Source of the DNA: Aliarcobacter skirrowii CCUG 10374
GTDB lineage: Bacteria; Campylobacterota; Campylobacteria; Campylobacterales; Arcobacteraceae
Length of the DNA: 64,000 nucleotides
Assembly: GCF_003544835.1 (NCBI RefSeq)
Contig: NZ_CP032099.1
Coordinates: 62,001 to 126,000 of the forward strand
Direction: 5' to 3'
Part shown: piece by piece, positions 1 through 64,000 of the stretch
Layout of the letters: the number at the start of each line of letters is the position of its first letter
How positions within the stretch are numbered: the stretch's first letter is position 1
The notes under the pieces: generated by a model
What the model was told of the DNA's origin: nothing
Databases searched by the model: none
What the model saw: only the letters and a program-made list of their open reading frames with translations
Position numbers and translations under genes: made by a program

Positions 1-282
1 TATTAGATTTTTTAAGTTCTCTTGTGCAAATTTTTTTGCATTTTGATACAAATTTAAAAACTCAACAACATCAAACTTCTCATTTGGAAAAACTTCATCT
101 ATCCCAAAATGAACTATATCACCTCGCTCTTTTTTTGTTGGTTTTGCACTTGCAATATCTATCTCTTTATATACACAAAGAGAGTCAAGCGAGAGTATTA
201 TTGAGTTTGTTTTGTCTGCAAGTTCAAGTGATAGAGCTGTTTTACCAGATGCTGTTGTTCCAATAATTGCAATCTCTTTCAT
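1..282 (-). CDS. miaA: tRNA dimethylallyltransferase MiaA (5' part only)
   Basis: N-terminal ~94 residues of MiaA, which transfers a dimethylallyl group to N6 of A37 in tRNAs reading UNN codons. The visible part has the P-loop GTTASGKT (residues 8-15) and the family block [17 protein letters not shown]. The gene runs off the left edge of the window, so the C-terminal two thirds are not seen. The ATG is at 280-282, three bases after the stop of the upstream small lipoprotein gene, so the two are probably co-transcribed. Confidence 0.9.
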
Positions 283-285
283 TTT

Positions 286-471
286 TTAATCAACTTTTTT
301 ATAAGTTTCAATCTCAAGTTTTAGGCTATTTATCTCTTTCTCTTTTTCAACTAAAATTTTTATTAGTTCAGAGTTTGTCTTTTTGTTTGTAGCATTTTGT
401 TCATTTTCAATTTTTGTTGCACAAGATGTGAAAAAAAGTATAAAAAGAGTTAAAGTAAGATATTTTTTCAT
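286..471 (-). CDS. small lipoprotein, 61 aa
   Basis: Short predicted lipoprotein. It has a lysine start, a hydrophobic stretch (TLTLFILFF) and a lipobox ending FTSC, so the mature protein would begin at Cys17 or so. The mature part is short, charged and likely helical (repeated K/E). The start at 471 is chosen because the signal peptide begins there and an AAAGGC Shine-Dalgarno-like sequence precedes it; a longer in-frame start at 522 would put 17 residues in front of the signal. It lies just upstream of miaA. No family recognised; function unknown. Confidence 0.6.
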   Translation of the reverse strand: MKKYLTLTLFILFFTSCATKIENEQNATNKKTNSELIKILVEKEKEINSLKLEIETYKKVD

Positions 472-542
472 AAATTTGCCTTTTTTGCTTGGATTATAAC
501 GAAAAAGCATTAATTTAATCATTATTAGATAATATTTTGCCC

Positions 543-1418
543 ATGGAAAAATTAATAAAAAAAATAAAAGATTTTAGTGAACTTGTAGTGTTTCAGCACT
601 CTGTTTTTGCTTTGCCATTTATATTTATAGCAATGGTTGTATCATCTTCACAGATAAATCAGACACCTTGGTTTGGGTTTAAGCTTTTGGTTTTGGGAAC
701 TTTGTGTGCAATATTTGCAAGAAACTTTGCAATGGGATTTAATAGATACATGGATAGAGATATCGATGGTTTAAATCCAAGAACTTCAAATCGTCCAAAT
801 GTAGATGGAAGAATTAGTGCAAACTCAATGTTGGCATTTGTTATTTTTAATGCAATAGCATTTATTGTTGTAGCATACCTTGTAAATAGTTTGGCACTTA
901 TTTTATCTGTTCCAATTTTAGTAATTATTGGTTCATACTCATACTTTAAAAGATTTTCATATTTAGCACATATAATTTTGGGAATATCTTTGGCTCTTGC
1001 ACCAATTGCTGGAGTTGTTGCTGTTAGTGAATCTATTCCTTTTTGGGTGATACTTTTAAGTATTGGAGTTATGTTTTGGGTTGCTGGGTTTGATTTACTT
1101 TACTCACTACAAGATATTGATGTGGATAAAAAACTAGGACTTCACTCTATTCCTTCAAAATTTGGTGCAAAAAAGACAATGCTATTTTCAAAAGTTTTTC
1201 ACTTTTTCACAGTTTTATTTTGGCTTTTGTTTGTGATTTATTCATCTGGTTCATATTTTGCATATTTCGCAGTTGTTATAAGTGCTTTGATGCTTAGTTA
1301 TGAACACTATTTAGTAAATAAAGATTTTAGAAAAATAGATAGAGCATTTTTTACTGTAAATGGATACTTGGGGATTGTATTCTTCTTTTTAATCGTTTTA
1401 GATAATATCTTCTTCTAA
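543..1418 (+). CDS. mqnP: UbiA-family prenyltransferase MqnP (menaquinone, futalosine route)
   Basis: Integral-membrane prenyltransferase of the UbiA superfamily, 291 aa. It has the first Asp-rich motif N67-RYM-D71-RDI-D75 and a second one near DLLYSLQDIDVDKK, which bind Mg2+ and the prenyl diphosphate. Several hydrophobic segments fit the usual nine-helix fold. In Campylobacterota this gene is MqnP of the futalosine pathway rather than UbiA of ubiquinone synthesis; that assignment rests on family knowledge plus the inferred organism. The ATG at 543 is preferred to an in-frame TTG two codons upstream. There is no clear Shine-Dalgarno, only an AT-rich -10-like region just upstream. Confidence 0.85.
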   Translation: MEKLIKKIKDFSELVVFQHSVFALPFIFIAMVVSSSQINQTPWFGFKLLVLGTLCAIFARNFAMGFNRYMDRDIDGLNPRTSNRPNVDGRISANSMLAFVIFNAIAFIVVAYLVNSLALILSVPILVIIGSYSYFKRFSYLAHIILGISLALAPIAGVVAVSESIPFWVILLSIGVMFWVAGFDLLYSLQDIDVDKKLGLHSIPSKFGAKKTMLFSKVFHFFTVLFWLLFVIYSSGSYFAYFAVVISALMLSYEHYLVNKDFRKIDRAFFTVNGYLGIVFFFLIVLDNIFF

Positions 1419-1464
1419 AAATTTTAAGCAAAATTAGGATAAACTTCAATCCTAATTTTAAAGT

Positions 1465-1541
1465 GCGTCTGTAGTTCAACTGGATAGAATACTCGGTTTC
1501 GACCCGAGGGGTTGTGGGTTCGACTCCTACCAGGCGTACCA
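1465..1541 (+). tRNA. tRNA-Arg (anticodon TCG)
   Basis: A 77-nt cloverleaf. The acceptor stem GCGTCTG pairs with CAGGCGT (with G-U pairs at 1-72 and 4-69) and is followed by discriminator A and an encoded CCA. The anticodon stem CTCGG/CCGAG encloses the loop TTTCGAC, giving anticodon TCG, which reads CGA. The D-loop has GG followed by A20, an arginine identity base, and C35 is the other major arginine determinant. The T-arm GTGGGTTCGACTCCTAC is canonical. It lies alone between mqnP and pstS. Confidence 0.93.
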
Positions 1542-1612
1542 TTTTCTAATATAAACTCTTAATATTTTAAAAATACAATCTTAAATTTCTATTTAGCTTT
1601 TTATATAAATTT

Positions 1613-1645
1613 AGTAACCATTTTGTAATCAACAAATTTTAAACT
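1613..1645 (+). promoter_or_regulatory. predicted Pho box and -10 of pstS
   Basis: Two 11-bp direct repeat units (AGTAACCATTT then TGTAATCAACA, 1613-1634) precede pstS. The arrangement matches the better-conserved copy before pstC: two 7-mers 11 bp apart, then 9 bp, then a -10-like hexamer (TAAACT, 1640-1645). This is the geometry of PhoB-activated promoters, where the box replaces the -35. The regulator is inferred to be the PhoB-like protein encoded at 8563-9234. Confidence 0.6.
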
Positions 1646-1675
1646 TCCATTGTAAATAAATTTAATGGAGAAAAA

Positions 1676-2728
1676 ATGAGTTTAAAAAGAACATCAATTG
1701 CTTTAATAGCAAGTACCCTAATCGCTACAACTTTGAGTGCTAGAGATCAAATCAAAATTGTTGGTTCATCAACAGTTTATCCTTTTTCATCTTCAGTTGC
1801 TGAAGAGTTTGGAGCTACTACAAAATTCCCAACTCCAGTAGTTGAATCAACAGGAACAGGTGGAGGAATGAAACTATTTTGTAGTGGAATAGATATAAAC
1901 ACTCCTGATATTGCAAATGCTTCAAGACAGATGAAAGCTAGTGAGTTTAAAATGTGTCAAGAAAATGGTGTAACAGATATCACTGAAGCACTAATTGGAT
2001 TTGATGGTATTGCAATAGCTCAAAGTTCAAAAGTAAAAAGCTTTAATATCACAAAAAAACAGTTAGCTTTAGCAGTTGCTGCAGAAGTTCCTTCAAAAGA
2101 TGGAAAATCTTTAATTGCAAACCCATATAAAAAATGGTCAGATATAGATGCATCTTTACCAAATAGAGAGATTACAGTATATGGACCACCAAAATCATCA
2201 GGTACTAGAGATTCATTTGAAGAGTTAGTATTACAAGATGTATTTAAAAAAGTATCAGCATATACAGATTTATATAAAAAAGATGAAAAAGCAAATAAAA
2301 AATATAAAGCTTATTCAGTAATTAGAACAGATGGTGCTTATGTTGAATCTGGTGAAAACGATAACCTAATCGTTCAAAGATTAACAAGAAATGAAGCTGC
2401 TATTGGAATTTTTGGTTACTCATTTTTAGCTGAAAACAGAGATAAAGTTATGGGATTAAGTATTGATAATACTTTACCAACAGTTGAAACTATTGCAAAT
2501 GGTAGCTATCCAGTTGCAAGATCTATGTATTTTTATATCAAAAATCAACACTCAAAAAGTGTTCCATCTTTAAAAGAGTACACAAAACTATTTATGAGTG
2601 AAAAGATGATTGGTGAAGATGGAATTTTAAGTGAACTTGGACTTATTCCATTAGCAGACGATTTAAGAACTAAAGCTAGAGATAAAGTATTAAATAGTAC
2701 AAAACTTACAGCTAAAGAGCTAAAATAA
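1676..2728 (+). CDS. pstS: phosphate ABC transporter substrate-binding protein PstS
   Basis: Periplasmic high-affinity phosphate-binding protein, 350 aa. A Sec signal peptide (about residues 1-22, ending TTLSA) is followed by the PstS hallmarks: GSSTVYPFSSSVAEEFG, STGTGGGMKLFCSG, IANASRQMK, the SGTRDSFEEL loop and AAIGIFGYSF. These loops hold the phosphate through serine, threonine and arginine side chains. A hairpin terminator follows at once, so pstS can be expressed above the downstream pst genes. A Pho box lies upstream. Start chosen at the ATG preceded by TGGAG at the usual distance. Confidence 0.95.
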   Translation: MSLKRTSIALIASTLIATTLSARDQIKIVGSSTVYPFSSSVAEEFGATTKFPTPVVESTGTGGGMKLFCSGIDINTPDIANASRQMKASEFKMCQENGVTDITEALIGFDGIAIAQSSKVKSFNITKKQLALAVAAEVPSKDGKSLIANPYKKWSDIDASLPNREITVYGPPKSSGTRDSFEELVLQDVFKKVSAYTDLYKKDEKANKKYKAYSVIRTDGAYVESGENDNLIVQRLTRNEAAIGIFGYSFLAENRDKVMGLSIDNTLPTVETIANGSYPVARSMYFYIKNQHSKSVPSLKEYTKLFMSEKMIGEDGILSELGLIPLADDLRTKARDKVLNSTKLTAKELK

Positions 2729-2736
2729 TTTAATAA

Positions 2737-2758
2737 AAAAAGGGATTTTTCCCTTTTT
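2737..2758 (+). terminator. intrinsic terminator after pstS
   Basis: Perfect 9-bp hairpin AAAAAGGGA/TCCCTTTTT with a TTTT loop, ending in a T run. It separates pstS from the EAL protein gene and probably gives PstS its usual excess over the membrane components. Confidence 0.85.
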
Positions 2759-2792
2759 ACAATCTTTCAAATAAAAATAGGAAATCCAATAT

Positions 2793-4526
2793 ATGCCAAA
2801 TTGTAGTAATATTATTGATAAGCTAGATTATGCTTTTCAACCCATTGTTTACGCACATAATGGCAAAACTTATGCAGTAGAAGCACTTTTAAGAGATGTT
2901 CAAAATATTCCAAAGGTAAGCACAATTGATGATTTGTTTGATTTAGTATTTAATGAAAACTACTTATATGAGTTTGATTTAGAGTTAAGAGAAAAAGCTA
3001 TAGAGAAGTTTGCAAAGATAGATATCAAAAATTTAAAACTATTTTACAATTTAGATAATAGAATAATTTATAATAAAAACTACTCTCAAGGAAACACTGA
3101 AAGAATTTTAAAAAAATATAACTTAACAAAAGATAGAATTTTTTTTGAGTTGAGTGAAAAGGGAACACCAATTGAGCAAAATGCTTTATCATCAATGCTA
3201 CAAAGATATAAATCAAGTGGTTATAAAATAGCCATAGATGATTTTGGAATAGGGGTTTCTGGTTTAAAGTTACTATATTTTAGTGAAGCACATATTATAA
3301 AACTTGATAGATTTTTTATATCAAATATTGACCAAGATTCAAAGAAAAAACTCTTTTGCTCTTCAATTATAGAGATGGCTCATATTATGGGAATGAAAGT
3401 TATTGCAGAGGGAATTGAAACAGTTCAAGAGTTTTATACTTGCAAAGATATTGGTGCTGATTTTATGCAAGGATATTTAGTCCAAAAACCAACAAAAAAT
3501 ATTGATGAGATTTTAGATGTTTATAAAAATATCCAAGATTTAATACAAGAGGATCAAAGAGTAAAACAGAATAATCATATTGATGATAAATATATAGATA
3601 AAATAGATGCTTTAGATGTAAACACATCTTTGCATGATCTGTTTTTACACTTTAAAAAAGGAACTAAACACAATTTTGTACCAATTGTAGATGAGTTTGG
3701 ATATTTTTTAGGAGTTATAAACGAAAGTGATATCAAAGAGATTTCATACTCACAATATGGTTTTGCACTTGCACAAAATAAGACATTCTCTTCAACGCTA
3801 TTAAAATATATAAAACCTGCTTTAAGCGTTGAGGTATCTTGGGGAATTGATAAAATCTTAGAGATGTATAATTTAAATTTCAATAACTCTTTGGGAATAT
3901 TTATAACAGAAGGTGAAAAATATAAAGGGTTTATAAACTTAAACTCTTTATTAAATCTCTCATATCAAAGAAATCTTCAAATAGTTGCAAATCAAAATCC
4001 ACTTACAAAACTTCCTGGAAATAATCAAATAGAGAAGTTTATAAGTGATACTTTTGAGAATAGACATATAGAAGATGGTAGGCATATTATATATTTTGAT
4101 TTTAATGATTTTAAACCATTTAATGATGTTTGTGGATTTAGACAAGGGGATAGAGCAATACTAATATTTTCAGAAATTCTACAAAAAAAGTATCCAAAAG
4201 ATTCATTTATAGCACATATTGGTGGCGATGATTTTTTTGTAGGATTAAAAAAAGATAATAAAAAAGATATATTTGAACTAACTTTAGAGGTTCAAAATGA
4301 GTTTGAAAATAGTGTAAAAAATTTGTACTCAAATGAGGATAAACAAAGAGCTTATATTGTTGCAAAAGATAGATTTGGAACAACAAGAGAGTTTAAACTT
4401 CTATCTGTATCAAGTGCAATTGTGAAAGTAGATAGTAGCTCAAAAATAGATGATTTTGATCAGGTTTTAAGTGAGCTAAAAAAAGAGTCAAAGAGTTCAA
4501 AAAAGCCAATATATAGAGTTTTGTAA
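2793..4526 (+). CDS. EAL-CBS-GGDEF-like cyclic-di-GMP protein
   Basis: 577 aa, no signal peptide or membrane segment. Residues 1-240 form an EAL phosphodiesterase domain with the catalytic set apparently complete: E30 of EALLR, N86, E119, D149/D150 of IAIDDFGIG, K170, E206 and Q226 of MQGYLVQKP. Residues about 250-390 resemble a CBS pair. Residues about 400-577 form a GGDEF-like domain whose signature reads GGDDF (477-481) instead of GGDEF, so cyclase activity is doubtful and it may be a nucleotide-sensing domain. It sits between pstS and pstC on the same strand, downstream of the pstS terminator, which hints at a link between phosphate supply and c-di-GMP turnover. Confidence 0.85.
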   Translation: MPNCSNIIDKLDYAFQPIVYAHNGKTYAVEALLRDVQNIPKVSTIDDLFDLVFNENYLYEFDLELREKAIEKFAKIDIKNLKLFYNLDNRIIYNKNYSQGNTERILKKYNLTKDRIFFELSEKGTPIEQNALSSMLQRYKSSGYKIAIDDFGIGVSGLKLLYFSEAHIIKLDRFFISNIDQDSKKKLFCSSIIEMAHIMGMKVIAEGIETVQEFYTCKDIGADFMQGYLVQKPTKNIDEILDVYKNIQDLIQEDQRVKQNNHIDDKYIDKIDALDVNTSLHDLFLHFKKGTKHNFVPIVDEFGYFLGVINESDIKEISYSQYGFALAQNKTFSSTLLKYIKPALSVEVSWGIDKILEMYNLNFNNSLGIFITEGEKYKGFINLNSLLNLSYQRNLQIVANQNPLTKLPGNNQIEKFISDTFENRHIEDGRHIIYFDFNDFKPFNDVCGFRQGDRAILIFSEILQKKYPKDSFIAHIGGDDFFVGLKKDNKKDIFELTLEVQNEFENSVKNLYSNEDKQRAYIVAKDRFGTTREFKLLSVSSAIVKVDSSSKIDDFDQVLSELKKESKSSKKPIYRVL

Positions 4527-4537
4527 AGATAAAATAT

Positions 4538-4570
4538 TGTAATCATTTTGTAATCGATTACAAATATAAT
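4538..4570 (+). promoter_or_regulatory. predicted Pho box and -10 of the pstCAB-phoU operon
   Basis: Two identical 7-mers TGTAATC begin at 4538 and 4549, exactly 11 bp apart, separated by ATTT. Nine bases later comes a perfect TATAAT (4565-4570). The same layout occurs before pstS, so this is the best candidate for the binding site of the PhoB-like regulator encoded downstream. Confidence 0.7.
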
Positions 4571-4595
4571 ACACAAAATTTAATAGAAGGTAAAA

Positions 4596-5528
4596 GTGTT
4601 GAGTACTTTTGAATCAAGAAAAAAACAAAGAGAGTTAAATGAGAAACTTATAAAATCTGCATTAATACTTGCAGCTGTTATCTCTATTTTAACTACTTTT
4701 GGGATTTTGTTTTCAATATTATTTGAAGCAATAGAGTTCTTTAAACTAAGAAGTTTTTGGTATTTTCTTACAGGAACACAGTGGACACCAGGAACTGCTG
4801 GTAGCCAGTTTGGTGCATTACCAATATTTGCAGGAACATTTGTAATCACAGCAATAGCACTACTTGTAGCAATTCCAATTGGACTTGGAAGTGCAATTTA
4901 TATGAGTGAATATGCAACTTCTACTTTTAGGGATTATTTAAAACCTATTTTAGAAGTTCTTGCTGGTATTCCAACTGTTGTTTATGGATTCTTTGCAGCT
5001 ATTACAGTTGCTCCAATAATTGTTGAAATTGCAGGATATTTTGGAGTTGATGCAGCATTTAATAGTGCCTTAGCATCTGGAGTTGTTATGGGAATTATGA
5101 TTATTCCTTTAGTATCTTCTTTAAGTGATGATGTTATAAGAGCTGTTCCAGACTCTCAAAGAAAAGCAGCTTTTGCTCTTGGAATGACACAATCAGAGAC
5201 TATTAAAAATATTGTAATTCCAAGTGCAATGCCTGGAATTATATCAGCATCACTTCTTGCACTATCAAGGGCTTTAGGAGAGACTATGATTGTTGTTATG
5301 GCAGCAGGTTTAAGACCAAATCTTTCATGGAATCCACTTGAAGATATGACAACGGTTACAGTTACAATAGTAAATAGTTTAGTTGGAGATTTTGAATTTA
5401 ATTCGCCTGAAACACTTTCAGCATTTGCATTGGGATTAATGTTGTTTATTGTTACTTTAATACTTAATATGATCTCACTATCTCTAATTAGAAAATTTAA
5501 AGAAAAATATAAAGTGAATACATTATGA
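4596..5528 (+). CDS. pstC: phosphate ABC transporter permease PstC
   Basis: Inner-membrane permease of the high-affinity phosphate importer, 310 aa with about six membrane segments. The ABC-permease EAA loop is visible (ALGMTQSETIKNIVIPSAMPGI, around residues 193-214, split here as two adjoining blocks ALGMTQSETIK and NIVIPSAMPGI). It also has the PstC block EVLAGIPTVVYGFFA. Start is GTG at 4596 (a TTG follows as the next codon) behind AGAAGG. The stop overlaps the pstA start by four bases (ATGA). Its own Pho box lies directly upstream. Confidence 0.94.
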   Translation: MLSTFESRKKQRELNEKLIKSALILAAVISILTTFGILFSILFEAIEFFKLRSFWYFLTGTQWTPGTAGSQFGALPIFAGTFVITAIALLVAIPIGLGSAIYMSEYATSTFRDYLKPILEVLAGIPTVVYGFFAAITVAPIIVEIAGYFGVDAAFNSALASGVVMGIMIIPLVSSLSDDVIRAVPDSQRKAAFALGMTQSETIKNIVIPSAMPGIISASLLALSRALGETMIVVMAAGLRPNLSWNPLEDMTTVTVTIVNSLVGDFEFNSPETLSAFALGLMLFIVTLILNMISLSLIRKFKEKYKVNTL

Positions 5529-6712
5529 TTAAAAGAAAAAAGAGAAATAAACAATATAACCCATTTTATGATCCAACTTTAAAAAGTAGGCATAAAAGTG
5601 CAAAAAGATTTAAAAAGTTTACCTTAACTTCTTTAATCTTCTCAATAGCATTTTTAGCATTTTTCCTATTTGATATGATTGCAAAAGGAGTTCCTGCATT
5701 TAATGTGGCTTACATAAAAACAGAAGTTACATTTAATCAAAAAACTTTAGAGGATACAAGATTAGCAGTATCAAGAGATTATAGAACTTTGGTTTCAAGA
5801 GCTTGGTTAAGAGATATTCCAAAACTTTTAGAAAAAAATCCAGAGTATTTGAATACAACACAAACTCTTTGGGTTTTAGCAAATAGTCAAGTTGATCAAT
5901 ATCTAAAAGAGCATCACAATACTTTGAAGAGTAAAGATAGAGCAAAAGTTGATGAACTTTATAATCAAGGTTTAATTGAAAAGAGATTTAATGCAATATT
6001 CTTTATAAACGGTGACTCAAAGATTCCAGAATATGCAGGTCTTTTTTCTGCAATTGTTGGGTCTGTTTTAACTTTGATTATAACAATGGCAGTTGCATTT
6101 CCAATTGGAGTTATGACAGCAATTTATCTTGAAGAGTTTGCTGGGGATAATAAATTTACAAGATTTATTGAAATAAACATCAATAATCTTGCAGCAATTC
6201 CATCTATTTTATTTGGACTTTTAGGTCTGGCAATTTTTATAAACCTTTTTGGAATGCCTAGAAGTTCACCTTTAGTTGGTGGATTAACTTTAGCTCTTAT
6301 GACACTTCCTATTATAATTGTAAGTTCAAGAGCAGCATTAAGAGCTGTTCCAGATAATATAAGACAAGCTGGATATGGTTTGGGATTAAATAAAATTCAA
6401 GTGACACGAGATCATGTTTTACCTTTAGCGTTTCCAGGGATAATGACAGGTTCAATTATTGGTTTAGCTCAAGCTATGGGAGAGACAGCACCTTTAATCA
6501 TCATTGGAATGATTGCCTTTATTCCAGATGCTCCTTCAATGGTTACACAAGCGGCAACTGTGATGCCAGCACAACTATTTACTTGGGCTGGAATGCCTGA
6601 GGGTATGTATATAGAAAAAACAGCAGCTGGAATTTTGGTTCTATTGTCAATATTAATTTCACTAAATGCAATAGCTATATATTTACGAAAAAAATTTGAA
6701 GTAAAATGGTAA
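5525..6712 (+). CDS. pstA: phosphate ABC transporter permease PstA
   Basis: Partner permease of PstC, 395 aa, longer than the minimal ~290-aa PstA. The extra length is a hydrophilic, presumably periplasmic insert between the first membrane segment (about residues 35-55) and the permease core from about residue 175. This matches the DUF3333-type N-terminal extension known in many proteobacterial PstA proteins. The core has [18 protein letters not shown] and the EAA loop [21 protein letters not shown]. It is translationally coupled to pstC and followed by pstB. Confidence 0.93.
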
Positions 6713-6722
6713 AAGGAAAAAA

Positions 6723-7493
6723 ATGAGTACAGATAATAAAACAAAAATAGATGTAAAAAACTTAAATTTGTATTATGGTTCAAATCAAGCACTATTTGAT
6801 ATTAATGTAAATTTGTATCAAAATAAAATAACAGCACTAATTGGACCATCTGGTTGTGGAAAATCTACATTTTTAAGATGTATAAATAGAATGAATGATT
6901 TAATTCCAAGTGTTAAAATTGATGGAAAAATTGTAATTGACAAAAAAAATATTTATGATAAAGATGTTGATGAGGTAAGTGTTAGAAAAAGAGTTGGAAT
7001 GGTATTTCAACAACCAAATCCTTTTCCAAAATCTATTTATGATAATGTTGCTTATGCACCACTAAAACATGGAATGGTAAAAAAAGGGAAAGAGTGTGAT
7101 GAGTTGGTTGAAACTTCACTAATAAAATCAGGTCTTTGGAATGAGGTAAAAGATAAGTTACAAAATCCAGGAACTTCACTTTCAGGTGGTCAGCAACAAA
7201 GACTTTGTATTGCAAGAACAATTGCAATTAAACCAGAGGTTATTTTAATGGATGAGCCAACATCTGCACTTGATCCAATAAGTACAGAAAAAATTGAGTC
7301 TTTGATGCTTGAATTAAAACAAGATTATACAATTATAACTGTAACTCACAATATGCAACAAGCAGCACGAGTTGCTGATTATACGGCATTTTTTCACTTA
7401 GGAAAATTAATAGAGTATGATGTAACAGAGACTATCTTTGTTAATCCAACAAATAAAAAAACAGAAGATTATATTACAGGGAGATTTGGATAA
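6723..7493 (+). CDS. pstB: phosphate ABC transporter ATPase PstB
   Basis: Cytoplasmic ATPase of the Pst importer, 256 aa, the usual length. Walker A is GPSGCGKST (41-49), the Q-loop lies in [11 protein letters not shown], the ABC signature is LSGGQQQR and Walker B is [13 protein letters not shown], followed by the switch His in VTHNM. The [10 protein letters not shown] stretch is typical of PstB. The stop codon overlaps the phoU start (TAATG). Confidence 0.96.
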
Positions 7494-8161
7494 TGTTAAA
7501 ACCTTATGAAGAGAAATTAAAACTTATAAAAAGTGAAGTAGAAAAACTAGGATTAGATGTTGTTGAAGCTTTAGAGATTTGTTTAAAATCTTTAAATGAA
7601 AGAAAGATAGAGAATCTAAAAAATGTTGAAATTAGTGAGAAAAAATTTCTTGCAAAATCAAATGAACTAGATAATATTATTATCACAACTCTAGCTTTAT
7701 ATACACCAGAAGCTAGAGATTTAAGAAGAATGGTAGCATTCTTAAAAATCACAAATGAGATAGTAAGAACAGCTGCAAATACAAAAGATTTTGCAAAAAT
7801 GTTTAGAAGATCTTATAGTGAAGATTTAGATACAAATACTATTTTAGAGTACACAATTCCTCTTTTAAAATCGGCTTTATTATCTACAAAAACAGCTGTA
7901 TCTATAATAGATGAACATGATTTAAAACAAGTTGAGCAAAAGTATCAAAGAGTTGTTGTAGAAGAGAGTAAAACAGATGATTTATACTTGATGATTGAGA
8001 AAAATATTTTAAAACTAATTACAAAAAATCTTGATTTATCAAAAGAGTATTTTGATATTTTAAGTAGTTTAAGAAGATTAGAGAAAATTGCAGATAGATC
8101 TGTATCAATAGCTAGTTTACTACAGTTTGCAAAACTAGGTGGAGATATGGTTCAATCATAA
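7493..8161 (+). CDS. phoU: phosphate signalling protein PhoU
   Basis: 222-aa, largely helical protein with two PhoU repeats. PhoU couples the Pst transporter to the sensor kinase and restrains Pho activation when phosphate is plentiful. Family marks include the metal-coordinating acidic clusters (PEARDLRRM, LEKIADRS) in each half. Start overlaps the pstB stop. Its place between pstB and the regulator genes is the classic one. Confidence 0.88.
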   Translation: MLKPYEEKLKLIKSEVEKLGLDVVEALEICLKSLNERKIENLKNVEISEKKFLAKSNELDNIIITTLALYTPEARDLRRMVAFLKITNEIVRTAANTKDFAKMFRRSYSEDLDTNTILEYTIPLLKSALLSTKTAVSIIDEHDLKQVEQKYQRVVVEESKTDDLYLMIEKNILKLITKNLDLSKEYFDILSSLRRLEKIADRSVSIASLLQFAKLGGDMVQS

Positions 8162-8182
8162 TTCTTATGATATAATTTTTGC

Positions 8183-8566
8183 ATGAAAAAAGCTATACAA
8201 AAAATCTCGGACTATTTTAGTTCAAACTTTGAAGTTTTGGTTGCTACTGTTATATTTTTAGTGATATTCATAGCTGGACACGACTTTTATAGAGCAATTA
8301 TACTTATGCTTGAGTTTATTGTGATTATGGAAGTTGTTAAGATGATTTCTGATTTTATAAAAAAAGAGACATTAAGACTTAGATATGTTATTGATATTTT
8401 TATAATATTTCTAATAAGAGAAGTTATAATTTTATCAGCAAATAAAAATAGAGACTACTTTGATATAGTATTCTTACTATTTGTAATATTTGTCTTCTTT
8501 GTGTTTAGAATATTATCTATAAAATTTTCACCAATAAATGATAAAAAAGCAGATGAGATAAAATGA
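8183..8566 (+). CDS. PsiE-like phosphate-starvation-inducible membrane protein
   Basis: 127-aa membrane protein with about four hydrophobic segments. The conserved polar pattern KETLRLRYVIDIFIIFLIREVII matches the PsiE family, whose E. coli member is induced by phosphate starvation; its biochemical role is unknown. Here it is encoded between phoU and the PhoB-like regulator and overlaps the latter by four bases (ATGA), so it belongs to the phosphate operon. The residue pattern is quoted across two adjoining blocks. Confidence 0.75.
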   Translation: MKKAIQKISDYFSSNFEVLVATVIFLVIFIAGHDFYRAIILMLEFIVIMEVVKMISDFIKKETLRLRYVIDIFIIFLIREVIILSANKNRDYFDIVFLLFVIFVFFVFRILSIKFSPINDKKADEIK

Positions 8567-9234
8567 AAAAATTAATTCTTATAGTTGAAGATGAAGAGGA
8601 TATGCTTGAGCTTCTTGAGTACACACTACAAAAAGAGGGTTATGATACTATTGGATTTTTAAATGTGGATAAAAATGTAAGAAAAGTTTTGGATGAGGAG
8701 AACATAGATTTAATCTTAATGGATAGAAATCTTCCAAATATTGAAGGAACTACATTTATAAAAGAGTTAAGAGTAAGTGGTTACTCTAATCCAGTTATTT
8801 ACATAACTGCAAAAGATAAAGAGAATGATGTTTTAGAAGGATTTGAGGCATTTGCAGATGATTATATTACTAAACCTTTTAATCTAAAAGAGCTAATTGC
8901 TAGAGTAAAAGCTGTAATAAAAAGAACTTCAAAAGAGCTTGAGTTTATAAAGGCAAAAGATATTGTTTATAACTTTGCAAACAAAAAGTTTTATATTGAA
9001 AATAAAGAGATTGAACTAACTCAACTTGAGAGCTCTTTGTTGTTTGAGTTTATAAATAATCAAGATATTCTTCTTTCAAGAGATTATCTTCTTGAAAAAG
9101 TTTGGAAGGACTCTTTAGATAAAAAAGAGAAGACTGTAAATGTTGCAATAAAAAGATTAAAATCAAAAATAGATCCAAAAGCTAAAAAGAACTATATAAA
9201 AGCTGTTCGTGGAGAGGGATATATTTTTTGTTAA
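8563..9234 (+). CDS. OmpR/PhoB-family response regulator of the pst locus
   Basis: 223 aa. The receiver domain (1-120) has the acidic pocket E10/D11, phospho-acceptor D54 (LILMDRNLP), T82 and K104 of ITKPF. A winged-helix effector domain (about 130-223) has the OmpR-type recognition region KEKTVNVAIKRLKSKI and ends VRGEGYIF. It probably binds the two 11-bp direct-repeat boxes before pstS and pstC, the role of PhoB in enterobacteria and PhosR in Campylobacter. That function is inferred from position. It overlaps the kinase gene by seven bases. Confidence 0.88.
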   Translation: MKKLILIVEDEEDMLELLEYTLQKEGYDTIGFLNVDKNVRKVLDEENIDLILMDRNLPNIEGTTFIKELRVSGYSNPVIYITAKDKENDVLEGFEAFADDYITKPFNLKELIARVKAVIKRTSKELEFIKAKDIVYNFANKKFYIENKEIELTQLESSLLFEFINNQDILLSRDYLLEKVWKDSLDKKEKTVNVAIKRLKSKIDPKAKKNYIKAVRGEGYIFC

Positions 9235-10613
9235 AGATTCATCAACTATTTTTACGAACTTATCTAGCAATATTTATTGCTATTTTAATCACTCTAACAC
9301 TAGCTACATATTTTTGGGCAAAAAATCTGTATATAAATCAAATTGAGAAAAATCTAATACAAAATTTGGATACATTAGCTGTTGTTTTACAAAATAGTAA
9401 AGATATAAATAGTTTAAATAGTGTGGTTTTAAACTTGAGTCAAGTTTTAGCTTTAAGGGTATCTGTAATAGATGAACTTGGAGATGTAATAGCAGAGAGT
9501 CATAAAAATTTGGATGATATAAAAAACCATTCAAATAGAGTAGAAATTATAGAGGCAAAAAATATTGGTATTGGAAAAGATACAAGAGTCTCTGAAACCT
9601 TAGGAAAAGATTTACTATATATTGCAAGAAAGATTGAAATAGAAGGTAAAACTTACTACATAAGAATGGCTGACTATACAAATAAAATAACAGATAATTT
9701 TAAATCACTCACAATTGAGATTTTTATATATATTTTACTGTTTCTATTTTTAGCTTTTTTGGCAACCTATTTTATTAGTCTAAAAATAAAAAAAGAGACA
9801 GATTTAATACTTGATTTTTTAAAAGATATAAAAAATAAAAAAACTCCAATACCTCTAAAATCAAACTACACTTTTGAGTTTTATAAGATTGCAAAGTTAT
9901 TAAACAAAGTATCTTTAAAGCTATCAAAAAGAGAGCAAGAAAAAGTAAAACATACTGCAAAACTAACTCTTGCAAATAGACAAAAAGATGATATTATCTC
10001 TGCTATTTCTCATGAGTTTAAAAACCCAATCGCTGTAATCTCTGGTTATAGTCAAACTTTGATTGAAGATGAGAACTTATCAAAAGATATGAAAAAGAAG
10101 TTTTTAAATAAAATCTTCTCAAACTCAAATAAGATGTCACAAATTATTGATAAATTGAGACTTGCATTAAAACTTCAAGATAGTAACAACACAATTGCTT
10201 TGAATAATATATCAATAAAAAGAGTTTTAGAAAATATAATTAGTGATTTAAAAGTAAAGTATAAGAATCAAGATATAAATATTTTAGGTGAAGATAAAGA
10301 GATAAAAGCTGATGAGGTTTTAATATCTATTGCTATTACAAATCTAATAGAAAATGCTCTAAAATACTCTCAAGATGATATTACAATAGAGATTACAAAT
10401 AATTATTTAGCTGTTATAGATAAGGGAATTGGAATATCAAAAGAGAATTTGGAAAATATATTTAAAAAGTATTACAGAGCAAACAACAATGAGTGGAATA
10501 ACTCTTTAGGTTTAGGATTGTTTATTGTGAAATCTATCTTAAATATTCATAATTTTGAGCTAAAAATAGAGTCAACTTTGGGAGTTGGTTCAACTTTTAA
10601 AATATATTATTAA
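9228..10613 (+). CDS. PhoR-like sensor histidine kinase
   Basis: 461-aa membrane kinase. Two membrane segments (about 10-30 and 163-184) flank a periplasmic sensor of about 130 residues. This is followed by a linker, the H-box AISHEFKNPI with phosphorylated H262, the N-box NLIENALKYS, and G-boxes DKGIGIS and GLGLGLF. It presumably phosphorylates the adjacent regulator when PhoU/Pst signals low phosphate. The large periplasmic loop resembles Campylobacter PhosS more than E. coli PhoR, which has almost none. Start is a TTG inside the end of the regulator gene. Confidence 0.87.
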   Translation: MLKIHQLFLRTYLAIFIAILITLTLATYFWAKNLYINQIEKNLIQNLDTLAVVLQNSKDINSLNSVVLNLSQVLALRVSVIDELGDVIAESHKNLDDIKNHSNRVEIIEAKNIGIGKDTRVSETLGKDLLYIARKIEIEGKTYYIRMADYTNKITDNFKSLTIEIFIYILLFLFLAFLATYFISLKIKKETDLILDFLKDIKNKKTPIPLKSNYTFEFYKIAKLLNKVSLKLSKREQEKVKHTAKLTLANRQKDDIISAISHEFKNPIAVISGYSQTLIEDENLSKDMKKKFLNKIFSNSNKMSQIIDKLRLALKLQDSNNTIALNNISIKRVLENIISDLKVKYKNQDINILGEDKEIKADEVLISIAITNLIENALKYSQDDITIEITNNYLAVIDKGIGISKENLENIFKKYYRANNNEWNNSLGLGLFIVKSILNIHNFELKIESTLGVGSTFKIYY

Positions 10614-10614
10614 T

Positions 10615-10646
10615 TTATACTTAATTTAAGTTAATTATAAGTATAA
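10615..10646. repeat. inverted repeat before rplM
   Basis: Perfect 9-bp arms TTATACTTA and TAAGTATAA around a 14-bp AT-rich centre, in the 75-bp gap between the kinase gene and rplM. It has no T run, so it is not a typical terminator. It may overlap the rplM promoter, whose -10 could be TATGAT about 10 bp downstream. Function unknown. Confidence 0.4.
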
Positions 10647-10688
10647 CTTAAATATGATTCCAACTCATTAAAGAAAGGGAGTTAATAA

Positions 10689-11108
10689 ATGAAATTTACT
10701 CAAATGGCAAAAGCCAACGAAATCGAAAGATCTTGGGTTGTAGTTGATGCAGAAGGTAAAGTATTCGGAAGAATTATTACTGAAGTTGCTACAATTTTAA
10801 GAGGTAAAAATAAACCTTGTTTTACACCAAATGTTGATTGTGGTGACTATGTAGTAATAATTAATGCAAGTAAAGCTAAATTTACAGGTGCAAAATTAGA
10901 TGATAAAAACTACTATACACACTCAGGTTATTTTGGAAGTACAAAAACTCACAAAATGTCAGAAATGTTTGAAAAAAACCCTGAAAAATTGTATAAATTA
11001 GCTACTAGAGGTATGCTTCCAAAAACTACTCTTGGTAAAGCTATGTTAAAAAAATTAAAAGTATATGCAGGAAGTGAACATCCTCATACGGCTCAAATTA
11101 AAGGATAA
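10689..11108 (+). CDS. rplM: 50S ribosomal protein L13
   Basis: 139-aa L13, near the usual 142-145. It has the family blocks [39 protein letters not shown] and [21 protein letters not shown]13 binds 23S rRNA early in 50S assembly. It is preceded by AAAGGGAG at good spacing and followed six bases later by rpsI, the conserved rplM-rpsI pair. Confidence 0.97.
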
Positions 11109-11113
11109 TAGTA

Positions 11114-11503
11114 ATGGCAAAAGTATATGCAACTGGAAGAAGAAAAACTGCAATAGCAAAAGTGTGGTTAGAAAATGGAAATGGACAACTAACAATCAAT
11201 GGTCAAACTCTTGATGCTTGGTTAGGTGGACATGAGTCAATTAAAAAAAGAGTTATGCAACCATTAAATGTAGCAAAACAAGAGACAAGTGTAAATGTAG
11301 TAGTACAAACTCTAGGTGGTGGATATTCAGCTCAAGCAGATGCTGTAAGACACGGAATCTCTAGAGCATTAGTTGCTTTCGATGAGCAATTTAGAACTAT
11401 CTTAAAACCACATGGTTTATTAACAAGAGATGCAAGATCTGTAGAGAGAAAAAAATACGGAAAGAAAAAAGCAAGAAAATCTTCTCAATTCTCAAAAAGA
11501 TAA
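11114..11503 (+). CDS. rpsI: 30S ribosomal protein S9
   Basis: 129-aa S9 with the opening [15 protein letters not shown], the middle block [19 protein letters not shown] and the basic tail ending QFSKR, whose C-terminal lysine/arginine reaches the P-site tRNA. Second gene of the rplM-rpsI operon, ended by a strong terminator. Confidence 0.97.
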
Positions 11504-11527
11504 TTGGTATTTTTCTTTATTTTCCCC

Positions 11528-11558
11528 AAAAGGAAGCGAAAAATCGCTTCCTTTTTTT
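11528..11558 (+). terminator. intrinsic terminator of rplM-rpsI
   Basis: GGAAGCGA/TCGCTTCC hairpin with an AAAA loop, an A run before and seven T after. It is the strongest terminator in the window. Confidence 0.93.
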
Positions 11559-11622
11559 ATTTATAGTACATATAAATTTTTGATATTTTTAGTCATATAT
11601 TTTCAAACTATTAAAAAGATTA

Positions 11623-12759
11623 TTAATAAAGATGATTTATAGTATATTTAGTTCCTCTTCCTGTTGTGCCTTCTATTTTTTTTATGCACCCTTTATTTAA
11701 CAAATCTGCAATATCTCTTGAAGCATTAGCTTCTGCTGTATTCGCAATTTTTACATATTTAGCTTTTGTAAGATCACCTTTAAAGTTTTCACTTCCAATA
11801 TCAAGAAGCTTATTTAAAACTTTTATTTGTCTTGAGTTCAGTTCATCAAATCTATGTGCATACCAAAACTTTGTTTTTTCTACAATATAGTTTAACTGTT
11901 TTTGAGCATCTAATAGTGCATGGTGCAATGTTTTAAAAAACCACTCCATCCAGTAAGTAATATCAAGAGGATCATCTTTTTGAAATCTTCCTGTTGTTTT
12001 ATCCAAAGCTTCATAATAAGCCTTTCTATGTTCATATATACTCTTTGACATTGTATAGATTTTAGAAAAAGAGGATTGTTCAAGTTTTGATAGTACTCTA
12101 TCGGTTAGTGCTCTTGTTATTCTTCCATTACCATCATCAAATGGGTGGATGATTACAAACCAAAGGTGAGTTAAGCTAGCTTTTTCTAGTGTTGTAGGAG
12201 TTTCATTGAACCATTTTATAAAAATATTCATTTCATTTTCAAGTGTATCATGTGGAGGTGCTTCATAGTGAATTTTTTCTTTACCATAGTCACCTGAAAC
12301 TACTTGCATAGCTCCATCACCTCTAAACTGTGCTTCTTTAATTTTTGAAAATCCACTATACCCTTTTTCAAACATCGCATTGTGCCAGCCAAATAGTTTA
12401 CCGAGAGTTAAGTCCTCATCATAGTTTGTGTTGGCATCAATAAGAATATCTACATAGTTATCCTCTTTTTTTATAACTTTGTAGTGTTCTGCTGATTCTA
12501 GCCCAAGTTTTTGTTTAATAGATGAGCGAACACTTTCTCTATTTAATATTTCACCCTCTATTTCACAACTTGCTATTATTTCATTTTCCAAAGTTTGAGC
12601 AAGTGAATATTTTGAGCTTTCTTTATCCATTAAAAGCATAAAAGATTTTAGTTTGCCTTGTTCATAAGCAATATCTCTTAACAGTGGTTCTAGTTTCTCT
12701 TTGTTGTATTTAAAATTGGGATACTCATCATATTCCCATATCCATTTTTGTTTCTTCAT
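11623..12759 (-). CDS. Fic-domain AMPylase with N-terminal autoinhibitory helix
   Basis: 378 aa. The N-terminal ~90 residues resemble DUF4172 (WIWEYDEYPNF) and carry the inhibitory motif (S/T)xxxE(G/N) as S64-CEI-E68-G69, so this is a class II, self-inhibited Fic. The catalytic motif HPFDDGNGRITR (205-216) is intact with H205 and R213, predicting AMP transfer from ATP to a Tyr/Ser/Thr of an unknown target. The C-terminal ~70 residues look like a winged helix (KYVKIANTAEANASRDIADLL). It is divergent from a DUF262 gene across 298 bp and sits between two core operons, so it is accessory. It could be a stand-alone regulator, a toxin-like enzyme or part of a defence locus. Confidence 0.88.
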   Translation of the reverse strand: MKKQKWIWEYDEYPNFKYNKEKLEPLLRDIAYEQGKLKSFMLLMDKESSKYSLAQTLENEIIASCEIEGEILNRESVRSSIKQKLGLESAEHYKVIKKEDNYVDILIDANTNYDEDLTLGKLFGWHNAMFEKGYSGFSKIKEAQFRGDGAMQVVSGDYGKEKIHYEAPPHDTLENEMNIFIKWFNETPTTLEKASLTHLWFVIIHPFDDGNGRITRALTDRVLSKLEQSSFSKIYTMSKSIYEHRKAYYEALDKTTGRFQKDDPLDITYWMEWFFKTLHHALLDAQKQLNYIVEKTKFWYAHRFDELNSRQIKVLNKLLDIGSENFKGDLTKAKYVKIANTAEANASRDIADLLNKGCIKKIEGTTGRGTKYTINHLY

Positions 12760-13057
12760 GAAGTAAGTTTATCTAAAGTGATACGTAAAATCAAGTTTTA
12801 CATATCGTTATTTGAGATGTAAATAATTTTTATAAAAAATAGTTCTTATGTAAGTGTAGCTTCTATTATTTAATTAAACAAGTTTAAATTAGTAACATAT
12901 ATAAACTATATAAAAATAAATTTATAAGATATTACAAAATTGATACATATATTTGATAATATGAATTTATCAACTTAATAATTAAAATTTCACATAATAT
13001 ATTTATAAAATTTTTTTAGAGTTAAATAATTAATAACATTTATAGGAAATAAATAAA
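12760..13057. other. divergent intergenic region, very AT-rich
   Basis: 298 bp between the starts of the Fic gene (leftward) and the DUF262 gene (rightward). It is even richer in A+T than its surroundings and must hold both promoters. I found no tRNA, no long palindrome and no convincing open reading frame in it. Confidence 0.5.
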
Positions 13058-14842
13058 ATGCAGAAATATTCAGTTAATCAACACTTAATAGAAACTATTT
13101 TAGCTTGGGTTAGATCTGGCGAAATTGCAATCCCTGAAATACAAAGACCATTTGTTTGGGATGCTTCTAAAGTAAGAGATCTTATGGATAGTTTATATCA
13201 AGGCTATCCAATTGGTTATATTATTGCATGGAGAAATCCAAATGTAAGACTTAAAGATGGAAGTACAAGTGAAGGTAAAAAAATCCTTATTGATGGACAA
13301 CAAAGAATTACTGCATTAACAGCTGCAATTTTAGGTCAATATGTTATTGATAAAACATATAAAAGAATAAAGATAAAAATATCATTTAATCCAATAACTG
13401 AAAAGTTTGAAGTTCAAAATCCTGCAATTTTAAAAGATAAAACTTGGCTTCATGATATTTCTGAGGCTATAAATGGTGATTTATTTGAAATTGCTGATAA
13501 ATATTTTGAATTAAATCCTGATGTTGATAAAAAGAGTGTAAGAAATGCTTTTTCCAATTTAATTAATATTCCAAAAAAACAAATAGGGCTTATTGAACTT
13601 GCTTCGGATTTGGATATAGAAACTGTAACAGAGATATTTATTAGAATTAATTCAAAAGGAGTAGTTCTTAGCCAAGCAGATTTCGCAATGAGTAAAATAT
13701 CTTCAAATACTGAATATGGTGGAGATGAACTTAGAAAATTAATAGATTACTTCTGCCATTTAGCTATTGCTCCAGAATTTCATAAACATATTGAAGATAA
13801 TGATAAAAAATTTGCACAAACAGATTTATATAATAAAATTAAGTGGCTTAAAAATGAAAAAGAAGATCTTTATGATCCAGATTATAATGATTTAATTAGA
13901 GTTGCTTTTACTTCTCAATTTAATAGAGGAAAATTATCTGATTTAGTTAGTTTACTATCTGGACGTAATTTTGAAACAAGAACATTTGAAACAGAAATTG
14001 CTGAGAAATCATTTGAAAAGTTAAAAAAAGGTGTAATTAATTTTACAAATGAAACAAATTTCAAAAAGTTCTTGATGATTATAAAATCTGCGGGATTTAT
14101 TGACAATAAGCTTATAAGATCTCAAAATGCACTAAATTTTGCATATATTTTATATTTAAAATTAAGAGATTTAAATGTTAATTCAGTTGATATAGAAAAA
14201 TTTGTAAAGCGTTGGTTTGTGTATTCTGTCTTAACTGGAAGATATTCTGGTTCTCCTGAAAGTATGTTTGATTTTGATATAAAACAAATAAGCCATAAAT
14301 CTATGTCTGAATATTTAAAAGAAAAAGAGGATGCTGAACTTTCTGATGCGTTCTGGAATGCTTCTCTTCCAAGAAGTTTAGATACTTCTGTTGCAAGTAG
14401 TCCTTATTTTCATATTTATTTAGCTTCTCAGGTAAAAGCAAATGATAAAGGTTTTTTATCAAAAGATGTTTTGGTAAGTGACTTAATTTTACTAAGAGGT
14501 GATATCCACCATCTTTTCCCAAAAGATTATTTGAAACGAAATGGTTTTGAAAGAAATAAATATAATCAAATAGCAAACTATGTTTATATGCAACAAGAAA
14601 TTAATATAAAAGTAGGGAATAAAGCTCCAGATACTTATTTATCGCTTTTAATTGAAAATTTTACAAATAATAAAAATAAATTTAGTGGTATAAAAAATCA
14701 TGAAGAACTTATTAAAAATTTTGAGATGCACTGTATTCCAAGAAGTATAATAAATAGTAAATTTTCTGATTATGAAGACTTTTTACATGAAAGAAGAAAA
14801 TTAATGGCACTTAAAATCAAAGATTATTATTTCTCTTTGTAA
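13058..14842 (+). CDS. DUF262/HNH (GmrSD-like) protein
   Basis: 594 aa. The N-terminal DUF262 domain has PEIQRPFVW (26-34), the DGQQRITAL motif (79-87) and [17 protein letters not shown] (from 193), features of the ParB-like NTP-hydrolysing half of GmrS/SspE-type proteins. The C-terminal part has IHHLFPK (483-489) followed by conserved Asn residues (N503, N507), resembling the HNH-type DUF1524 nuclease module. Such proteins include modification-dependent restriction enzymes (GmrSD, BrxU). No methyltransferase, helicase or phosphorothioation gene is nearby, so if it is defensive it acts as a single-gene or two-gene system. Weak upstream signal ATAGGAA. Confidence 0.82.
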
Positions 14843-14850
14843 TTATATAA

Positions 14851-14874
14851 TACTAGAGAATGATATCTCTAGTA
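14851..14874. terminator. bidirectional hairpin between the DUF262 gene and tenA
   Basis: Perfect 9-bp arms TACTAGAGA/TCTCTAGTA with a six-base loop, lying between two convergent genes. It is followed by AT-rich sequence on both strands but no long T run. It is likely the end of the thiamine operon and of the DUF262 transcript. Confidence 0.6.
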
Positions 14875-14877
14875 AAA

Positions 14878-15555
14878 TTAGTTTTTCACATAACTCATCT
14901 GTTTATTATAAGCCATATCCCAAAACATATACTCAAACTCAACACTTGAAATAAAAATATCTTCAACCACTTTTTTTTCAGCTTCTGTTCTGTTTTTTAC
15001 AAGCTCATCAAGTGCATCATAAAACCACTCAAATGACTCTTCAAACTCAACTCCTGAGTAAGTTTCTATCCAAGATTTATAGAAATTATTTTCTAAAGTA
15101 TCTTTATATTGCTCTTTTAATCTTTTACCATAATCACAATATGTCCAAGCACAAGGAAATACAGTTGCTAAAGTGTGTGCTAAATCACCTTTTAAAGAAG
15201 TTGCAAGCATATTTGCTGTGTAAGTTCTGTTAAACAAACTAGCTCTTACATTTTTAACCTCTTCATCACTAATACCAAACTCTTTCATATACAGATGGTG
15301 AAGTTTCATCTCATCAACTAAAGTTGCTTTTGTAATAGCACTAAGATTTCCAAGCATCTTTTCATCATCTGCTTTTGTCATGGCCATTGCAAATACTTTT
15401 GCATACTCTAAAAGATACAAATAATCTTGTAGTAAATAAAACTTGAACTTCTCTTTTTCTAAAGTCCCAGCTCCCAACTCTTGTACAAATGGGTGGTTAT
15501 AACCATCTTCCCAAACTTTTATAGCTTTTTGTTTTAATTGTCTTGAAAATGACAT
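14878..15555 (-). CDS. tenA: aminopyrimidine aminohydrolase (thiaminase II) TenA
   Basis: 225-aa TenA. It hydrolyses aminomethyl-HMP and related thiamine breakdown products to HMP for salvage. The expected residues are in place: D44 and Y47 in LLQDYLYL, nucleophile C135 in VFPCAWTY and E206 in SSVEFEYMFWDMAY. It is the last gene of the ten-gene thiamine operon, 11 bases behind the tenI-like gene. Confidence 0.94.
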   Translation of the reverse strand: MSFSRQLKQKAIKVWEDGYNHPFVQELGAGTLEKEKFKFYLLQDYLYLLEYAKVFAMAMTKADDEKMLGNLSAITKATLVDEMKLHHLYMKEFGISDEEVKNVRASLFNRTYTANMLATSLKGDLAHTLATVFPCAWTYCDYGKRLKEQYKDTLENNFYKSWIETYSGVEFEESFEWFYDALDELVKNRTEAEKKVVEDIFISSVEFEYMFWDMAYNKQMSYVKN

Positions 15556-15566
15556 TTTAACTCCTT

Positions 15567-16151
15567 TTATAATTTAAATTTATCGCAAAAAGATTCTGGA
15601 TTATCTGTTTTCATACCTTCACTCATAATACAAAAATCTTTTGCACCATTTTTTAAAACATCTTTAAAATTTTTCTCATTTATCCCACCAATTGCAATAA
15701 TAGAAATATCAATATTTTCATAAAGCTCTTTTAAAAAAGCCAAACCTCTTGGTTTTAAACCCTCTTTACAAGAAGTTTCAAAAATATGTCCAGCAATAAT
15801 TGCATCTGCACCTAAATTTTGGGCAGTTTTTCCTTCAGTTAGTGAGTGAATAGATACATAGATATTTGAAAAGCTATTTAATCTATCTTGATAATTTAAA
15901 AAATCATCAAAAGAGAGTTGAATATTTTTTATATTCAATTTTATTGCTACACCTATAAAGCTATTTACAAAAAAATCCACACCATACTTTTGGCAAATCT
16001 TTTTAACCTCTATTGCAAGAGATTCATAATCACAATTTTCTAAATCTTTCTCTCTTAAAATTATTGCATTTGGTTTTGAACTAGCAAGTAGTTCAACTCT
16101 TCTTAAAAAATCATCACAACAAAGTTTTCGATTTGTTACAATAATTGCCAT
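15567..16151 (-). CDS. tenI: TenI-like thiazole tautomerase (ThiE superfamily)
   Basis: 194-aa TIM-barrel protein of the ThiE/TenI superfamily. The active-site strand reads GHIFETSCKEGLKPRG (from 121), which is the TenI form; ThiE would read GPxFxTxTK. His122 corresponds to the catalytic His of B. subtilis TenI, and IHSL (101-104) also matches TenI. The ThiE pyrimidine-binding HLGQxD motif is absent (IQLSFDDF instead). TenI isomerises the thiazole phosphate product of ThiG to its aromatic form. It follows thiH by one base. A generic tool would probably label it ThiE; thiamine-phosphate synthase would then have to be encoded elsewhere. Confidence 0.75.
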   Translation of the reverse strand: MAIIVTNRKLCCDDFLRRVELLASSKPNAIILREKDLENCDYESLAIEVKKICQKYGVDFFVNSFIGVAIKLNIKNIQLSFDDFLNYQDRLNSFSNIYVSIHSLTEGKTAQNLGADAIIAGHIFETSCKEGLKPRGLAFLKELYENIDISIIAIGGINEKNFKDVLKNGAKDFCIMSEGMKTDNPESFCDKFKL

Positions 16152-16152
16152 T

Positions 16153-17301
16153 TTAAACTCTTATAAAATTTGAATAAACAGGTTGTAAGCTCTTATTTAA
16201 AATCATAGTGTGAACATCTTCTACACTTCTTTCATCAGATATTTCAAACTGTTCATCACCTTTTTTCTCTTCATCATGACCTCCAACACCAACACTAACT
16301 CCTGCTGAAATCTTATTTGCAACAAGACCAACAACATTATCTCTAAAAACATCTCGCTCTCTTGTTGATATTGTGATTGTTGCATAAGGCATAAAAATTC
16401 TATATGCACACATAACTTGCAGAAGTTGCTTCTCATAAACATCATTTGAGTTGTTGTTTTTATTGTTTATATATGGTCTTAATCTTGGAACTGAAAAACT
16501 AATCTCTGCATGAGGATATCTTTGTTGAATTAGTGTTGCGTGAAGTGCAACAGCAAAAGCATCTTTTCTAAAATCATCAAGTCCTAATAAGGCTCCAAAA
16601 GCAACCCCTCTAAATCCAGCTTTTAAGGCTCTTTCTTGAGCATTTATTCTATAAGAGAAGTTTCTTTTTGAACCCCAAAGATGAACATCTTCATATTTTT
16701 TTCTATTGTAAGTCTCTTGATAAACAGCTACAAAATCAGCTCCACTTTCATGAAGTAGTTTATACTCATCTAAATTTACAGGATAAACCTCAAGAGCAAC
16801 AGTTGAGAAATATTTTCTTGCAAGTTTAACAGCACTTGCAATATAACTAACACTTGATTTTCTTCTGGCTTCTCCTGTTAAAAGTAAAATCTCTTTTAAA
16901 CCAGTTTTTGCAATAGTTTGTAACTCATTTTCAAGCTCTTGTGTTGTAAGTGTTGCTCTTTTTATTTTGTTTGTTGCTTTAAAACCACAATATGTACACT
17001 CATTTTCACAATAGTTTGCAATATACAAAGGTGTAAAAAGCAAAATAGAGTTACCAAAATTTTTTCTAGTCTTCTCTTTTGCTCTTTGTGCCATAATCTC
17101 TAAAAACTCTTCTGCATTTGGTGAAAGTAGGGCTTTAAAATCTTCTAAATCTAATCTATCTTTTTTTAGGGCTCTTTTAACATCATCGCTACTATATTTT
17201 GAATAATCAAAATTTTGCATAGATGATGTGATAATTGATTCAATATCAGATTCAATATCCTCCATATCTTTATAAAAGAGTTGATGATTTATCTCTTTCA
17301 A
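16153..17301 (-). CDS. thiH: 2-iminoacetate synthase ThiH
   Basis: 382-aa radical SAM tyrosine lyase. It splits tyrosine to dehydroglycine (2-iminoacetate), the glycine-derived donor for thiazole, and p-cresol. The cluster motif C98-ENE-C102-TY-C105-GF is present, as are VALEVYPVN and the family block FSVPRLRPY. Its presence in place of ThiO glycine oxidase is typical of anaerobic and microaerophilic bacteria. The ATG overlaps the thiG stop by four bases. Confidence 0.95.
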
Positions 17302-18068
17302 TTATCATCTCCCAAAAAACCTGTTAATGGACTTGAAGCTTCGGCTTTATCTAAAACTCTTCCAAGACCTGATAAATAAGCAGCTCTTCCAGCTTTTATC
17401 GCATTTTTAAAAGCCTCTGACATCAAAACAATATCATTTGCTGTTGCAACAGCAGTATTTAGCATAACAGCATCAACACCCATCTCCATAGCTTCACAAG
17501 CTTGCGATGGTCTTCCAATTCCAGCATCAACAATAATTGGTAAGTCTATCTCATCTACTAAGATTTGAATAAACTCTTTTGTTAAAAGCCCTTTATTGCT
17601 TCCTATTAAAGAACCCAAAGGCATAACTGCAGCTGCTCCTGCATTTACTAAATCTCTTGCTACATACAAATCAGGATAACAATATGGTAAAACTGTAAAA
17701 CCTTCATTTGCTAATTTTTCAGTTGCTTTTATTGTCTCATAGTTATCAGGTAGAAGATATTTAGAGTCTTTAATAATCTCTAGTTTTACTAAATCTCCAC
17801 ACCCAAGCTCTCTTGAAAGCCTTGCAACTCTTAAAGCCTCATCGCTATTGATAGCTCCTGAAGTGTTTGGAAGCAGAGTTATATTTTTTGGAATATAATC
17901 TAAAATATTCTCAACACCACCACTATTTGCTCTTCTTAAAGCCAAAGTAATAATTTGAGCTTCACCATTTTTTATAACAGCTTCTAAAAGTGGAAGTGAA
18001 AATTTTCCAGAACCTAAAATAAATCTTGAATTAAACTCATATTTTCCTATTTTTAATATATCATTCAT
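17298..18068 (-). CDS. thiG: thiazole synthase ThiG
   Basis: 256-aa ThiG, a TIM barrel that builds the thiazole ring from deoxyxylulose phosphate, ThiS thiocarboxylate and dehydroglycine. The Schiff-base lysine lies in DLVKLEII (K95). Other family blocks are [51 protein letters not shown] and AVMLNTAVA. It sits between thiF and thiH. Confidence 0.96.
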
Positions 18069-18083
18069 AATATTTTCCTATTT

Positions 18084-18887
18084 TTATACATCGTAAATAT
18101 CTAAAATAAGCCTTAAAATCATATTTGCTTGATGAGCAGCACAAATAGTTACTCTTGGAGCCATAAGTCCCATTCCAACTTTTGCTTCTGCTTCTAAATC
18201 ACCACAAATAAATAGATTTTTTAGTGCTTTTTTTGTAGAAATTTTGTTTGAACTATCGTATCCAGCCATTCCAGAACCAGAGACTATCTTTTTATCTGGA
18301 AAATTTTGCAAAATACCATTTATAAGCATTGCTTTTTGATCTGCTTTATCAAAAGCCTCACAAACAATATCGTAAGAGGCAAAAAGCTCTTTTAGATTTG
18401 ATTTATCTATTTTTATATTTTTTGTAATAATTTTTATAAATGGGTTAATCTCTTTTAACTGCTCTTTTAGTGCATCTGTTTTATTCATACCTAAGTGCTT
18501 TATATAGTAGCTTTGCCTATTTAAATTGCTAGGCTCTACAATATCAAAATCTATTAATAAAAGCTCTCCAACACCAATTCTTGCTAACATAACAGCAATA
18601 TTAGAGCCAAGTCCACCAAGTCCAGCAATAGCAACTTTGCTATTTTTTACTTTTTGATGAACTTTTGGAGTGTGTCTTGACACCATTGTAGCTTCCAACT
18701 CATCACTTGATGGCATTTTTCCTTTTTCAATAATCACCAAAGAGTCACCACTATTTATTTGTAAATCTTTTTCTAAAATAAAACCATTTAATATAATAAT
18801 TGCATTTTTATTTAAACTATCTCTTAAAGAAAAAGCAGATTTATGCTCTGTTTGAATATTTTTGCCGTTTAGCTCTATATTTATCAT
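18084..18887 (-). CDS. thiF: ThiS adenylyltransferase ThiF with N-terminal ThiS-like domain
   Basis: 267 aa with two parts. Residues about 60-267 are an E1-like adenylyltransferase with the nucleotide loop GLGGLGS (89-95) and LNRQSYY; it activates the ThiS C-terminus with ATP. No CxxC zinc pairs are visible, unlike E. coli ThiF. Residues 1-60 resemble a ThiS/ubiquitin-like fold (IELNGK, ILNGFILEKD, SGDSLVIIEKG) but end in GKMPS, without the reactive Gly-Gly. The start at 18887 is chosen because its ATG overlaps the thiS stop (ATGA); a longer start six codons upstream would run into thiS. Confidence 0.88.
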   Translation of the reverse strand: MINIELNGKNIQTEHKSAFSLRDSLNKNAIIILNGFILEKDLQINSGDSLVIIEKGKMPSSDELEATMVSRHTPKVHQKVKNSKVAIAGLGGLGSNIAVMLARIGVGELLLIDFDIVEPSNLNRQSYYIKHLGMNKTDALKEQLKEINPFIKIITKNIKIDKSNLKELFASYDIVCEAFDKADQKAMLINGILQNFPDKKIVSGSGMAGYDSSNKISTKKALKNLFICGDLEAEAKVGMGLMAPRVTICAAHQANMILRLILDIYDV

Positions 18888-19078
18888 CCGCCACCAACAA
18901 ACCAAACTATCTCTAAAACATCGCTATTTTTTAAAAAAGTAGTCTCATACTCAATTTTTGGAACAATTTTTTGATTTAATTCAACAGCAACTTTAGATGG
19001 TTCAAAATTTTTAGAGATAAGTAGTTCATACAAACTTATCTCTTTTTCTATAAAAATCTCTTCATTATTTACTCTCAT
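18884..19078 (-). CDS. thiS: sulfur carrier protein ThiS
   Basis: 64-aa ubiquitin-like carrier ending WFVGGG. The terminal Gly-Gly is adenylated by ThiF and converted to a thiocarboxylate that donates sulfur to the thiazole ring. The VAVELNQKIVP block is the standard ThiS strand. It lies nine bases behind thiC and overlaps thiF. Confidence 0.93.
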   Translation of the reverse strand: MRVNNEEIFIEKEISLYELLISKNFEPSKVAVELNQKIVPKIEYETTFLKNSDVLEIVWFVGGG

Positions 19079-19087
19079 CTTAATTCC

Positions 19088-20999
<1,912 letters not shown>

Positions 21000-21017
21000 A
21001 TTTTTCCTTTGTTTAAT

Positions 21018-21839
21018 TTAAGACAAAACTTTAATTTTTGCCATACTTCTTAAAATCTCTTCATTGAAGTTTCCTATTACATTAAATAGCTCTTTATGAA
21101 AAGTTCCAAGATTTTTTTTATTTGCATTTATAGATGCAATTTCACCAGCAATACCCATAACCAATATACCCAAAACAGTTGCTTCAAATAGTTTATCATT
21201 TGAAGTTCCACAAAAACTAGCGATTAAAGATGAACACATACAACCAGTTCCTGTAATTTTTGGTAAAAGATCATTCCCATTTTTAATAGCAACAGCTCTT
21301 TTTCCATCACTAATAATATCAACTTCACCTGTTATTGCAACAATATTTTTATACTTTTTTGATAATTTTTTAGCAATGAAGCTAAGATTTTCTATTGAGT
21401 CAAAATCATCTTTTGAAGCATCAACACCTTTTGTATTTGAGCTAATTTTCAAGATTGATTTTATCTCAGATATATTTCCTCTTAAAACATCAACTTTTGA
21501 CTCTTTTAAAAGCTCTTTTACAATAGAAGTTCTAATCTTACTAGCTCCAACTCCAACTGGGTCTAGAATTACTGGAGTATTTATACTTTTTGCTTTTGAA
21601 GATGCTTTTTTTATAGATTTTTTTACTCTTTTATTTATTGTTCCAATATTTAAAAGTAAAGATGATGCAATATCTACAAAATCTTCAACTTCATCAATCT
21701 CATCAGCCATAACAGGACTAGCACCTATTGCTAAAGTTACATTTGCACAATCATTTACAGTTACATAGTTTGTAATTTGATGAATTAAAGGATTTTTTTC
21801 TTTTGTATCTTTTAATATATCTACTAAAATATCTATCAT
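21018..21839 (-). CDS. thiM: hydroxyethylthiazole kinase ThiM
   Basis: 273-aa ribokinase-like salvage kinase that phosphorylates the thiazole alcohol. Family blocks: NPLIHQITNYVTVNDCANVTLA, split by conserved ASPVMADE, then PVILDPVGVGASKIRT, LRGNISEI and the anion-hole loop TGTGCMCSSL. It directly abuts thiD. Its presence together with the de novo genes shows both synthesis and salvage of the thiazole moiety. Confidence 0.95.
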   Translation of the reverse strand: MIDILVDILKDTKEKNPLIHQITNYVTVNDCANVTLAIGASPVMADEIDEVEDFVDIASSLLLNIGTINKRVKKSIKKASSKAKSINTPVILDPVGVGASKIRTSIVKELLKESKVDVLRGNISEIKSILKISSNTKGVDASKDDFDSIENLSFIAKKLSKKYKNIVAITGEVDIISDGKRAVAIKNGNDLLPKITGTGCMCSSLIASFCGTSNDKLFEATVLGILVMGIAGEIASINANKKNLGTFHKELFNVIGNFNEEILRSMAKIKVLS

Positions 21840-22640
21840 CTACTCTCCTTTAAAAAATTTATGAAAATGGTTTGTTGGACCATTTCCTTTTCCTAGATTT
21901 GGTGCATTTTTTATAGCTTCATAAATATACTCTTTTGATATTTGAATAGAATCTTTTAAAGAGTTTCCTAAAGCTAAGTTTGCTGCAATTGCAGATGAGA
22001 ATGTGCAACCAGTTCCGTGAGTATTTGTAGTTTTTATTTTTGGTGATGTAAATTCAAAGAAACTGTTTCCATCAAATAAAATATCCAAAGCATCAAAACT
22101 ATCTCCACCTTTTATAAGTACATTTTTACAAGCTTTATCAAATATAATTTTACAAGCCTTTTTTATATCATCTTTTGACTCTATTTTGATATTTGCTAAG
22201 TGTTGAGCTTCTGCTATATTTGGTGTTATTAGGTCTGCAATAGGTAAAATTAGCTCAATTAAGCTATTCATATTTTTTATATCCATTAAAGCTGCACCAT
22301 TTTTTGCATACATAACAGGATCTACAACAACTTTTAAATCTTTGTAGTTTTGTTTTGCTTTTTGTAAAAACTCACTTACAACTCTCATTGCATCAATATT
22401 TCCAAGCATTCCAATTTTTATAACATCTGGAACAATATCATCAAAAACAGCTTCAAGTTGTTTTTGAATCATATTGGAAGTTACATCTTGAATCTCTATA
22501 ACACTAAATGTATTTTCAGCCACAACAGCAGTTACTACACTCATACCATAAGTTCCAAATGAACTAAAAGTTTTTAAATCAGCTTGTATTCCAGCTCCAC
22601 CAATACAGTCTGATCCTGCAATGGTTAAAACTTTTTTCAT
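21840..22640 (-). CDS. thiD: HMP/HMP-phosphate kinase ThiD
   Basis: 266-aa bifunctional kinase producing HMP diphosphate. Blocks: TIAGSDCIGGAGIQADLKTF, DPVMYAKNGAALM, TPNIAEAQHL and THGTGCTFSSAIAANLA. First gene of the operon. The start at 22640 (MKKVLTIAGSD) has AAGGAT upstream; a longer in-frame start would extend into the riboswitch terminator and is rejected. Confidence 0.96.
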   Translation of the reverse strand: MKKVLTIAGSDCIGGAGIQADLKTFSSFGTYGMSVVTAVVAENTFSVIEIQDVTSNMIQKQLEAVFDDIVPDVIKIGMLGNIDAMRVVSEFLQKAKQNYKDLKVVVDPVMYAKNGAALMDIKNMNSLIELILPIADLITPNIAEAQHLANIKIESKDDIKKACKIIFDKACKNVLIKGGDSFDALDILFDGNSFFEFTSPKIKTTNTHGTGCTFSSAIAANLALGNSLKDSIQISKEYIYEAIKNAPNLGKGNGPTNHFHKFFKGE

Positions 22641-22680
22641 AACAATCCTTTTTTTAATATTTTTTCTTTTATTTTGGGCA

Positions 22681-22716
22681 AAAAAAAAGGTGCCTTCACA
22701 AGAAAGCACCTTTTTT
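22681..22716 (-). terminator. TPP-riboswitch-controlled intrinsic terminator
   Basis: On the minus strand, GGTGCTTTC, loop TTGT and GAAGGCACC form a nine-pair hairpin (one G-U) followed by eight or more T, 40 bases before the thiD start. Its 5' arm can instead pair with the 3' strand of the TPP aptamer (GGAAGCA at 22769-22775), so the hairpin should form only when TPP holds the aptamer closed. Confidence 0.88.
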
Positions 22717-22768
22717 AATTAAATTTTAGTTATTTGTTATTAAGTTCTAAATTTTAATTTTTAAAATT

Positions 22769-22848
22769 TGCTTCCTACACTGGTATTAACCAACAGGTTC
22801 AAAGGGTCAGGTTTTACCTTCTCAACACATTTAAGTGTTCCCCCGCAA
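22769..22848 (-). ncRNA. TPP riboswitch (THI element)
   Basis: On the minus strand the conserved THI core is readable: a GCGGGGG start, TGAGAAGG, ACCCTTTGAACCTG, then TAATACCAG and TGTAGGAAGC. P1 is TTGC/GCAA at the ends. It precedes thiD by about 130 bases and is followed by the terminator at 22681-22716, indicating control by premature termination when thiamine pyrophosphate is abundant. A -10-like TACAAT (plus positions 22860-22865) lies just upstream. Confidence 0.95.
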
Positions 22849-22916
22849 TAAAAAAAATAATTGTATCACAAATAGAGTTTAAAAGCCAATTTATATAAAA
22901 AACAATACAATACGCC

Positions 22917-24419
22917 ATGAAATTTTTAATAATAAATATAATATTTTTTCTATCTCTAAGTGCCTCAACTCTTACTTTGTCTATGAGTTCAAGTCCTAGT
23001 AGATTAAATCCTATTTTAGCAAATGATTCTGCAAGTAGTGAGATTAGCGATTGGCTATTTGATGGGCTTTTGAAGTATGATAAAGATGGAAATGTTACAA
23101 CTAGTATCGCTTCATATTACAAATTTGAAACTCCTACAAAATTAATAATTGGATTAAAAGATAATGTGCTTTGGCACGATGGTGTAAAATTATCTGCAAA
23201 AGATGTAGTTTTTACTTATGAGCAAATAATAAGTCCAAAAGTTTTTAACTCTATAAAATCAAACTTTAATGAGGTAAAAAGTGTAAAAGCTCTTGATGAT
23301 TTAACAGTTGAGATTGAGTATAAAAAACCATATTTTAAAGCCTTAGAAATTTGGATGGTTGGTCTTTTACCATACCATATTTTAAAAGATGAACAAAATC
23401 TTATGACAAGCAGTTTTAATAAAAATCCAATAGGAACAGGCTCTTATAAATTAAAAGAGTTTAAAACAGCAAGTGATATTGAACTTATTGCAAATGATTA
23501 TTTTTTTGAAGGTCGTCCAAAAATTGATAGGATTTTATATAAATTTTTACCAGATACAAATACATCTTTTTTGTATCTAAAACAAAACAAACTCGATATT
23601 GGAAGCCTTACTGCTATGCAAGTTTCAAGACAAATAGATGATGAGTTTAAAAATAGTTTTGATATTTTAACAAAGGCTAGTAACGGTTTTTCTTATTTAG
23701 GATTTAACTTAAAAAATCCAAAATTTAGTGATATAAAAGTTAGAGAAGCTCTATCTTTGGCTATAAATAGGCAAGAGTTAATAGATATTTTGTTTTTTGG
23801 TTATGCAAAGGTTTGCAACGGACCTTTTATGCCAGATTCATTTGCTTATAATGATGAGGTAAAACCAGTTGTTCAAGATTTAAAAAAAGCAAAAGCTTTA
23901 TTAAAAGAGGCTGGGTATGATGAGAAAAATCCTTTAACATTTGAACTTGTTACAAATACAGGAAATGATATAAGAGTAAATACAGCTTTGATTTTACAAT
24001 ACCAACTAGCAAAAGTTGGTGTAAATATGAAAATCAAAGTTATGGAGTGGCAAGCTTTTTTAAATACGGTTGTTCATCCACGAAAATTTGAAACTGTACT
24101 TTTAGGATGGTCTTTGGCTTTGATGCCAGATGCTTACCCTTTATGGCATAGTTCAAGTTCAAAATTAGGTGGTTTTAACCTAGTAAATTATAAAAACAAA
24201 AGAGTTGATGAGTTGATTGAAAAAGGAATTACAACTGTAAATAAAGATGAGCTAAGCAAAATATATAAAGAGATTTTTAAAATTATTTCAAACGATTTAC
24301 CATATCTATTTTTATATATTCCAGACTCAATTACAGTTGTAAATAAAAAGATAAAAAATATAGAACCATCAATTATAGGAATAATGCACAATCAAAAAGA
24401 TTGGGAAATAAAAGAGTAA
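22917..24419 (+). CDS. ABC transporter peptide-type substrate-binding protein
   Basis: 500-aa periplasmic binding protein of the SBP_bac_5 (OppA/DppA) family. Signal peptide about residues 1-17 (ends LSAS). Family pattern: RLNPILANDSASSEI, WHDGVKLSAKDVVFTYE, GTGSYKL, ALSLAINRQELI and FVQ-type lobe-closing regions. No permease or ATPase genes adjoin it, so it may feed a transporter encoded elsewhere or be an orphan. It is divergent from the thiamine operon; transport of a thiamine precursor is possible but not shown. No Shine-Dalgarno is visible before the ATG. Confidence 0.85.
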   Translation: MKFLIINIIFFLSLSASTLTLSMSSSPSRLNPILANDSASSEISDWLFDGLLKYDKDGNVTTSIASYYKFETPTKLIIGLKDNVLWHDGVKLSAKDVVFTYEQIISPKVFNSIKSNFNEVKSVKALDDLTVEIEYKKPYFKALEIWMVGLLPYHILKDEQNLMTSSFNKNPIGTGSYKLKEFKTASDIELIANDYFFEGRPKIDRILYKFLPDTNTSFLYLKQNKLDIGSLTAMQVSRQIDDEFKNSFDILTKASNGFSYLGFNLKNPKFSDIKVREALSLAINRQELIDILFFGYAKVCNGPFMPDSFAYNDEVKPVVQDLKKAKALLKEAGYDEKNPLTFELVTNTGNDIRVNTALILQYQLAKVGVNMKIKVMEWQAFLNTVVHPRKFETVLLGWSLALMPDAYPLWHSSSSKLGGFNLVNYKNKRVDELIEKGITTVNKDELSKIYKEIFKIISNDLPYLFLYIPDSITVVNKKIKNIEPSIIGIMHNQKDWEIKE

Positions 24420-24430
24420 GGAAGATTTTT

Positions 24431-25087
24431 ATGAACAAAAAAGAGAAGATTATTTTATTTGATTTAGATGGAACACTAATTGACTCAACAGATGCAATTA
24501 CAAGTACATTTTTACACGCCTTTTCAAAACATAATTTTGATTTTAAAGGAACTATTGAAGATATAAAGGTTCAAATTGGTTATCCACTTGATATTATGTT
24601 TGAAAATTTGGGTGTGGATAGAAAAATAGTTTGGGATTTTGTAGATAGTTATAAAATGCGATATAAAGATATTTCAGTTGCTCAAACACTACTTTTGGAA
24701 AATGCTTTTGAAGCAGTAACCTTAGCTTCAAAATTTGCAAGGCTTGGAGTGGTTACTACAAAAACAAGAATCTACTCAACTCCAATATTAGAAAACTTTG
24801 ATATTTTAAAACATTTTGAAGTAATAATTGGAAGAGAAGATGTGCAAAACCCAAAACCTCATAAAGAGCCAATTCTAAAGGCTTTAGATGCTTTTAAATA
24901 TGATGATAAAAAACATCAAGCATTTATGGTAGGAGATACAAAACTTGATTTAATCTCTGCTTCAAATGCCTCTATAAACTCAGTTGGAGTACTATGTGGT
25001 TACTCAAATGAAGAGGAACTTTTAAAATATACTAATATTGTAAAAAAAGACTCTTTAGAAGCTGTAAAACATATTTCACTACTTTAA
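24431..25087 (+). CDS. HAD-family phosphatase (phosphoglycolate phosphatase-like)
   Basis: 218-aa HAD hydrolase. Motif I DLDGTLIDS (nucleophile D11, acid D13), motif II near VVTTKTR, motif III lysine near NPKPHKEP and motif IV MVGDTKLDLISA are all present, with a helical cap after motif I as in Gph/PpaX. The substrate cannot be read from sequence. Start at 24431 behind GGAAG; it begins just after the binding-protein gene and abuts the next gene, so the three are co-directional. Confidence 0.85.
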   Translation: MNKKEKIILFDLDGTLIDSTDAITSTFLHAFSKHNFDFKGTIEDIKVQIGYPLDIMFENLGVDRKIVWDFVDSYKMRYKDISVAQTLLLENAFEAVTLASKFARLGVVTTKTRIYSTPILENFDILKHFEVIIGREDVQNPKPHKEPILKALDAFKYDDKKHQAFMVGDTKLDLISASNASINSVGVLCGYSNEEELLKYTNIVKKDSLEAVKHISLL

Positions 25088-26125
25088 ATGATAAAAAATA
25101 TTTTTCAAATGCTACTAGCTTTACTAGTAGCTTTTTGTGGTTCACTTATTTTTATATATTTGCATCTTCCACTTCCTTGGCTTTTAGGAAGTATTTTTGC
25201 TACAAGCATATTAATAAGATTTCAAAAAATTCCAATACAAAGCCCAAAAATATTTTCAGCACCTGCTAGAATATTAATTGGTTTAGCAATTGGAAGTGCC
25301 TTTACTCCAGCAATTTTAAACTATATTCCACAATACACTATTAGTTTACTTTTGGTTGTTCCATTTACCATTTTGGTTATATTTTTTGGAACATTCTATT
25401 ACTATAAAGTTTTAAAATATGATTTAAAAACCTCTTATTTAGGCTCAATGCCAGGTGGTGTTATTGAGATGGTAATAATTGGGCAAGAGCTAAAAGCAAA
25501 TACAGCAAAGATAACTTTAATGCAAAGTTCAAGACTATTTTTTGTAGTTGTATCTTTGCCTTTTATTATTCAATATATTTTTCAAATAGATATAAGAGGT
25601 AACCAGCTTTTAACAACACCTATAAAAGATATAGATATTTTAGAGTTTTTATATATCTATGTTTTAGCAGTTTTTGCAGCACTATTTGCAAAAAAGATAA
25701 AACTAACAGCTGCATATTTGATTGGTCCTATGATTATAAGTATTATTTTATATTCAAGTGGATTTGTAACTACACATATACCAGATGAGTTATTAAAATT
25801 TATTCAAGTTGTTTTTGGCTCAATTATAGGATTTACATTTAAAAATGTTGATTTAAAAACTATTTTTAATACTTTAGTTGCTACTTTGGGACATTTTGTT
25901 ATTTTAATAATCTTGTGTGGAATTTTTATTTTTATTATTCACCACTTTTTTGGTTTTGCTACTTTAGATATATTACTTGCTTTTGGACCAGGTGGTCAAA
26001 CTGAGATAAATTTAATAGCACTTTTGGTTGGTGCAAATTTACCTTATATAACTTTGCACCATATTGTAAGACTATTTTTGGTTATGAATATCGCACCAAT
26101 TATTGCTAAAAGGTTAAAGGATTGA
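25088..26125 (+). CDS. AbrB-family integral membrane protein
   Basis: 345 aa with about ten hydrophobic segments. It matches the AbrB/ammonia-monooxygenase-regulator family by its duplicated pattern: LPLPWLLGSIFAT, FSAPARILIGLAIGSAFTP, SLGSMPGGV-like GSMPGGVIEM in the first half and AAYLIGPMII, GFTF, AFGPGGQTEINLI in the second. E. coli AbrB is linked to aidB regulation, but the transport role is unknown. Its ATG follows the HAD stop directly, and its end overlaps the convergent lipoprotein gene by 12 bases. Confidence 0.8.
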   Translation: MIKNIFQMLLALLVAFCGSLIFIYLHLPLPWLLGSIFATSILIRFQKIPIQSPKIFSAPARILIGLAIGSAFTPAILNYIPQYTISLLLVVPFTILVIFFGTFYYYKVLKYDLKTSYLGSMPGGVIEMVIIGQELKANTAKITLMQSSRLFFVVVSLPFIIQYIFQIDIRGNQLLTTPIKDIDILEFLYIYVLAVFAALFAKKIKLTAAYLIGPMIISIILYSSGFVTTHIPDELLKFIQVVFGSIIGFTFKNVDLKTIFNTLVATLGHFVILIILCGIFIFIIHHFFGFATLDILLAFGPGGQTEINLIALLVGANLPYITLHHIVRLFLVMNIAPIIAKRLKD

Positions 26126-26138
26126 TAAATCCTTTAAC
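26113..26138. terminator. hairpin containing the stop codons of two convergent genes
   Basis: Perfect 11-bp arms GTTAAAGGATT/AATCCTTTAAC with a GATA loop. The TGA of the AbrB-family gene lies at the loop and the TAA of the convergent lipoprotein gene in the left arm, so coding sequence of both genes doubles as the hairpin. No long T run follows on either side. Confidence 0.6.
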
Positions 26139-26689
26139 AAACTATTTAAACTCTTTTCAAAACTACTATTTAAAGCCTTTACAAAACCGTAAGCATCATT
26201 TGTATCACAAAGAGTTTTTTGATTAAAATTAAAAGATTTTACTATCTTTTCATCTTTTAGTAAATCAAATTTTATTTTCAAAACTGCATAAGATTTATCA
26301 TCTTCAAAATTTTGATACATCTTAAAAACTTCTGTTTTTAATCTATATTGGCTTTTTATCTTCTTATCTTTTAATACATTTGCAAAAATATTACTAGATA
26401 TAAAAGAGTCAACTATTTGAGTATAAACCATATTTGACGGAAAGCTTATCCATCTATTTTTTGCATACTCTTCAAATTGAAACTCTTTCTTACTATAAAA
26501 AATTGCTTGTGAATTAAAAGCTCTATTTATATTTGGTTCTTCAATAAAAATTGAGTCAAATTTTGCTTTAGTTTCTAAAGCTTTTGTTTGAAAATCTATT
26601 CCATAATGATTTATTGAGATTTTCTCTTGTTTGAAACTACAAGCACTAAATAAAATTAGTGTTAAAAAAATTAAAATACTACTTCTCAT
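26114..26689 (-). CDS. ABC-transport auxiliary lipoprotein (PqiC/LptE-like ABC_trans_aux)
   Basis: 191-aa predicted lipoprotein with signal and lipobox LILFSAC (Cys about 17). It is the last gene of the Mla-type cluster and overlaps mlaD by 11 bases. The pattern SIFIEEPNINRAFNSQAIFYSK and WISFPSNMVYTQIVDSF resembles the ABC_trans_aux family (PqiC), which works with MCE-domain lipid transporters at the outer membrane. Start at 26689 is chosen for the signal peptide and the AGGAGAG just upstream. Confidence 0.78.
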   Translation of the reverse strand: MRSSILIFLTLILFSACSFKQEKISINHYGIDFQTKALETKAKFDSIFIEEPNINRAFNSQAIFYSKKEFQFEEYAKNRWISFPSNMVYTQIVDSFISSNIFANVLKDKKIKSQYRLKTEVFKMYQNFEDDKSYAVLKIKFDLLKDEKIVKSFNFNQKTLCDTNDAYGFVKALNSSFEKSLNSLLKDLSIL

Positions 26690-27551
26690 TTTTCTCTCCT
26701 GGACCAAAATTTATAGATTTTTGTTTAAACAACAAATCACTTGGGCTTTCATTTAAATTTTTAATTAACTCTTGCATAGTAATTAAAGTTTCATTCATAT
26801 TTGTTAAGGCAGATTCTAAATTATTTAAACTATCTTGAGTTAAATTTTTTATATCAAAACTCCCTTTTTCTAGCTCTTCTTCTAATTTTTTCATTGTAAT
26901 ATTAAAGCTATCTGCTGAAGTTTTAACACTTTTAAAACTAGAACTTCCAACATCTGTAAAGTTTTTGATATCAAATAAAAGTTCATTAAAGTTAGCCATA
27001 CTTTTTTCACTATTTTCTAAAAGCTGTGCAAAGTTTGAGATGTTTTCTTGGTTTAAAACTTTTTCAAAAGATTTAAGAATTACCAAAACCTCTCTCATTA
27101 CATCTTCGGTTGATGTTACTATATTGCTTAAGGTTGATTTTTTAGACTCTATAACTTTTTCTCCAAACTTATTATCTTCCAAAAGTGGGGATTCGTTACT
27201 GCCACCTTTAAGCTCAATATATTTAAGCCCTGTAATTCCTAAACTTCCTAAAATAGCGTAGTTATCATGTTTTATGGGCGTTCCTTTTTGAATCTCTAAC
27301 TCTATTTTTATCTCTTCAGAATTTTTTGGATTTATTGATATATTTTTTACAACACCAATATCTAAGCCTTTGTATTTTATAGAAGAGCCAATATTTAAAC
27401 CATTTATAGAATCATCAAAAAATGTAAAGTATGTATCATATTTTTTACTCTCTAATCCAAATTTACCAAGCCAAAATATTGAAAAAATAAGAAGTGTAGA
27501 TAGTAAACTAACAAATAAACCTATTTTTAAAAAATCAATCCTAGTATCCAT
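26679..27551 (-). CDS. mlaD: MCE-domain protein MlaD
   Basis: 290 aa. One N-terminal membrane anchor (about 9-29) is followed by an MCE domain (about 37-115: INGLNIGSSIKYKGLDIGVVKNI, GSLGITGLKYIEL). A long, mostly helical C-terminal region contains repeated Asn/Ser/Leu and probably forms the hexameric tube through which lipids pass the periplasm. The stop of the ATPase gene overlaps its start. It is longer than E. coli MlaD (183 aa), as in many Campylobacterota. The block quoted is split by one conserved glycine. Confidence 0.88.
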   Translation of the reverse strand: MDTRIDFLKIGLFVSLLSTLLIFSIFWLGKFGLESKKYDTYFTFFDDSINGLNIGSSIKYKGLDIGVVKNISINPKNSEEIKIELEIQKGTPIKHDNYAILGSLGITGLKYIELKGGSNESPLLEDNKFGEKVIESKKSTLSNIVTSTEDVMREVLVILKSFEKVLNQENISNFAQLLENSEKSMANFNELLFDIKNFTDVGSSSFKSVKTSADSFNITMKKLEEELEKGSFDIKNLTQDSLNNLESALTNMNETLITMQELIKNLNESPSDLLFKQKSINFGPGEKNEK

Positions 27552-28288
27552 TAACTAACCCTTTTTATTGATAAAAAATCTTGAATAAAACTATCTCCTG
27601 ATTTTAAAGCCTCATTTATAGTTCCATCAAATATCTTCTCTTTTTTTATTATTATAAACCTATCAAGTACAGTTTTAATAGTCTCTAAATCGTGAGTTAT
27701 TATAACTGTTGTTATATTTAAATGTTTTTTCAAATATAATAAAAGTTCATTTATCTGATCTGTACTTGCAGGATCAAGTCCACTTGTAGGCTCATCCAAA
27801 AATAGAATTTTTGGTTGCATTGCTAAACTTCTTGCAAATGCAACTCTTTTTTTCATTCCACCGCTTAGTTCATTTGGATATAGTGTTGCAACTCTTTTTG
27901 GAAGACCTACAATATCCAAATTTGTATAAGCTATTTTTTCTATTAAATCTTTTGGCAAATTTGTGTACTCTTTTAGCATCACACTAATATTTTCAATCAC
28001 ATTTAAAAAAGAGTACAAAGCACCAAATTGAAACAAATATGAAAAATCTAATTTTAATTTATCTATCTCATCTATTGATAAGTTTGTAATATCTTTATCA
28101 AATATTTTCACACTCCCTTTTTGAATAGGATTTAGCATAACAAGCTGTTTTACTAAAACAGTTTTTCCACTACCACTTCCGCCTAATACTCCAAATATTT
28201 CACCCTCATTTACATCAAAAGAGATGTTGTTGTGTATTATATTTTTCCCAAAAGATGTACAAAGATTTTCAACTTTTATAATTGACAT
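27551..28288 (-). CDS. mlaF: lipid ABC transporter ATPase MlaF
   Basis: 245-aa ATPase with Walker A GGSGSGKT (36-43), signature LSGGMKKR, Walker B ILFLDEPTSGLDP and switch His in ITHD. GMKKR in the signature is typical of MlaF-type importers. It pairs with the MlaE permease encoded one base upstream and MlaD downstream, to move phospholipids between outer and inner membranes and keep outer-membrane asymmetry. Confidence 0.92.
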   Translation of the reverse strand: MSIIKVENLCTSFGKNIIHNNISFDVNEGEIFGVLGGSGSGKTVLVKQLVMLNPIQKGSVKIFDKDITNLSIDEIDKLKLDFSYLFQFGALYSFLNVIENISVMLKEYTNLPKDLIEKIAYTNLDIVGLPKRVATLYPNELSGGMKKRVAFARSLAMQPKILFLDEPTSGLDPASTDQINELLLYLKKHLNITTVIITHDLETIKTVLDRFIIIKKEKIFDGTINEALKSGDSFIQDFLSIKRVS

Positions 28289-28289
28289 T

Positions 28290-29399
28290 TTATATTCCTA
28301 TTTGTGTAAAAATTATTGAAAAAATAGCATCCAAAAAGATAACTACAAATATAGCATTTACAACGCTTATTGTTGTATATTTTCCAATACTTGTAGTATT
28401 GTTCTGTACTTGAAAACCTCTAAAACAACCAATAATTGCTATAAAACAACCAAAAATAACCGATTTGAAAATACCAATTAAAAGATGTTTTACTGCAACT
28501 TCATTGTGAAGCCTTGTAATAAACTCTATAAAAGTAATATCCAAATATGTATAAGCAATAACCATTCCACCAATAATTCCAACAATATCTGCTAAAAAAA
28601 CAAGCAAAGGAAGAGCAACACTTAATGCAAAAACTCTAGGAAGAGTTAAAAAAAGTGTTGGCTCAAAATTCATAGTTTTCATAGCATCTAGCTCTTCTGT
28701 TATTTTCATAGCTCCAATTTCTGCTGTGTAGCTACTTGCACTTCTTCCAGCTATTACAATTGCAGTTATAAGAGGTGCTATTTCTCTTAACATTGTAATT
28801 GCTACCATCTCAACAATAAATATGTTTGCTCCAAATTTTTCAAGCTGAACAGCTCCTTGATAGGCTATTACAACTCCAACCAAAAATGAGCTTACAACAA
28901 CTATCAACAAAGCATTTACAGCGGATGTTTCAATATATTTTAAAGTAGCTTTAAATCTAATCTTTTTTGGATGTAAAATAGAGTATGCAAAGAAGTAGAA
29001 AACTTCGCCTATAAATATCAAAAATAGTTTAAAAGAGCTATATATCTCATAACTTTTTTTACCAATATTCTCAAAGATGTTATCTTTTTTCTCTTTTTGC
29101 AAACCCTTATTTTGATAATGTTTTTTATAGAATTTATATTTTGTCTCATATTTTTCAAAGTTTGAAAAAGAGATATTCTCTTCTTTGAAGTTTTTTAAAA
29201 AAGATATTAAATAAATGATGCAAATACTATCAATATCTTTTAAATTTTTAAAATCTATTTGAATATATGAGTTTTTTGAGATATTTAAATTTCCTAACTC
29301 TTTGATAATTTCATTTAAATTATCTTTACTCCAAGAGCTAAATAGCTTGATATAAAAAGAGTTGTTTTGATTATTTTCTATTTTAAAATAGTTATTCAT
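28290..29399 (-). CDS. mlaE: MlaE-type permease with fused N-terminal STAS (MlaB-like) domain
   Basis: 369 aa, about 110 longer than E. coli MlaE. The extra N-terminal part (IQIDFKNLKDIDSICIIYLISFL) looks like a STAS domain, the fold of MlaB, which is a separate protein in E. coli. The permease core has VGVVIAYQGAVQLEKFGA, EIAPLITAIVIAGRSASSYTAEIGAMK and EELDAM. First gene of a four-gene cluster mlaE-mlaF-mlaD-lipoprotein. The two conserved blocks are quoted in parts. Confidence 0.88.
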   Translation of the reverse strand: MNNYFKIENNQNNSFYIKLFSSWSKDNLNEIIKELGNLNISKNSYIQIDFKNLKDIDSICIIYLISFLKNFKEENISFSNFEKYETKYKFYKKHYQNKGLQKEKKDNIFENIGKKSYEIYSSFKLFLIFIGEVFYFFAYSILHPKKIRFKATLKYIETSAVNALLIVVVSSFLVGVVIAYQGAVQLEKFGANIFIVEMVAITMLREIAPLITAIVIAGRSASSYTAEIGAMKITEELDAMKTMNFEPTLFLTLPRVFALSVALPLLVFLADIVGIIGGMVIAYTYLDITFIEFITRLHNEVAVKHLLIGIFKSVIFGCFIAIIGCFRGFQVQNNTTSIGKYTTISVVNAIFVVIFLDAIFSIIFTQIGI

Positions 29400-29441
29400 A
29401 AAACAATCCTTTTATTTTTTGTAGTTTAAGATTTTATCTAA

Positions 29442-29460
29442 ATTTGATTTTATATCAAAT
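29442..29460. repeat. short inverted repeat between mlaE and luxS
   Basis: ATTTGAT, five bases, ATCAAAT, in the 143-bp divergent promoter region. It could be an operator or a small hairpin for either gene. Confidence in function is low. Confidence 0.35.
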
Positions 29461-29542
29461 CTTATTCATTAAAAATTAGATACAATTAATACCTATTTAA
29501 AAAAGATTTAAATATTAAATATAAAAAATATGAGGAATAAAT

Positions 29543-30058
29543 ATGCCACTATTAGATAGTTTTAGAGTTGATCACACAATTATGCCAGCCCCTGCTGTAC
29601 GAGTTGCAAAAGTTATGCAAACACCAAAAGGAGATGCTATTACAGTTTTTGATTTAAGATTTTGTAAACCAAATGAAAAGATGCTAAGCGAAAAAGGTAT
29701 TCATACTTTAGAGCATCTGTTTGCTGGATTTATTAGAAACCATTTAAACTCTCCTACAGTTGAAATAATTGATGTTTCTCCAATGGGTTGTAGAACTGGA
29801 TTTTATATGAGTTTAATAGGAACTCCAAAAGAAGAAGAGGTAGCTCTTGCTTGGAAAAAATCTATGGAAGATGTCTTAAAAGTTGAGAAACAAAGCGATA
29901 TTCCAGAGCTAAATATTTTCCAATGTGGAACTTGTGCTATGCACTCACTTCCTGAAGCAAAAGATATAGCAAGAGATATTTTAGCTTCAAATATTGGAGT
30001 TATGTCAAATGAGAAACTATTTTTAAGTGAAGAGAAATTAGAGAGCTTAGGAAACTAG
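29543..30058 (+). CDS. luxS: S-ribosylhomocysteine lyase LuxS
   Basis: 171-aa LuxS. It splits S-ribosylhomocysteine into homocysteine and DPD, the AI-2 precursor, and so feeds the methionine cycle whose MetH is encoded 2 kb away. The metal site is H54-TLE-H58 with C128 of QCGTC, and the catalytic C83 is in GCRTGFY. The start is behind ATGAGGAAT. It is divergent from the mla genes, one base ahead of the next gene. Confidence 0.97.
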
Positions 30059-30059
30059 T

Positions 30060-30806
30060 TTGCTAGAAGATAAACTGGTTACCACAAATGATGGTAGCCA
30101 TACACTTTTCTCTTTAAAGTATAATCAACACTTCCACAATACTGAAGATGGTGGATTTAGTGAAGCTTTGCATAAGCATATTATTCCAGCATTTTCGCAC
30201 TCTTATAATAAAAAAGAGTTAAATATTTTAGATATTTGTTTTGGTTTGGGTTACAATAGTTTTGCAACTATCTTTTATATTTTAGAAAACAGACTTGATA
30301 TTAAAATAAATATATACTCTCCAGAGCTTGATTTTGATTTAATAAAATCTTTACAAAATTTCTCATATCCAAAAGAGTTTGAAAAGTTTAAAAATATTGT
30401 AAATCAACTATCACGCAATCAAAAATATGAAGATGAGAAGATAAAAATAGAGCTTTTTATAGGCGATGCAAGAGAGTATTTAAAAACTTTTCCAGAAGAT
30501 TTTTTTGACATAGTTTATCAAGATGCTTTTTCAAGTGATGTAAATAAAGAGCTTTGGACAAAAGAGTATTTTCTTGATATTTACAAGATTTCAAAAGAAG
30601 ACTCTATTTTAACAACTTATGCAATCTCTACAAATATAAGACTCTCTATGTATGAAGCTGGATTTTATATCTATGAAACAAGACCAACAAAAAGAAAAAT
30701 AACTCTAGCTTTTAAAAACAGACAAGAAGTTATTGGAGAATATATTGATATGGAGTTGAAAAAAAGTAGAAATAAAGATGCAAAATCTTTGAAAGATAGC
30801 TTATAA
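30060..30806 (+). CDS. MnmC2-like tRNA methyltransferase (DUF752)
   Basis: 248-aa Rossmann methyltransferase resembling the MnmC methyltransferase half: NTEDGGFSEALHKHIIPAF-type opening, SAM loop DICFGLGYNSF and DIVYQDAFSSDVNKELWTKEYF. MnmC2 methylates the aminomethyl group at U34 of certain tRNAs to mnm5U. The FAD-dependent oxidase domain of E. coli MnmC is absent, as in many bacteria. Starts with TTG one base after luxS, and its end overlaps the convergent membrane-protein gene by six bases. Confidence 0.8.
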   Translation: MLEDKLVTTNDGSHTLFSLKYNQHFHNTEDGGFSEALHKHIIPAFSHSYNKKELNILDICFGLGYNSFATIFYILENRLDIKINIYSPELDFDLIKSLQNFSYPKEFEKFKNIVNQLSRNQKYEDEKIKIELFIGDAREYLKTFPEDFFDIVYQDAFSSDVNKELWTKEYFLDIYKISKEDSILTTYAISTNIRLSMYEAGFYIYETRPTKRKITLAFKNRQEVIGEYIDMELKKSRNKDAKSLKDSL

Positions 30807-30823
30807 AGTAGCTAACCTTTCAA
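30789..30823. terminator. hairpin over the overlapping stops of convergent genes
   Basis: TTGAAAG-A-TAGCT pairs with AGCTA-AC-CTTTCAA around an 8-base loop that contains both stop codons. It is the second case in this window of a hairpin built from the coding ends of two convergent genes. No clear T run, so terminator strength is uncertain. Confidence 0.4.
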
Positions 30824-31295
30824 GAATATATTTTTGTAAATCTCTTTTTGAAATCTCTTCTCTCATAGCTTGTTCAAAAATCTTATTTACTTTTAGTTGA
30901 TACTCACTATATGAGAAAAATGGAAAATGAACACTCCATGCTTTTTTTAGACTCTGTTTCGTCATACTATTTTTAAGAAATGCCAAAAAGTAGTTAAATC
31001 CCATAAATATAAGTGCTGTTATAATCATTGCACCAATGATAGATATATGTGGGTCTATTTTTGCTAATGGTTTATGAGTAAGAAGTGATATAGGAACCAA
31101 AACTGCTAAAACCAAAGCAATATATACAAAATATGCTCTTGTAAGTCTTAGTCTAAAACCTAATCTTGTGCTATCTACTTCCATTCCATTGCTTTGTTGA
31201 GTTGAAGCTACTAACAAATCTTTTAAAAGTACAGGCTGCTTTGATTTTGAGTAAACAAAATTTAAAATCATACTTAAAATGTTTTTTTCTCTCAT
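30801..31295 (-). CDS. hypothetical membrane protein, 164 aa
   Basis: Two hydrophobic segments (about residues 53-72 and 86-107) separated by a short loop. The N-terminal half is basic and cytoplasmic-looking and the C-terminal 50 residues are charged and helical. No family or motif recognised. It stands alone, convergent with the mnmC2-like gene and divergent from doxX. Confidence 0.65.
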   Translation of the reverse strand: MREKNILSMILNFVYSKSKQPVLLKDLLVASTQQSNGMEVDSTRLGFRLRLTRAYFVYIALVLAVLVPISLLTHKPLAKIDPHISIIGAMIITALIFMGFNYFLAFLKNSMTKQSLKKAWSVHFPFFSYSEYQLKVNKIFEQAMREEISKRDLQKYILERLATL

Positions 31296-31417
31296 ATTTT
31301 TTCCTAAAATTAATTTGATATTTTAGCTTAGTTTATTGAAATGAAGCTTTATTAACTAACCTTAACATTATATTTTTATTGTTACAATCACGGAAATTTT
31401 TTATATAAGGATATTTT

Positions 31418-31828
31418 ATGAAATGCATCGAAAATAAATTATCGGTATTAAATGCTGATATAGGAAAATTAATCTTAAGGCTAACAATTGGTGGACTTAT
31501 GCTGTTTCACGGTTGGGCAAAAGTGGTAAATGGTATTGGTGGAATTAAGGCTATGGTTGCAAAAGCAGGTTTTCCTGAGTTTTTTGCTTACGGGGTTTAT
31601 TTAGGTGAAATTTTATTTCCACTTATGATTGTTTTAGGGATTTTTGTAAGAACATCTGCTTTATTTGTTGCTATAACTATGGTTGTTGCAATATTTTTAG
31701 CTCATAGTCATGAAATTTTTGCTTTAGGAAGAACTGGTGGTCCAGTAATTGAATTAGCATTAATGTATCTTTTAGGATCAATTGCAATTATGTTTATTGG
31801 GTCTGGAAAAATTAGTATTAAATCATAA
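31418..31828 (+). CDS. DoxX-family membrane protein
   Basis: 136 aa with four membrane segments. The family pattern is clear: LILRLTIGGLMLFHGWAKV, a central GFPEFFAYGVYLGEI and the end LLGSIAIMFIGSGKISI. DoxX-family proteins are linked to redox and thiol stress in several bacteria; a specific function cannot be read here. Monocistronic, start behind ATAAGGA. Confidence 0.85.
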   Translation: MKCIENKLSVLNADIGKLILRLTIGGLMLFHGWAKVVNGIGGIKAMVAKAGFPEFFAYGVYLGEILFPLMIVLGIFVRTSALFVAITMVVAIFLAHSHEIFALGRTGGPVIELALMYLLGSIAIMFIGSGKISIKS

Positions 31829-31836
31829 ATTAATAA

Positions 31837-31857
31837 AAACTGGGAATTTCCCAGTTT
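31837..31857. terminator. bidirectional terminator between doxX and metH
   Basis: Perfect 9-bp hairpin AAACTGGGA/TCCCAGTTT with a three-base loop. On the minus strand it is followed by TTTTTATTAATTT, so it best serves metH; it also ends the doxX transcript. Confidence 0.82.
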
Positions 31858-31859
31858 AA

Positions 31860-34800
31860 TCAAACATTATAGTAGTTTGCCTCTTTGTTGTGAACAACAA
31901 TTGCACATGTAGTTTGCTCAGGGTGCATTTGGAATGTTTCACTAAGTTCTATTCCATATTTTTCAGGATTAAGTAGATCAAAAATATCTCTATTTTGTGA
32001 TAATTCAGGACAAGCTGCGTAACCTGGAGAGTATCTACAACCAACATATTGTTTCATTTGAACATCACTTAATTTATGCCCCTCTTTAGGAACAATATCC
32101 CAATCAAGTCTTATTTGCTTATGTAAAACTTCAGCTAAAGCTTCAGCTAGTTCAACTCCAAGACCGTGAATTTGATAATATTTTGTAAACTCTCCACGAT
32201 CATAAAACTCTCTTTCATAATCACTTATTTTAAGTCCAGCACTTGCAAGTGTAAATCCTACAACATCTAATCTATCATTTGCAAAAAAGTCAGCTATACA
32301 TCTAAAAGGTTTTCTTTTTTGTCTTGGAAACTCCATCACTTTTATAGCTTCACTTAAAGGTGGAACATTTTTTGCCTCTTCAAGATTGTTGTAAATATAT
32401 TTTTTATCAAAAATATATAGCTTATTGTCATGAGATATACAAGGATAATACTCATAAATAGCAATTGGTTCAAATATATTTTTTGAGATTAACTCATCTT
32501 TTAAAGAGTAATAAAGTGGCTCAACAACATCTTTTTCATACTTCATAAATGCTTCAGGAGTCTGTTTTCCTCTTTTATATCCCCATCTTTGTCTAAATAA
32601 AACTCTGTGATTTATCCAAGAAAATATCAACTCTTTATCTAGCTCATCTCCAGTTTTTGCAACTTTATTCCAATATGGAGGAACTATAAACTCTCTTTTT
32701 GGCATAGAGATCTCTTCATAAGGAGGAATTACAGCCTCCTCTTTTTCAACTCTATCACTTGTATCAATTTTTTCAATTAAATCAGCAGCTAGTTTTGTAT
32801 CAAGCTCTCCACCTTTTTCAATTCTTTGCATAGATACAACACCATCAAAAGCATCTCTACAATAAAAAATAGCTCCATCATAAATTGGTCTGCAATAATC
32901 ATCAACAAAGTTTTTTGTTAGTGCAGCACCACCAAGCATAACTGGAATTTTTATTCCAAGTCTTTGCATCTCTTCAAGATTATCTTTCATTACAGCTGTA
33001 CTCTTTACAAGTAGTCCACTCATTCCAATAGCATCTGCGTTGTGCTCTTTTGCAGCTTCTAAAAATTGATTTAAATCAGCTTTTATTCCAATATTTACTA
33101 CTTTAAATCCATTGTTACTTAAAATAATATCAACTAGATTTTTACCAACATCGTGAACATCACCTTTAACTGTACCAATTACAACTGTAGTTTCAGTACT
33201 TTTTTCTTGTTTTGGTAAATATGGATTTAAAGCATCAACAGTTGCTTTCATAGTTTCAGCACTTTGAAGAACAAATGGAAGTTGCATTTGACCACTTCCA
33301 AATAGCTCTCCAATTATTTTCATTCCATCAATTAGCCACTCATTTACAATTAATTCAGGAGCTATAGTATCTTTTAGCTCTAAAACTAAAGGAATCATTC
33401 TCTCTTTGTCACCATCTAATAAAAGTTTTTTAACCTTTTCAATAGGTTCCATTTTTTGATACTCTTCATCACTTTGTTCATCTTGAGATTCAACATTTGA
33501 GAAGTGTTCTATAAATTTAAATAGTGGGTCACCATTTTCTTGGTTGTTAAATATCAAATCATCACAAGCTTTTTTATCTTCAGGGCTTATTTTATTTAGT
33601 GGAATAATATGTTTAACATTTACAATAGCAGTTGTAAGTCCTGCTTTTACACAGTGATCTAAATATATTGAGTTTAGATAAATTCTTGCATTTTGAGATA
33701 AACCAAATGAGATATTTGAAAGACCTAAAGTTGTTCCAACTTCAGGATGAAGAGTTTGAAACTCTCTAATAGCTTCCATAGTCTCAATTCCAGCAGTTCT
33801 ATACTCATCATCACCTGAACCAATAGTAAATGTAAGCATATCAAAAACTAAATCAGCTGGGTCAAATCCATGTCTATTTACACATAAATTATAAATTCGT
33901 TCTGCAACTTCGAGTTTTCTCTCTTTTGTTTTTGCCATTCCAATCTCATCAATCACAAGGCAAACAAGTGCTGCTCCAAATTTTTTTGCTAATTTACAAA
34001 CTTCATCAAACTTCTCTTCGCTATCTTCAAGATTAACAGAGTTTATAATACATCTTCCACCAATTTGTTTTAAAGCAGCTTCTAGTGCTTTTATTTGAGT
34101 AGAATCAGGCATTAGCGGAAGTGATATTTTTTGAGAGTATAAAGATACAACTTTATTCATATCGCCAGTCTCATCACGACCTGCAAAACCAACACTCACA
34201 TCAATTACATGAGCTCCTGCACGAACTTGTTGTTGAGCAACACTTAAAGTTCCTTCATAATCATTTGCTTTTAAAAGTTCTCTAAAAGCTTTACTTCCAG
34301 TTGCATTACTTCTTTCACCAATAAGTAGTGGTGCTGGTTCTTGTTTTAGAGGAACAACATTAAATAAAGATGCAAGTGAAGCTTTTAAAAATCCACTAGG
34401 TTTTTTGGGAATTGCTCCTTTTACTGCGTCACTTAAAGCCTTTATATGTTCAGGTGTAGTTCCACAACATCCACCTAAAAATGCAACACCATTAATATTT
34501 AAAAACTCTTTTTGTAAAGCTGTAAACTCATCTGGACCCATAGGATAAAAAGTTTTTCCACCTTTGTTTTGAGGAAGCCCAGCATTTGCATGAACTGAGA
34601 TTGGAAATCTTGATACTTCACTTAAAGCTTTTACATGTTTTTGAACTTGAATTGGTCCAGTTCCACAGTTAAAACCTAAAGATAAGATATTAAATGGTTT
34701 TAAAATCGCAGCAATTGTTAAAGCATCTGTTCCAATTAGCATTGTTCCATTTAACTCAATTGTAACTGAAACCATAATTGGAATATTTGGTGCTACATCA

Positions 34801-35333
34801 TTTAGTGCATGAAGTGCTGCTTTTATTTGAAGTGGATCTTGGCAAGTTTCAAGTAAAAAAACATCTGTTCCTCCATCAACTAAACCAGAAGCCATAGTTT
34901 TATAACCTTCATACATACTATCATAAGTAATATGTCCTAAAGATGGAAGTTTTGTTCCAGGTCCAATAGATGCTAAAACAAATTTTGGATCCTCTTTTGT
35001 GCTATATTTTTCACAAATCTTTTTAGCACTGCTAGCTGCTAGTTTTGATAACTCATAACTTAAATGACCTATTTCATACTCATCTAAAACCCATGGCATA
35101 CTTCCAAATGTATTTGTGCTAATAAAATTTGCCCCAGAAATGGCGTAGTTTTCATAAATTGTCTCCAAAATATGTGGAGCTGTAAGATTTAAAAGCTCAT
35201 TACACCCTTCTAAATCTTTGTTTTCATATTGCCAAAATTTACTCTCTATATCAACTGCTTGAAGCTGTGTTCCCATAGCTCCGTCAATTATTAAAACTCT
35301 CTTTTGTATTAAATCTTCTATTAATTTTTGCAT
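31860..35333 (-). CDS. metH: cobalamin-dependent methionine synthase MetH
   Basis: 1157-aa four-module enzyme. The homocysteine-binding barrel (about 1-310) has the zinc cysteines in GFNCGTG and GGCCGTTPEH. The methyltetrahydrofolate barrel (about 330-610) has IGERSNATGSKAFRELL. The B12 domain (about 640-880) has the base-off His in GDVHDVGKN. The reactivation domain (about 900-1157) ends with RYSPGYAACPELSQN. It remethylates homocysteine, including that released by LuxS. No cobalamin or SAM riboswitch is visible; the upstream lipoprotein gene is only 10 bases away. Confidence 0.97.
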   Translation of the reverse strand: MQKLIEDLIQKRVLIIDGAMGTQLQAVDIESKFWQYENKDLEGCNELLNLTAPHILETIYENYAISGANFISTNTFGSMPWVLDEYEIGHLSYELSKLAASSAKKICEKYSTKEDPKFVLASIGPGTKLPSLGHITYDSMYEGYKTMASGLVDGGTDVFLLETCQDPLQIKAALHALNDVAPNIPIMVSVTIELNGTMLIGTDALTIAAILKPFNILSLGFNCGTGPIQVQKHVKALSEVSRFPISVHANAGLPQNKGGKTFYPMGPDEFTALQKEFLNINGVAFLGGCCGTTPEHIKALSDAVKGAIPKKPSGFLKASLASLFNVVPLKQEPAPLLIGERSNATGSKAFRELLKANDYEGTLSVAQQQVRAGAHVIDVSVGFAGRDETGDMNKVVSLYSQKISLPLMPDSTQIKALEAALKQIGGRCIINSVNLEDSEEKFDEVCKLAKKFGAALVCLVIDEIGMAKTKERKLEVAERIYNLCVNRHGFDPADLVFDMLTFTIGSGDDEYRTAGIETMEAIREFQTLHPEVGTTLGLSNISFGLSQNARIYLNSIYLDHCVKAGLTTAIVNVKHIIPLNKISPEDKKACDDLIFNNQENGDPLFKFIEHFSNVESQDEQSDEEYQKMEPIEKVKKLLLDGDKERMIPLVLELKDTIAPELIVNEWLIDGMKIIGELFGSGQMQLPFVLQSAETMKATVDALNPYLPKQEKSTETTVVIGTVKGDVHDVGKNLVDIILSNNGFKVVNIGIKADLNQFLEAAKEHNADAIGMSGLLVKSTAVMKDNLEEMQRLGIKIPVMLGGAALTKNFVDDYCRPIYDGAIFYCRDAFDGVVSMQRIEKGGELDTKLAADLIEKIDTSDRVEKEEAVIPPYEEISMPKREFIVPPYWNKVAKTGDELDKELIFSWINHRVLFRQRWGYKRGKQTPEAFMKYEKDVVEPLYYSLKDELISKNIFEPIAIYEYYPCISHDNKLYIFDKKYIYNNLEEAKNVPPLSEAIKVMEFPRQKRKPFRCIADFFANDRLDVVGFTLASAGLKISDYEREFYDRGEFTKYYQIHGLGVELAEALAEVLHKQIRLDWDIVPKEGHKLSDVQMKQYVGCRYSPGYAACPELSQNRDIFDLLNPEKYGIELSETFQMHPEQTTCAIVVHNKEANYYNV

Positions 35334-35343
35334 TTACTCTCTT

Positions 35344-35922
35344 TTATAAATTTTTTGACTCAATTTCAAATTTTTTTCTACAATCTGTTTTAACATTGTC
35401 AATTAAGACAATATAATATTTGCCCTCAAATCTTGACATATAAAAAATCATTTGAGAAAGAGTAATTACCTCATAGCCATTTTTTAAAATATTATTAATA
35501 AATTTTTTCTCTTTTTCATCTTTGAATTTATAGTTATCAAAATAATTAACTCTATTTTTTATGACAAAAACCCCATCTTCTTTCCATCCATAACCAGTAT
35601 CTAAATCAAAACTACAATCAAATTCTACAGGTTTGCTTGAAATTTCAAAAATCTCTATAAATTTATCAACCTCTTCAAGGGTAAATTTATGTTCAGTAAT
35701 TAAATTAAACTCTCTATCTAATCTAAACTCATAAAATCCAAAATCTTTATTTATGTAGTTGCTATTTAAGCTCTCTAAATCATCTTTTTTCATAAGATAC
35801 AAAACTTTTGTAATCTCTTTTTTTAGTTCACTATTTGGTTCTTTTGAAAAAGGCATATCAAATTTTACAGAACAAGCTGTGAAAAAAAGTGTAACAAAAA
35901 TAAAAATTAAGTTTTTTATCAT
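35344..35922 (-). CDS. hypothetical lipoprotein, 192 aa
   Basis: Signal peptide and lipobox TLFFTAC, Cys about 17. The mature protein is charged and has a mixed helix/strand character, without recognisable domain. It precedes metH by ten bases and could be its operon partner by position only. Family unknown. Confidence 0.7.
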   Translation of the reverse strand: MIKNLIFIFVTLFFTACSVKFDMPFSKEPNSELKKEITKVLYLMKKDDLESLNSNYINKDFGFYEFRLDREFNLITEHKFTLEEVDKFIEIFEISSKPVEFDCSFDLDTGYGWKEDGVFVIKNRVNYFDNYKFKDEKEKKFINNILKNGYEVITLSQMIFYMSRFEGKYYIVLIDNVKTDCRKKFEIESKNL

Positions 35923-36051
35923 TATTCATCCAAATATTTTTTAAAGTTTAATATTACATTTTTTCTTCTTAGAACTTAGTTTATACAGATAGTTTTATCA
36001 ACATTTTGATAGAATAATTGCTAAAAATTTAAGTGTAGGAAATAAATTAAG

Positions 36052-36972
36052 ATGACTGAATCAAAATATATTTGGATGGATGGAGAGTTTACTCCTTGGC
36101 AAGATGCAAAAGTTCATGTACTAAGTCACACATTACATTATGGAAATGGTGCAATTGAAGGTACAAAAGCATACAAAACTGTTGATGGAAGATGTGCAAT
36201 ATTTAAACTAAATGAACACACTCAAAGACTTTTAAACTCTTCAAAAATGACTTTAATGAATGTTCCTTTTACTCTTGAAGAGCTAAATAAAGCTCAAGTA
36301 GAGTTGCTACAAAAAAATGAACTAACAAATGGTGCATATATTAGACCACTTGTATATTTAGGGTATGGAGTTATGGGACTTTATCATAAAGATGCTCCTG
36401 TAAAAGTATCTATTTCAGCTTGGGAATGGGGTGCTTATTTAGGAGAAGAGGGTCTTAAAAAAGGTGTTAGAGTAAAAATCTCATCATTTACAAGAACTCC
36501 AAATACTTCAGGTATGGGAAAAGCAAAATCAGTTGCAAACTATATGAACTCTCAAATGGCAAAATTTGAAGCTGTTGAAGCTGGATATGATGAAGCACTT
36601 TTAAGAGATGACCAAGGTTATATTGCAGAAGCTTCAGGGGCATGTTTTTTCATTGTTAAAGATGGAAAATTAATATCTCCTCCAAATGATAACTCACTTG
36701 AATCTATTACTCAAGCAACTGCAATTGATTTAGCAAAAGATATGGGAATTGAGGTTGTTAGAAGAAGAATTACTAGAGAAGAGATTTATGTAGCAGATGA
36801 GGCTTTCTTTACAGGAACAGCAGCTGAAATAACTCCAATTAGAGAAGTTGATGCAAGAGTTATTGGAGCTGGATGTAGAGGAGAAATCACAGAAAAAATC
36901 CAATCTGCATATTTTGATGTAGTAACTGGAAAAAATCCAAAATATACAAAGTATTTAACATATATTAACTAA
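36052..36972 (+). CDS. ilvE: branched-chain amino acid aminotransferase IlvE
   Basis: 306-aa class IV PLP enzyme catalysing the last transamination of Ile, Leu and Val synthesis. Marks: the opening IWMDGEFTPWQDAKVHVLSH, HYGNGAIEGTKAY, the PLP lysine in GMGKAKSVANYMNS, DEALLRDDQGYIAEASGACFF and the FFTGTAAEITPI tail. Start behind TAGGAAAT. The opening block is exactly 20 residues. Confidence 0.95.
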   Translation: MTESKYIWMDGEFTPWQDAKVHVLSHTLHYGNGAIEGTKAYKTVDGRCAIFKLNEHTQRLLNSSKMTLMNVPFTLEELNKAQVELLQKNELTNGAYIRPLVYLGYGVMGLYHKDAPVKVSISAWEWGAYLGEEGLKKGVRVKISSFTRTPNTSGMGKAKSVANYMNSQMAKFEAVEAGYDEALLRDDQGYIAEASGACFFIVKDGKLISPPNDNSLESITQATAIDLAKDMGIEVVRRRITREEIYVADEAFFTGTAAEITPIREVDARVIGAGCRGEITEKIQSAYFDVVTGKNPKYTKYLTYIN

Positions 36973-37013
36973 TTTTAAATAGTATATTAAACTAAAAAAA
37001 TATAAGGAAGAGC

Positions 37014-38093
37014 ATGCCAATAGATAACGACTATTTTAAAAACAGACAACAAGGTAATAAGCCAAACGGTGGAAATGGTGGTGGAAATTTTCAACCTCCA
37101 TTTGAAACGCCTGAGTTTTTCAAAAACTTTGGTAAAAAAGCAGGATTGCTATATCTTGTAATTATAATAATTGGTGCACTATTTTTGTTTAAACCATTTG
37201 TTATTATTGAATCAGGACAAGTTGGTATTAAAGCAACAACAGGAAAATATGATAAAGAGCCTTTAAATCCAGGATTTCACTTCTATATTCCAGTAATTCA
37301 AAGAGTTATTGTTGTTGATACAAAAGTTAGACTTTTAACATATATGAACACTCAAAGTATTGGTTCTTTTGATCAAAGTATTAAAAATAACCCTGCAATA
37401 AATGTTCTTGATTCAAGAGGTTTACCAATATCTATTGAGTTAACAGTTCAATATAATATTATTGCTAATGGAGTTCCTGAAACAATTGCAACTTGGGGAC
37501 CATCTTGGGAAGATAAAATTGTAAATCAAGTTGTTGGAGAGGTTTCAAGAAGTGTTCTTGGTGGATACAATGCTGAAGTTCTTCCTATGAAAAGAAATGA
37601 AGTTGCAGAAAGACTTGATAGATTAATAAAAGAGAAAGTTGCTGAAAGATCTAAGCAGGCAGTTGTAGTTGAATCTGTTCAGTTAAAAGAGATAGTTCTT
37701 CCTGAAAAAATTAAAGAGCAAATTGAAAAAGTTCAAATAGCAAATCAAGAAGCCGAAAGAGTAAGATACGAAGTTCAAAGAGCTAAACAAGAGGCTGAAA
37801 AAAGAGCTGCACTTGCAAGTGGAGAGGCTGAAGCTAAAAGAATTGAAGCTCAAGGTAGAGCAGATGCTGTTACAATTGAAGCAAAAGCACAAGCTGCTGC
37901 TAATAAAGAGATTTCAAAATCACTTACACCACATCTTTTACAAATGCAACAAATTGAAGTTCAAGGTAGATTCAATGATGCTTTAAGAGAGAACAAAGAT
38001 GCAAAAATCTTTTTAACTCCTGGTGGATCAACTCCAAATATCTGGGTTGATACAAAAGATAAAAATAGAGATACAGCTATAAATCAAAAATAA
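37014..38093 (+). CDS. SPFH/prohibitin-family membrane protein
   Basis: 359 aa. A Gly/Asn-rich N-terminus, then one membrane segment (about 43-62), then an SPFH domain (VIIESGQVGIKATTGKY, NPGFHFYIPVIQRVIVVDTK) and a long coiled coil rich in Glu, Ala, Lys and Arg (about 215-300). This is the prohibitin layout; such proteins form large membrane rings that scaffold proteases such as FtsH. The partner here is unknown. Start behind AAGGAAGAG. Precedes a small secreted protein gene and hisIE. Confidence 0.88.
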   Translation: MPIDNDYFKNRQQGNKPNGGNGGGNFQPPFETPEFFKNFGKKAGLLYLVIIIIGALFLFKPFVIIESGQVGIKATTGKYDKEPLNPGFHFYIPVIQRVIVVDTKVRLLTYMNTQSIGSFDQSIKNNPAINVLDSRGLPISIELTVQYNIIANGVPETIATWGPSWEDKIVNQVVGEVSRSVLGGYNAEVLPMKRNEVAERLDRLIKEKVAERSKQAVVVESVQLKEIVLPEKIKEQIEKVQIANQEAERVRYEVQRAKQEAEKRAALASGEAEAKRIEAQGRADAVTIEAKAQAAANKEISKSLTPHLLQMQQIEVQGRFNDALRENKDAKIFLTPGGSTPNIWVDTKDKNRDTAINQK

Positions 38094-38111
38094 TTTAAAA
38101 AAGAGAAGAGA

Positions 38112-38387
38112 ATGAAAATAATTAAAACTATCCTATTTATAGGACTCTTCTCTCTTTTACTCTCAAATGACAAACAGTTAAATCAAGATATAAAGATAGA
38201 TTTAGAACCAAAAATAGATTATACTCCTTCGCAAAGATATAATACAAATATTCCTCAAAAGATAGAATCAAAAGAGAAGAAAAAAAACTCTTATGATGTA
38301 GGAGTTGATGTGGATGTTAATCAAGAAGAGAAAACATTAGAAAAATTAAAATTAGATGTAGAAGCAGTTTTTAAAGGAATAGATTGA
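38112..38387 (+). CDS. small exported protein, 91 aa
   Basis: Hydrophobic N-terminus (about residues 4-19) followed by a very polar tail rich in Lys, Glu and Asp, including KIESKEKKKNSYDVGVDVDV. There is no lipobox cysteine. It shares one base with the hisIE start and lies 18 bases after the SPFH gene. No family recognised. Confidence 0.6.
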   Translation: MKIIKTILFIGLFSLLLSNDKQLNQDIKIDLEPKIDYTPSQRYNTNIPQKIESKEKKKNSYDVGVDVDVNQEEKTLEKLKLDVEAVFKGID

Positions 38388-39067
38388 TGAAAATTTTAGA
38401 AAAAATAGAGTGGGAAAAAATGGATGATTTAATTCCAGTTATTACACAAGATAGCTCTTCAAATGAAGTTTTGATGTTGGCTTATGTAAATAAAGAGGCA
38501 CTTGAATTAACTTTAAAAACTGGTTTTGCACACTATTTTAGCAGAAGCAAACAAAGAATTTGGAAAAAGGGTGAGAGCTCAAATCATACTCAAAAAATTG
38601 TAGATATTTTTCTTGATTGTGATAATGACACACTTTTGTTTAAGGTAATTCAAGAAGGAGTTGCTTGTCATACAGGAAGAAAATCTTGCTTTTTTACAAA
38701 TATACAAAATGAGAAAATTGTTGAAGATGTTTTAGTTGATACTTCAAAAACTTATAGTGTAATAGATAGTTTATATCACACAATTCAAGAGAGAAAAAAC
38801 GAAGATACGACAAAATCGTACACAGCAAAACTTTTAAAAGGTGATACAAACTCTATGCTTAAAAAAATTGTTGAAGAAGCAGGAGAGTTTTGTTTTGCTA
38901 TAAAAGATAAAAATAAAGATGAGGCTATATACGAAGCAGCCGATATTACATACCATATTTTAGTTGCAATGGCTAGTTTAAATATAGATCCTGATAGAGT
39001 AAAACAAGAGTTGAAAAGAAGATTTTCTATCTCGGGAATTGAAGAAAAAAATTCTAGAAAAAAATAA
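38387..39067 (+). CDS. hisI: phosphoribosyl-AMP cyclohydrolase / phosphoribosyl-ATP pyrophosphatase HisIE
   Basis: 226-aa fusion for histidine steps 2 and 3. The HisI half (about 1-115) has VLMLAYVNKEALELTLKTG, HYFSRSKQRIWKKGESS, a DCDNDTLLFKV metal site and CHTGRKSCFF. The HisE half has SYTAKLL, KKIVEEAGEF and EAADITYHILV. Other his genes are not adjacent, but hisZ lies at 51749. Start is the ATG overlapping the previous stop. Confidence 0.95.
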   Translation: MKILEKIEWEKMDDLIPVITQDSSSNEVLMLAYVNKEALELTLKTGFAHYFSRSKQRIWKKGESSNHTQKIVDIFLDCDNDTLLFKVIQEGVACHTGRKSCFFTNIQNEKIVEDVLVDTSKTYSVIDSLYHTIQERKNEDTTKSYTAKLLKGDTNSMLKKIVEEAGEFCFAIKDKNKDEAIYEAADITYHILVAMASLNIDPDRVKQELKRRFSISGIEEKNSRKK

Positions 39068-39155
39068 AAATTATTAAATTTTCTTATACAACTAAGTTGC
39101 ATTTAATAATTGCTTGTTATAATGCACGGACTTAATTTATGTAAAAGGAGTTAAT

Positions 39156-39413
39156 ATGACAAATAGTTGTCAACACTGCTCTAAAAAAATACCAATTTCA
39201 AAGGTTTTTTGCTCACCTATGTGCAAAGAGAACTTTTTCCAAAAAATAGCAATCTCTGTACCAAAACCTTTTGTAAAAAAATTATACTTTTTTTGTACAG
39301 AAGAAGAGAAAGAGTATGAAATCAAAACTTTTGCTAAAAGACATAATTGGCATGAAGAGTTAGTAATAGAAAAAGTAGAAGAATTATTCCAAGAGTATTA
39401 TAAGTGTGGATAA
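39156..39413 (+). CDS. small Cys-rich (zinc-ribbon-like) protein, 85 aa
   Basis: Begins with C5-QH-C8 and then C19-SPM-C23, a CxxC-x10-CxxxC arrangement likely to bind zinc. The remaining 60 residues are basic then acidic and helical. A Shine-Dalgarno AAAGGAG precedes the ATG and a terminator hairpin overlaps the stop, so it is a genuine single-gene unit. Function unknown. Confidence 0.7.
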   Translation: MTNSCQHCSKKIPISKVFCSPMCKENFFQKIAISVPKPFVKKLYFFCTEEEKEYEIKTFAKRHNWHEELVIEKVEELFQEYYKCG

Positions 39414-39430
39414 ATCCACACTTCTTTTTA
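39402..39430 (+). terminator. intrinsic terminator of the Cys-rich protein gene
   Basis: Perfect 9-bp hairpin AAGTGTGGA/TCCACACTT. The TAA stop is in the four-base loop, and CTTTTT follows. Confidence 0.8.
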
Positions 39431-39438
39431 GATAAACC

Positions 39439-39783
39439 ATGGCACTTTTAAATAATCAAAAAAATATCTTACCACTTAGTAGTATTTCAGAACTTCTAAA
39501 TACTAAAACTAGAACTTTAAAAATGTATGAAGAGAAAAAACTTCTACCTTTGGAAAAAGATAAAACTATCAAAAAACTATACTCAATAGATGATATCAAA
39601 ATGATAGCATTTGTTCACTATTTAGCAACAATCAAAAAAATAAACTCAAACGGAATCTCTTATATTTTAGAGATATTAGAAGATAATATGGATTCAAAAC
39701 ATAAAGAGGAGTTTTTGAAAATTATTGATAAAAAGCTTGAAACTCTATCAAGTTCTGATTCTGAAAAACTAGATAACTTCTAA
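39439..39783 (+). CDS. MerR-like transcriptional regulator
   Basis: 114 aa. The N-terminal winged-helix reads LPLSSISELLNTKTRTLKMY followed by EEKKLLP and LYSIDDIKMIAFVHYLA, the MerR/HspR type of DNA-binding domain, then a helical C-terminus with no cysteine effector site. It lies immediately upstream of ectABCD on the same strand, so it could regulate that operon through the palindromes at 39903-39939; it could also be an HspR-like regulator of other genes. Little room for its own promoter is left behind the preceding terminator. Confidence 0.72.
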   Translation: MALLNNQKNILPLSSISELLNTKTRTLKMYEEKKLLPLEKDKTIKKLYSIDDIKMIAFVHYLATIKKINSNGISYILEILEDNMDSKHKEEFLKIIDKKLETLSSSDSEKLDNF

Positions 39784-39882
39784 ATTTAACAAATTTCTTA
39801 CAATCCCCTATAAATCGATATTTATTGCAACAAATAGTTTAAAAATATTTTGCTCATTAAGCTATATCTTATTTTAAAATGG

Positions 39883-39963
39883 TATAAATTGTACTCTTAG
39901 TTTGTAAATATTTTACATAAAATTTGTAAAAAAATTACATAATTTATACTAAAAAGGAGCATT
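39883..39963 (+). promoter_or_regulatory. ectoine operon control region with two tandem palindromes
   Basis: A -10-like TATAAA (39883-39888) is followed by two palindromes of the form TGTAA-N5-TTACA at 39903-39917 and 39925-39939. Their starts are 22 bp apart, two helical turns, and both sit in the context TTTGTAA...TTACATAA. The ATG of ectA is at 39964 behind AAAGGAG. A second -10-like TATACT (39945-39950) lies just before the Shine-Dalgarno, so the palindromes could lie either downstream of or across the promoter. Confidence 0.65.
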
Positions 39964-40440
39964 ATGGAATCCAGATACACCATAAGAGAACCAGAAAAAA
40001 ATGACGCTAAACAAATATATGACTTAGTGAAAAAAAGCAAAGTCTTAGACTTAAACTCGCACTATTTGTACCTTCTTCAAACAACTCACTTTAAAAATAG
40101 CTGTAGTGTTGCTCTATTTGAAAACCAGATTGTTGGTTTTGTTTCAGGATATTATTTACCAAATGAAAATGACACACTTTTTATTTGGCAAGTAGCTGTT
40201 GATGAAAATCATAGAGGAAAAAATCTAGCTTTAAATTTAATAGATAATATAGTTTCAAGAAAAAATATAAAATATTTAATCTCAACTGTATCACCTTCAA
40301 ACATCTCATCTCAAAGAGTTTTTGAGAAGTTTGCAAAAAAATATGAAGCAAATATAGAAAAAAGCACACTATTTTTTATAGAAGATTTTGTTAATTCGCA
40401 CGAAGAGGAAGTTCAATTTAAAATTGGACCAATAAAATAA
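39964..40440 (+). CDS. ectA: diaminobutyrate acetyltransferase EctA
   Basis: 158-aa GNAT acetyltransferase. It acetylates the N4 amino group of L-2,4-diaminobutyrate with acetyl-CoA in ectoine synthesis. The acetyl-CoA region is WQVAVDENHRGKNLALNLI, followed by the EctA pattern STVSPSNISSQRVFEKFAKK. First gene of ectABCD, nine bases ahead of ectB. Confidence 0.93.
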   Translation: MESRYTIREPEKNDAKQIYDLVKKSKVLDLNSHYLYLLQTTHFKNSCSVALFENQIVGFVSGYYLPNENDTLFIWQVAVDENHRGKNLALNLIDNIVSRKNIKYLISTVSPSNISSQRVFEKFAKKYEANIEKSTLFFIEDFVNSHEEEVQFKIGPIK

Positions 40441-40449
40441 GGAGAAAAA

Positions 40450-41730
40450 ATGAGAATATTTGAAAAATTAGAATCAGAAGTAAGAGGATATATAAGAAGT
40501 TTCCCAACAATATTTAAAAAAGCAAAAGGGTCTATTTTAACAGATGAGCAAGGAGTTGAATATATTGATTTTTTTGCTGGAGCTGGAACTTTAAATTATG
40601 GACACAATAATGAACATATAAGCAAAGCTTTAATTGAGTATTTGCAAGAAGATGGGATAGTTCATGGGCTTGATATGGCAACAACTGCAAAAAAAGAGTT
40701 TTTGCAATCTTTTGAAAACTTGATTTTAAAACCAAGAAATCTTGAATATAAATTACAATTTACAGGACCAACAGGAACAAATGCTGTTGAAACAGCTTTA
40801 AAATTAGCAAGACTTGTAAAAGGACGAAGTAATGTTGTGGCATTTACAAATGGTTACCATGGCTTATCTCAAGGCTCACTTGCAGTAACTGGAAATAATG
40901 AGTATAGAGATGAGAGTTATATAAGTAGAACAAATGCAACTTTTATGCCTTTTGATGGTTATTTTGATGATATGAATACACTTAAATATTTTAGAAAGTT
41001 TTTAGAAGATGGAAGTAGTGGAGTTGATTTGCCAGCTGCTGTTATACTTGAGACTATTCAAGGTGAAGGTGGAATAAATGTAGCTTCAAAAGAGTGGCTA
41101 CAAGAACTTGAAGGCATTTGTAGAGAGTTTGATATGTTACTAATTGTTGATGATATTCAAGTTGGAAATGGAAGAAGTGGAGAGTTTTTCTCTTTTGAAT
41201 TTGCTGGAATAAATCCTGATATGGTAACCTTGTCAAAATCAATTGGTGGTGGTTTACCAATGGCACTTTTACTGTTTAAACCACATTTAGACCAATGGAA
41301 ACCAGGTGAGCATACAGGAACTTTTAGAGGAAATAATTTAGCCTTTGTTGCTTCAAAAGTATCTCTTGATAACTATTGGCAAAATGATAATTTATCAAAA
41401 GCTGTAAAATATAAAGAGAAAATTTTAAAAGATAGTTTAACTCAAATTGCAAATAAGCACAAAGATGTTTATGATATTGATGTAAGAGGTAGAGGTTTGG
41501 TTTATGGTTTTGAGATAAAAAATGATAAATCAATGGCAGGTGAAATTTCTAAAAAAGCATTTCAAGAGGGATTAATCGTAGAGACATGTGGAAGCGAAGG
41601 ACAAGTTGTTAAATTTTTACCACCACTTTTAATTGAAGAAGAGCTTTTAAAAGAGGGATTAAAAAGATTTGAAATAGCAGTTGATAAGTTAATAGAAGAG
41701 AGAAGTGAACACTTAAAAGGAGAGTACTAA
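40450..41730 (+). CDS. ectB: diaminobutyrate-2-oxoglutarate aminotransferase EctB
   Basis: 426-aa class III PLP aminotransferase. It makes diaminobutyrate from aspartate semialdehyde with glutamate as amino donor, the first committed step to ectoine. PLP lysine K263 lies in [11 protein letters not shown], with the upstream Asp in [30 protein letters not shown] and [11 protein letters not shown] are typical EctB blocks. Its stop overlaps the ectC start (TAATG). Confidence 0.96.
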
Positions 41731-42125
41731 TGATAGTAAGAGATATAAAAAAAGATGTAATAGGAACTTCTAAAGAGGTTTTTGCAAAAGATGGTCAATG
41801 GCTTAGTAGAAGAATGCTTTTAAAAGATGATGGAATGGGATTTTCTTTTCATGAAACAATTATAAAAGCAAACACAAAAACACACATTCACTACCAAAAT
41901 CATCTTGAAGCTGTTTATTGTGTTGCTGGAAATGGAAAAATCGAGGATTTAAAAACAGGAGTTGTTCATGAAATTTATGATGGTGTAATGTACGCTTTAA
42001 ATAATCATGATGAACACAATTTATATGGTGGAAGTGAAGATATGAGGCTAATTTGTGTATTTAATCCACCAATTAAAGGAACTGAAAATCACGATGAAAA
42101 TGGCGTTTATCCGCTTGTTGATTAA
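41730..42125 (+). CDS. ectC: L-ectoine synthase EctC
   Basis: 131-aa cupin that closes N4-acetyl-diaminobutyrate to ectoine. Characteristic parts: [20 protein letters not shown], then [12 protein letters not shown] with the metal Glu (E60), [10 protein letters not shown] with Y88 and H96, and the tail FNPPIKGTE. Length matches the family. Confidence 0.96.
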
Positions 42126-42144
42126 TAAAAAGGAGGTTTAGTTA

Positions 42145-43032
42145 GTGCAAGATTTATATCCAAGTAGATTGGAAGATGAAAATATTATAAATAGAGTTGA
42201 TCCTGTTGTCTATTCTAAAAAGATGATAACAGAGCACTCTTTAAATAAAGAGCAGTTAGATAGTTATGAGAGAAATGGTTTTATAGTTTTTCCTAAGCTT
42301 TTCTCTAAAGATGAGATCAAATCTTTTAAAGAGGAATTAAAAAGCTTAGAATCAAATATTGAACTTAGAAAAAAAGATGAGTTTATTAGTGAACCTGATA
42401 GCAATGAATTAAGAACAATATTTAATCAACATCTTTATAGTAAACTATTTGATAAACTATCAAAAGATCCTAGAATTTTAGATAAAGTTAGACAAATTTT
42501 GGGAAGTGATGTTTATATTCATCATGGAAGAATAAATATCAAACATGCATATAAAGGAAAATCTTTTCCTTGGCATAGTGATTTTGAAACATGGCATTGT
42601 GAAGATGGATTACCAAGATGTAGATGTTTGTCAGCTTGGGTAATGTTAAGTGATAATACACAATTTAATGGACCTCTTTATTTAATAAAAGGTAGCCATA
42701 AAAAGTTTATCTCTTGTGCTGGAGAAACACCTCTTGATAACTATAAACAATCTTTAAAAAAACAAGAGTATGGAGTTCCTAGTTTAGAAGCAATACAAAG
42801 CCTTACAACTCCAGATGATTTAGTTGCTGCTTTGGGAGAAGAGGGTACTATGGTAATTCATGATGGAAATATTTTACACGGAAGTAGTGATAATATCTCA
42901 CCCTATGATAGAACAAATGTTTTTTATGTGTTTAATAGTGTAGAAAATACTCCTTTAAAACCATTTAGAGCATCAAAACCAAGAGCAGATTTTTTGGCTT
43001 TAAAAGATTTTACTCCACTAAAAAGTAATTAA
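42145..43032 (+). CDS. ectD: ectoine hydroxylase EctD
   Basis: 295-aa non-heme iron, 2-oxoglutarate-dependent dioxygenase that converts ectoine to 5-hydroxyectoine. The iron triad is H144-S-D146 in FPWHSDFETWHCEDG and H245 in GNILHGSSDN. The signature FETWHCEDGLPRCR is typical of EctD. Start is GTG behind a strong AAAGGAGG. Having EctD predicts that both ectoine and hydroxyectoine are made. No dedicated aspartokinase (ask_ect) follows. Confidence 0.95.
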   Translation: MQDLYPSRLEDENIINRVDPVVYSKKMITEHSLNKEQLDSYERNGFIVFPKLFSKDEIKSFKEELKSLESNIELRKKDEFISEPDSNELRTIFNQHLYSKLFDKLSKDPRILDKVRQILGSDVYIHHGRINIKHAYKGKSFPWHSDFETWHCEDGLPRCRCLSAWVMLSDNTQFNGPLYLIKGSHKKFISCAGETPLDNYKQSLKKQEYGVPSLEAIQSLTTPDDLVAALGEEGTMVIHDGNILHGSSDNISPYDRTNVFYVFNSVENTPLKPFRASKPRADFLALKDFTPLKSN

Positions 43033-43075
43033 TAGATTAAAAATAGTAAAATTCTAATTATCTTAGGAGTTTAAA

Positions 43076-43633
43076 ATGTTAAGGTTTATATACATTTGTA
43101 TAATCTTCATATTTTTAGTTTCATGTGGCACTAAATCAAATTTGATTCAAAGTGAATTTGAAAATGAAAAAAAACAAAACAGTTATGATGCTTGTGCAAA
43201 CTTCTCATATATTAGTTTAAGTAATGATATAAAATATAAAAAGATATTTACAGAGTATATAAATCTTGATAGCTCTTGCAAGTGGAATGGAGTTGCTAGA
43301 GGATATTTTGTATCACTTTTTATGGATACAATTAAAGCAAAATCTTATAAGCTTGTAGAGAAAAAAGAGTTTAAAAATATTGAAGTTCTTACTTATTTAG
43401 TAGATGAAGAGTTTTATGTAAATATTATAGATAAATACACAGTTTTTGAAGATAAACTAATGATTGATTATAGTGGTATTTACTCTACAGATTTGATAAA
43501 AAAATATGATGAGAGTTATGAAAATATATATTTAGATAAGCCTAGATTAGATAAGGATTATTTTAATAGTTTAGTAAAATTTAACTTTTTTAGATCATAC
43601 TTCTCAAAAGAGGGTTCAAGTATTGATAGATAA
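43076..43633 (+). CDS. hypothetical lipoprotein, 185 aa
   Basis: Signal and lipobox IFLVSC (Cys about 17). The mature part has two cysteines in DACANF and SSCKWN and a pattern of Tyr/Asp/Lys. No domain recognised. It follows ectD by 43 bases and could be read through from the ectoine operon, although a linked function is not evident. Confidence 0.68.
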   Translation: MLRFIYICIIFIFLVSCGTKSNLIQSEFENEKKQNSYDACANFSYISLSNDIKYKKIFTEYINLDSSCKWNGVARGYFVSLFMDTIKAKSYKLVEKKEFKNIEVLTYLVDEEFYVNIIDKYTVFEDKLMIDYSGIYSTDLIKKYDESYENIYLDKPRLDKDYFNSLVKFNFFRSYFSKEGSSIDR

Positions 43634-43641
43634 TATTTTAT

Positions 43642-43666
43642 AAAAGAGAAGTTATGCTTCTCTTTT
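43642..43666. terminator. bidirectional terminator between the lipoprotein gene and mrp
   Basis: Perfect 10-bp hairpin AAAAGAGAAG/CTTCTCTTTT with a five-base loop, giving A and T runs on both strands, between convergent genes. Confidence 0.85.
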
Positions 43667-43678
43667 ATTCAAAAATTT

Positions 43679-44845
43679 TTAGTGGCAACCACATCCAGAG
43701 CCACAACCACCACTTTTTTTAGCTTCATGCTCAGCTTTTATTTTTTGTCCTTCAGTAGAACATGCACTAACCCCCGCTGGCATAATTGGCTGAATAGCCT
43801 CATTTGAAACTTCACCTTGATTTTCAAGCATAGATATAAGTTTACTTGCAGCCATCATATATCTTTTTGCACTTATTGATTCAGGTTCAAAATAAACTAT
43901 TGGTTTTCCACTATCCCCACCAACTCTAATAGCAGGTTCAATTGGAAGATGAGCTAAAACTTGAGTATTGTACTGTTTAGCTAACTCATCACATGTTCCT
44001 GTTCCAAAAATATCAGACTCTGTGTTACATGATGGACAGATAAATCCACTCATATTTTCAACTATTCCAGCAACTGGAATATGAAGCTTAGAGAACATAT
44101 CTAAAGATCTTCTACTATCATCTAAAGCTACATGTTGAGGAGTTGTTACATTGATTCCAGCACTAACAGGAACACTTTGAGCAAGAGTTAATTGAGCATC
44201 TCCTGTTCCTGGAGGCATATCAATAAATAAAATATCTAACTCTTCCCATAAAATATCTCTTAAAAGCTGTTGGATTGCCTTCATAATCATAGCACCTCTC
44301 CAAATAACAGCTTCTCCCTCTTTCATTAAAATTCCCATAGACATAATATCTACGCCATAAGCATTTAAAGGTTTTGCTTTATTTCCTATTACTTCAACCT
44401 CTTTTCCATTTACTCCCATCATTCTTGGAATATTTGGTCCATAAATATCAGCATCTAAAATACCAACTTTTTTACCTTGCATAGCTGCTGCAATTGCAAG
44501 GTTTACAGTTGTAGTTGATTTTCCAACTCCACCTTTTCCTGAGCTTACCATTACAATATCTTTGATTTGTGGTGCAATATTTTGACCACTTACGCTATTG
44601 CTTCTTTGTTGCTCCTCTTTTGGTTTATTAAAAACCAAATTAACATTTAAACTTGGAAGAGCTTTTGGAATCTCTCTTCTTAACTCATCTTCAACCTCTT
44701 TTGCTGTTGAAGTAATATCTAATAGTATTGTGCAAGAGTTTGCATCTAATTTAATATCTTTTACAAATCCAAAATCAATAATTGATTTTGAAAAGCCTGG
44801 ATATTTTACATTTTCTAATGATTTTTTAATATCTTCTATACTCAT
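43679..44845 (-). CDS. Mrp/ApbC iron-sulfur cluster carrier ATPase
   Basis: 388 aa. The N-terminal ~75 residues are a MIP18/DUF59 domain. The ParA-type ATPase has the deviant Walker A GKGGVGKS (103-110), DADIYGPNIPRMMG and DMPPGTGD. A CPSC pair and a C-terminal cysteine-rich tail CGSGCGCH add candidate ligands for a bridging [4Fe-4S] cluster. It probably delivers Fe-S clusters to apoproteins such as the radical SAM and dehydratase enzymes. Confidence 0.93.
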   Translation of the reverse strand: MSIEDIKKSLENVKYPGFSKSIIDFGFVKDIKLDANSCTILLDITSTAKEVEDELRREIPKALPSLNVNLVFNKPKEEQQRSNSVSGQNIAPQIKDIVMVSSGKGGVGKSTTTVNLAIAAAMQGKKVGILDADIYGPNIPRMMGVNGKEVEVIGNKAKPLNAYGVDIMSMGILMKEGEAVIWRGAMIMKAIQQLLRDILWEELDILFIDMPPGTGDAQLTLAQSVPVSAGINVTTPQHVALDDSRRSLDMFSKLHIPVAGIVENMSGFICPSCNTESDIFGTGTCDELAKQYNTQVLAHLPIEPAIRVGGDSGKPIVYFEPESISAKRYMMAASKLISMLENQGEVSNEAIQPIMPAGVSACSTEGQKIKAEHEAKKSGGCGSGCGCH

Positions 44846-44984
44846 TTTAATCCTTTTTTAAAACTCTAGGTAAAATTATAGTTTAAATAGGATAATTTTT
44901 GTCTTAAATTATTTATAGATAAATTTTAAGATTATAAGTTACTATTTCATATAATTTTTTTCCAATTTCAAAGGATATAATAAA

Positions 44985-45806
44985 ATGATTAAAAACTTTA
45001 ACAAATATTTACAAATAGATGAAAAATTACCAAAAACTATAGTAGATTTAGACAATTTTAGAAAATCCTCTTTTGAAAATCCAAAAGAGTTACTAAAAAT
45101 TATTGCAGAAGATAAAAATCTACAAGCTGAACTATTAAAAATTGTAGAGTTTAATTTTTTTGATTTTAAAAACAATAAAAGAACAATTATAAATCTTATA
45201 AAAATTACAAATCTTGAATTTATGACAGCATTATGTACAGCTTTATTAATATCTAACACTCTACCTAAAAATCTTTTTGCTTATACAATTAGAAGTGATG
45301 AGTTCTTATACTCAAATACTTTAAGTATCTACTTTATCAATAGGTGGTTATCAAAATTTGATAATAGTTTAAAAAGTTCACTTTTAATACCAGCATTTTT
45401 AAAAAATATCTCAAAACCAATTATTTCAAAAGCTATTAGTGAGCATAAATTAGCAGAACAGTTTATTAGTGAGATAAATAGAAGTAGTGTAATAGCAGGT
45501 GAAGAGAAATTTACAGGATACAAAAGTTCAAGAGTATCTGCAAATATACTTAAACATTGGAAATTAAGCCCAAATATAATTTTACCAATTGCATTTTTTG
45601 AAGATTTACAAAATGCTCCTGAGGCTTTTAAAATAAAATCTATGATTTTAAATGTTGTTAATAATATAACAAATCCAAAAGAGCCTTTAAATAGTTTAGA
45701 TTTTGATAAAAGTCTAGTTATATTAAACGAGTATGAATTTGATACAAATTTTTTTAAAGAGAGTTTTAATGAGATAAAAAGTAGCATTTTTCAAGTAATT
45801 AAATAG
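44985..45806 (+). CDS. HDOD-domain protein
   Basis: 273 aa, mostly helical, resembling HDOD domains: an N-terminal FENPKELLKIIAEDKNLQAELLKIVEF stretch and the central IRSDEFLYSNTLSIYFINRWL. The HD metal ligands are not evident, as is usual for HDOD. Such proteins take part in signalling linked to motility, c-di-GMP or stress. Identification is by pattern and moderate. It precedes ispDF by 62 bases. Confidence 0.68.
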   Translation: MIKNFNKYLQIDEKLPKTIVDLDNFRKSSFENPKELLKIIAEDKNLQAELLKIVEFNFFDFKNNKRTIINLIKITNLEFMTALCTALLISNTLPKNLFAYTIRSDEFLYSNTLSIYFINRWLSKFDNSLKSSLLIPAFLKNISKPIISKAISEHKLAEQFISEINRSSVIAGEEKFTGYKSSRVSANILKHWKLSPNIILPIAFFEDLQNAPEAFKIKSMILNVVNNITNPKEPLNSLDFDKSLVILNEYEFDTNFFKESFNEIKSSIFQVIK

Positions 45807-45868
45807 TTTATAAGAAAAAAAGAGCTAGAATCTGTAACTTTTTTACTCAAATTCAAAGGAACAGATAA

Positions 45869-46993
45869 TTGGAAGATGTTACATTAGTGGTGTTGTGTGC
45901 AGGAAATTCTACTAGATTTGAAAATGTATGCAAGAAACAGTGGTTAAGAGTTGAAAATGAGCCTTTATGGTTAAATGTTACTTCAAGACTAAACTCATAC
46001 TCAAATTTTAAAAAAACTATTGTTGTCTCTCATGAAGATGAGTTAAGATATATGCAAAATTTCAATAATGATTTTTTATATGTTAAAGGTGGAGAGACAA
46101 GACAAAACTCTATTAAAAATGCTTTGAATTTTGTAGATACTAAATATGTTATGATAAGCGATGTTGCAAGAGCTTGTATATCTAAAGATATGATAGATAG
46201 AATATTAGAGCTAAAAGATAAAGCAACTTGTGTAGTTCCTGTTTTAGGTGTTAGTGATACTGTTATTTATGAGAAAAATACAATAAATAGAGATGAGGTA
46301 AAGCTAATACAAACTCCACAACTATCACTTACAGATGTTTTAAAAAAAGCATTAAATACAAATATTGAGTTTACAGATGAAAGTAGTGCTATTAAAAATA
46401 GTGGTTATGAAATCTCTTATGTAAAAGGTTGCATTAAAGCAAAAAAACTAACATTTTTAGATGATTTAGATGAAATTCCTTGTCTAAAATCTCCATCAAA
46501 AAATTTCTTTACAGGCTTTGGTTTTGATTTACATAGTTTTGAAGATAATAAACCAATGTTTTTAGGTGGAGTAGAGCTTCCATACTCTTATGGGTTTAAA
46601 GCTCACAGCGATGGTGATGTTTTAATTCACTCTTTAATTGATGCTTTACTAGGAGCTATTGGTGCTGGAGATATTGGAGAGTTTTTTCCTGATACTGATG
46701 AGAGATTTAAAAATATTGATTCAAAAAAACTTTTAGAGTATATTGTTAGATTTGTAAAAAATGTTGGATATGAGATTGTAAATGTAGATATTACAATAAT
46801 TGCAGAGCAACCAAAAATAAATCCACATAAAATAGAGATAAAAAATAGTCTAAGCCAACTTTTAAATCTTCCAAAGCAGTTTATAAATGTAAAAGCGACA
46901 ACTTCTGAAAAAATAGGAAGTATAGGAAGAAAAGAGGGTGTTGTAGTTCAATGTGTAGCAAATGTAAAATATTATGAATGGGACAAAAAATGA
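45869..46993 (+). CDS. ispDF: bifunctional IspD/IspF of the MEP isoprenoid pathway
   Basis: 374-aa fusion. IspD (about 1-205) opens VTLVVLCAGNSTRF with KKQWL and has the GGETRQNSI and VPVLGVSDT regions. IspF (about 212-374) has GFGFDLHSFE with the zinc Asp and His, GGVELPYSYGFKAHSDGDVL, LLGAIGAGDIGEFFPDTD and the tail ATTSEKIGSIGRKEG. The fusion is characteristic of Campylobacterota. It starts with TTG behind AAAGGAA and overlaps the next gene (ATGA). Confidence 0.95.
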   Translation: MEDVTLVVLCAGNSTRFENVCKKQWLRVENEPLWLNVTSRLNSYSNFKKTIVVSHEDELRYMQNFNNDFLYVKGGETRQNSIKNALNFVDTKYVMISDVARACISKDMIDRILELKDKATCVVPVLGVSDTVIYEKNTINRDEVKLIQTPQLSLTDVLKKALNTNIEFTDESSAIKNSGYEISYVKGCIKAKKLTFLDDLDEIPCLKSPSKNFFTGFGFDLHSFEDNKPMFLGGVELPYSYGFKAHSDGDVLIHSLIDALLGAIGAGDIGEFFPDTDERFKNIDSKKLLEYIVRFVKNVGYEIVNVDITIIAEQPKINPHKIEIKNSLSQLLNLPKQFINVKATTSEKIGSIGRKEGVVVQCVANVKYYEWDKK

Positions 46994-47880
46994 ATATATT
47001 AATAGTAGAGAATGAGAGTTATTTAGCACAAAAAATTGTATTAAGACTTCTTGATGATGGTCATAATTGTGATTATGTAGAGAGTGTTAATGTTGATAAT
47101 CTTACAAAAGAGTATGATACTGTTTTGTTATCAACAACTCTTCCAAGTAGTGTTTGCAAAGCAATAATTAAAAAATACTCTAAAAATGCAATAATCTTGC
47201 TTTTGGTTTCATATATTTCAGATGAAACGGTAACTGATTTAATAAAAGATGGTGCAAAAGATTATATTATGAAACCATTTTTAATGGATGAGTTAGTACG
47301 AAAAATTTATCACTACAAAGAGTGTAGAGCAACAAGAAAAGAGCTTGCAATTTTAAAAGAGTATTTTGAATTTTCAACAAGTGATATTGATACAAGTGAA
47401 CTTATTTTACCTCTATCATTCCCTCTAATGATAGAGACAAATTATCAAAGATATGCAGATAAAGTTGCTTTTGAGATTGCAAAAAAAGTAAATATGAGTT
47501 TAACTTTTGATAGTTTTTTATCAAACTCTTGGCAAAGAAAATTGGCAAATTTAGATAATAGAACAATTTTATATATTACAGATTATCATCTTCTAAAAAA
47601 GGGTTTAAAAGAGCAACTAAATAAACAAATCTCAGATAAAAATGTTTTAATCTGCTCTTTAGAGAGTTGTGATGAATATAATAATAAAAAAATAGTTTTT
47701 AATAATGAAAATAAAGCAAGTGACTCAAATATGATTATGTCTATAAATGATTATGTAAAGATGATAGTAAGCACTTATCAAAATAAATATCCAGATACAG
47801 AGTTATCTAAAAGATTGGGAATTTCAAGAAAATCTCTTTGGGAAAAGAGAAAAAAATTAGAGATAGAGAAGAAAAAATAA
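46990..47880 (+). CDS. HP1021-like atypical response regulator
   Basis: 296 aa. The receiver-like domain keeps an acidic E7 and K95 of KPF, but the phospho-acceptor aspartate position is Ser48 (DTVLLSTTLP), so it should not be switched by phosphorylation. The C-terminus ends in a Fis/NtrC-like helix-turn-helix ELSKRLGISRKSLWEKRKKL. Position directly after ispDF matches HP1021 in H. pylori and Cj1608 in C. jejuni, orphan regulators tied to oriC and redox response. The ortholog call rests on synteny and architecture. The start is the ATG overlapping the ispDF stop. Confidence 0.85.
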   Translation: MNILIVENESYLAQKIVLRLLDDGHNCDYVESVNVDNLTKEYDTVLLSTTLPSSVCKAIIKKYSKNAIILLLVSYISDETVTDLIKDGAKDYIMKPFLMDELVRKIYHYKECRATRKELAILKEYFEFSTSDIDTSELILPLSFPLMIETNYQRYADKVAFEIAKKVNMSLTFDSFLSNSWQRKLANLDNRTILYITDYHLLKKGLKEQLNKQISDKNVLICSLESCDEYNNKKIVFNNENKASDSNMIMSINDYVKMIVSTYQNKYPDTELSKRLGISRKSLWEKRKKLEIEKKK

Positions 47881-48356
47881 TGAGCATGAGAAGATTTTTT
47901 TTAACAGTTGGCTATAGTGGTTTAAGTCCAAAAGCACCTGGAACAGTTGGAACATTTGTTTCACTTTTATTAGGTTTAATATTACTTGAATTCTTGCATG
48001 TTTCAACTCTGTTTTTATTATCAATACTTGTAACTATTGTTGCAATTAAAGAGATAAATAAATATGAAAAAGAGTTAGGAGTTCATGATAGCAGTGAGAT
48101 TGTTATTGATGAGTTAGCTGGTATGTGGTTAACCCTATCTATTTGTGGAATAAATAGTGAAAATGCATATATTTTAGCACCACTTGCATTTATATATTTT
48201 AGAATATTTGATATTTGGAAACCATCAATTATTGGAAGAATTGATAGAGATGTAAAGGGTGGTTTAGGAGTTATGGGAGATGATATTGTTGCTGGAGTTT
48301 TTGCAGGTATTTGTACAGCAGGAACATGGCAACTGATTAATATGTTTATTTTATAA
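47880..48356 (+). CDS. pgpA: phosphatidylglycerophosphatase A PgpA
   Basis: 158-aa membrane phosphatase that completes phosphatidylglycerol synthesis. Family marks: SGLSPKAPGTVGTF, HDSSEIVIDELAGMWLTL and DRDVKGGLGVMGDDIVAGV, with three or four membrane segments. The ATG shares one base with the upstream stop. Confidence 0.93.
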   Translation: MSMRRFFLTVGYSGLSPKAPGTVGTFVSLLLGLILLEFLHVSTLFLLSILVTIVAIKEINKYEKELGVHDSSEIVIDELAGMWLTLSICGINSENAYILAPLAFIYFRIFDIWKPSIIGRIDRDVKGGLGVMGDDIVAGVFAGICTAGTWQLINMFIL

Positions 48357-48444
48357 ATTTAAGATATAAAATATAAAATATTTAGTTAAAATTGCTATTA
48401 TTGTTGCAAAACAAAATAATTATTAAAAAGAAAGGTTTGAGAAG

Positions 48445-48786
48445 ATGTTAAAATTTGGTTCTTTAGTTTTAGTGGCGACAGCTTTTGTTTTTGTTGCTTG
48501 CAGTGGTGGTACACCAAAGTGTTCAGATGAGATTACTAAAAATTTGGTTATTGATATTGCAAAAGATGAATTAACTTCTCAAGGAATGAGTTATTTAATT
48601 CCACTTTTAAAATTTGAAGTAGATACAATCAGAACTACTAAATATGATAAAAATATTGATAGATATGAGTGTGCTGCAAATTTTATAATGACTGGAGAGA
48701 ATGATACTAGTACATTACCTATAACTTACACAGTTGAATCTACTGATAAAAAAGATGAGTTTTATGTAAATGTTTATGGATTCTAA
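48445..48786 (+). CDS. small lipoprotein, 113 aa
   Basis: Signal and lipobox VFVAC (Cys19), then a short mature part with a second cysteine pair (KC in GGTPKCSDE and YECAANF) that could form a disulfide. The pattern CSDEITKNLVIDIAKDEL plus ITYTVESTDKKDEFYVNVYG suggests a small mixed alpha/beta periplasmic domain. No assigned function. Preceded by AAAGG and ended by a hairpin. Confidence 0.7.
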   Translation: MLKFGSLVLVATAFVFVACSGGTPKCSDEITKNLVIDIAKDELTSQGMSYLIPLLKFEVDTIRTTKYDKNIDRYECAANFIMTGENDTSTLPITYTVESTDKKDEFYVNVYGF

Positions 48787-48808
48787 AAGATAATTTTATA
48801 TAAAAATT

Positions 48809-48847
48809 ATATTGAGCAAAGATTTTACTCTTAGCTCAATATTTTTA
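48809..48847. terminator. bidirectional terminator between the small lipoprotein gene and carA
   Basis: ATATTGAGC/GCTCAATAT arms with additional internal pairing (AAGA/TCTT) and a T run on the plus side. It lies between convergent genes. Confidence 0.75.
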
Positions 48848-49942
48848 CTATTTTACAAGTTTTGCAAACTCTTTGTATATTAAAGAGTTTGAAATTGGAG
48901 TAAATTCACTACTTAAAATATCCTTGTTTTTATATTTTAAAGCTACAGCACTATTATTAAAAAGTTTTAAAGAGATAGCTTCTGCAAGATTTTCAAAATC
49001 TTTTAGAGAATACTCAGTGTTAATTGCGTATATTTCAACATTCTTTACACCTTTTATAGGGTGGCTTCCAGATTTAATAGATTTTATCTTTTCAAGTTTT
49101 GCACCACTTGCAAGAGCAAGTAAATAGTGTCCTAATCCAACAGCAAAAATTGGAATATTTGCATTTATTAGCTTTTCAATATTTTTAATCTCATCTTGAT
49201 ATATATTTGGATTTCCAGCACCACTACTTAAAACAACTCCACCAATTTGTTTATCTTGATATTTTTTGATTATCTCATCAGGGTTTGTATTATAAGGTAC
49301 CACTTCAACTTCAAGCTCTGCTTCAACTAGTTCGTTTAAGAATGATTTTTTAACTCCAAAATCAATAACAACAACTTTTTTATCACTCATAACAGCTTTG
49401 TTATAATCTTGAAGTTCATCATTCCAAGCACCAGACTTGTGAACATATGGCTCTTTTGTTGAACTATCTTTGATAAAATTAATCTCATCATATTTTTTAG
49501 CTTGGCTTAAAAGTTTTGCTAATTCATCTTTTGAAGATATCTTTGTTGATGCAATCATCATTAAACTACCTTCATCTCTTACAGTATGAGTTAAGAATCT
49601 TGTATCAATATCACAAATTCCAATTACATCTTGCTCAACTAAAAACTCTTTTAAGCTTTTATTAGCTCTGTAGTTTGAGTATTCATCATGATAATTTCTA
49701 GCAATTACACCAATACAATGAGCTTTAGAGCTCTCCATATCTGCACTGTTTGTTCCAGAGTTTCCTACTTCAGTAGATGTAAAATTGATAAATAATCCAG
49801 CATTAGATGGGTCTGTTATTAACTCTTGATGTCCAAAAGTTGTATTATTGTAAACCAGCTTACCAATAGCAGTTTTATCTGCACCAAATGATTTTGCTTC
49901 TAAAAAAACACCATTTTCTAAATATATATAAATTTTTTGCAT
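48848..49942 (-). CDS. carA: carbamoyl-phosphate synthase small subunit CarA, glutaminase site degenerate
   Basis: 364 aa, full length, with a normal N-terminal domain (FGHQELITDPSNAGL, CDIDTRFLTHTVRDEG). The C-terminal class I amidotransferase has lost its catalytic residues. The nucleophile elbow, normally GICLGHQ, reads AVGLGHY with Gly269 where Cys269 sits in E. coli. The His/Glu pair of xHPE is replaced by SSEFTPIS near 344-351, and the oxyanion loop SNGPGDP reads SSGAGNP. It should therefore not hydrolyse glutamine. CarB may use free ammonia with this protein as a structural partner, or a second CarA may exist. It overlaps the DUF507 gene by one base. Confidence 0.85.
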   Translation of the reverse strand: MQKIYIYLENGVFLEAKSFGADKTAIGKLVYNNTTFGHQELITDPSNAGLFINFTSTEVGNSGTNSADMESSKAHCIGVIARNYHDEYSNYRANKSLKEFLVEQDVIGICDIDTRFLTHTVRDEGSLMMIASTKISSKDELAKLLSQAKKYDEINFIKDSSTKEPYVHKSGAWNDELQDYNKAVMSDKKVVVIDFGVKKSFLNELVEAELEVEVVPYNTNPDEIIKKYQDKQIGGVVLSSGAGNPNIYQDEIKNIEKLINANIPIFAVGLGHYLLALASGAKLEKIKSIKSGSHPIKGVKNVEIYAINTEYSLKDFENLAEAISLKLFNNSAVALKYKNKDILSSEFTPISNSLIYKEFAKLVK

Positions 49943-50493
49943 TAGATTAATCCTCTTTTAATTAGCTCCTCTTCATAGAGTCTATGATATACCATATCAT
50001 ACTCATCTGTTCCAGGAATCAATTTTCTTTTGTAGTTTTTAAGTTTACTTAAAACCTCACTATCTGCTCTTTCAAACCCTTTTATAAAGTCATCCATCGA
50101 ACCAAATATCACATTTTTAACTTGGTTGTCTGAACATGTAAAATGAATATAATCCTCCTCCCATAAAAAATCAATAATTTTGTGAGCAATATCAGAAAAT
50201 CTATCTTCGTTATCTAAAATTACACCAAAATCATTTGCAAGCCTTTTTTTAGTCATCCAAAAAAGTTGCCGTCTATCAGCATTTAAATACTCAATCTCTT
50301 CCTCTTGAGCATCTAAAATCTCTTCAACTTTTTCATTTAAAGCCATCTCTTTTTCTATATCTTCATCTAAAATTCTCTCAATTTGTTCTTCAATACTAGC
50401 TTTATCTTTTCTTACTTCTATAAAGTCACAAGATACTAAATCTCTTGTAATTCTTTTGGCAACATACGCTGTATGATGTAATCTTAATCTCAT
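49942..50493 (-). CDS. DUF507-family protein
   Basis: 183 aa, highly charged and helical, with an acidic run of Asp/Glu around residues 40-75. The opening MRLRLHHTAYVAKRITRDLV and the closing VYHRLYEEELIKRGLI fit the DUF507 family, found next to carA in other Campylobacterota. No known activity. It lies two bases after purA and overlaps carA by one base. Confidence 0.78.
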   Translation of the reverse strand: MRLRLHHTAYVAKRITRDLVSCDFIEVRKDKASIEEQIERILDEDIEKEMALNEKVEEILDAQEEEIEYLNADRRQLFWMTKKRLANDFGVILDNEDRFSDIAHKIIDFLWEEDYIHFTCSDNQVKNVIFGSMDDFIKGFERADSEVLSKLKNYKRKLIPGTDEYDMVYHRLYEEELIKRGLI

Positions 50494-50495
50494 TA

Positions 50496-51746
50496 TTAGC
50501 CCCTTAAAATAGTATCGTCTCGTTCTGGTGAAGTTGAAATAATTCCAACTTTTACATTTGTTATCTCTTCAATTTTTTCTATATATTTTTTTGCATTTAT
50601 TGGTAAATCTTCATATTTTCTAATTCCAACAACACTATCCCAACCATCAATCTCTTCATAAATAGCTTCAACACTATCCATATTTGAAGGCATATAATCA
50701 ATTCTGTTTCCATTATAATTATATGCTACACAAATTTTAATTTTATCAAAGCCATCTAAAACATCTAGTTTCATTAAAGCTAATTTATCACAACCATTTA
50801 ATCTACTTGCATATCTAACTGCAACAGCATCAAACCAACCACATCTTCTCTTTCTTCCTGTAACTGTTCCAAACTCTTTTCCAACTTCACCCATAGTTTT
50901 TCCATAATCTGTGAAATCTTCACTAGGAAATGGTCCATTTCCAACTCTTGTACAATAAGCTTTTACAATTCCTGTAATTTCACCTATATCTTTTGGATTA
51001 AGTCCAAGACCTGTACAAGCTCCTGCACTAACTGTACTTGAAGATGTAACATATGGATAAGTTCCATGGTCAATATCTAAAAGTGTTCCTTGAGCACCCT
51101 CAAGTAAAACTCTTTTATTATCTTCAATAGCTTTCCAAACCATATTTGTAGTGTTTGTTATATATGGTGCTAAATTAGAGCTATAAGTTTCAAGCTCATT
51201 TAAAAGCTCTTTTTTCTCTGGAGTTTTAATCTCTAAAACATCAAAAATAGCTCTATTTTGTTCAAAATAATCTAAAATATCATCACAAAGTTTTGCTGGA
51301 TTTAATAAATCACCTGCTCTAAATCCATTACGGCTTACTTTCTCAGCATAAGTTGGTCCAATTCCTTTTCCAGTTGTTCCAATAGCTTTATCACCTTTTA
51401 ATCTCTCTTTTGCTTGATCAATTAAAGCATGAAAAGGCAAATTTAAATGAGCTTTATCAGAGATGTACAATCTTCCTTCTAAGTTATCAAATTGGCTCAT
51501 CTCTTTTAAAATATTAAGTGGAGAAACAACAACCCCATTTCCTATAATATTTATAGCTTTTTTATTTAAAATTCCTGAAGGAATAAGTTGAAGCGCATAT
51601 CTAACTCCATCAACCCAAATTGTATGTCCTGCATTGTGTCCACCTTGGCTTCTACAAACCATATCATACTTTTGTGCAAGCATATCAACAATTTTACCCT
51701 TGCCTTCATCTCCCCATTGAATTCCAACAATAACATCTGCCTTCAT
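50496..51746 (-). CDS. purA: adenylosuccinate synthetase PurA
   Basis: 416-aa GTP-dependent ligase joining IMP and aspartate. Marks: [12 protein letters not shown] (11-21), [40 protein letters not shown] and [15 protein letters not shown]. It sits in a minus-strand operon between hisZ and the DUF507 gene. Confidence 0.97.
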
Positions 51747-51748
51747 AA

Positions 51749-52594
51749 CTATCCTTCTATCATTTTTAATAAATTATCTGTGTATAGTGCAAAACCTAAT
51801 GAGCTAATTCCATCAGCTTCATACATTCCACCTCTACATAAAACAAAATTTTTCTCTATTACTCTGTAATAAATATCATTATAATATTTTAAGCTTCCAT
51901 AATATAATGGAGCTATTATTATATTTGAGTAATCTACCTCTAAAGATTTTTTTAAAAGTTTTTGTAACTCATCTTTTAAAATATCTGGAACTAATTTTAT
52001 AGCCTCTTCTAAACTTTTTATATCTTGAACTCTTAAAAGTTTATCAAGCCAAGATATTTTTAACTCTAATAGCTTAGAGATATCACCATTTTTAAGAAGT
52101 TCAATATCAATATTTAACTCTTTTGCTAAAATTCTTGGAATTTTTATATTTGATATTTGTAAAATTGGCTCTATATTTAAAGCTTTTAAAATATTAGCTG
52201 TTAAATTTAGTATATCACTTATATTATCGTGTTCTATCCACTCGCAACCTATTTGATAATCCTCACAACTAGGATATGAAAAAACAGGTTGGATATAGAA
52301 CCATTTTTTTTGTTTTGTAGTTCTTCCTAATCTTTTTGTAATAATTCTTACAACATCTAAAGTTGAGTCAGCTCTTAAAGATACTTGCTCATTCTCTTCA
52401 TCTGAAAATTTAATTAGTTTTTTTTCATCTGTTATTGATTGATGTTGCGAATATGAAAAATTTGGTGTTAGAATCTCTTCAAAACCATTATCTTCCAAAA
52501 TATCACAAACTCTATTTTCTAAAACTCTTTTTGCTTTTGCTGTTTTACCAAAATAAAGACGGCTACCTTTTGGAATTTCGTGTTCAAAAATCAT
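51749..52594 (-). CDS. hisZ: ATP phosphoribosyltransferase regulatory subunit HisZ
   Basis: 281-aa class II aminoacyl-tRNA-synthetase-like protein. It has motif 2-like [13 protein letters not shown] and FYIQPVFSY and ends with [18 protein letters not shown], but is shorter than HisRS and lacks an anticodon-binding domain. HisZ activates and regulates the short form of HisG. It is two bases upstream of purA and follows the aminotransferase gene. Confidence 0.85.
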
Positions 52595-52600
52595 AATTGA

Positions 52601-53707
52601 TTAATTTCCTTTATAAAATGTCTGTGCAAAAACTCTGTTTGCAGTTCCATCAAATGTTCTAATTTTTAACTCATCCATAACCAGCTCAATAGCATTAACA
52701 GCCCAAGATGCTTCAAAATCTTCAACTAATCCCATATGATTAATTCTAAATATTTTTCCAGCTAAGTGATCTTGACCACCTGCAATATCAACATTGTATT
52801 TTGTTTTTAAAAGTTTTCTAATCTCATTTGATTGTTCTGTATAAACAGTTGTCATAGCATTTGCAGGATTTTTTGGATAAATTTCAAATCCTATTGCTTT
52901 TAAAGCTTCTTGAGTAGCTTTTGCTCTTAAAGCTGTTTGTTTATAAAGATTTTCAAATCCAATCTCTTTAAACTTTTCTAAAATTGCTTGTAATCCCATA
53001 ATCAAAGTTGTAGCAGCTGTCCAAGCAGTTGTATTTTTTCTTTGATTTTTTAACTCTGTTGCTAAATTAAAGTAGTAACCAGCTGGTTTTTCTTCAATTT
53101 TTGCAACTGCTTTATTTGACAATCCAATCATTGCAAGACCTGGAGGAAGCATAAATGCTTTTTGACTTCCAGTAATAAGTGCATCAATATTTGTTACATC
53201 GATTTTTTCAACACCTAAAGCTGTAATTGCATCTGCTACTATCATGATTTCTGGATTTATTTTTTTAACTTCTTTTGCTATTTCTTCAACAGGATGTCTT
53301 AATCCTCCAGCACTCTCACAAACTTGAATAAATATTGCATCAATATTTGAATCATTTTTGATTTCATTTATAACATCTTCAACGTTTACAGGAGTGTTCC
53401 ACTCATTTTTTAACTCAATATAATCAATATTGAAAGCTTTACATATTTTTCCAAATCTCTCTCCGAATTTTCCAGAGTTGATTGTTAATGCTTTTTTTCT
53501 AGTTAGGTTTGTAATACAAGCCTCCATAGCACCTGTTCCACTTGATGCTAACATTAAAACTTCACTCATATCGTAAATTTCTAATAGAAGATTTCTAGTC
53601 TTTTCAAAAATTTCTTCAAACTCTTTTGTTCTATGGTGAATTGTAATATCACTCATAGCTTTTCTTGCGAATTCTGGTACAGGAGTTGGACCTGGAGTTA
53701 ATAACAT
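52601..53707 (-). CDS. class V aminotransferase (serine/alanine-glyoxylate type)
   Basis: 368-aa PLP enzyme. The lysine is K183 in TGSQKAFMLPPG; other marks are the N-terminal LLTPGPTPVP, SSGTGAMEA, ESAGGLRHPVEEI and VADAITALG. This is the subgroup of archaeal/bacterial alanine- or serine-glyoxylate aminotransferases rather than SerC. The exact substrate cannot be fixed. It heads the minus-strand set with hisZ, purA, DUF507 and carA, and faces the MarR gene across a 174-bp divergent region. Confidence 0.85.
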   Translation of the reverse strand: MLLTPGPTPVPEFARKAMSDITIHHRTKEFEEIFEKTRNLLLEIYDMSEVLMLASSGTGAMEACITNLTRKKALTINSGKFGERFGKICKAFNIDYIELKNEWNTPVNVEDVINEIKNDSNIDAIFIQVCESAGGLRHPVEEIAKEVKKINPEIMIVADAITALGVEKIDVTNIDALITGSQKAFMLPPGLAMIGLSNKAVAKIEEKPAGYYFNLATELKNQRKNTTAWTAATTLIMGLQAILEKFKEIGFENLYKQTALRAKATQEALKAIGFEIYPKNPANAMTTVYTEQSNEIRKLLKTKYNVDIAGGQDHLAGKIFRINHMGLVEDFEASWAVNAIELVMDELKIRTFDGTANRVFAQTFYKGN

Positions 53708-53796
53708 ATTCTTTATCCTTATAAAATATAAAATTCAATTAAAGCTGTAAATTATAGTCAAAATTAGATTATTTTTTGGTTAAAAGAAAAAAACAA

Positions 53797-53853
53797 AAAA
53801 ATAGCTTGACATTATTACTAATTAGTAATATAATTTTGCCAAGCTATTTTTTA
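53797..53853. promoter_or_regulatory. consensus promoter with embedded palindromes before the MarR gene
   Basis: A textbook sigma-70 promoter, TTGACA (53807-53812), 17 bp, TATAAT (53830-53835), points at the MarR gene. Its spacer contains the 18-bp perfect palindrome TATTACTAATTAGTAATA (53814-53831), which touches the -10. A second, outer inverted repeat of 13 bp, AAAAAATAGCTTG (53797-53809) and CAAGCTATTTTTT (53841-53853), brackets it. The inner palindrome is a likely operator of the MarR protein itself. Confidence 0.75.
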
Positions 53854-53881
53854 TAGTCAATTATTTATTCAAAGGTTTAGA

Positions 53882-54337
53882 GTGTCAGATATAAAATCAT
53901 ATAGTGCAAGAGTTCAAAAATCAATGAAAACTGTTGTTAGATTAGATAGGATTTTTAATAGAATAAATAATATTACAGAAAACCATTTAAGTAAATATAA
54001 TCTAACATTTAATCAATTTAAAGTATTGGAAGTTTTGTACCATTTAGGTGATTTAAATATAGGTTCAATTACAAAACTTACTTCAAGCACACCAGGGAAT
54101 ACAACAGTTGTTGTACGAAACCTAAAGAGAGATGGATTTATTGAATCAAAAAAAGATGAAAAAGATGCAAGAGCTTCGATATTGTCAATTACAAAAAAAG
54201 GTAAAGAGTCAATAGAAGAGGTTTTTCCAAAGCACTCTGAAAATCTTGATGATTTTATGAAAATATTAAGTGATGAGGAATTAAATACTCTATACGATTT
54301 ATTAGATAAGTTATATAAAACAAATAAAAAGGATTAG
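53882..54337 (+). CDS. MarR-family transcriptional regulator
   Basis: 151 aa. Winged-helix domain: NQFKVLEVLYHLGDLNIGSI, LTSSTPGNTTVVVRNLKRDG recognition helix and KDEKDARASILSITKKGKE wing with the conserved DxRAS-type Asp/Arg. Helices at both ends would make the dimer. GTG start. No conserved redox cysteine is seen, so a ligand-type inducer is more likely than an oxidant sensor. It probably represses its own operon (marR-yceI-dioxygenase-pirin). Confidence 0.9.
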   Translation: MSDIKSYSARVQKSMKTVVRLDRIFNRINNITENHLSKYNLTFNQFKVLEVLYHLGDLNIGSITKLTSSTPGNTTVVVRNLKRDGFIESKKDEKDARASILSITKKGKESIEEVFPKHSENLDDFMKILSDEELNTLYDLLDKLYKTNKKD

Positions 54338-54339
54338 TT

Positions 54340-54891
54340 ATGAAAAATTTAAAATTAGGATTATTGTCAGTTCTCTTATGTTCATCTTTGTTTGCAGGTG
54401 ATTATGTAGTTGACTCTTCTCACTCAAATGTAGGATTTAGTGTAAAACATATGATGGTTTCAAATGTTGTTGGAAAGTTTAATGATTTTTCTGGAACATT
54501 TGTTTATGATGAGAAGAGTAACAGTTTAGTTTCACTAAAAGGTGAATTAAAAGTTGCATCAATTGATACTTCAAATTCAAAAAGAGATGGTCATTTAAAA
54601 GGTGATGATTTTTTTGATTCAAAAAAATATCCAAATATTACTTTTAAGACAACAAAAGTTCAAAAAAATAGAGTTTTTGGAGATATTACTATAAAAGGTG
54701 TTACAAAAAATATTGAATTAAAACTTGAAAATGGTGGAGCATTTGCTCTTAAATCAGGATTTTCTTTAAGTGGTTTAATAAAAAGAAGTGATTTTGGAAT
54801 TACTTGGAATAAAGTTTTAGAAGCTGGAGCTGTTGCTGTTGGAGATGACGTTAAGCTGATAATTGATATTGAAGGAGATTTGGTTAAATAA
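54340..54891 (+). CDS. YceI-family periplasmic protein
   Basis: 183 aa with a signal peptide (about 1-19, SSLFAG) and a lipocalin-like beta-barrel: DYVVDSSHSNVGFSVKHMMVS, FSGTFVYDEK, SNSKRDGHLKGDDFFDSKKYP, ITIKGVTKNIEL. YceI proteins bind isoprenoid quinone-like lipids in the periplasm. Two bases after the MarR stop, so in the same operon. Quoted blocks are shortened. Confidence 0.92.
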   Translation: MKNLKLGLLSVLLCSSLFAGDYVVDSSHSNVGFSVKHMMVSNVVGKFNDFSGTFVYDEKSNSLVSLKGELKVASIDTSNSKRDGHLKGDDFFDSKKYPNITFKTTKVQKNRVFGDITIKGVTKNIELKLENGGAFALKSGFSLSGLIKRSDFGITWNKVLEAGAVAVGDDVKLIIDIEGDLVK

Positions 54892-54912
54892 TATTTAACC
54901 AAATTTAAAAAT

Positions 54913-55686
54913 ATGAATCCAACTCTATTTATATCTCATGGAGCTCCAAATATTATTTTTAGTGATTTAAAAAGTAAAGATAATATTAAAAATATTGCAA
55001 AAAAAATAGCTAAACCAAAATATATTATTATAGTTTCAGCTCACTATATGACAAGAGATTTAAAGGTTATAAATCCTTTAGCAAATGAGATTATGTACGA
55101 TTTTTATGGTTTTGAAAAAGAGCTTTATGATTTTAAGTATTCTATTAATAGTAGTGAAAATTTAACCAAAAATTTAATAGATAGTTTGAAAAGAGATTCA
55201 ATAAATATTGAAATTGATAAATCAAGAGTTAGTTATGATCACGGAGTTTGGACTATTTTATCTATGATGTATGAGAAGTTAGATATTCCAGTTTTACAAC
55301 TTAGCATTTCTAGTAGTTACTCTTTAGAAGATTTCATAAATTTAGGTGAAAAATTAAAAAAATTTAAAGATGAAGCATTAATAATTTGTAGTGGAAGTGC
55401 AACTCACAATTTAATAGATGCAAGTAGCAGTTTTGAAGTTAAAGATTATGCAAAAGAGTTTGATGAGAGATTAACAAATATTATAGAAAATGCAAATGAA
55501 GAGGATTTGAAAAATATTACAAAAGATAAAAATTTTTATAAAAATCATCCTACTCTTGAGCATTTTATTCCTTTGCTTATAGCTTTTGGAAGTGCTTTTA
55601 ATAAAAAAGGAAGATCTTTTAATAGTGAGATGATATATTCAAATATCTCAATGAGAAGTTTTATTTTTGATGAAAAAGAGGTGTAA
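54913..55686 (+). CDS. LigB/DODA-type extradiol dioxygenase-like protein
   Basis: 257 aa of the class III extradiol dioxygenase superfamily (YgiD/DODA group). Metal-ligand candidates are H9 in FISHGAPN, H44 in SAHYM and H165 in GSATHNL, with H110 in YDHGVWT as acid/base. Close homologues act on aromatic diols, but the substrate here is unknown. Located between yceI and pirin in the MarR-controlled set, which suggests handling of quinones or phenols. Confidence 0.85.
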   Translation: MNPTLFISHGAPNIIFSDLKSKDNIKNIAKKIAKPKYIIIVSAHYMTRDLKVINPLANEIMYDFYGFEKELYDFKYSINSSENLTKNLIDSLKRDSINIEIDKSRVSYDHGVWTILSMMYEKLDIPVLQLSISSSYSLEDFINLGEKLKKFKDEALIICSGSATHNLIDASSSFEVKDYAKEFDERLTNIIENANEEDLKNITKDKNFYKNHPTLEHFIPLLIAFGSAFNKKGRSFNSEMIYSNISMRSFIFDEKEV

Positions 55687-55687
55687 A

Positions 55688-56380
55688 ATGTTAAAAAAAT
55701 TACCAAAACAGAATATGGGAAAATCAAATTTAGGTTGGTTACAAAGTCGTTTTCACTTTAGTTTTGCAGAGTATAGAAATCCTAAAAATGTACATTTTGG
55801 AGTTTTAAGAGTTTTAAATGATGATTTAGTTGAGGCAAAAACTGGCTTTGAGATGCATCCTCATGAAAATATGGAGATTATCTCATATATTGTTGATGGA
55901 GAGATTACTCATAAAGACTCTATGGGAAATAGTGAAACTTTAAAAAGAGGTGAAGTTCAGTATCTTAGTGCTGGAGATGGAATATATCATAGTGAAAAAA
56001 ATGAGAGTGATAAGATTTTAAGATTGCTTCAAATTTGGGTTTTCCCACCACAAAAAGGACTTCCACGACTTTATGGGTCACATAAGTTTAAAGAAGAAGA
56101 TAGATATAACAAATTATTAAATATTGTATCAAGTCAAGATGGAGATAGTACTATTAAAATCTATCAAGATGTAAATATTTATGTAAGCGAATTTGATAAA
56201 CTACTTGAATATGAGATTAAAGAGAATAGACAAATCTATTTTGTACAAATTGAAGGAAGTTCAACTGTAAATGGAGTAGCATTGGATTTTGGCGATGCTA
56301 TGGAGATTACAAATGAAGATAAAATAGTAATCAATCCTATTTCAAAAAGCCATATTTTGTTTATAGAAATGAAAAAATAA
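55688..56380 (+). CDS. pirin-family cupin (quercetinase-like)
   Basis: 230-aa bicupin. The metal site is in GFEMHPHENMEIISYIVDG and HKDSMGN, and GEVQYLSAGDGIYHSEKN is typical of bacterial pirins such as YhhW. Some are quercetin dioxygenases and some are redox regulators. The start at 55688 has AAGAGGTG upstream. Last clear member of the MarR-linked set, next to another ring-cleavage-type enzyme. Confidence 0.9.
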   Translation: MLKKLPKQNMGKSNLGWLQSRFHFSFAEYRNPKNVHFGVLRVLNDDLVEAKTGFEMHPHENMEIISYIVDGEITHKDSMGNSETLKRGEVQYLSAGDGIYHSEKNESDKILRLLQIWVFPPQKGLPRLYGSHKFKEEDRYNKLLNIVSSQDGDSTIKIYQDVNIYVSEFDKLLEYEIKENRQIYFVQIEGSSTVNGVALDFGDAMEITNEDKIVINPISKSHILFIEMKK

Positions 56381-56436
56381 TATATTTTTTACTATACTTC
56401 AATAAAATTTTGCATTTTATATGGAAAGAAGTAAAA

Positions 56437-56628
56437 ATGGATCCGAAAAAAAGGTTTGATGTAAAAGTAGGTTTAAAAGTAAATATTGTATTAAAAGCAG
56501 ATCAAAGAACAGGTAAACTAACTCAAGGAGTTGTAAAAGATATTTTAACAAATTCACCAACTCATCCACATGGAATAAAAGTAAGATTACAAAATGGAGA
56601 TGTTGGTCGTGTTCAGCAAATACTTTAA
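56437..56628 (+). CDS. YwbE-family protein, 63 aa
   Basis: Small conserved protein: DVKVGLKVNIVLKADQRTGK, LTQGVVKDILTNSPTHPHGI and KVRLQNGDVGRVQQIL fit the YwbE/DUF2196 family, predicted as a small beta-barrel. Function unknown. The start at 56437 has GGAAAG upstream, better than an in-frame ATG nine codons earlier. Confidence 0.88.
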   Translation: MDPKKRFDVKVGLKVNIVLKADQRTGKLTQGVVKDILTNSPTHPHGIKVRLQNGDVGRVQQIL

Positions 56629-56643
56629 AAAAAAGATTAAATT

Positions 56644-57669
56644 ATGAGTATAAAAATTGTTTTAAATGGAGCTGGTAGAATTGGTAAATCAATTTTAAAA
56701 CAGCTTTTAAATGACGAGAATTTTGAAATTGTAGCAATCAATGAGATAAATCCATCTGTTGAAAATATAGTTTACTCTATAAACTATGATTCAACTTATG
56801 GAAAATTAAATGATAAATTTAAAGTTATAGAGAATAGTTTTATACAAAATCAAAAATCAAAAATAAAAATTACAAACTATAAAGATATATCAGAGTTAAA
56901 TTTAGATGGAGTTGATATTTTAATTGATGCAAGTGGTCAAAAAACTGATTTAAATATATTAAGAAATTTAAAAGTAGATAAAATAATTTTAACTCATCCT
57001 CAAAAAGATGCCGATATAAATATAGTTTTGGGTGTAAATGAAGAAAAAATTGATTTAAAAAATCATAAAATAATATCTACAAGTTCTTGTAATGCAACAG
57101 CTCTGTTACCTGCTTTAAAAATAATTGATGATAAAAAAGAGATTCTTTGTGGAGATATTGTAACTATTCATCCGCTTTTAAATCATCAAAGAGTTTTAGA
57201 TGGAAGCTTCGTTCAAAGTGCTACTAGAGATGTTGATTTAAATTTTGAGTTTGGAAGAAGTTCAACTCAAAATATAATTCCAAGTCAAACAACTACTATA
57301 AAAGCTTGCTCTTATGTTTTAGAAAAATTTAATTCAAATTTAATAAGCTCAAACTCTCTTAGAGTTCCAACAGATACTGTTGGAGCTATAAATGTAACAC
57401 TTTTTACAAAAGAGATTTCAAGCAAAGATGAGATAAAAAATCTTTTTTTAGAGTTTGAAAAAAATCAAAAATTTCCAATTGTTTTAAACAATTTTGAAGC
57501 ACTTGTTTCAAGTGATTTTAAAAAAGAGAAGTTTACAACAATAATAGACCATAGATTTTTGGAAGTTAAAAATAATATGATAAAACTTTTGCTTTGGTAT
57601 GACAATGAGTGGGGATATGCTTCAAAAGTTGTTCAGATTTTAAAATATATAGATATAAAAAAAGGCTAG
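56644..57669 (+). CDS. divergent glyceraldehyde-3-phosphate dehydrogenase
   Basis: 341 aa with the bacterial GAPDH frame: NGAGRIGKSILKQL, YDSTYGKL, H176 in TIHPLLNHQRVLDG, RSSTQNIIPSQTT and WYDNEWGYASKVV. The catalytic C149 is kept but its surroundings are unusual: SSCNATALLPAL instead of ASCTTNCLAP. The NAD-ribose acidic position, normally IND, reads INE, and other conserved spots (NGFGRIG to NGAGRIG) also differ. It may be a working GAPDH or a relative with a different substrate or coenzyme. It is separate from other glycolytic genes in the window. Confidence 0.8.
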   Translation: MSIKIVLNGAGRIGKSILKQLLNDENFEIVAINEINPSVENIVYSINYDSTYGKLNDKFKVIENSFIQNQKSKIKITNYKDISELNLDGVDILIDASGQKTDLNILRNLKVDKIILTHPQKDADINIVLGVNEEKIDLKNHKIISTSSCNATALLPALKIIDDKKEILCGDIVTIHPLLNHQRVLDGSFVQSATRDVDLNFEFGRSSTQNIIPSQTTTIKACSYVLEKFNSNLISSNSLRVPTDTVGAINVTLFTKEISSKDEIKNLFLEFEKNQKFPIVLNNFEALVSSDFKKEKFTTIIDHRFLEVKNNMIKLLLWYDNEWGYASKVVQILKYIDIKKG

Positions 57670-57695
57670 ATAAAAAATCCAGCCTTTTGATTTTT
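57658..57695. terminator. bidirectional terminator between gap and purM
   Basis: AAAAGGCT pairs with AGCCTTTT, with an extra GAT/ATC inside, around an A-rich loop; A run before and T run after. The gap stop codon lies at the end of the left arm. Confidence 0.8.
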
Positions 57696-57707
57696 AAAAA
57701 AGAGTTT

Positions 57708-58703
57708 TTATATAAACTCTACTTCTCTTTTCCCCTCTTTTAACTCACCAATTACATAACCATCAGTTGAAGCTAAAATTACATCTACATTTGAAGGATT
57801 TACTACAAGAATCATTCCAACACCCATATTAAATGTTCTATACATCTCTTCAAGCTCTACATGCTTACTCATAAACTCAAATATTGGTAAAACTTTGATT
57901 TTACTTCTATCTACAACAGCTGTTAAATTTTCTGGTAGAACTCTTGGAAGATTTTCAGTAATTCCACCACCAGTGATGTGTGCTAACGCATTTATTTTAT
58001 CTTTGTTAGCTTTAAACTCTTTTACATAAATTCTTGTAGGTTCAAGCAGAACATCTTTTAATTTTTTACCTAAAAAATCATCCTCTAAACTCATACCAAG
58101 TTTTTCTAAAAGAAGTTTTCGCACAAGTGAAAATCCATTTGAGTGAACTCCTGAGCTTGGAAGTGCAATTAAAACATCCCCAGCACTTACTCTTTCAACT
58201 CTATCAAGCTCATCTTTTTCAGCTATTCCTACACAAAAACCAGCTAAATCAAAATCACCCTCTTTATACATACCTGGCATCTCAGCTGTTTCTCCACCAA
58301 TTAGTGCACACTCACTTCTAATACAACCTTGCGCAATTCCTTTTACAACTTGAGTTGCTTCTTCAACTTCAAGTTTTGCAGTTGCATAATAATCAAGGAA
58401 AAATAGTGGCTCTCCAAAGTTACAAAGCAGATCATTTGTACACATAGCAACTAAATCAATACCAACAGTGTCAAATTTTTTTGCATCAATTGCTAATTTT
58501 AATTTTGTTCCAACACCATCTGTTCCAGCTAAAATAACAGGTTTTTTGTAACCACTTGGAAGTTCAAAAGCACCAGCAAAAGAGCCAATTCCTCCAAGAA
58601 CTCCAGGAATCATTGTAGATTTTACATAAGGTTTGATATTCTCTACAAACTGATTTCCTGCATCAATATCAACTCCTGCATCTTTGTAACTTACCTTTGC
58701 CAT
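57708..58703 (-). CDS. purM: phosphoribosylformylglycinamidine cyclo-ligase PurM (AIR synthetase)
   Basis: 331-aa purine enzyme forming the imidazole ring of AIR with ATP. Marks: SYKDAGVDIDAGNQFVENIK, LAGTDGVGTKLKLA, DLVAMCTNDLLCNFGEPLFF, GGETAEMPGMY, GVHSNGFSLVRK and HITGGGITENLPR. AIR is also the ThiC substrate, linking this gene to the thiamine operon. Single gene on the minus strand. Confidence 0.96.
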   Translation of the reverse strand: MAKVSYKDAGVDIDAGNQFVENIKPYVKSTMIPGVLGGIGSFAGAFELPSGYKKPVILAGTDGVGTKLKLAIDAKKFDTVGIDLVAMCTNDLLCNFGEPLFFLDYYATAKLEVEEATQVVKGIAQGCIRSECALIGGETAEMPGMYKEGDFDLAGFCVGIAEKDELDRVERVSAGDVLIALPSSGVHSNGFSLVRKLLLEKLGMSLEDDFLGKKLKDVLLEPTRIYVKEFKANKDKINALAHITGGGITENLPRVLPENLTAVVDRSKIKVLPIFEFMSKHVELEEMYRTFNMGVGMILVVNPSNVDVILASTDGYVIGELKEGKREVEFI

Positions 58704-58784
58704 AATCTATCCTTCGCTTTATTGCTCTTAAAATTTTTTTGGGTATTATAACCAAAAATCATTAAATCTTAAGGAGTATCAAAA

Positions 58785-59366
58785 ATGAGCAGTTTTAAAA
58801 ATGCTATTGCACTAACAGGAGGAATAGCAACAGGCAAAAGTACAGTTTGTAATCTTTTAAAGCTACATGGTTTTTTTATTATAGATGCAGACAAAATTGC
58901 TCATAGAGTTTTGGATGAAAATTATCAAGAGATTGAAAATATGTTTGGCAGCAAATATGTTGAAAATAAAAAAGTTTTAAGAAAAGAGCTTGGAAAAATA
59001 ATATTTTCAAATGAAGAAAATAAGTTAAAATTAGAAGCTTTGCTTCACCCTTTAATCAAAGAGGAGATTTTAAAAGAGGCAAAAATTTGTGAAGAGCAAA
59101 ATAGAGCTTATTTTGTAGATATTCCACTATTTTTTGAAAAGATGAATTACCCAATTTCTAAAGTGCTTGTTGTTTATACTCCAAAAGATATACAAATTCA
59201 AAGATTGCAAAAAAGAGATAATATAGATGAAAAAGAGGCTATTTTAAAAATATCAAATCAAATGGATATCGAAGATAAAAAAACAAAAGCCACTTTTGTA
59301 ATAGATAATTCAAAAGATTTAAAACATTTACAAAAAGAAGTTGAAAGAGTATTGGCACAAATTTAA
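58785..59366 (+). CDS. coaE: dephospho-CoA kinase CoaE
   Basis: 193-aa kinase for the last step of coenzyme A synthesis. Walker A GGIATGKST is followed by FFIIDADKIAHRVLDE, VENKKVLRKELGKIIFS and LLHPLIKEEI. Length and order are normal. Start behind TTAAGGAG. Confidence 0.94.
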   Translation: MSSFKNAIALTGGIATGKSTVCNLLKLHGFFIIDADKIAHRVLDENYQEIENMFGSKYVENKKVLRKELGKIIFSNEENKLKLEALLHPLIKEEILKEAKICEEQNRAYFVDIPLFFEKMNYPISKVLVVYTPKDIQIQRLQKRDNIDEKEAILKISNQMDIEDKKTKATFVIDNSKDLKHLQKEVERVLAQI

Positions 59367-59515
59367 ATATAAATCTTATTTTTATTCTATAAATGATAAA
59401 ATTTTCTCTAAAGTTTTTATAGACCAAATTTATAATAAAATCTTATTTAAAATTTAGAAATATTATAAGTTTGTTTTATATTAAACTATAATAATTCACT
59501 AAAAAAGGTTGCAAA

Positions 59516-60898
59516 ATGAGTGAAAAAAATGAAAATTTAAAACAGATGCCTTATAGAAAAAAAAGATATATTGCTTATATTATTGCTTCTATTGTATCTT
59601 TGTCTTTACCATTTATTCAAATAAATGGAAATCAAATCTTCCTACTATCTTTTGATAAAAAACAACTTCATCTTTTAGGAACAGCTTTTGATATGCAAGA
59701 GTTATATTTAATGCCATTTTTATTAATGTTGTTATTTATAGGAATTTTTGCTGTTACAGCAATTGGAGGAAGAGCTTGGTGTGGTTGGGCATGTCCTCAA
59801 ACAATTTTTAGAGTAATTTATAGAGATTTAATTGAATCAACACTTTTAAAACTTAGAAGAATAAAAAACAAACAAAAAGATATTGATTTAAGTAAAAATT
59901 CAAACAGAGTTAAAAAAGCTGTTGGTGTAGTTTTATGGTCTATCTTAGCTTTAGTTGCTGCTTCAAACTTTATGTGGTATTTTGTTCCTCCACAAGACTT
60001 TTTTGCTTATATTCAAAATCCATTAGAGCATATGTTTTTAATAGGATTTGTTTTGGCAATTGCAGGATTTTTAATCTATGATGTAATCATTTTAAAAGAG
60101 GATTTTTGTGTATATATATGTCCATACTCAAGAGTTCAATCTGTTTTATATGATAATAATACTCTTCATGCAATCTACTCAAATCAAAGAGGTGGAGCTA
60201 TTTATAATGATAAAAAAGAGAAAACAATATTTAATATAAAAGATTTTAAAGATCCAAATAGTGAGTGTACAGCTTGTGAAGCTTGTGTAACTGTTTGTCC
60301 AACTCATATTGATATTAGAAAAGGTTTACAACTTGAGTGTATAAACTGTTTAGAGTGTGTTGATGCATGTACTACTGTTATGGGGAAACTTGGAAAACCA
60401 TCTTTAGTTCAATGGTCAAGCACAAATACTATTGTTGAAAATAAACCAACAAAAGTGTTTAGAAAAACAACAATTATGTATATGGTAGCTTTAACTTTAG
60501 TTTTAGTTTTATTGTTTGCTATGAGTAGAGAGAAAGAGTATATGCTTTTAAATGTAAATAAAGATACTGAACTTTATAAAATTAAAGAAGATAATATAGT
60601 AGCAAATAACTATACGCTATTGTTTCAAAATACAGAATCTGTTCCTTTAACATATAATATAGAGATAGTTGATAATCCTGGTATAGAGATTAAAAGATTT
60701 ACTCCATTTACTTTAAGCCCTAAAAAAATGGCTAAAAAAGTTCTTATTTTAGAAACAGATAAACTTTTAGTAGATGATAAAACAAAAGATACTCCAATAA
60801 GTATTACAATTAAGGCTTATGCGCAAGAGAATCCTGAAAAAGTTGTAGTATTTAGAAAAGCAACTTTCTTCTTCCCAAGATCAGATAAACTTAAATAA
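59516..60898 (+). CDS. ccoG: cytochrome c oxidase accessory protein CcoG
   Basis: 460-aa membrane ferredoxin. N-terminal membrane segments, then GRAWCGWACPQTIFR, VYICPYSRVQ and two ferredoxin cluster motifs CTACEACVTVCP and CINCLECVDAC. A further membrane helix leads to a C-terminal immunoglobulin-like domain. CcoG reduces copper for assembly of the cbb3 oxidase, the main terminal oxidase of Campylobacterota. The ccoNOQP genes are not in the window. A shorter terminator-like hairpin follows. Confidence 0.94.
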   Translation: MSEKNENLKQMPYRKKRYIAYIIASIVSLSLPFIQINGNQIFLLSFDKKQLHLLGTAFDMQELYLMPFLLMLLFIGIFAVTAIGGRAWCGWACPQTIFRVIYRDLIESTLLKLRRIKNKQKDIDLSKNSNRVKKAVGVVLWSILALVAASNFMWYFVPPQDFFAYIQNPLEHMFLIGFVLAIAGFLIYDVIILKEDFCVYICPYSRVQSVLYDNNTLHAIYSNQRGGAIYNDKKEKTIFNIKDFKDPNSECTACEACVTVCPTHIDIRKGLQLECINCLECVDACTTVMGKLGKPSLVQWSSTNTIVENKPTKVFRKTTIMYMVALTLVLVLLFAMSREKEYMLLNVNKDTELYKIKEDNIVANNYTLLFQNTESVPLTYNIEIVDNPGIEIKRFTPFTLSPKKMAKKVLILETDKLLVDDKTKDTPISITIKAYAQENPEKVVVFRKATFFFPRSDKLK

Positions 60899-60899
60899 A

Positions 60900-60926
60900 A
60901 AGATAGCAAGATTAACTTGCTATCTT
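60900..60926 (+). terminator. intrinsic terminator of ccoG
   Basis: Perfect 11-bp hairpin AAGATAGCAAG/CTTGCTATCTT with an ATTAA loop, followed by ATATTTTA. Confidence 0.8.
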
Positions 60927-61012
60927 ATATTTTAAATAACTTCTTATCAATATTTAGATAAAATCACAGCTTATATATTTTTCAAACTTATTAAATTTAA
61001 CGGAGTATTTTT

Positions 61013-62629
61013 ATGACAAAATTCATTTTTGTAACGGGTGGTGTTTTAAGTTCTTTAGGAAAAGGAATAACTTCTGCATCCATTGCTGCAATTTTAAAAC
61101 AGTCTGGTTTTAAGGTAAGTATGTTAAAAATTGACCCGTACTTAAATGTGGATCCTGGAACTATGAGTCCATTAGAGCATGGAGAAGTTTTTGTTACTGC
61201 TGATGGCGCTGAAACAGATTTAGACTTAGGAAATTATGAGAGATTTATTGATAGAACTTTAACAAAAATAAATAGTTTTACAACTGGTCAGGTTTATCAA
61301 AGTGTAATTAAAAGAGAGAGGGAAGGTGGATATCTTGGTAAAACTATTCAAGTTATTCCTCATGTTGTTGATGAGATAAAAAGTAGAATTTTTGCTGCTG
61401 CTGAAGGGAATGAGTTTTTAATTATTGAAATTGGTGGAACAGTTGGTGATATAGAGAGTCTTCCATTTTTAGAGGCAATTAGATCAATAAGACATGAACT
61501 TCCAAAAACAAATACAATGAATATTCATGTTAGTTTAGTTCCTTATATTAAAGCAGCTGGTGAGCTTAAAACAAAACCAACTCAACACTCAGTTCAAGAG
61601 TTAAGAAGAATTGGAATTACTCCTCATATGTTAGTTTGTAGAACAGAAAAAGAGTTACCAAAAGCCTTAAAAGATAAATTAGCACTATCTTGTGATATTG
61701 ATAGAAATGCAGTTATTGAAGCTGGTGATGCTCAATCTATTTATCAAATGCCACTACATTTTATAAAAGATGGTATTTTAAACCCTCTTCAAGAGCATTT
61801 TAATATTAAAATTAAACCAAATATGGAAAAATGGGATACTTTAGTTAAAAATATTTTAGTTCCTCAAGATGAGGTTAATATTGCTTTAGTTGGTAAATAT
61901 CTTGATTTAAAAGAGTCATACAAATCTTTAGTTGAGTCACTAATTCACGCTGGAGCTCACTTAAATACAAAAATAAATATTCATTGGTGTGATAGTGAAA
62001 GAATTGAAGATTTAGGTGTTTATGAAGTTATTGGAAATGTTGATGCAATTTTAGTTGCTGGTGGATTTGGAGCACGAGGTGTTGAAGGTAAATTAAAAGC
62101 TATTCAATATGCAAGAGAGAATAATATTGTATTTTTAGGAATTTGTCTTGGAATGCAACTATCAATTGTTGAGTTTGGAAGAAATGTTTTAGGACTTGAA
62201 GATGCAAACTCTGTTGAATTTGATGAGAACACAACAAATCCAATGATATATTTAATTGATGAGTTTATAGATCAAAGTGGACATAAACAATTAAGAACTA
62301 GCAAATCACCAATGGGTGGAACTATGAGATTAGGAGAGTATCCATTTACTCCACTAAAAGGCTCAAAATTACAAAAAGCTTATGGAGACAAAGATCAATA
62401 TTTTGAAAGACATAGACATAGATATGAAGCAAATCCAAAATATAAAGAGGCTTTAGAGAAGGCTGGAATGATTGTAAGTGGAGAGTCAAATGGGCTTATT
62501 GAGGTGGTTGAACTAAGAGATCATCCTTGGTTTGTTGGAGTACAGTTCCATCCAGAGTTTACATCTCACTTAGAGACACCAAATCCAATTATTTTAGAGT
62601 TTGTAAAACAGGCTAATAAACCAAAATAA
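61013..62629 (+). CDS. pyrG: CTP synthase PyrG
   Basis: 538-aa enzyme making CTP from UTP and glutamine. The synthase half opens [20 protein letters not shown] and has [20 protein letters not shown] and the GGTVGDIES loop. The glutaminase half has an intact nucleophile FLGICLGMQ and HPEF pair (VQFHPEF), in contrast to the degenerate CarA of this window. Start behind ACGGAG; the stop shares one base with recJ. Confidence 0.97.
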
Positions 62630-64000
62630 TGTCGAAAATTACAAAGCAGAAGCTTTTTGAAATCTTAAATGCAAGACATTTGAATAATCCATATTCAAAG
62701 CTTGCATCAATACCATCTCCAAACAGTTTTAAAGATATAGATATTGCATCAAAACGAGTTAAAGAGGCTATAGAAAACAAGGAAAAAATAACTATAGTTG
62801 GTGACTATGATGTTGATGGAGTTGTATCAACTACAATTATGTTAGAGTTTTTTGACTTTATTGGTGTAAAAGTTGATTATATAATTCCAAATAGATTTGA
62901 ACATGGATATGGCTTATCTCCTAAAATTGCAAATATGATAGATAGTGGCTTAGTAATTACAGTTGATAATGGAATAAGTGCTTATGAAGCATCTATCATT
63001 TTAAAAGATAAAAATATTGATTTAATCATAACAGATCACCACACTGTAGGAGATAAACTCCCAGTTGCTCTTGCAATTATTAATCCAAAACAAAAAGATT
63101 GCAATTTTGAGTTTAAAGAGATTTGTGGAGCTCAAGTAGCTTGGTATTTTTGTGCTGCAATAAAAAAGCAGATGAATTTAAATGTTGATATGTCAAGTTT
63201 TTTAGATCTTCTATCTTTGGCAATAATTGCAGATATTATGCCAATGACAACTCTTAATTATACAATGGTAAAACAGGGTTTAAAGAAGATGAAACTCTCT
63301 TCAAGAGAGGCTTTTAAACTATTAAATCAAAGCTTAGCAAAAGATATTTTGGCATCTGATGATGTTGGATTTATGATAGCACCAAAGATAAATAGTGCTG
63401 GAAGAATGGATGATGCATCTATTGCTTTAGAGTTTTTATTATCAAAATCACAAAATAGTGCTTATGAGAGTTTAGCTTTATTGGATGAGTTAAATAATTA
63501 TAGAAAAGCACTACAAGAAGAGATTACTTTAAAAGCACAAAGTCAGATTAAAAATGAAGATAGAGCGATTGTTGTTTGGGGTGAAGATTGGCATGAAGGA
63601 GTAATAGGAATAGTTGCTTCAAAATTATCAAATAAATATAAAAAACCAGCCTTTATATTCTCAATAAAAGATAATCTTGCAAAAGGTAGTGCTAGAGCAA
63701 ACTCTTCAATAAATCTTTATGATTTAATCTCAAATGCAAAAGATATTTTAAATGGTTTTGGTGGTCATAAAAATGCAGCTGGATTATCTTTGAATGCTTT
63801 AAAACTTGAAGAGTTTAAAGATATTATAAATAAGAGTTTAGATAACTTTGAAGATAATCTTCACGATGAGCTTGAAACTTTGGGTGAGTTAGATGTTCAA
63901 AGTGTTGATTTAGAGTTCTTAGATATTATTGAGAGTTTTGAACCATATGGTTTAGAGAATGAAAGACCTATATTTAAAGTTTCAAATGCAAATTTAATTA
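62629..64000 (+). CDS. recJ: single-stranded-DNA exonuclease RecJ (5' part)
   Basis: The first 457 codons of RecJ, open at the right edge of the window. DHH-phosphoesterase motifs: VGDYDVDGVVS (I), ITVDNGISA (II), ITDHHT (III), the SLAIIADIMP region (IV), then KINSAGRMDDA, and the DHHA1 GGHKNAAGLS. RecJ is the 5'-3' exonuclease of the RecF pathway and mismatch repair. The ATG at 62629 overlaps the pyrG stop (TAATG), indicating one operon. Confidence 0.95.
   Translation, partial: MSKITKQKLFEILNARHLNNPYSKLASIPSPNSFKDIDIASKRVKEAIENKEKITIVGDYDVDGVVSTTIMLEFFDFIGVKVDYIIPNRFEHGYGLSPKIANMIDSGLVITVDNGISAYEASIILKDKNIDLIITDHHTVGDKLPVALAIINPKQKDCNFEFKEICGAQVAWYFCAAIKKQMNLNVDMSSFLDLLSLAIIADIMPMTTLNYTMVKQGLKKMKLSSREAFKLLNQSLAKDILASDDVGFMIAPKINSAGRMDDASIALEFLLSKSQNSAYESLALLDELNNYRKALQEEITLKAQSQIKNEDRAIVVWGEDWHEGVIGIVASKLSNKYKKPAFIFSIKDNLAKGSARANSSINLYDLISNAKDILNGFGGHKNAAGLSLNALKLEEFKDIINKSLDNFEDNLHDELETLGELDVQSVDLEFLDIIESFEPYGLENERPIFKVSNANLI

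Follow-up and report, generated by a model that had tools for sequence, protein, structure and literature searches.

The only carA gene of Aliarcobacter skirrowii CCUG 10374 encodes a small subunit of the essential enzyme carbamoyl phosphate synthase (CPSase); the glutaminase active site of this subunit is lost, and the same state is found throughout a clade of 13 species. As this site is gone and the dead subunit has been kept under selection, carbamoyl phosphate would probably be made from free ammonia. We propose that these bacteria most likely possess an ammonia-dependent carbamoyl phosphate synthase with a catalytically dead, retained CarA. Literature searches returned nothing on CarA pseudoenzymes or on the carbamoyl phosphate synthase of Arcobacter or Aliarcobacter.

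All coordinates are positions in the 64,000-nt stretch of DNA analyzed, hereafter called the window, unless a chromosome position is given (in Mb or for a genome-wide match). The carA gene (48848..49942, minus strand) encodes 364 amino acids from an ATG start without stops, as the first-pass annotation had stated when it described the frame as whole at full length. A genome-wide search identified it as the sole copy in the closed 1.97 Mb genome, which consists of one contig and is 100% complete. The protein combines a small-chain domain with a glutaminase-dead class I GATase domain. The former (PF00988) was recognized with 122.9 bits, against a cut-off of 27, while the match to the latter (PF00117) was weaker, at 71.9 bits. 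The N-terminal CPSase domain (codons 1-150; 49493..49942, minus strand) is the better conserved part, with 77% mean identity within the clade. Directly upstream and overlapping carA by 1 base lies a gene for a DUF507 protein (49942..50493, minus strand), a conserved neighbor to which, to our knowledge, no function has been ascribed, preceded by purA (50496..51746, minus strand). The order purA-DUF507-carA is common to species with a dead and with a canonical CarA; it is kept across the Arcobacteraceae and also occurs in other Campylobacterota, with longer gaps between the genes.

The overall architecture of CarA is retained. The best matches in a PDB sequence search were E. coli CarA structures, and an AlphaFold model built from a 35-row alignment (mean pLDDT 88, pTM 0.88) keeps the CarA fold, with a TM score of 0.89 to E. 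coli CarA (1cs0_B) and of 0.79 to human CPS1. The protein passed the broader CarA model PRK12838. It scored 266.7 bits with TIGR01368, which describes the glutamine-hydrolysing small subunit, and thus fell below the curated cut-off of 307.35; its clade mates scored 276, compared with 442.6 for canonical Aliarcobacter CarA.

We aligned the window CarA with 96 canonical full-length sequences, namely E. coli CarA and 95 others from Arcobacteraceae and other Campylobacterota, some species being represented twice. The three catalytic positions that the first-pass annotation had reported as lost are indeed replaced (C269G, H353T and E355I), together with Q273Y, P242A, D244N and N294S, and a six-residue deletion, S357-D362, removes Pro358, Gly359 and Pro360 of the tunnel wall (numbered as in E. 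coli). All the affected elements lie on the minus strand, and the three motifs already described read as reported. The oxyanion loop is SSGAGNP instead of the canonical SNGPGDP (49208..49228), where the clade has fixed P242A and D244N and kept G241 and G243. The nucleophile elbow is AVGLGHY (49124..49144), where codon 269 was confirmed as GGA (Gly, 49136-49138) in place of the catalytic Cys codon and the glutamine-binding Q273 has become Tyr. The former His-x-Glu strand is SSEFTPIS instead of SVQHHPEA (48890..48913), with Thr at His353 and Ile at Glu355. The GSHP loop (canonical GNHP; 49058..49069) is invariant in the clade and contains the least confident residues of the model (292-295). The deletion of the tunnel-wall loop follows directly after the former His-x-Glu strand (48889/48890). 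This loss of the SPGPH(E/D) loop had escaped the first reading of the sequence and is as constant as that of the Cys.

Across the clade, site 269 is Gly in 13/13 species, His353 is replaced by Thr, Ser or Asn, and Glu355 by Ile, Thr, Val or Pro. In comparison, Cys269, His353, Glu355 and the SPGP loop are all present in 96/96 canonical sequences. A sequencing or assembly artefact has a negligible probability, as 13 species share this state and their assemblies range from closed to draft genomes and include a MAG. Class I glutaminases carry a Cys at the nucleophile elbow, and we know of no exception. The residues S239, H272, K202, S47 and N311 are retained in the dead CarA and could in principle support an alternative nucleophile preserving glutaminase activity. 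However, no conserved Cys was found in the GATase domain across the clade, the His, the Glu and the S357-D362 loop are gone, and Q273 is missing from all but the earliest branch, which makes this possibility very improbable. Because the defining residues were checked and are absent, the window CarA should not be classified among the glutamine-hydrolysing CarA proteins.

The first-pass annotation had suggested either that carbamoyl phosphate is made from ammonia or that a second active CarA exists, the dead protein having turned into a subunit with a structural or regulatory role. No second carA was detected in the complete genome. The only other match, a weak one at 1,641,553, belongs to a glutaminase of the TrpG/PabA type, which carries the motifs GICLGHQ and FHPE, so a second CarA is excluded, and synthesis from ammonia is left as the best reading, one that we infer. 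Apart from CarA, five class I glutaminases were found (TrpG/PabA-type, GuaA, PyrG, HisH and PurQ), and each retains its Cys; judged by these residues, the loss of the glutaminase is therefore specific to CarA. The presence of five intact enzymes raises the question of replacement in trans, in which a different amidotransferase, such as the TrpG/PabA-type protein, or else a non-homologous amidase would dock on CarB and feed it NH3 from glutamine, and the dead CarA would serve as a scaffold. Nevertheless, all five are accounted for by their own pathways, and the genome contains neither a second CarA-like protein nor an extra class I GATase. We regard such a replacement as improbable.

The large subunit is complete. 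The carA and carB genes are separate, lying on the chromosome at 0.11 Mb and 1.27 Mb, respectively, and the genome search that the first annotation had called for found a single, full-length carB (1,081 aa) scoring above both NCBIfam cut-offs. All the residues checked in the catalytic sites, the carbamate tunnel and the ammonia gate (including gate residues C232, A251 and A314) are unchanged, the positions being those of the E. coli enzyme. Two consumers of carbamoyl phosphate are encoded, one ornithine carbamoyltransferase (OTCase) and one aspartate carbamoyltransferase (ATCase), and no carbamate kinase match in the genome exceeded the family cut-off. Carbamate kinase was thus rejected as a bypass; the matches to the amino-acid-kinase family were weak, stayed below this cut-off and occurred in both canonical and dead-CarA species. 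With OTCase and ATCase present and neither a second carA nor a carbamate kinase found, the gene content indicates that carbamoyl phosphate is required and that CarB is its only visible source.

To assess the distribution of the loss, we examined the 31 species genomes of the GTDB genus in our collection. One carA gene each was recovered from 30 of them, the exception being a 54%-complete genome. The whole glutaminase site is absent in 13 of the 30 species and canonical in the other 17. The window CarA matches the 13 dead-site species, its own included, at 64-75%, and the 17 canonical species at about 53%. The 13 species correspond to 17 dead-CarA records, some of which are one assembly present in two collections. 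The group includes A. vandammei, A. vitoriensis, A. cryaerophilus gv. crypticus and a MAG named Lapin; the CarA of A. caeni is canonical. In maximum likelihood trees the dead-CarA group formed one clade with both CarA (100/100) and CarB (100/100), and since it is monophyletic in both, these sequences are most simply explained by a single origin. The alignment of related species proposed by the first-pass annotation thus places the loss as lineage-wide within one 13-species clade. Horizontal replacement of carA was ruled out by the conserved neighbors and the identical grouping of CarA and CarB. One further record (L146) apparently without the site proved to be a sequence cut by a contig end.

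The first branch of the clade, the MAG G005 (L014 / L067), is an intermediate stage of the loss. Its Cys, His, Glu and loop are already absent and its His-x-Glu strand reads SVGFNPPS, while Gln273 is kept (GLGHQ). As this early-branching genome retains Gln273 without the triad and the loop, their loss probably preceded the filling of the pocket by Tyr or Phe at position 273. Among more distant Campylobacterales, two genomes, G038 (L035) and G044 (L045), yielded a full-length CarB and no CarA match; both are nominally 99-100% complete and fragmented. In the family of G044, CarA is present in 6/9 genomes, and its missing CarA is probably an assembly gap. Given the fragmented assemblies and the relatives of G044, most of which have CarA, we make no claim that either is a CarA-free case.

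The dead CarA is under relaxed yet clearly present constraint. The median pairwise dN/dS of the GATase domain was 0.33 in the clade, about four times the value in canonical species (0.075), and that of the N-terminal domain was 0.19 compared with 0.10, about twofold. On the stem branch of the clade, CarA accumulated 0.86 changes per site and CarB 0.10. This elevated rate and long stem are what would be expected of a CarA on its way out, with CarB alone using ammonia and carA persisting as a slowly decaying remnant. However, the frame is intact and full-length in 13/13 species, the median dN/dS values are still 0.19-0.33, and those of the GATase domain fall to 0.14-0.23 for the closest pairs. 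Moreover, the former pocket (oxyanion loop, elbow and GSHP loop) is better conserved than the remaining columns of the domain, 17/27 being invariant against 32/140 (p 1e-4). Slow decay is consequently unlikely, although less so than the in-trans replacement, and the earlier view that the gene is not simply decaying is supported by the intact frames and the purifying selection across the 13 species. The conservation of the former pocket may hint at its continued use; we read it only as a hint because a fold constraint on glycine turns may explain part of it.

Changes in CarB accompany the loss. At sites otherwise invariant across canonical Aliarcobacter, other Campylobacterales and E. coli, five residues are changed in 10/10 dead-CarA sequences (A118V, Q262A, T279S, A323S and T540N), while the reverse comparison gave one such site. 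All five lie in residues 1-553 (5/241 invariant sites, against 0/184 in the second half; Fisher p 0.07), the half that comprises the carboxyphosphate and oligomerization domains. The wall of the ammonia tunnel at the interface is formed by CarB R265 with CarA P360/H361 and G359; in the dead-CarA clade these CarA wall residues are absent, and the Q262A change in CarB adjoins R265. The carboxyphosphate and oligomerization domains are the two that contact CarA (PMC6245113), and the clustering of the changes there is only suggestive of co-adaptation. A tentative extension is a coordinated evolution of the two subunits into an ammonia-specific CPS, in which the dead pocket would be reused as an ammonia entrance or regulatory site and the CarA-facing surface of CarB retuned; we consider this possible, at somewhat less than even chances.

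In the ammonia-dependent enzyme that we favor, CarA, having wholly lost glutamine hydrolysis, would form a complex with CarB and persist in a structural or allosteric role, holding the first synthetase domain of CarB in working shape. Free cytosolic NH3 would be taken up by CarB, its most likely point of entry being the CarA-CarB interface where the S357-D362 loop is missing, and would then pass the conserved gate (C232, A251, A314). The resulting carbamoyl phosphate would feed pyrimidine and arginine synthesis. In E. coli, a CPSase with a blocked or perforated tunnel loses its glutamine activity but still works when ammonia is supplied from outside, and both activities disappear when the gate is mutated (PMC4655335); in the dead-CarA clade the gate is retained and the glutaminase end is lost. 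The ammonia demand of the E. coli enzyme is very high and probably unphysiological (PMC6245113), so either NH3 would be bound better here or the habitat would supply ammonia. Genomes of the dead-CarA clade encode 0-1 ammonium transporters (PF00909) and those of canonical species 1-4, a reduction that fits an ammonia-rich life, as one evolutionary contrast confounded by smaller genomes. Three dead-CarA species (G009, G023 and G005) carry no ammonium transporter.

Compared with E. coli-type CarAB, the enzyme shares the two subunits, their folds and the catalytic and gate residues of CarB, and differs in a CarA that lacks the Cys-His-Glu triad, Q273 and the S357-D362 loop and scores below the TIGR01368 cut-off. 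A functional parallel may be animal CPS1, the mitochondrial, ammonia-dependent and N-acetylglutamate-activated enzyme of the urea cycle, which also kept a GATase-like domain and lost the nucleophile. In human CPS1, the nucleophile position is Ser294 and the gate residues Cys648/Ala667/Ala729 are retained (PMC4655335). The best-supported reading of this comparison is that the dead-CarA enzyme works like CPS1 and is not a CPS1. CPS1 is a fused chain of 1,500 aa, whereas the Aliarcobacter subunits are separate, and the pathways fed by the dead-CarA enzyme would be those to pyrimidines and arginine. The loss is also deeper in the dead CarA, where the His, the Glu and the loop are gone as well, while Gly293 is kept; in CPS1 this Gly is replaced by Gln, which blocks the old tunnel.

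If this reading is correct, the dead-CarA clade would be a natural exception at a step where bacteria are not supposed to depend on free ammonia, and its canonical sister species within the genus would provide built-in controls. The clade would open to testing the conversion of a channelled amidotransferase into an ammonia enzyme, for which animal CPS1 and point mutants of the E. coli enzyme have so far been the models, as well as the role of a glutaminase subunit beyond ammonia production. E. coli CarA C269S (1c30) and G359F (1m6v), laboratory versions of related lesions, both came out near the top when the CarA model was compared with known structures; these are point mutants, whereas the state of the clade is a naturally fixed combination.
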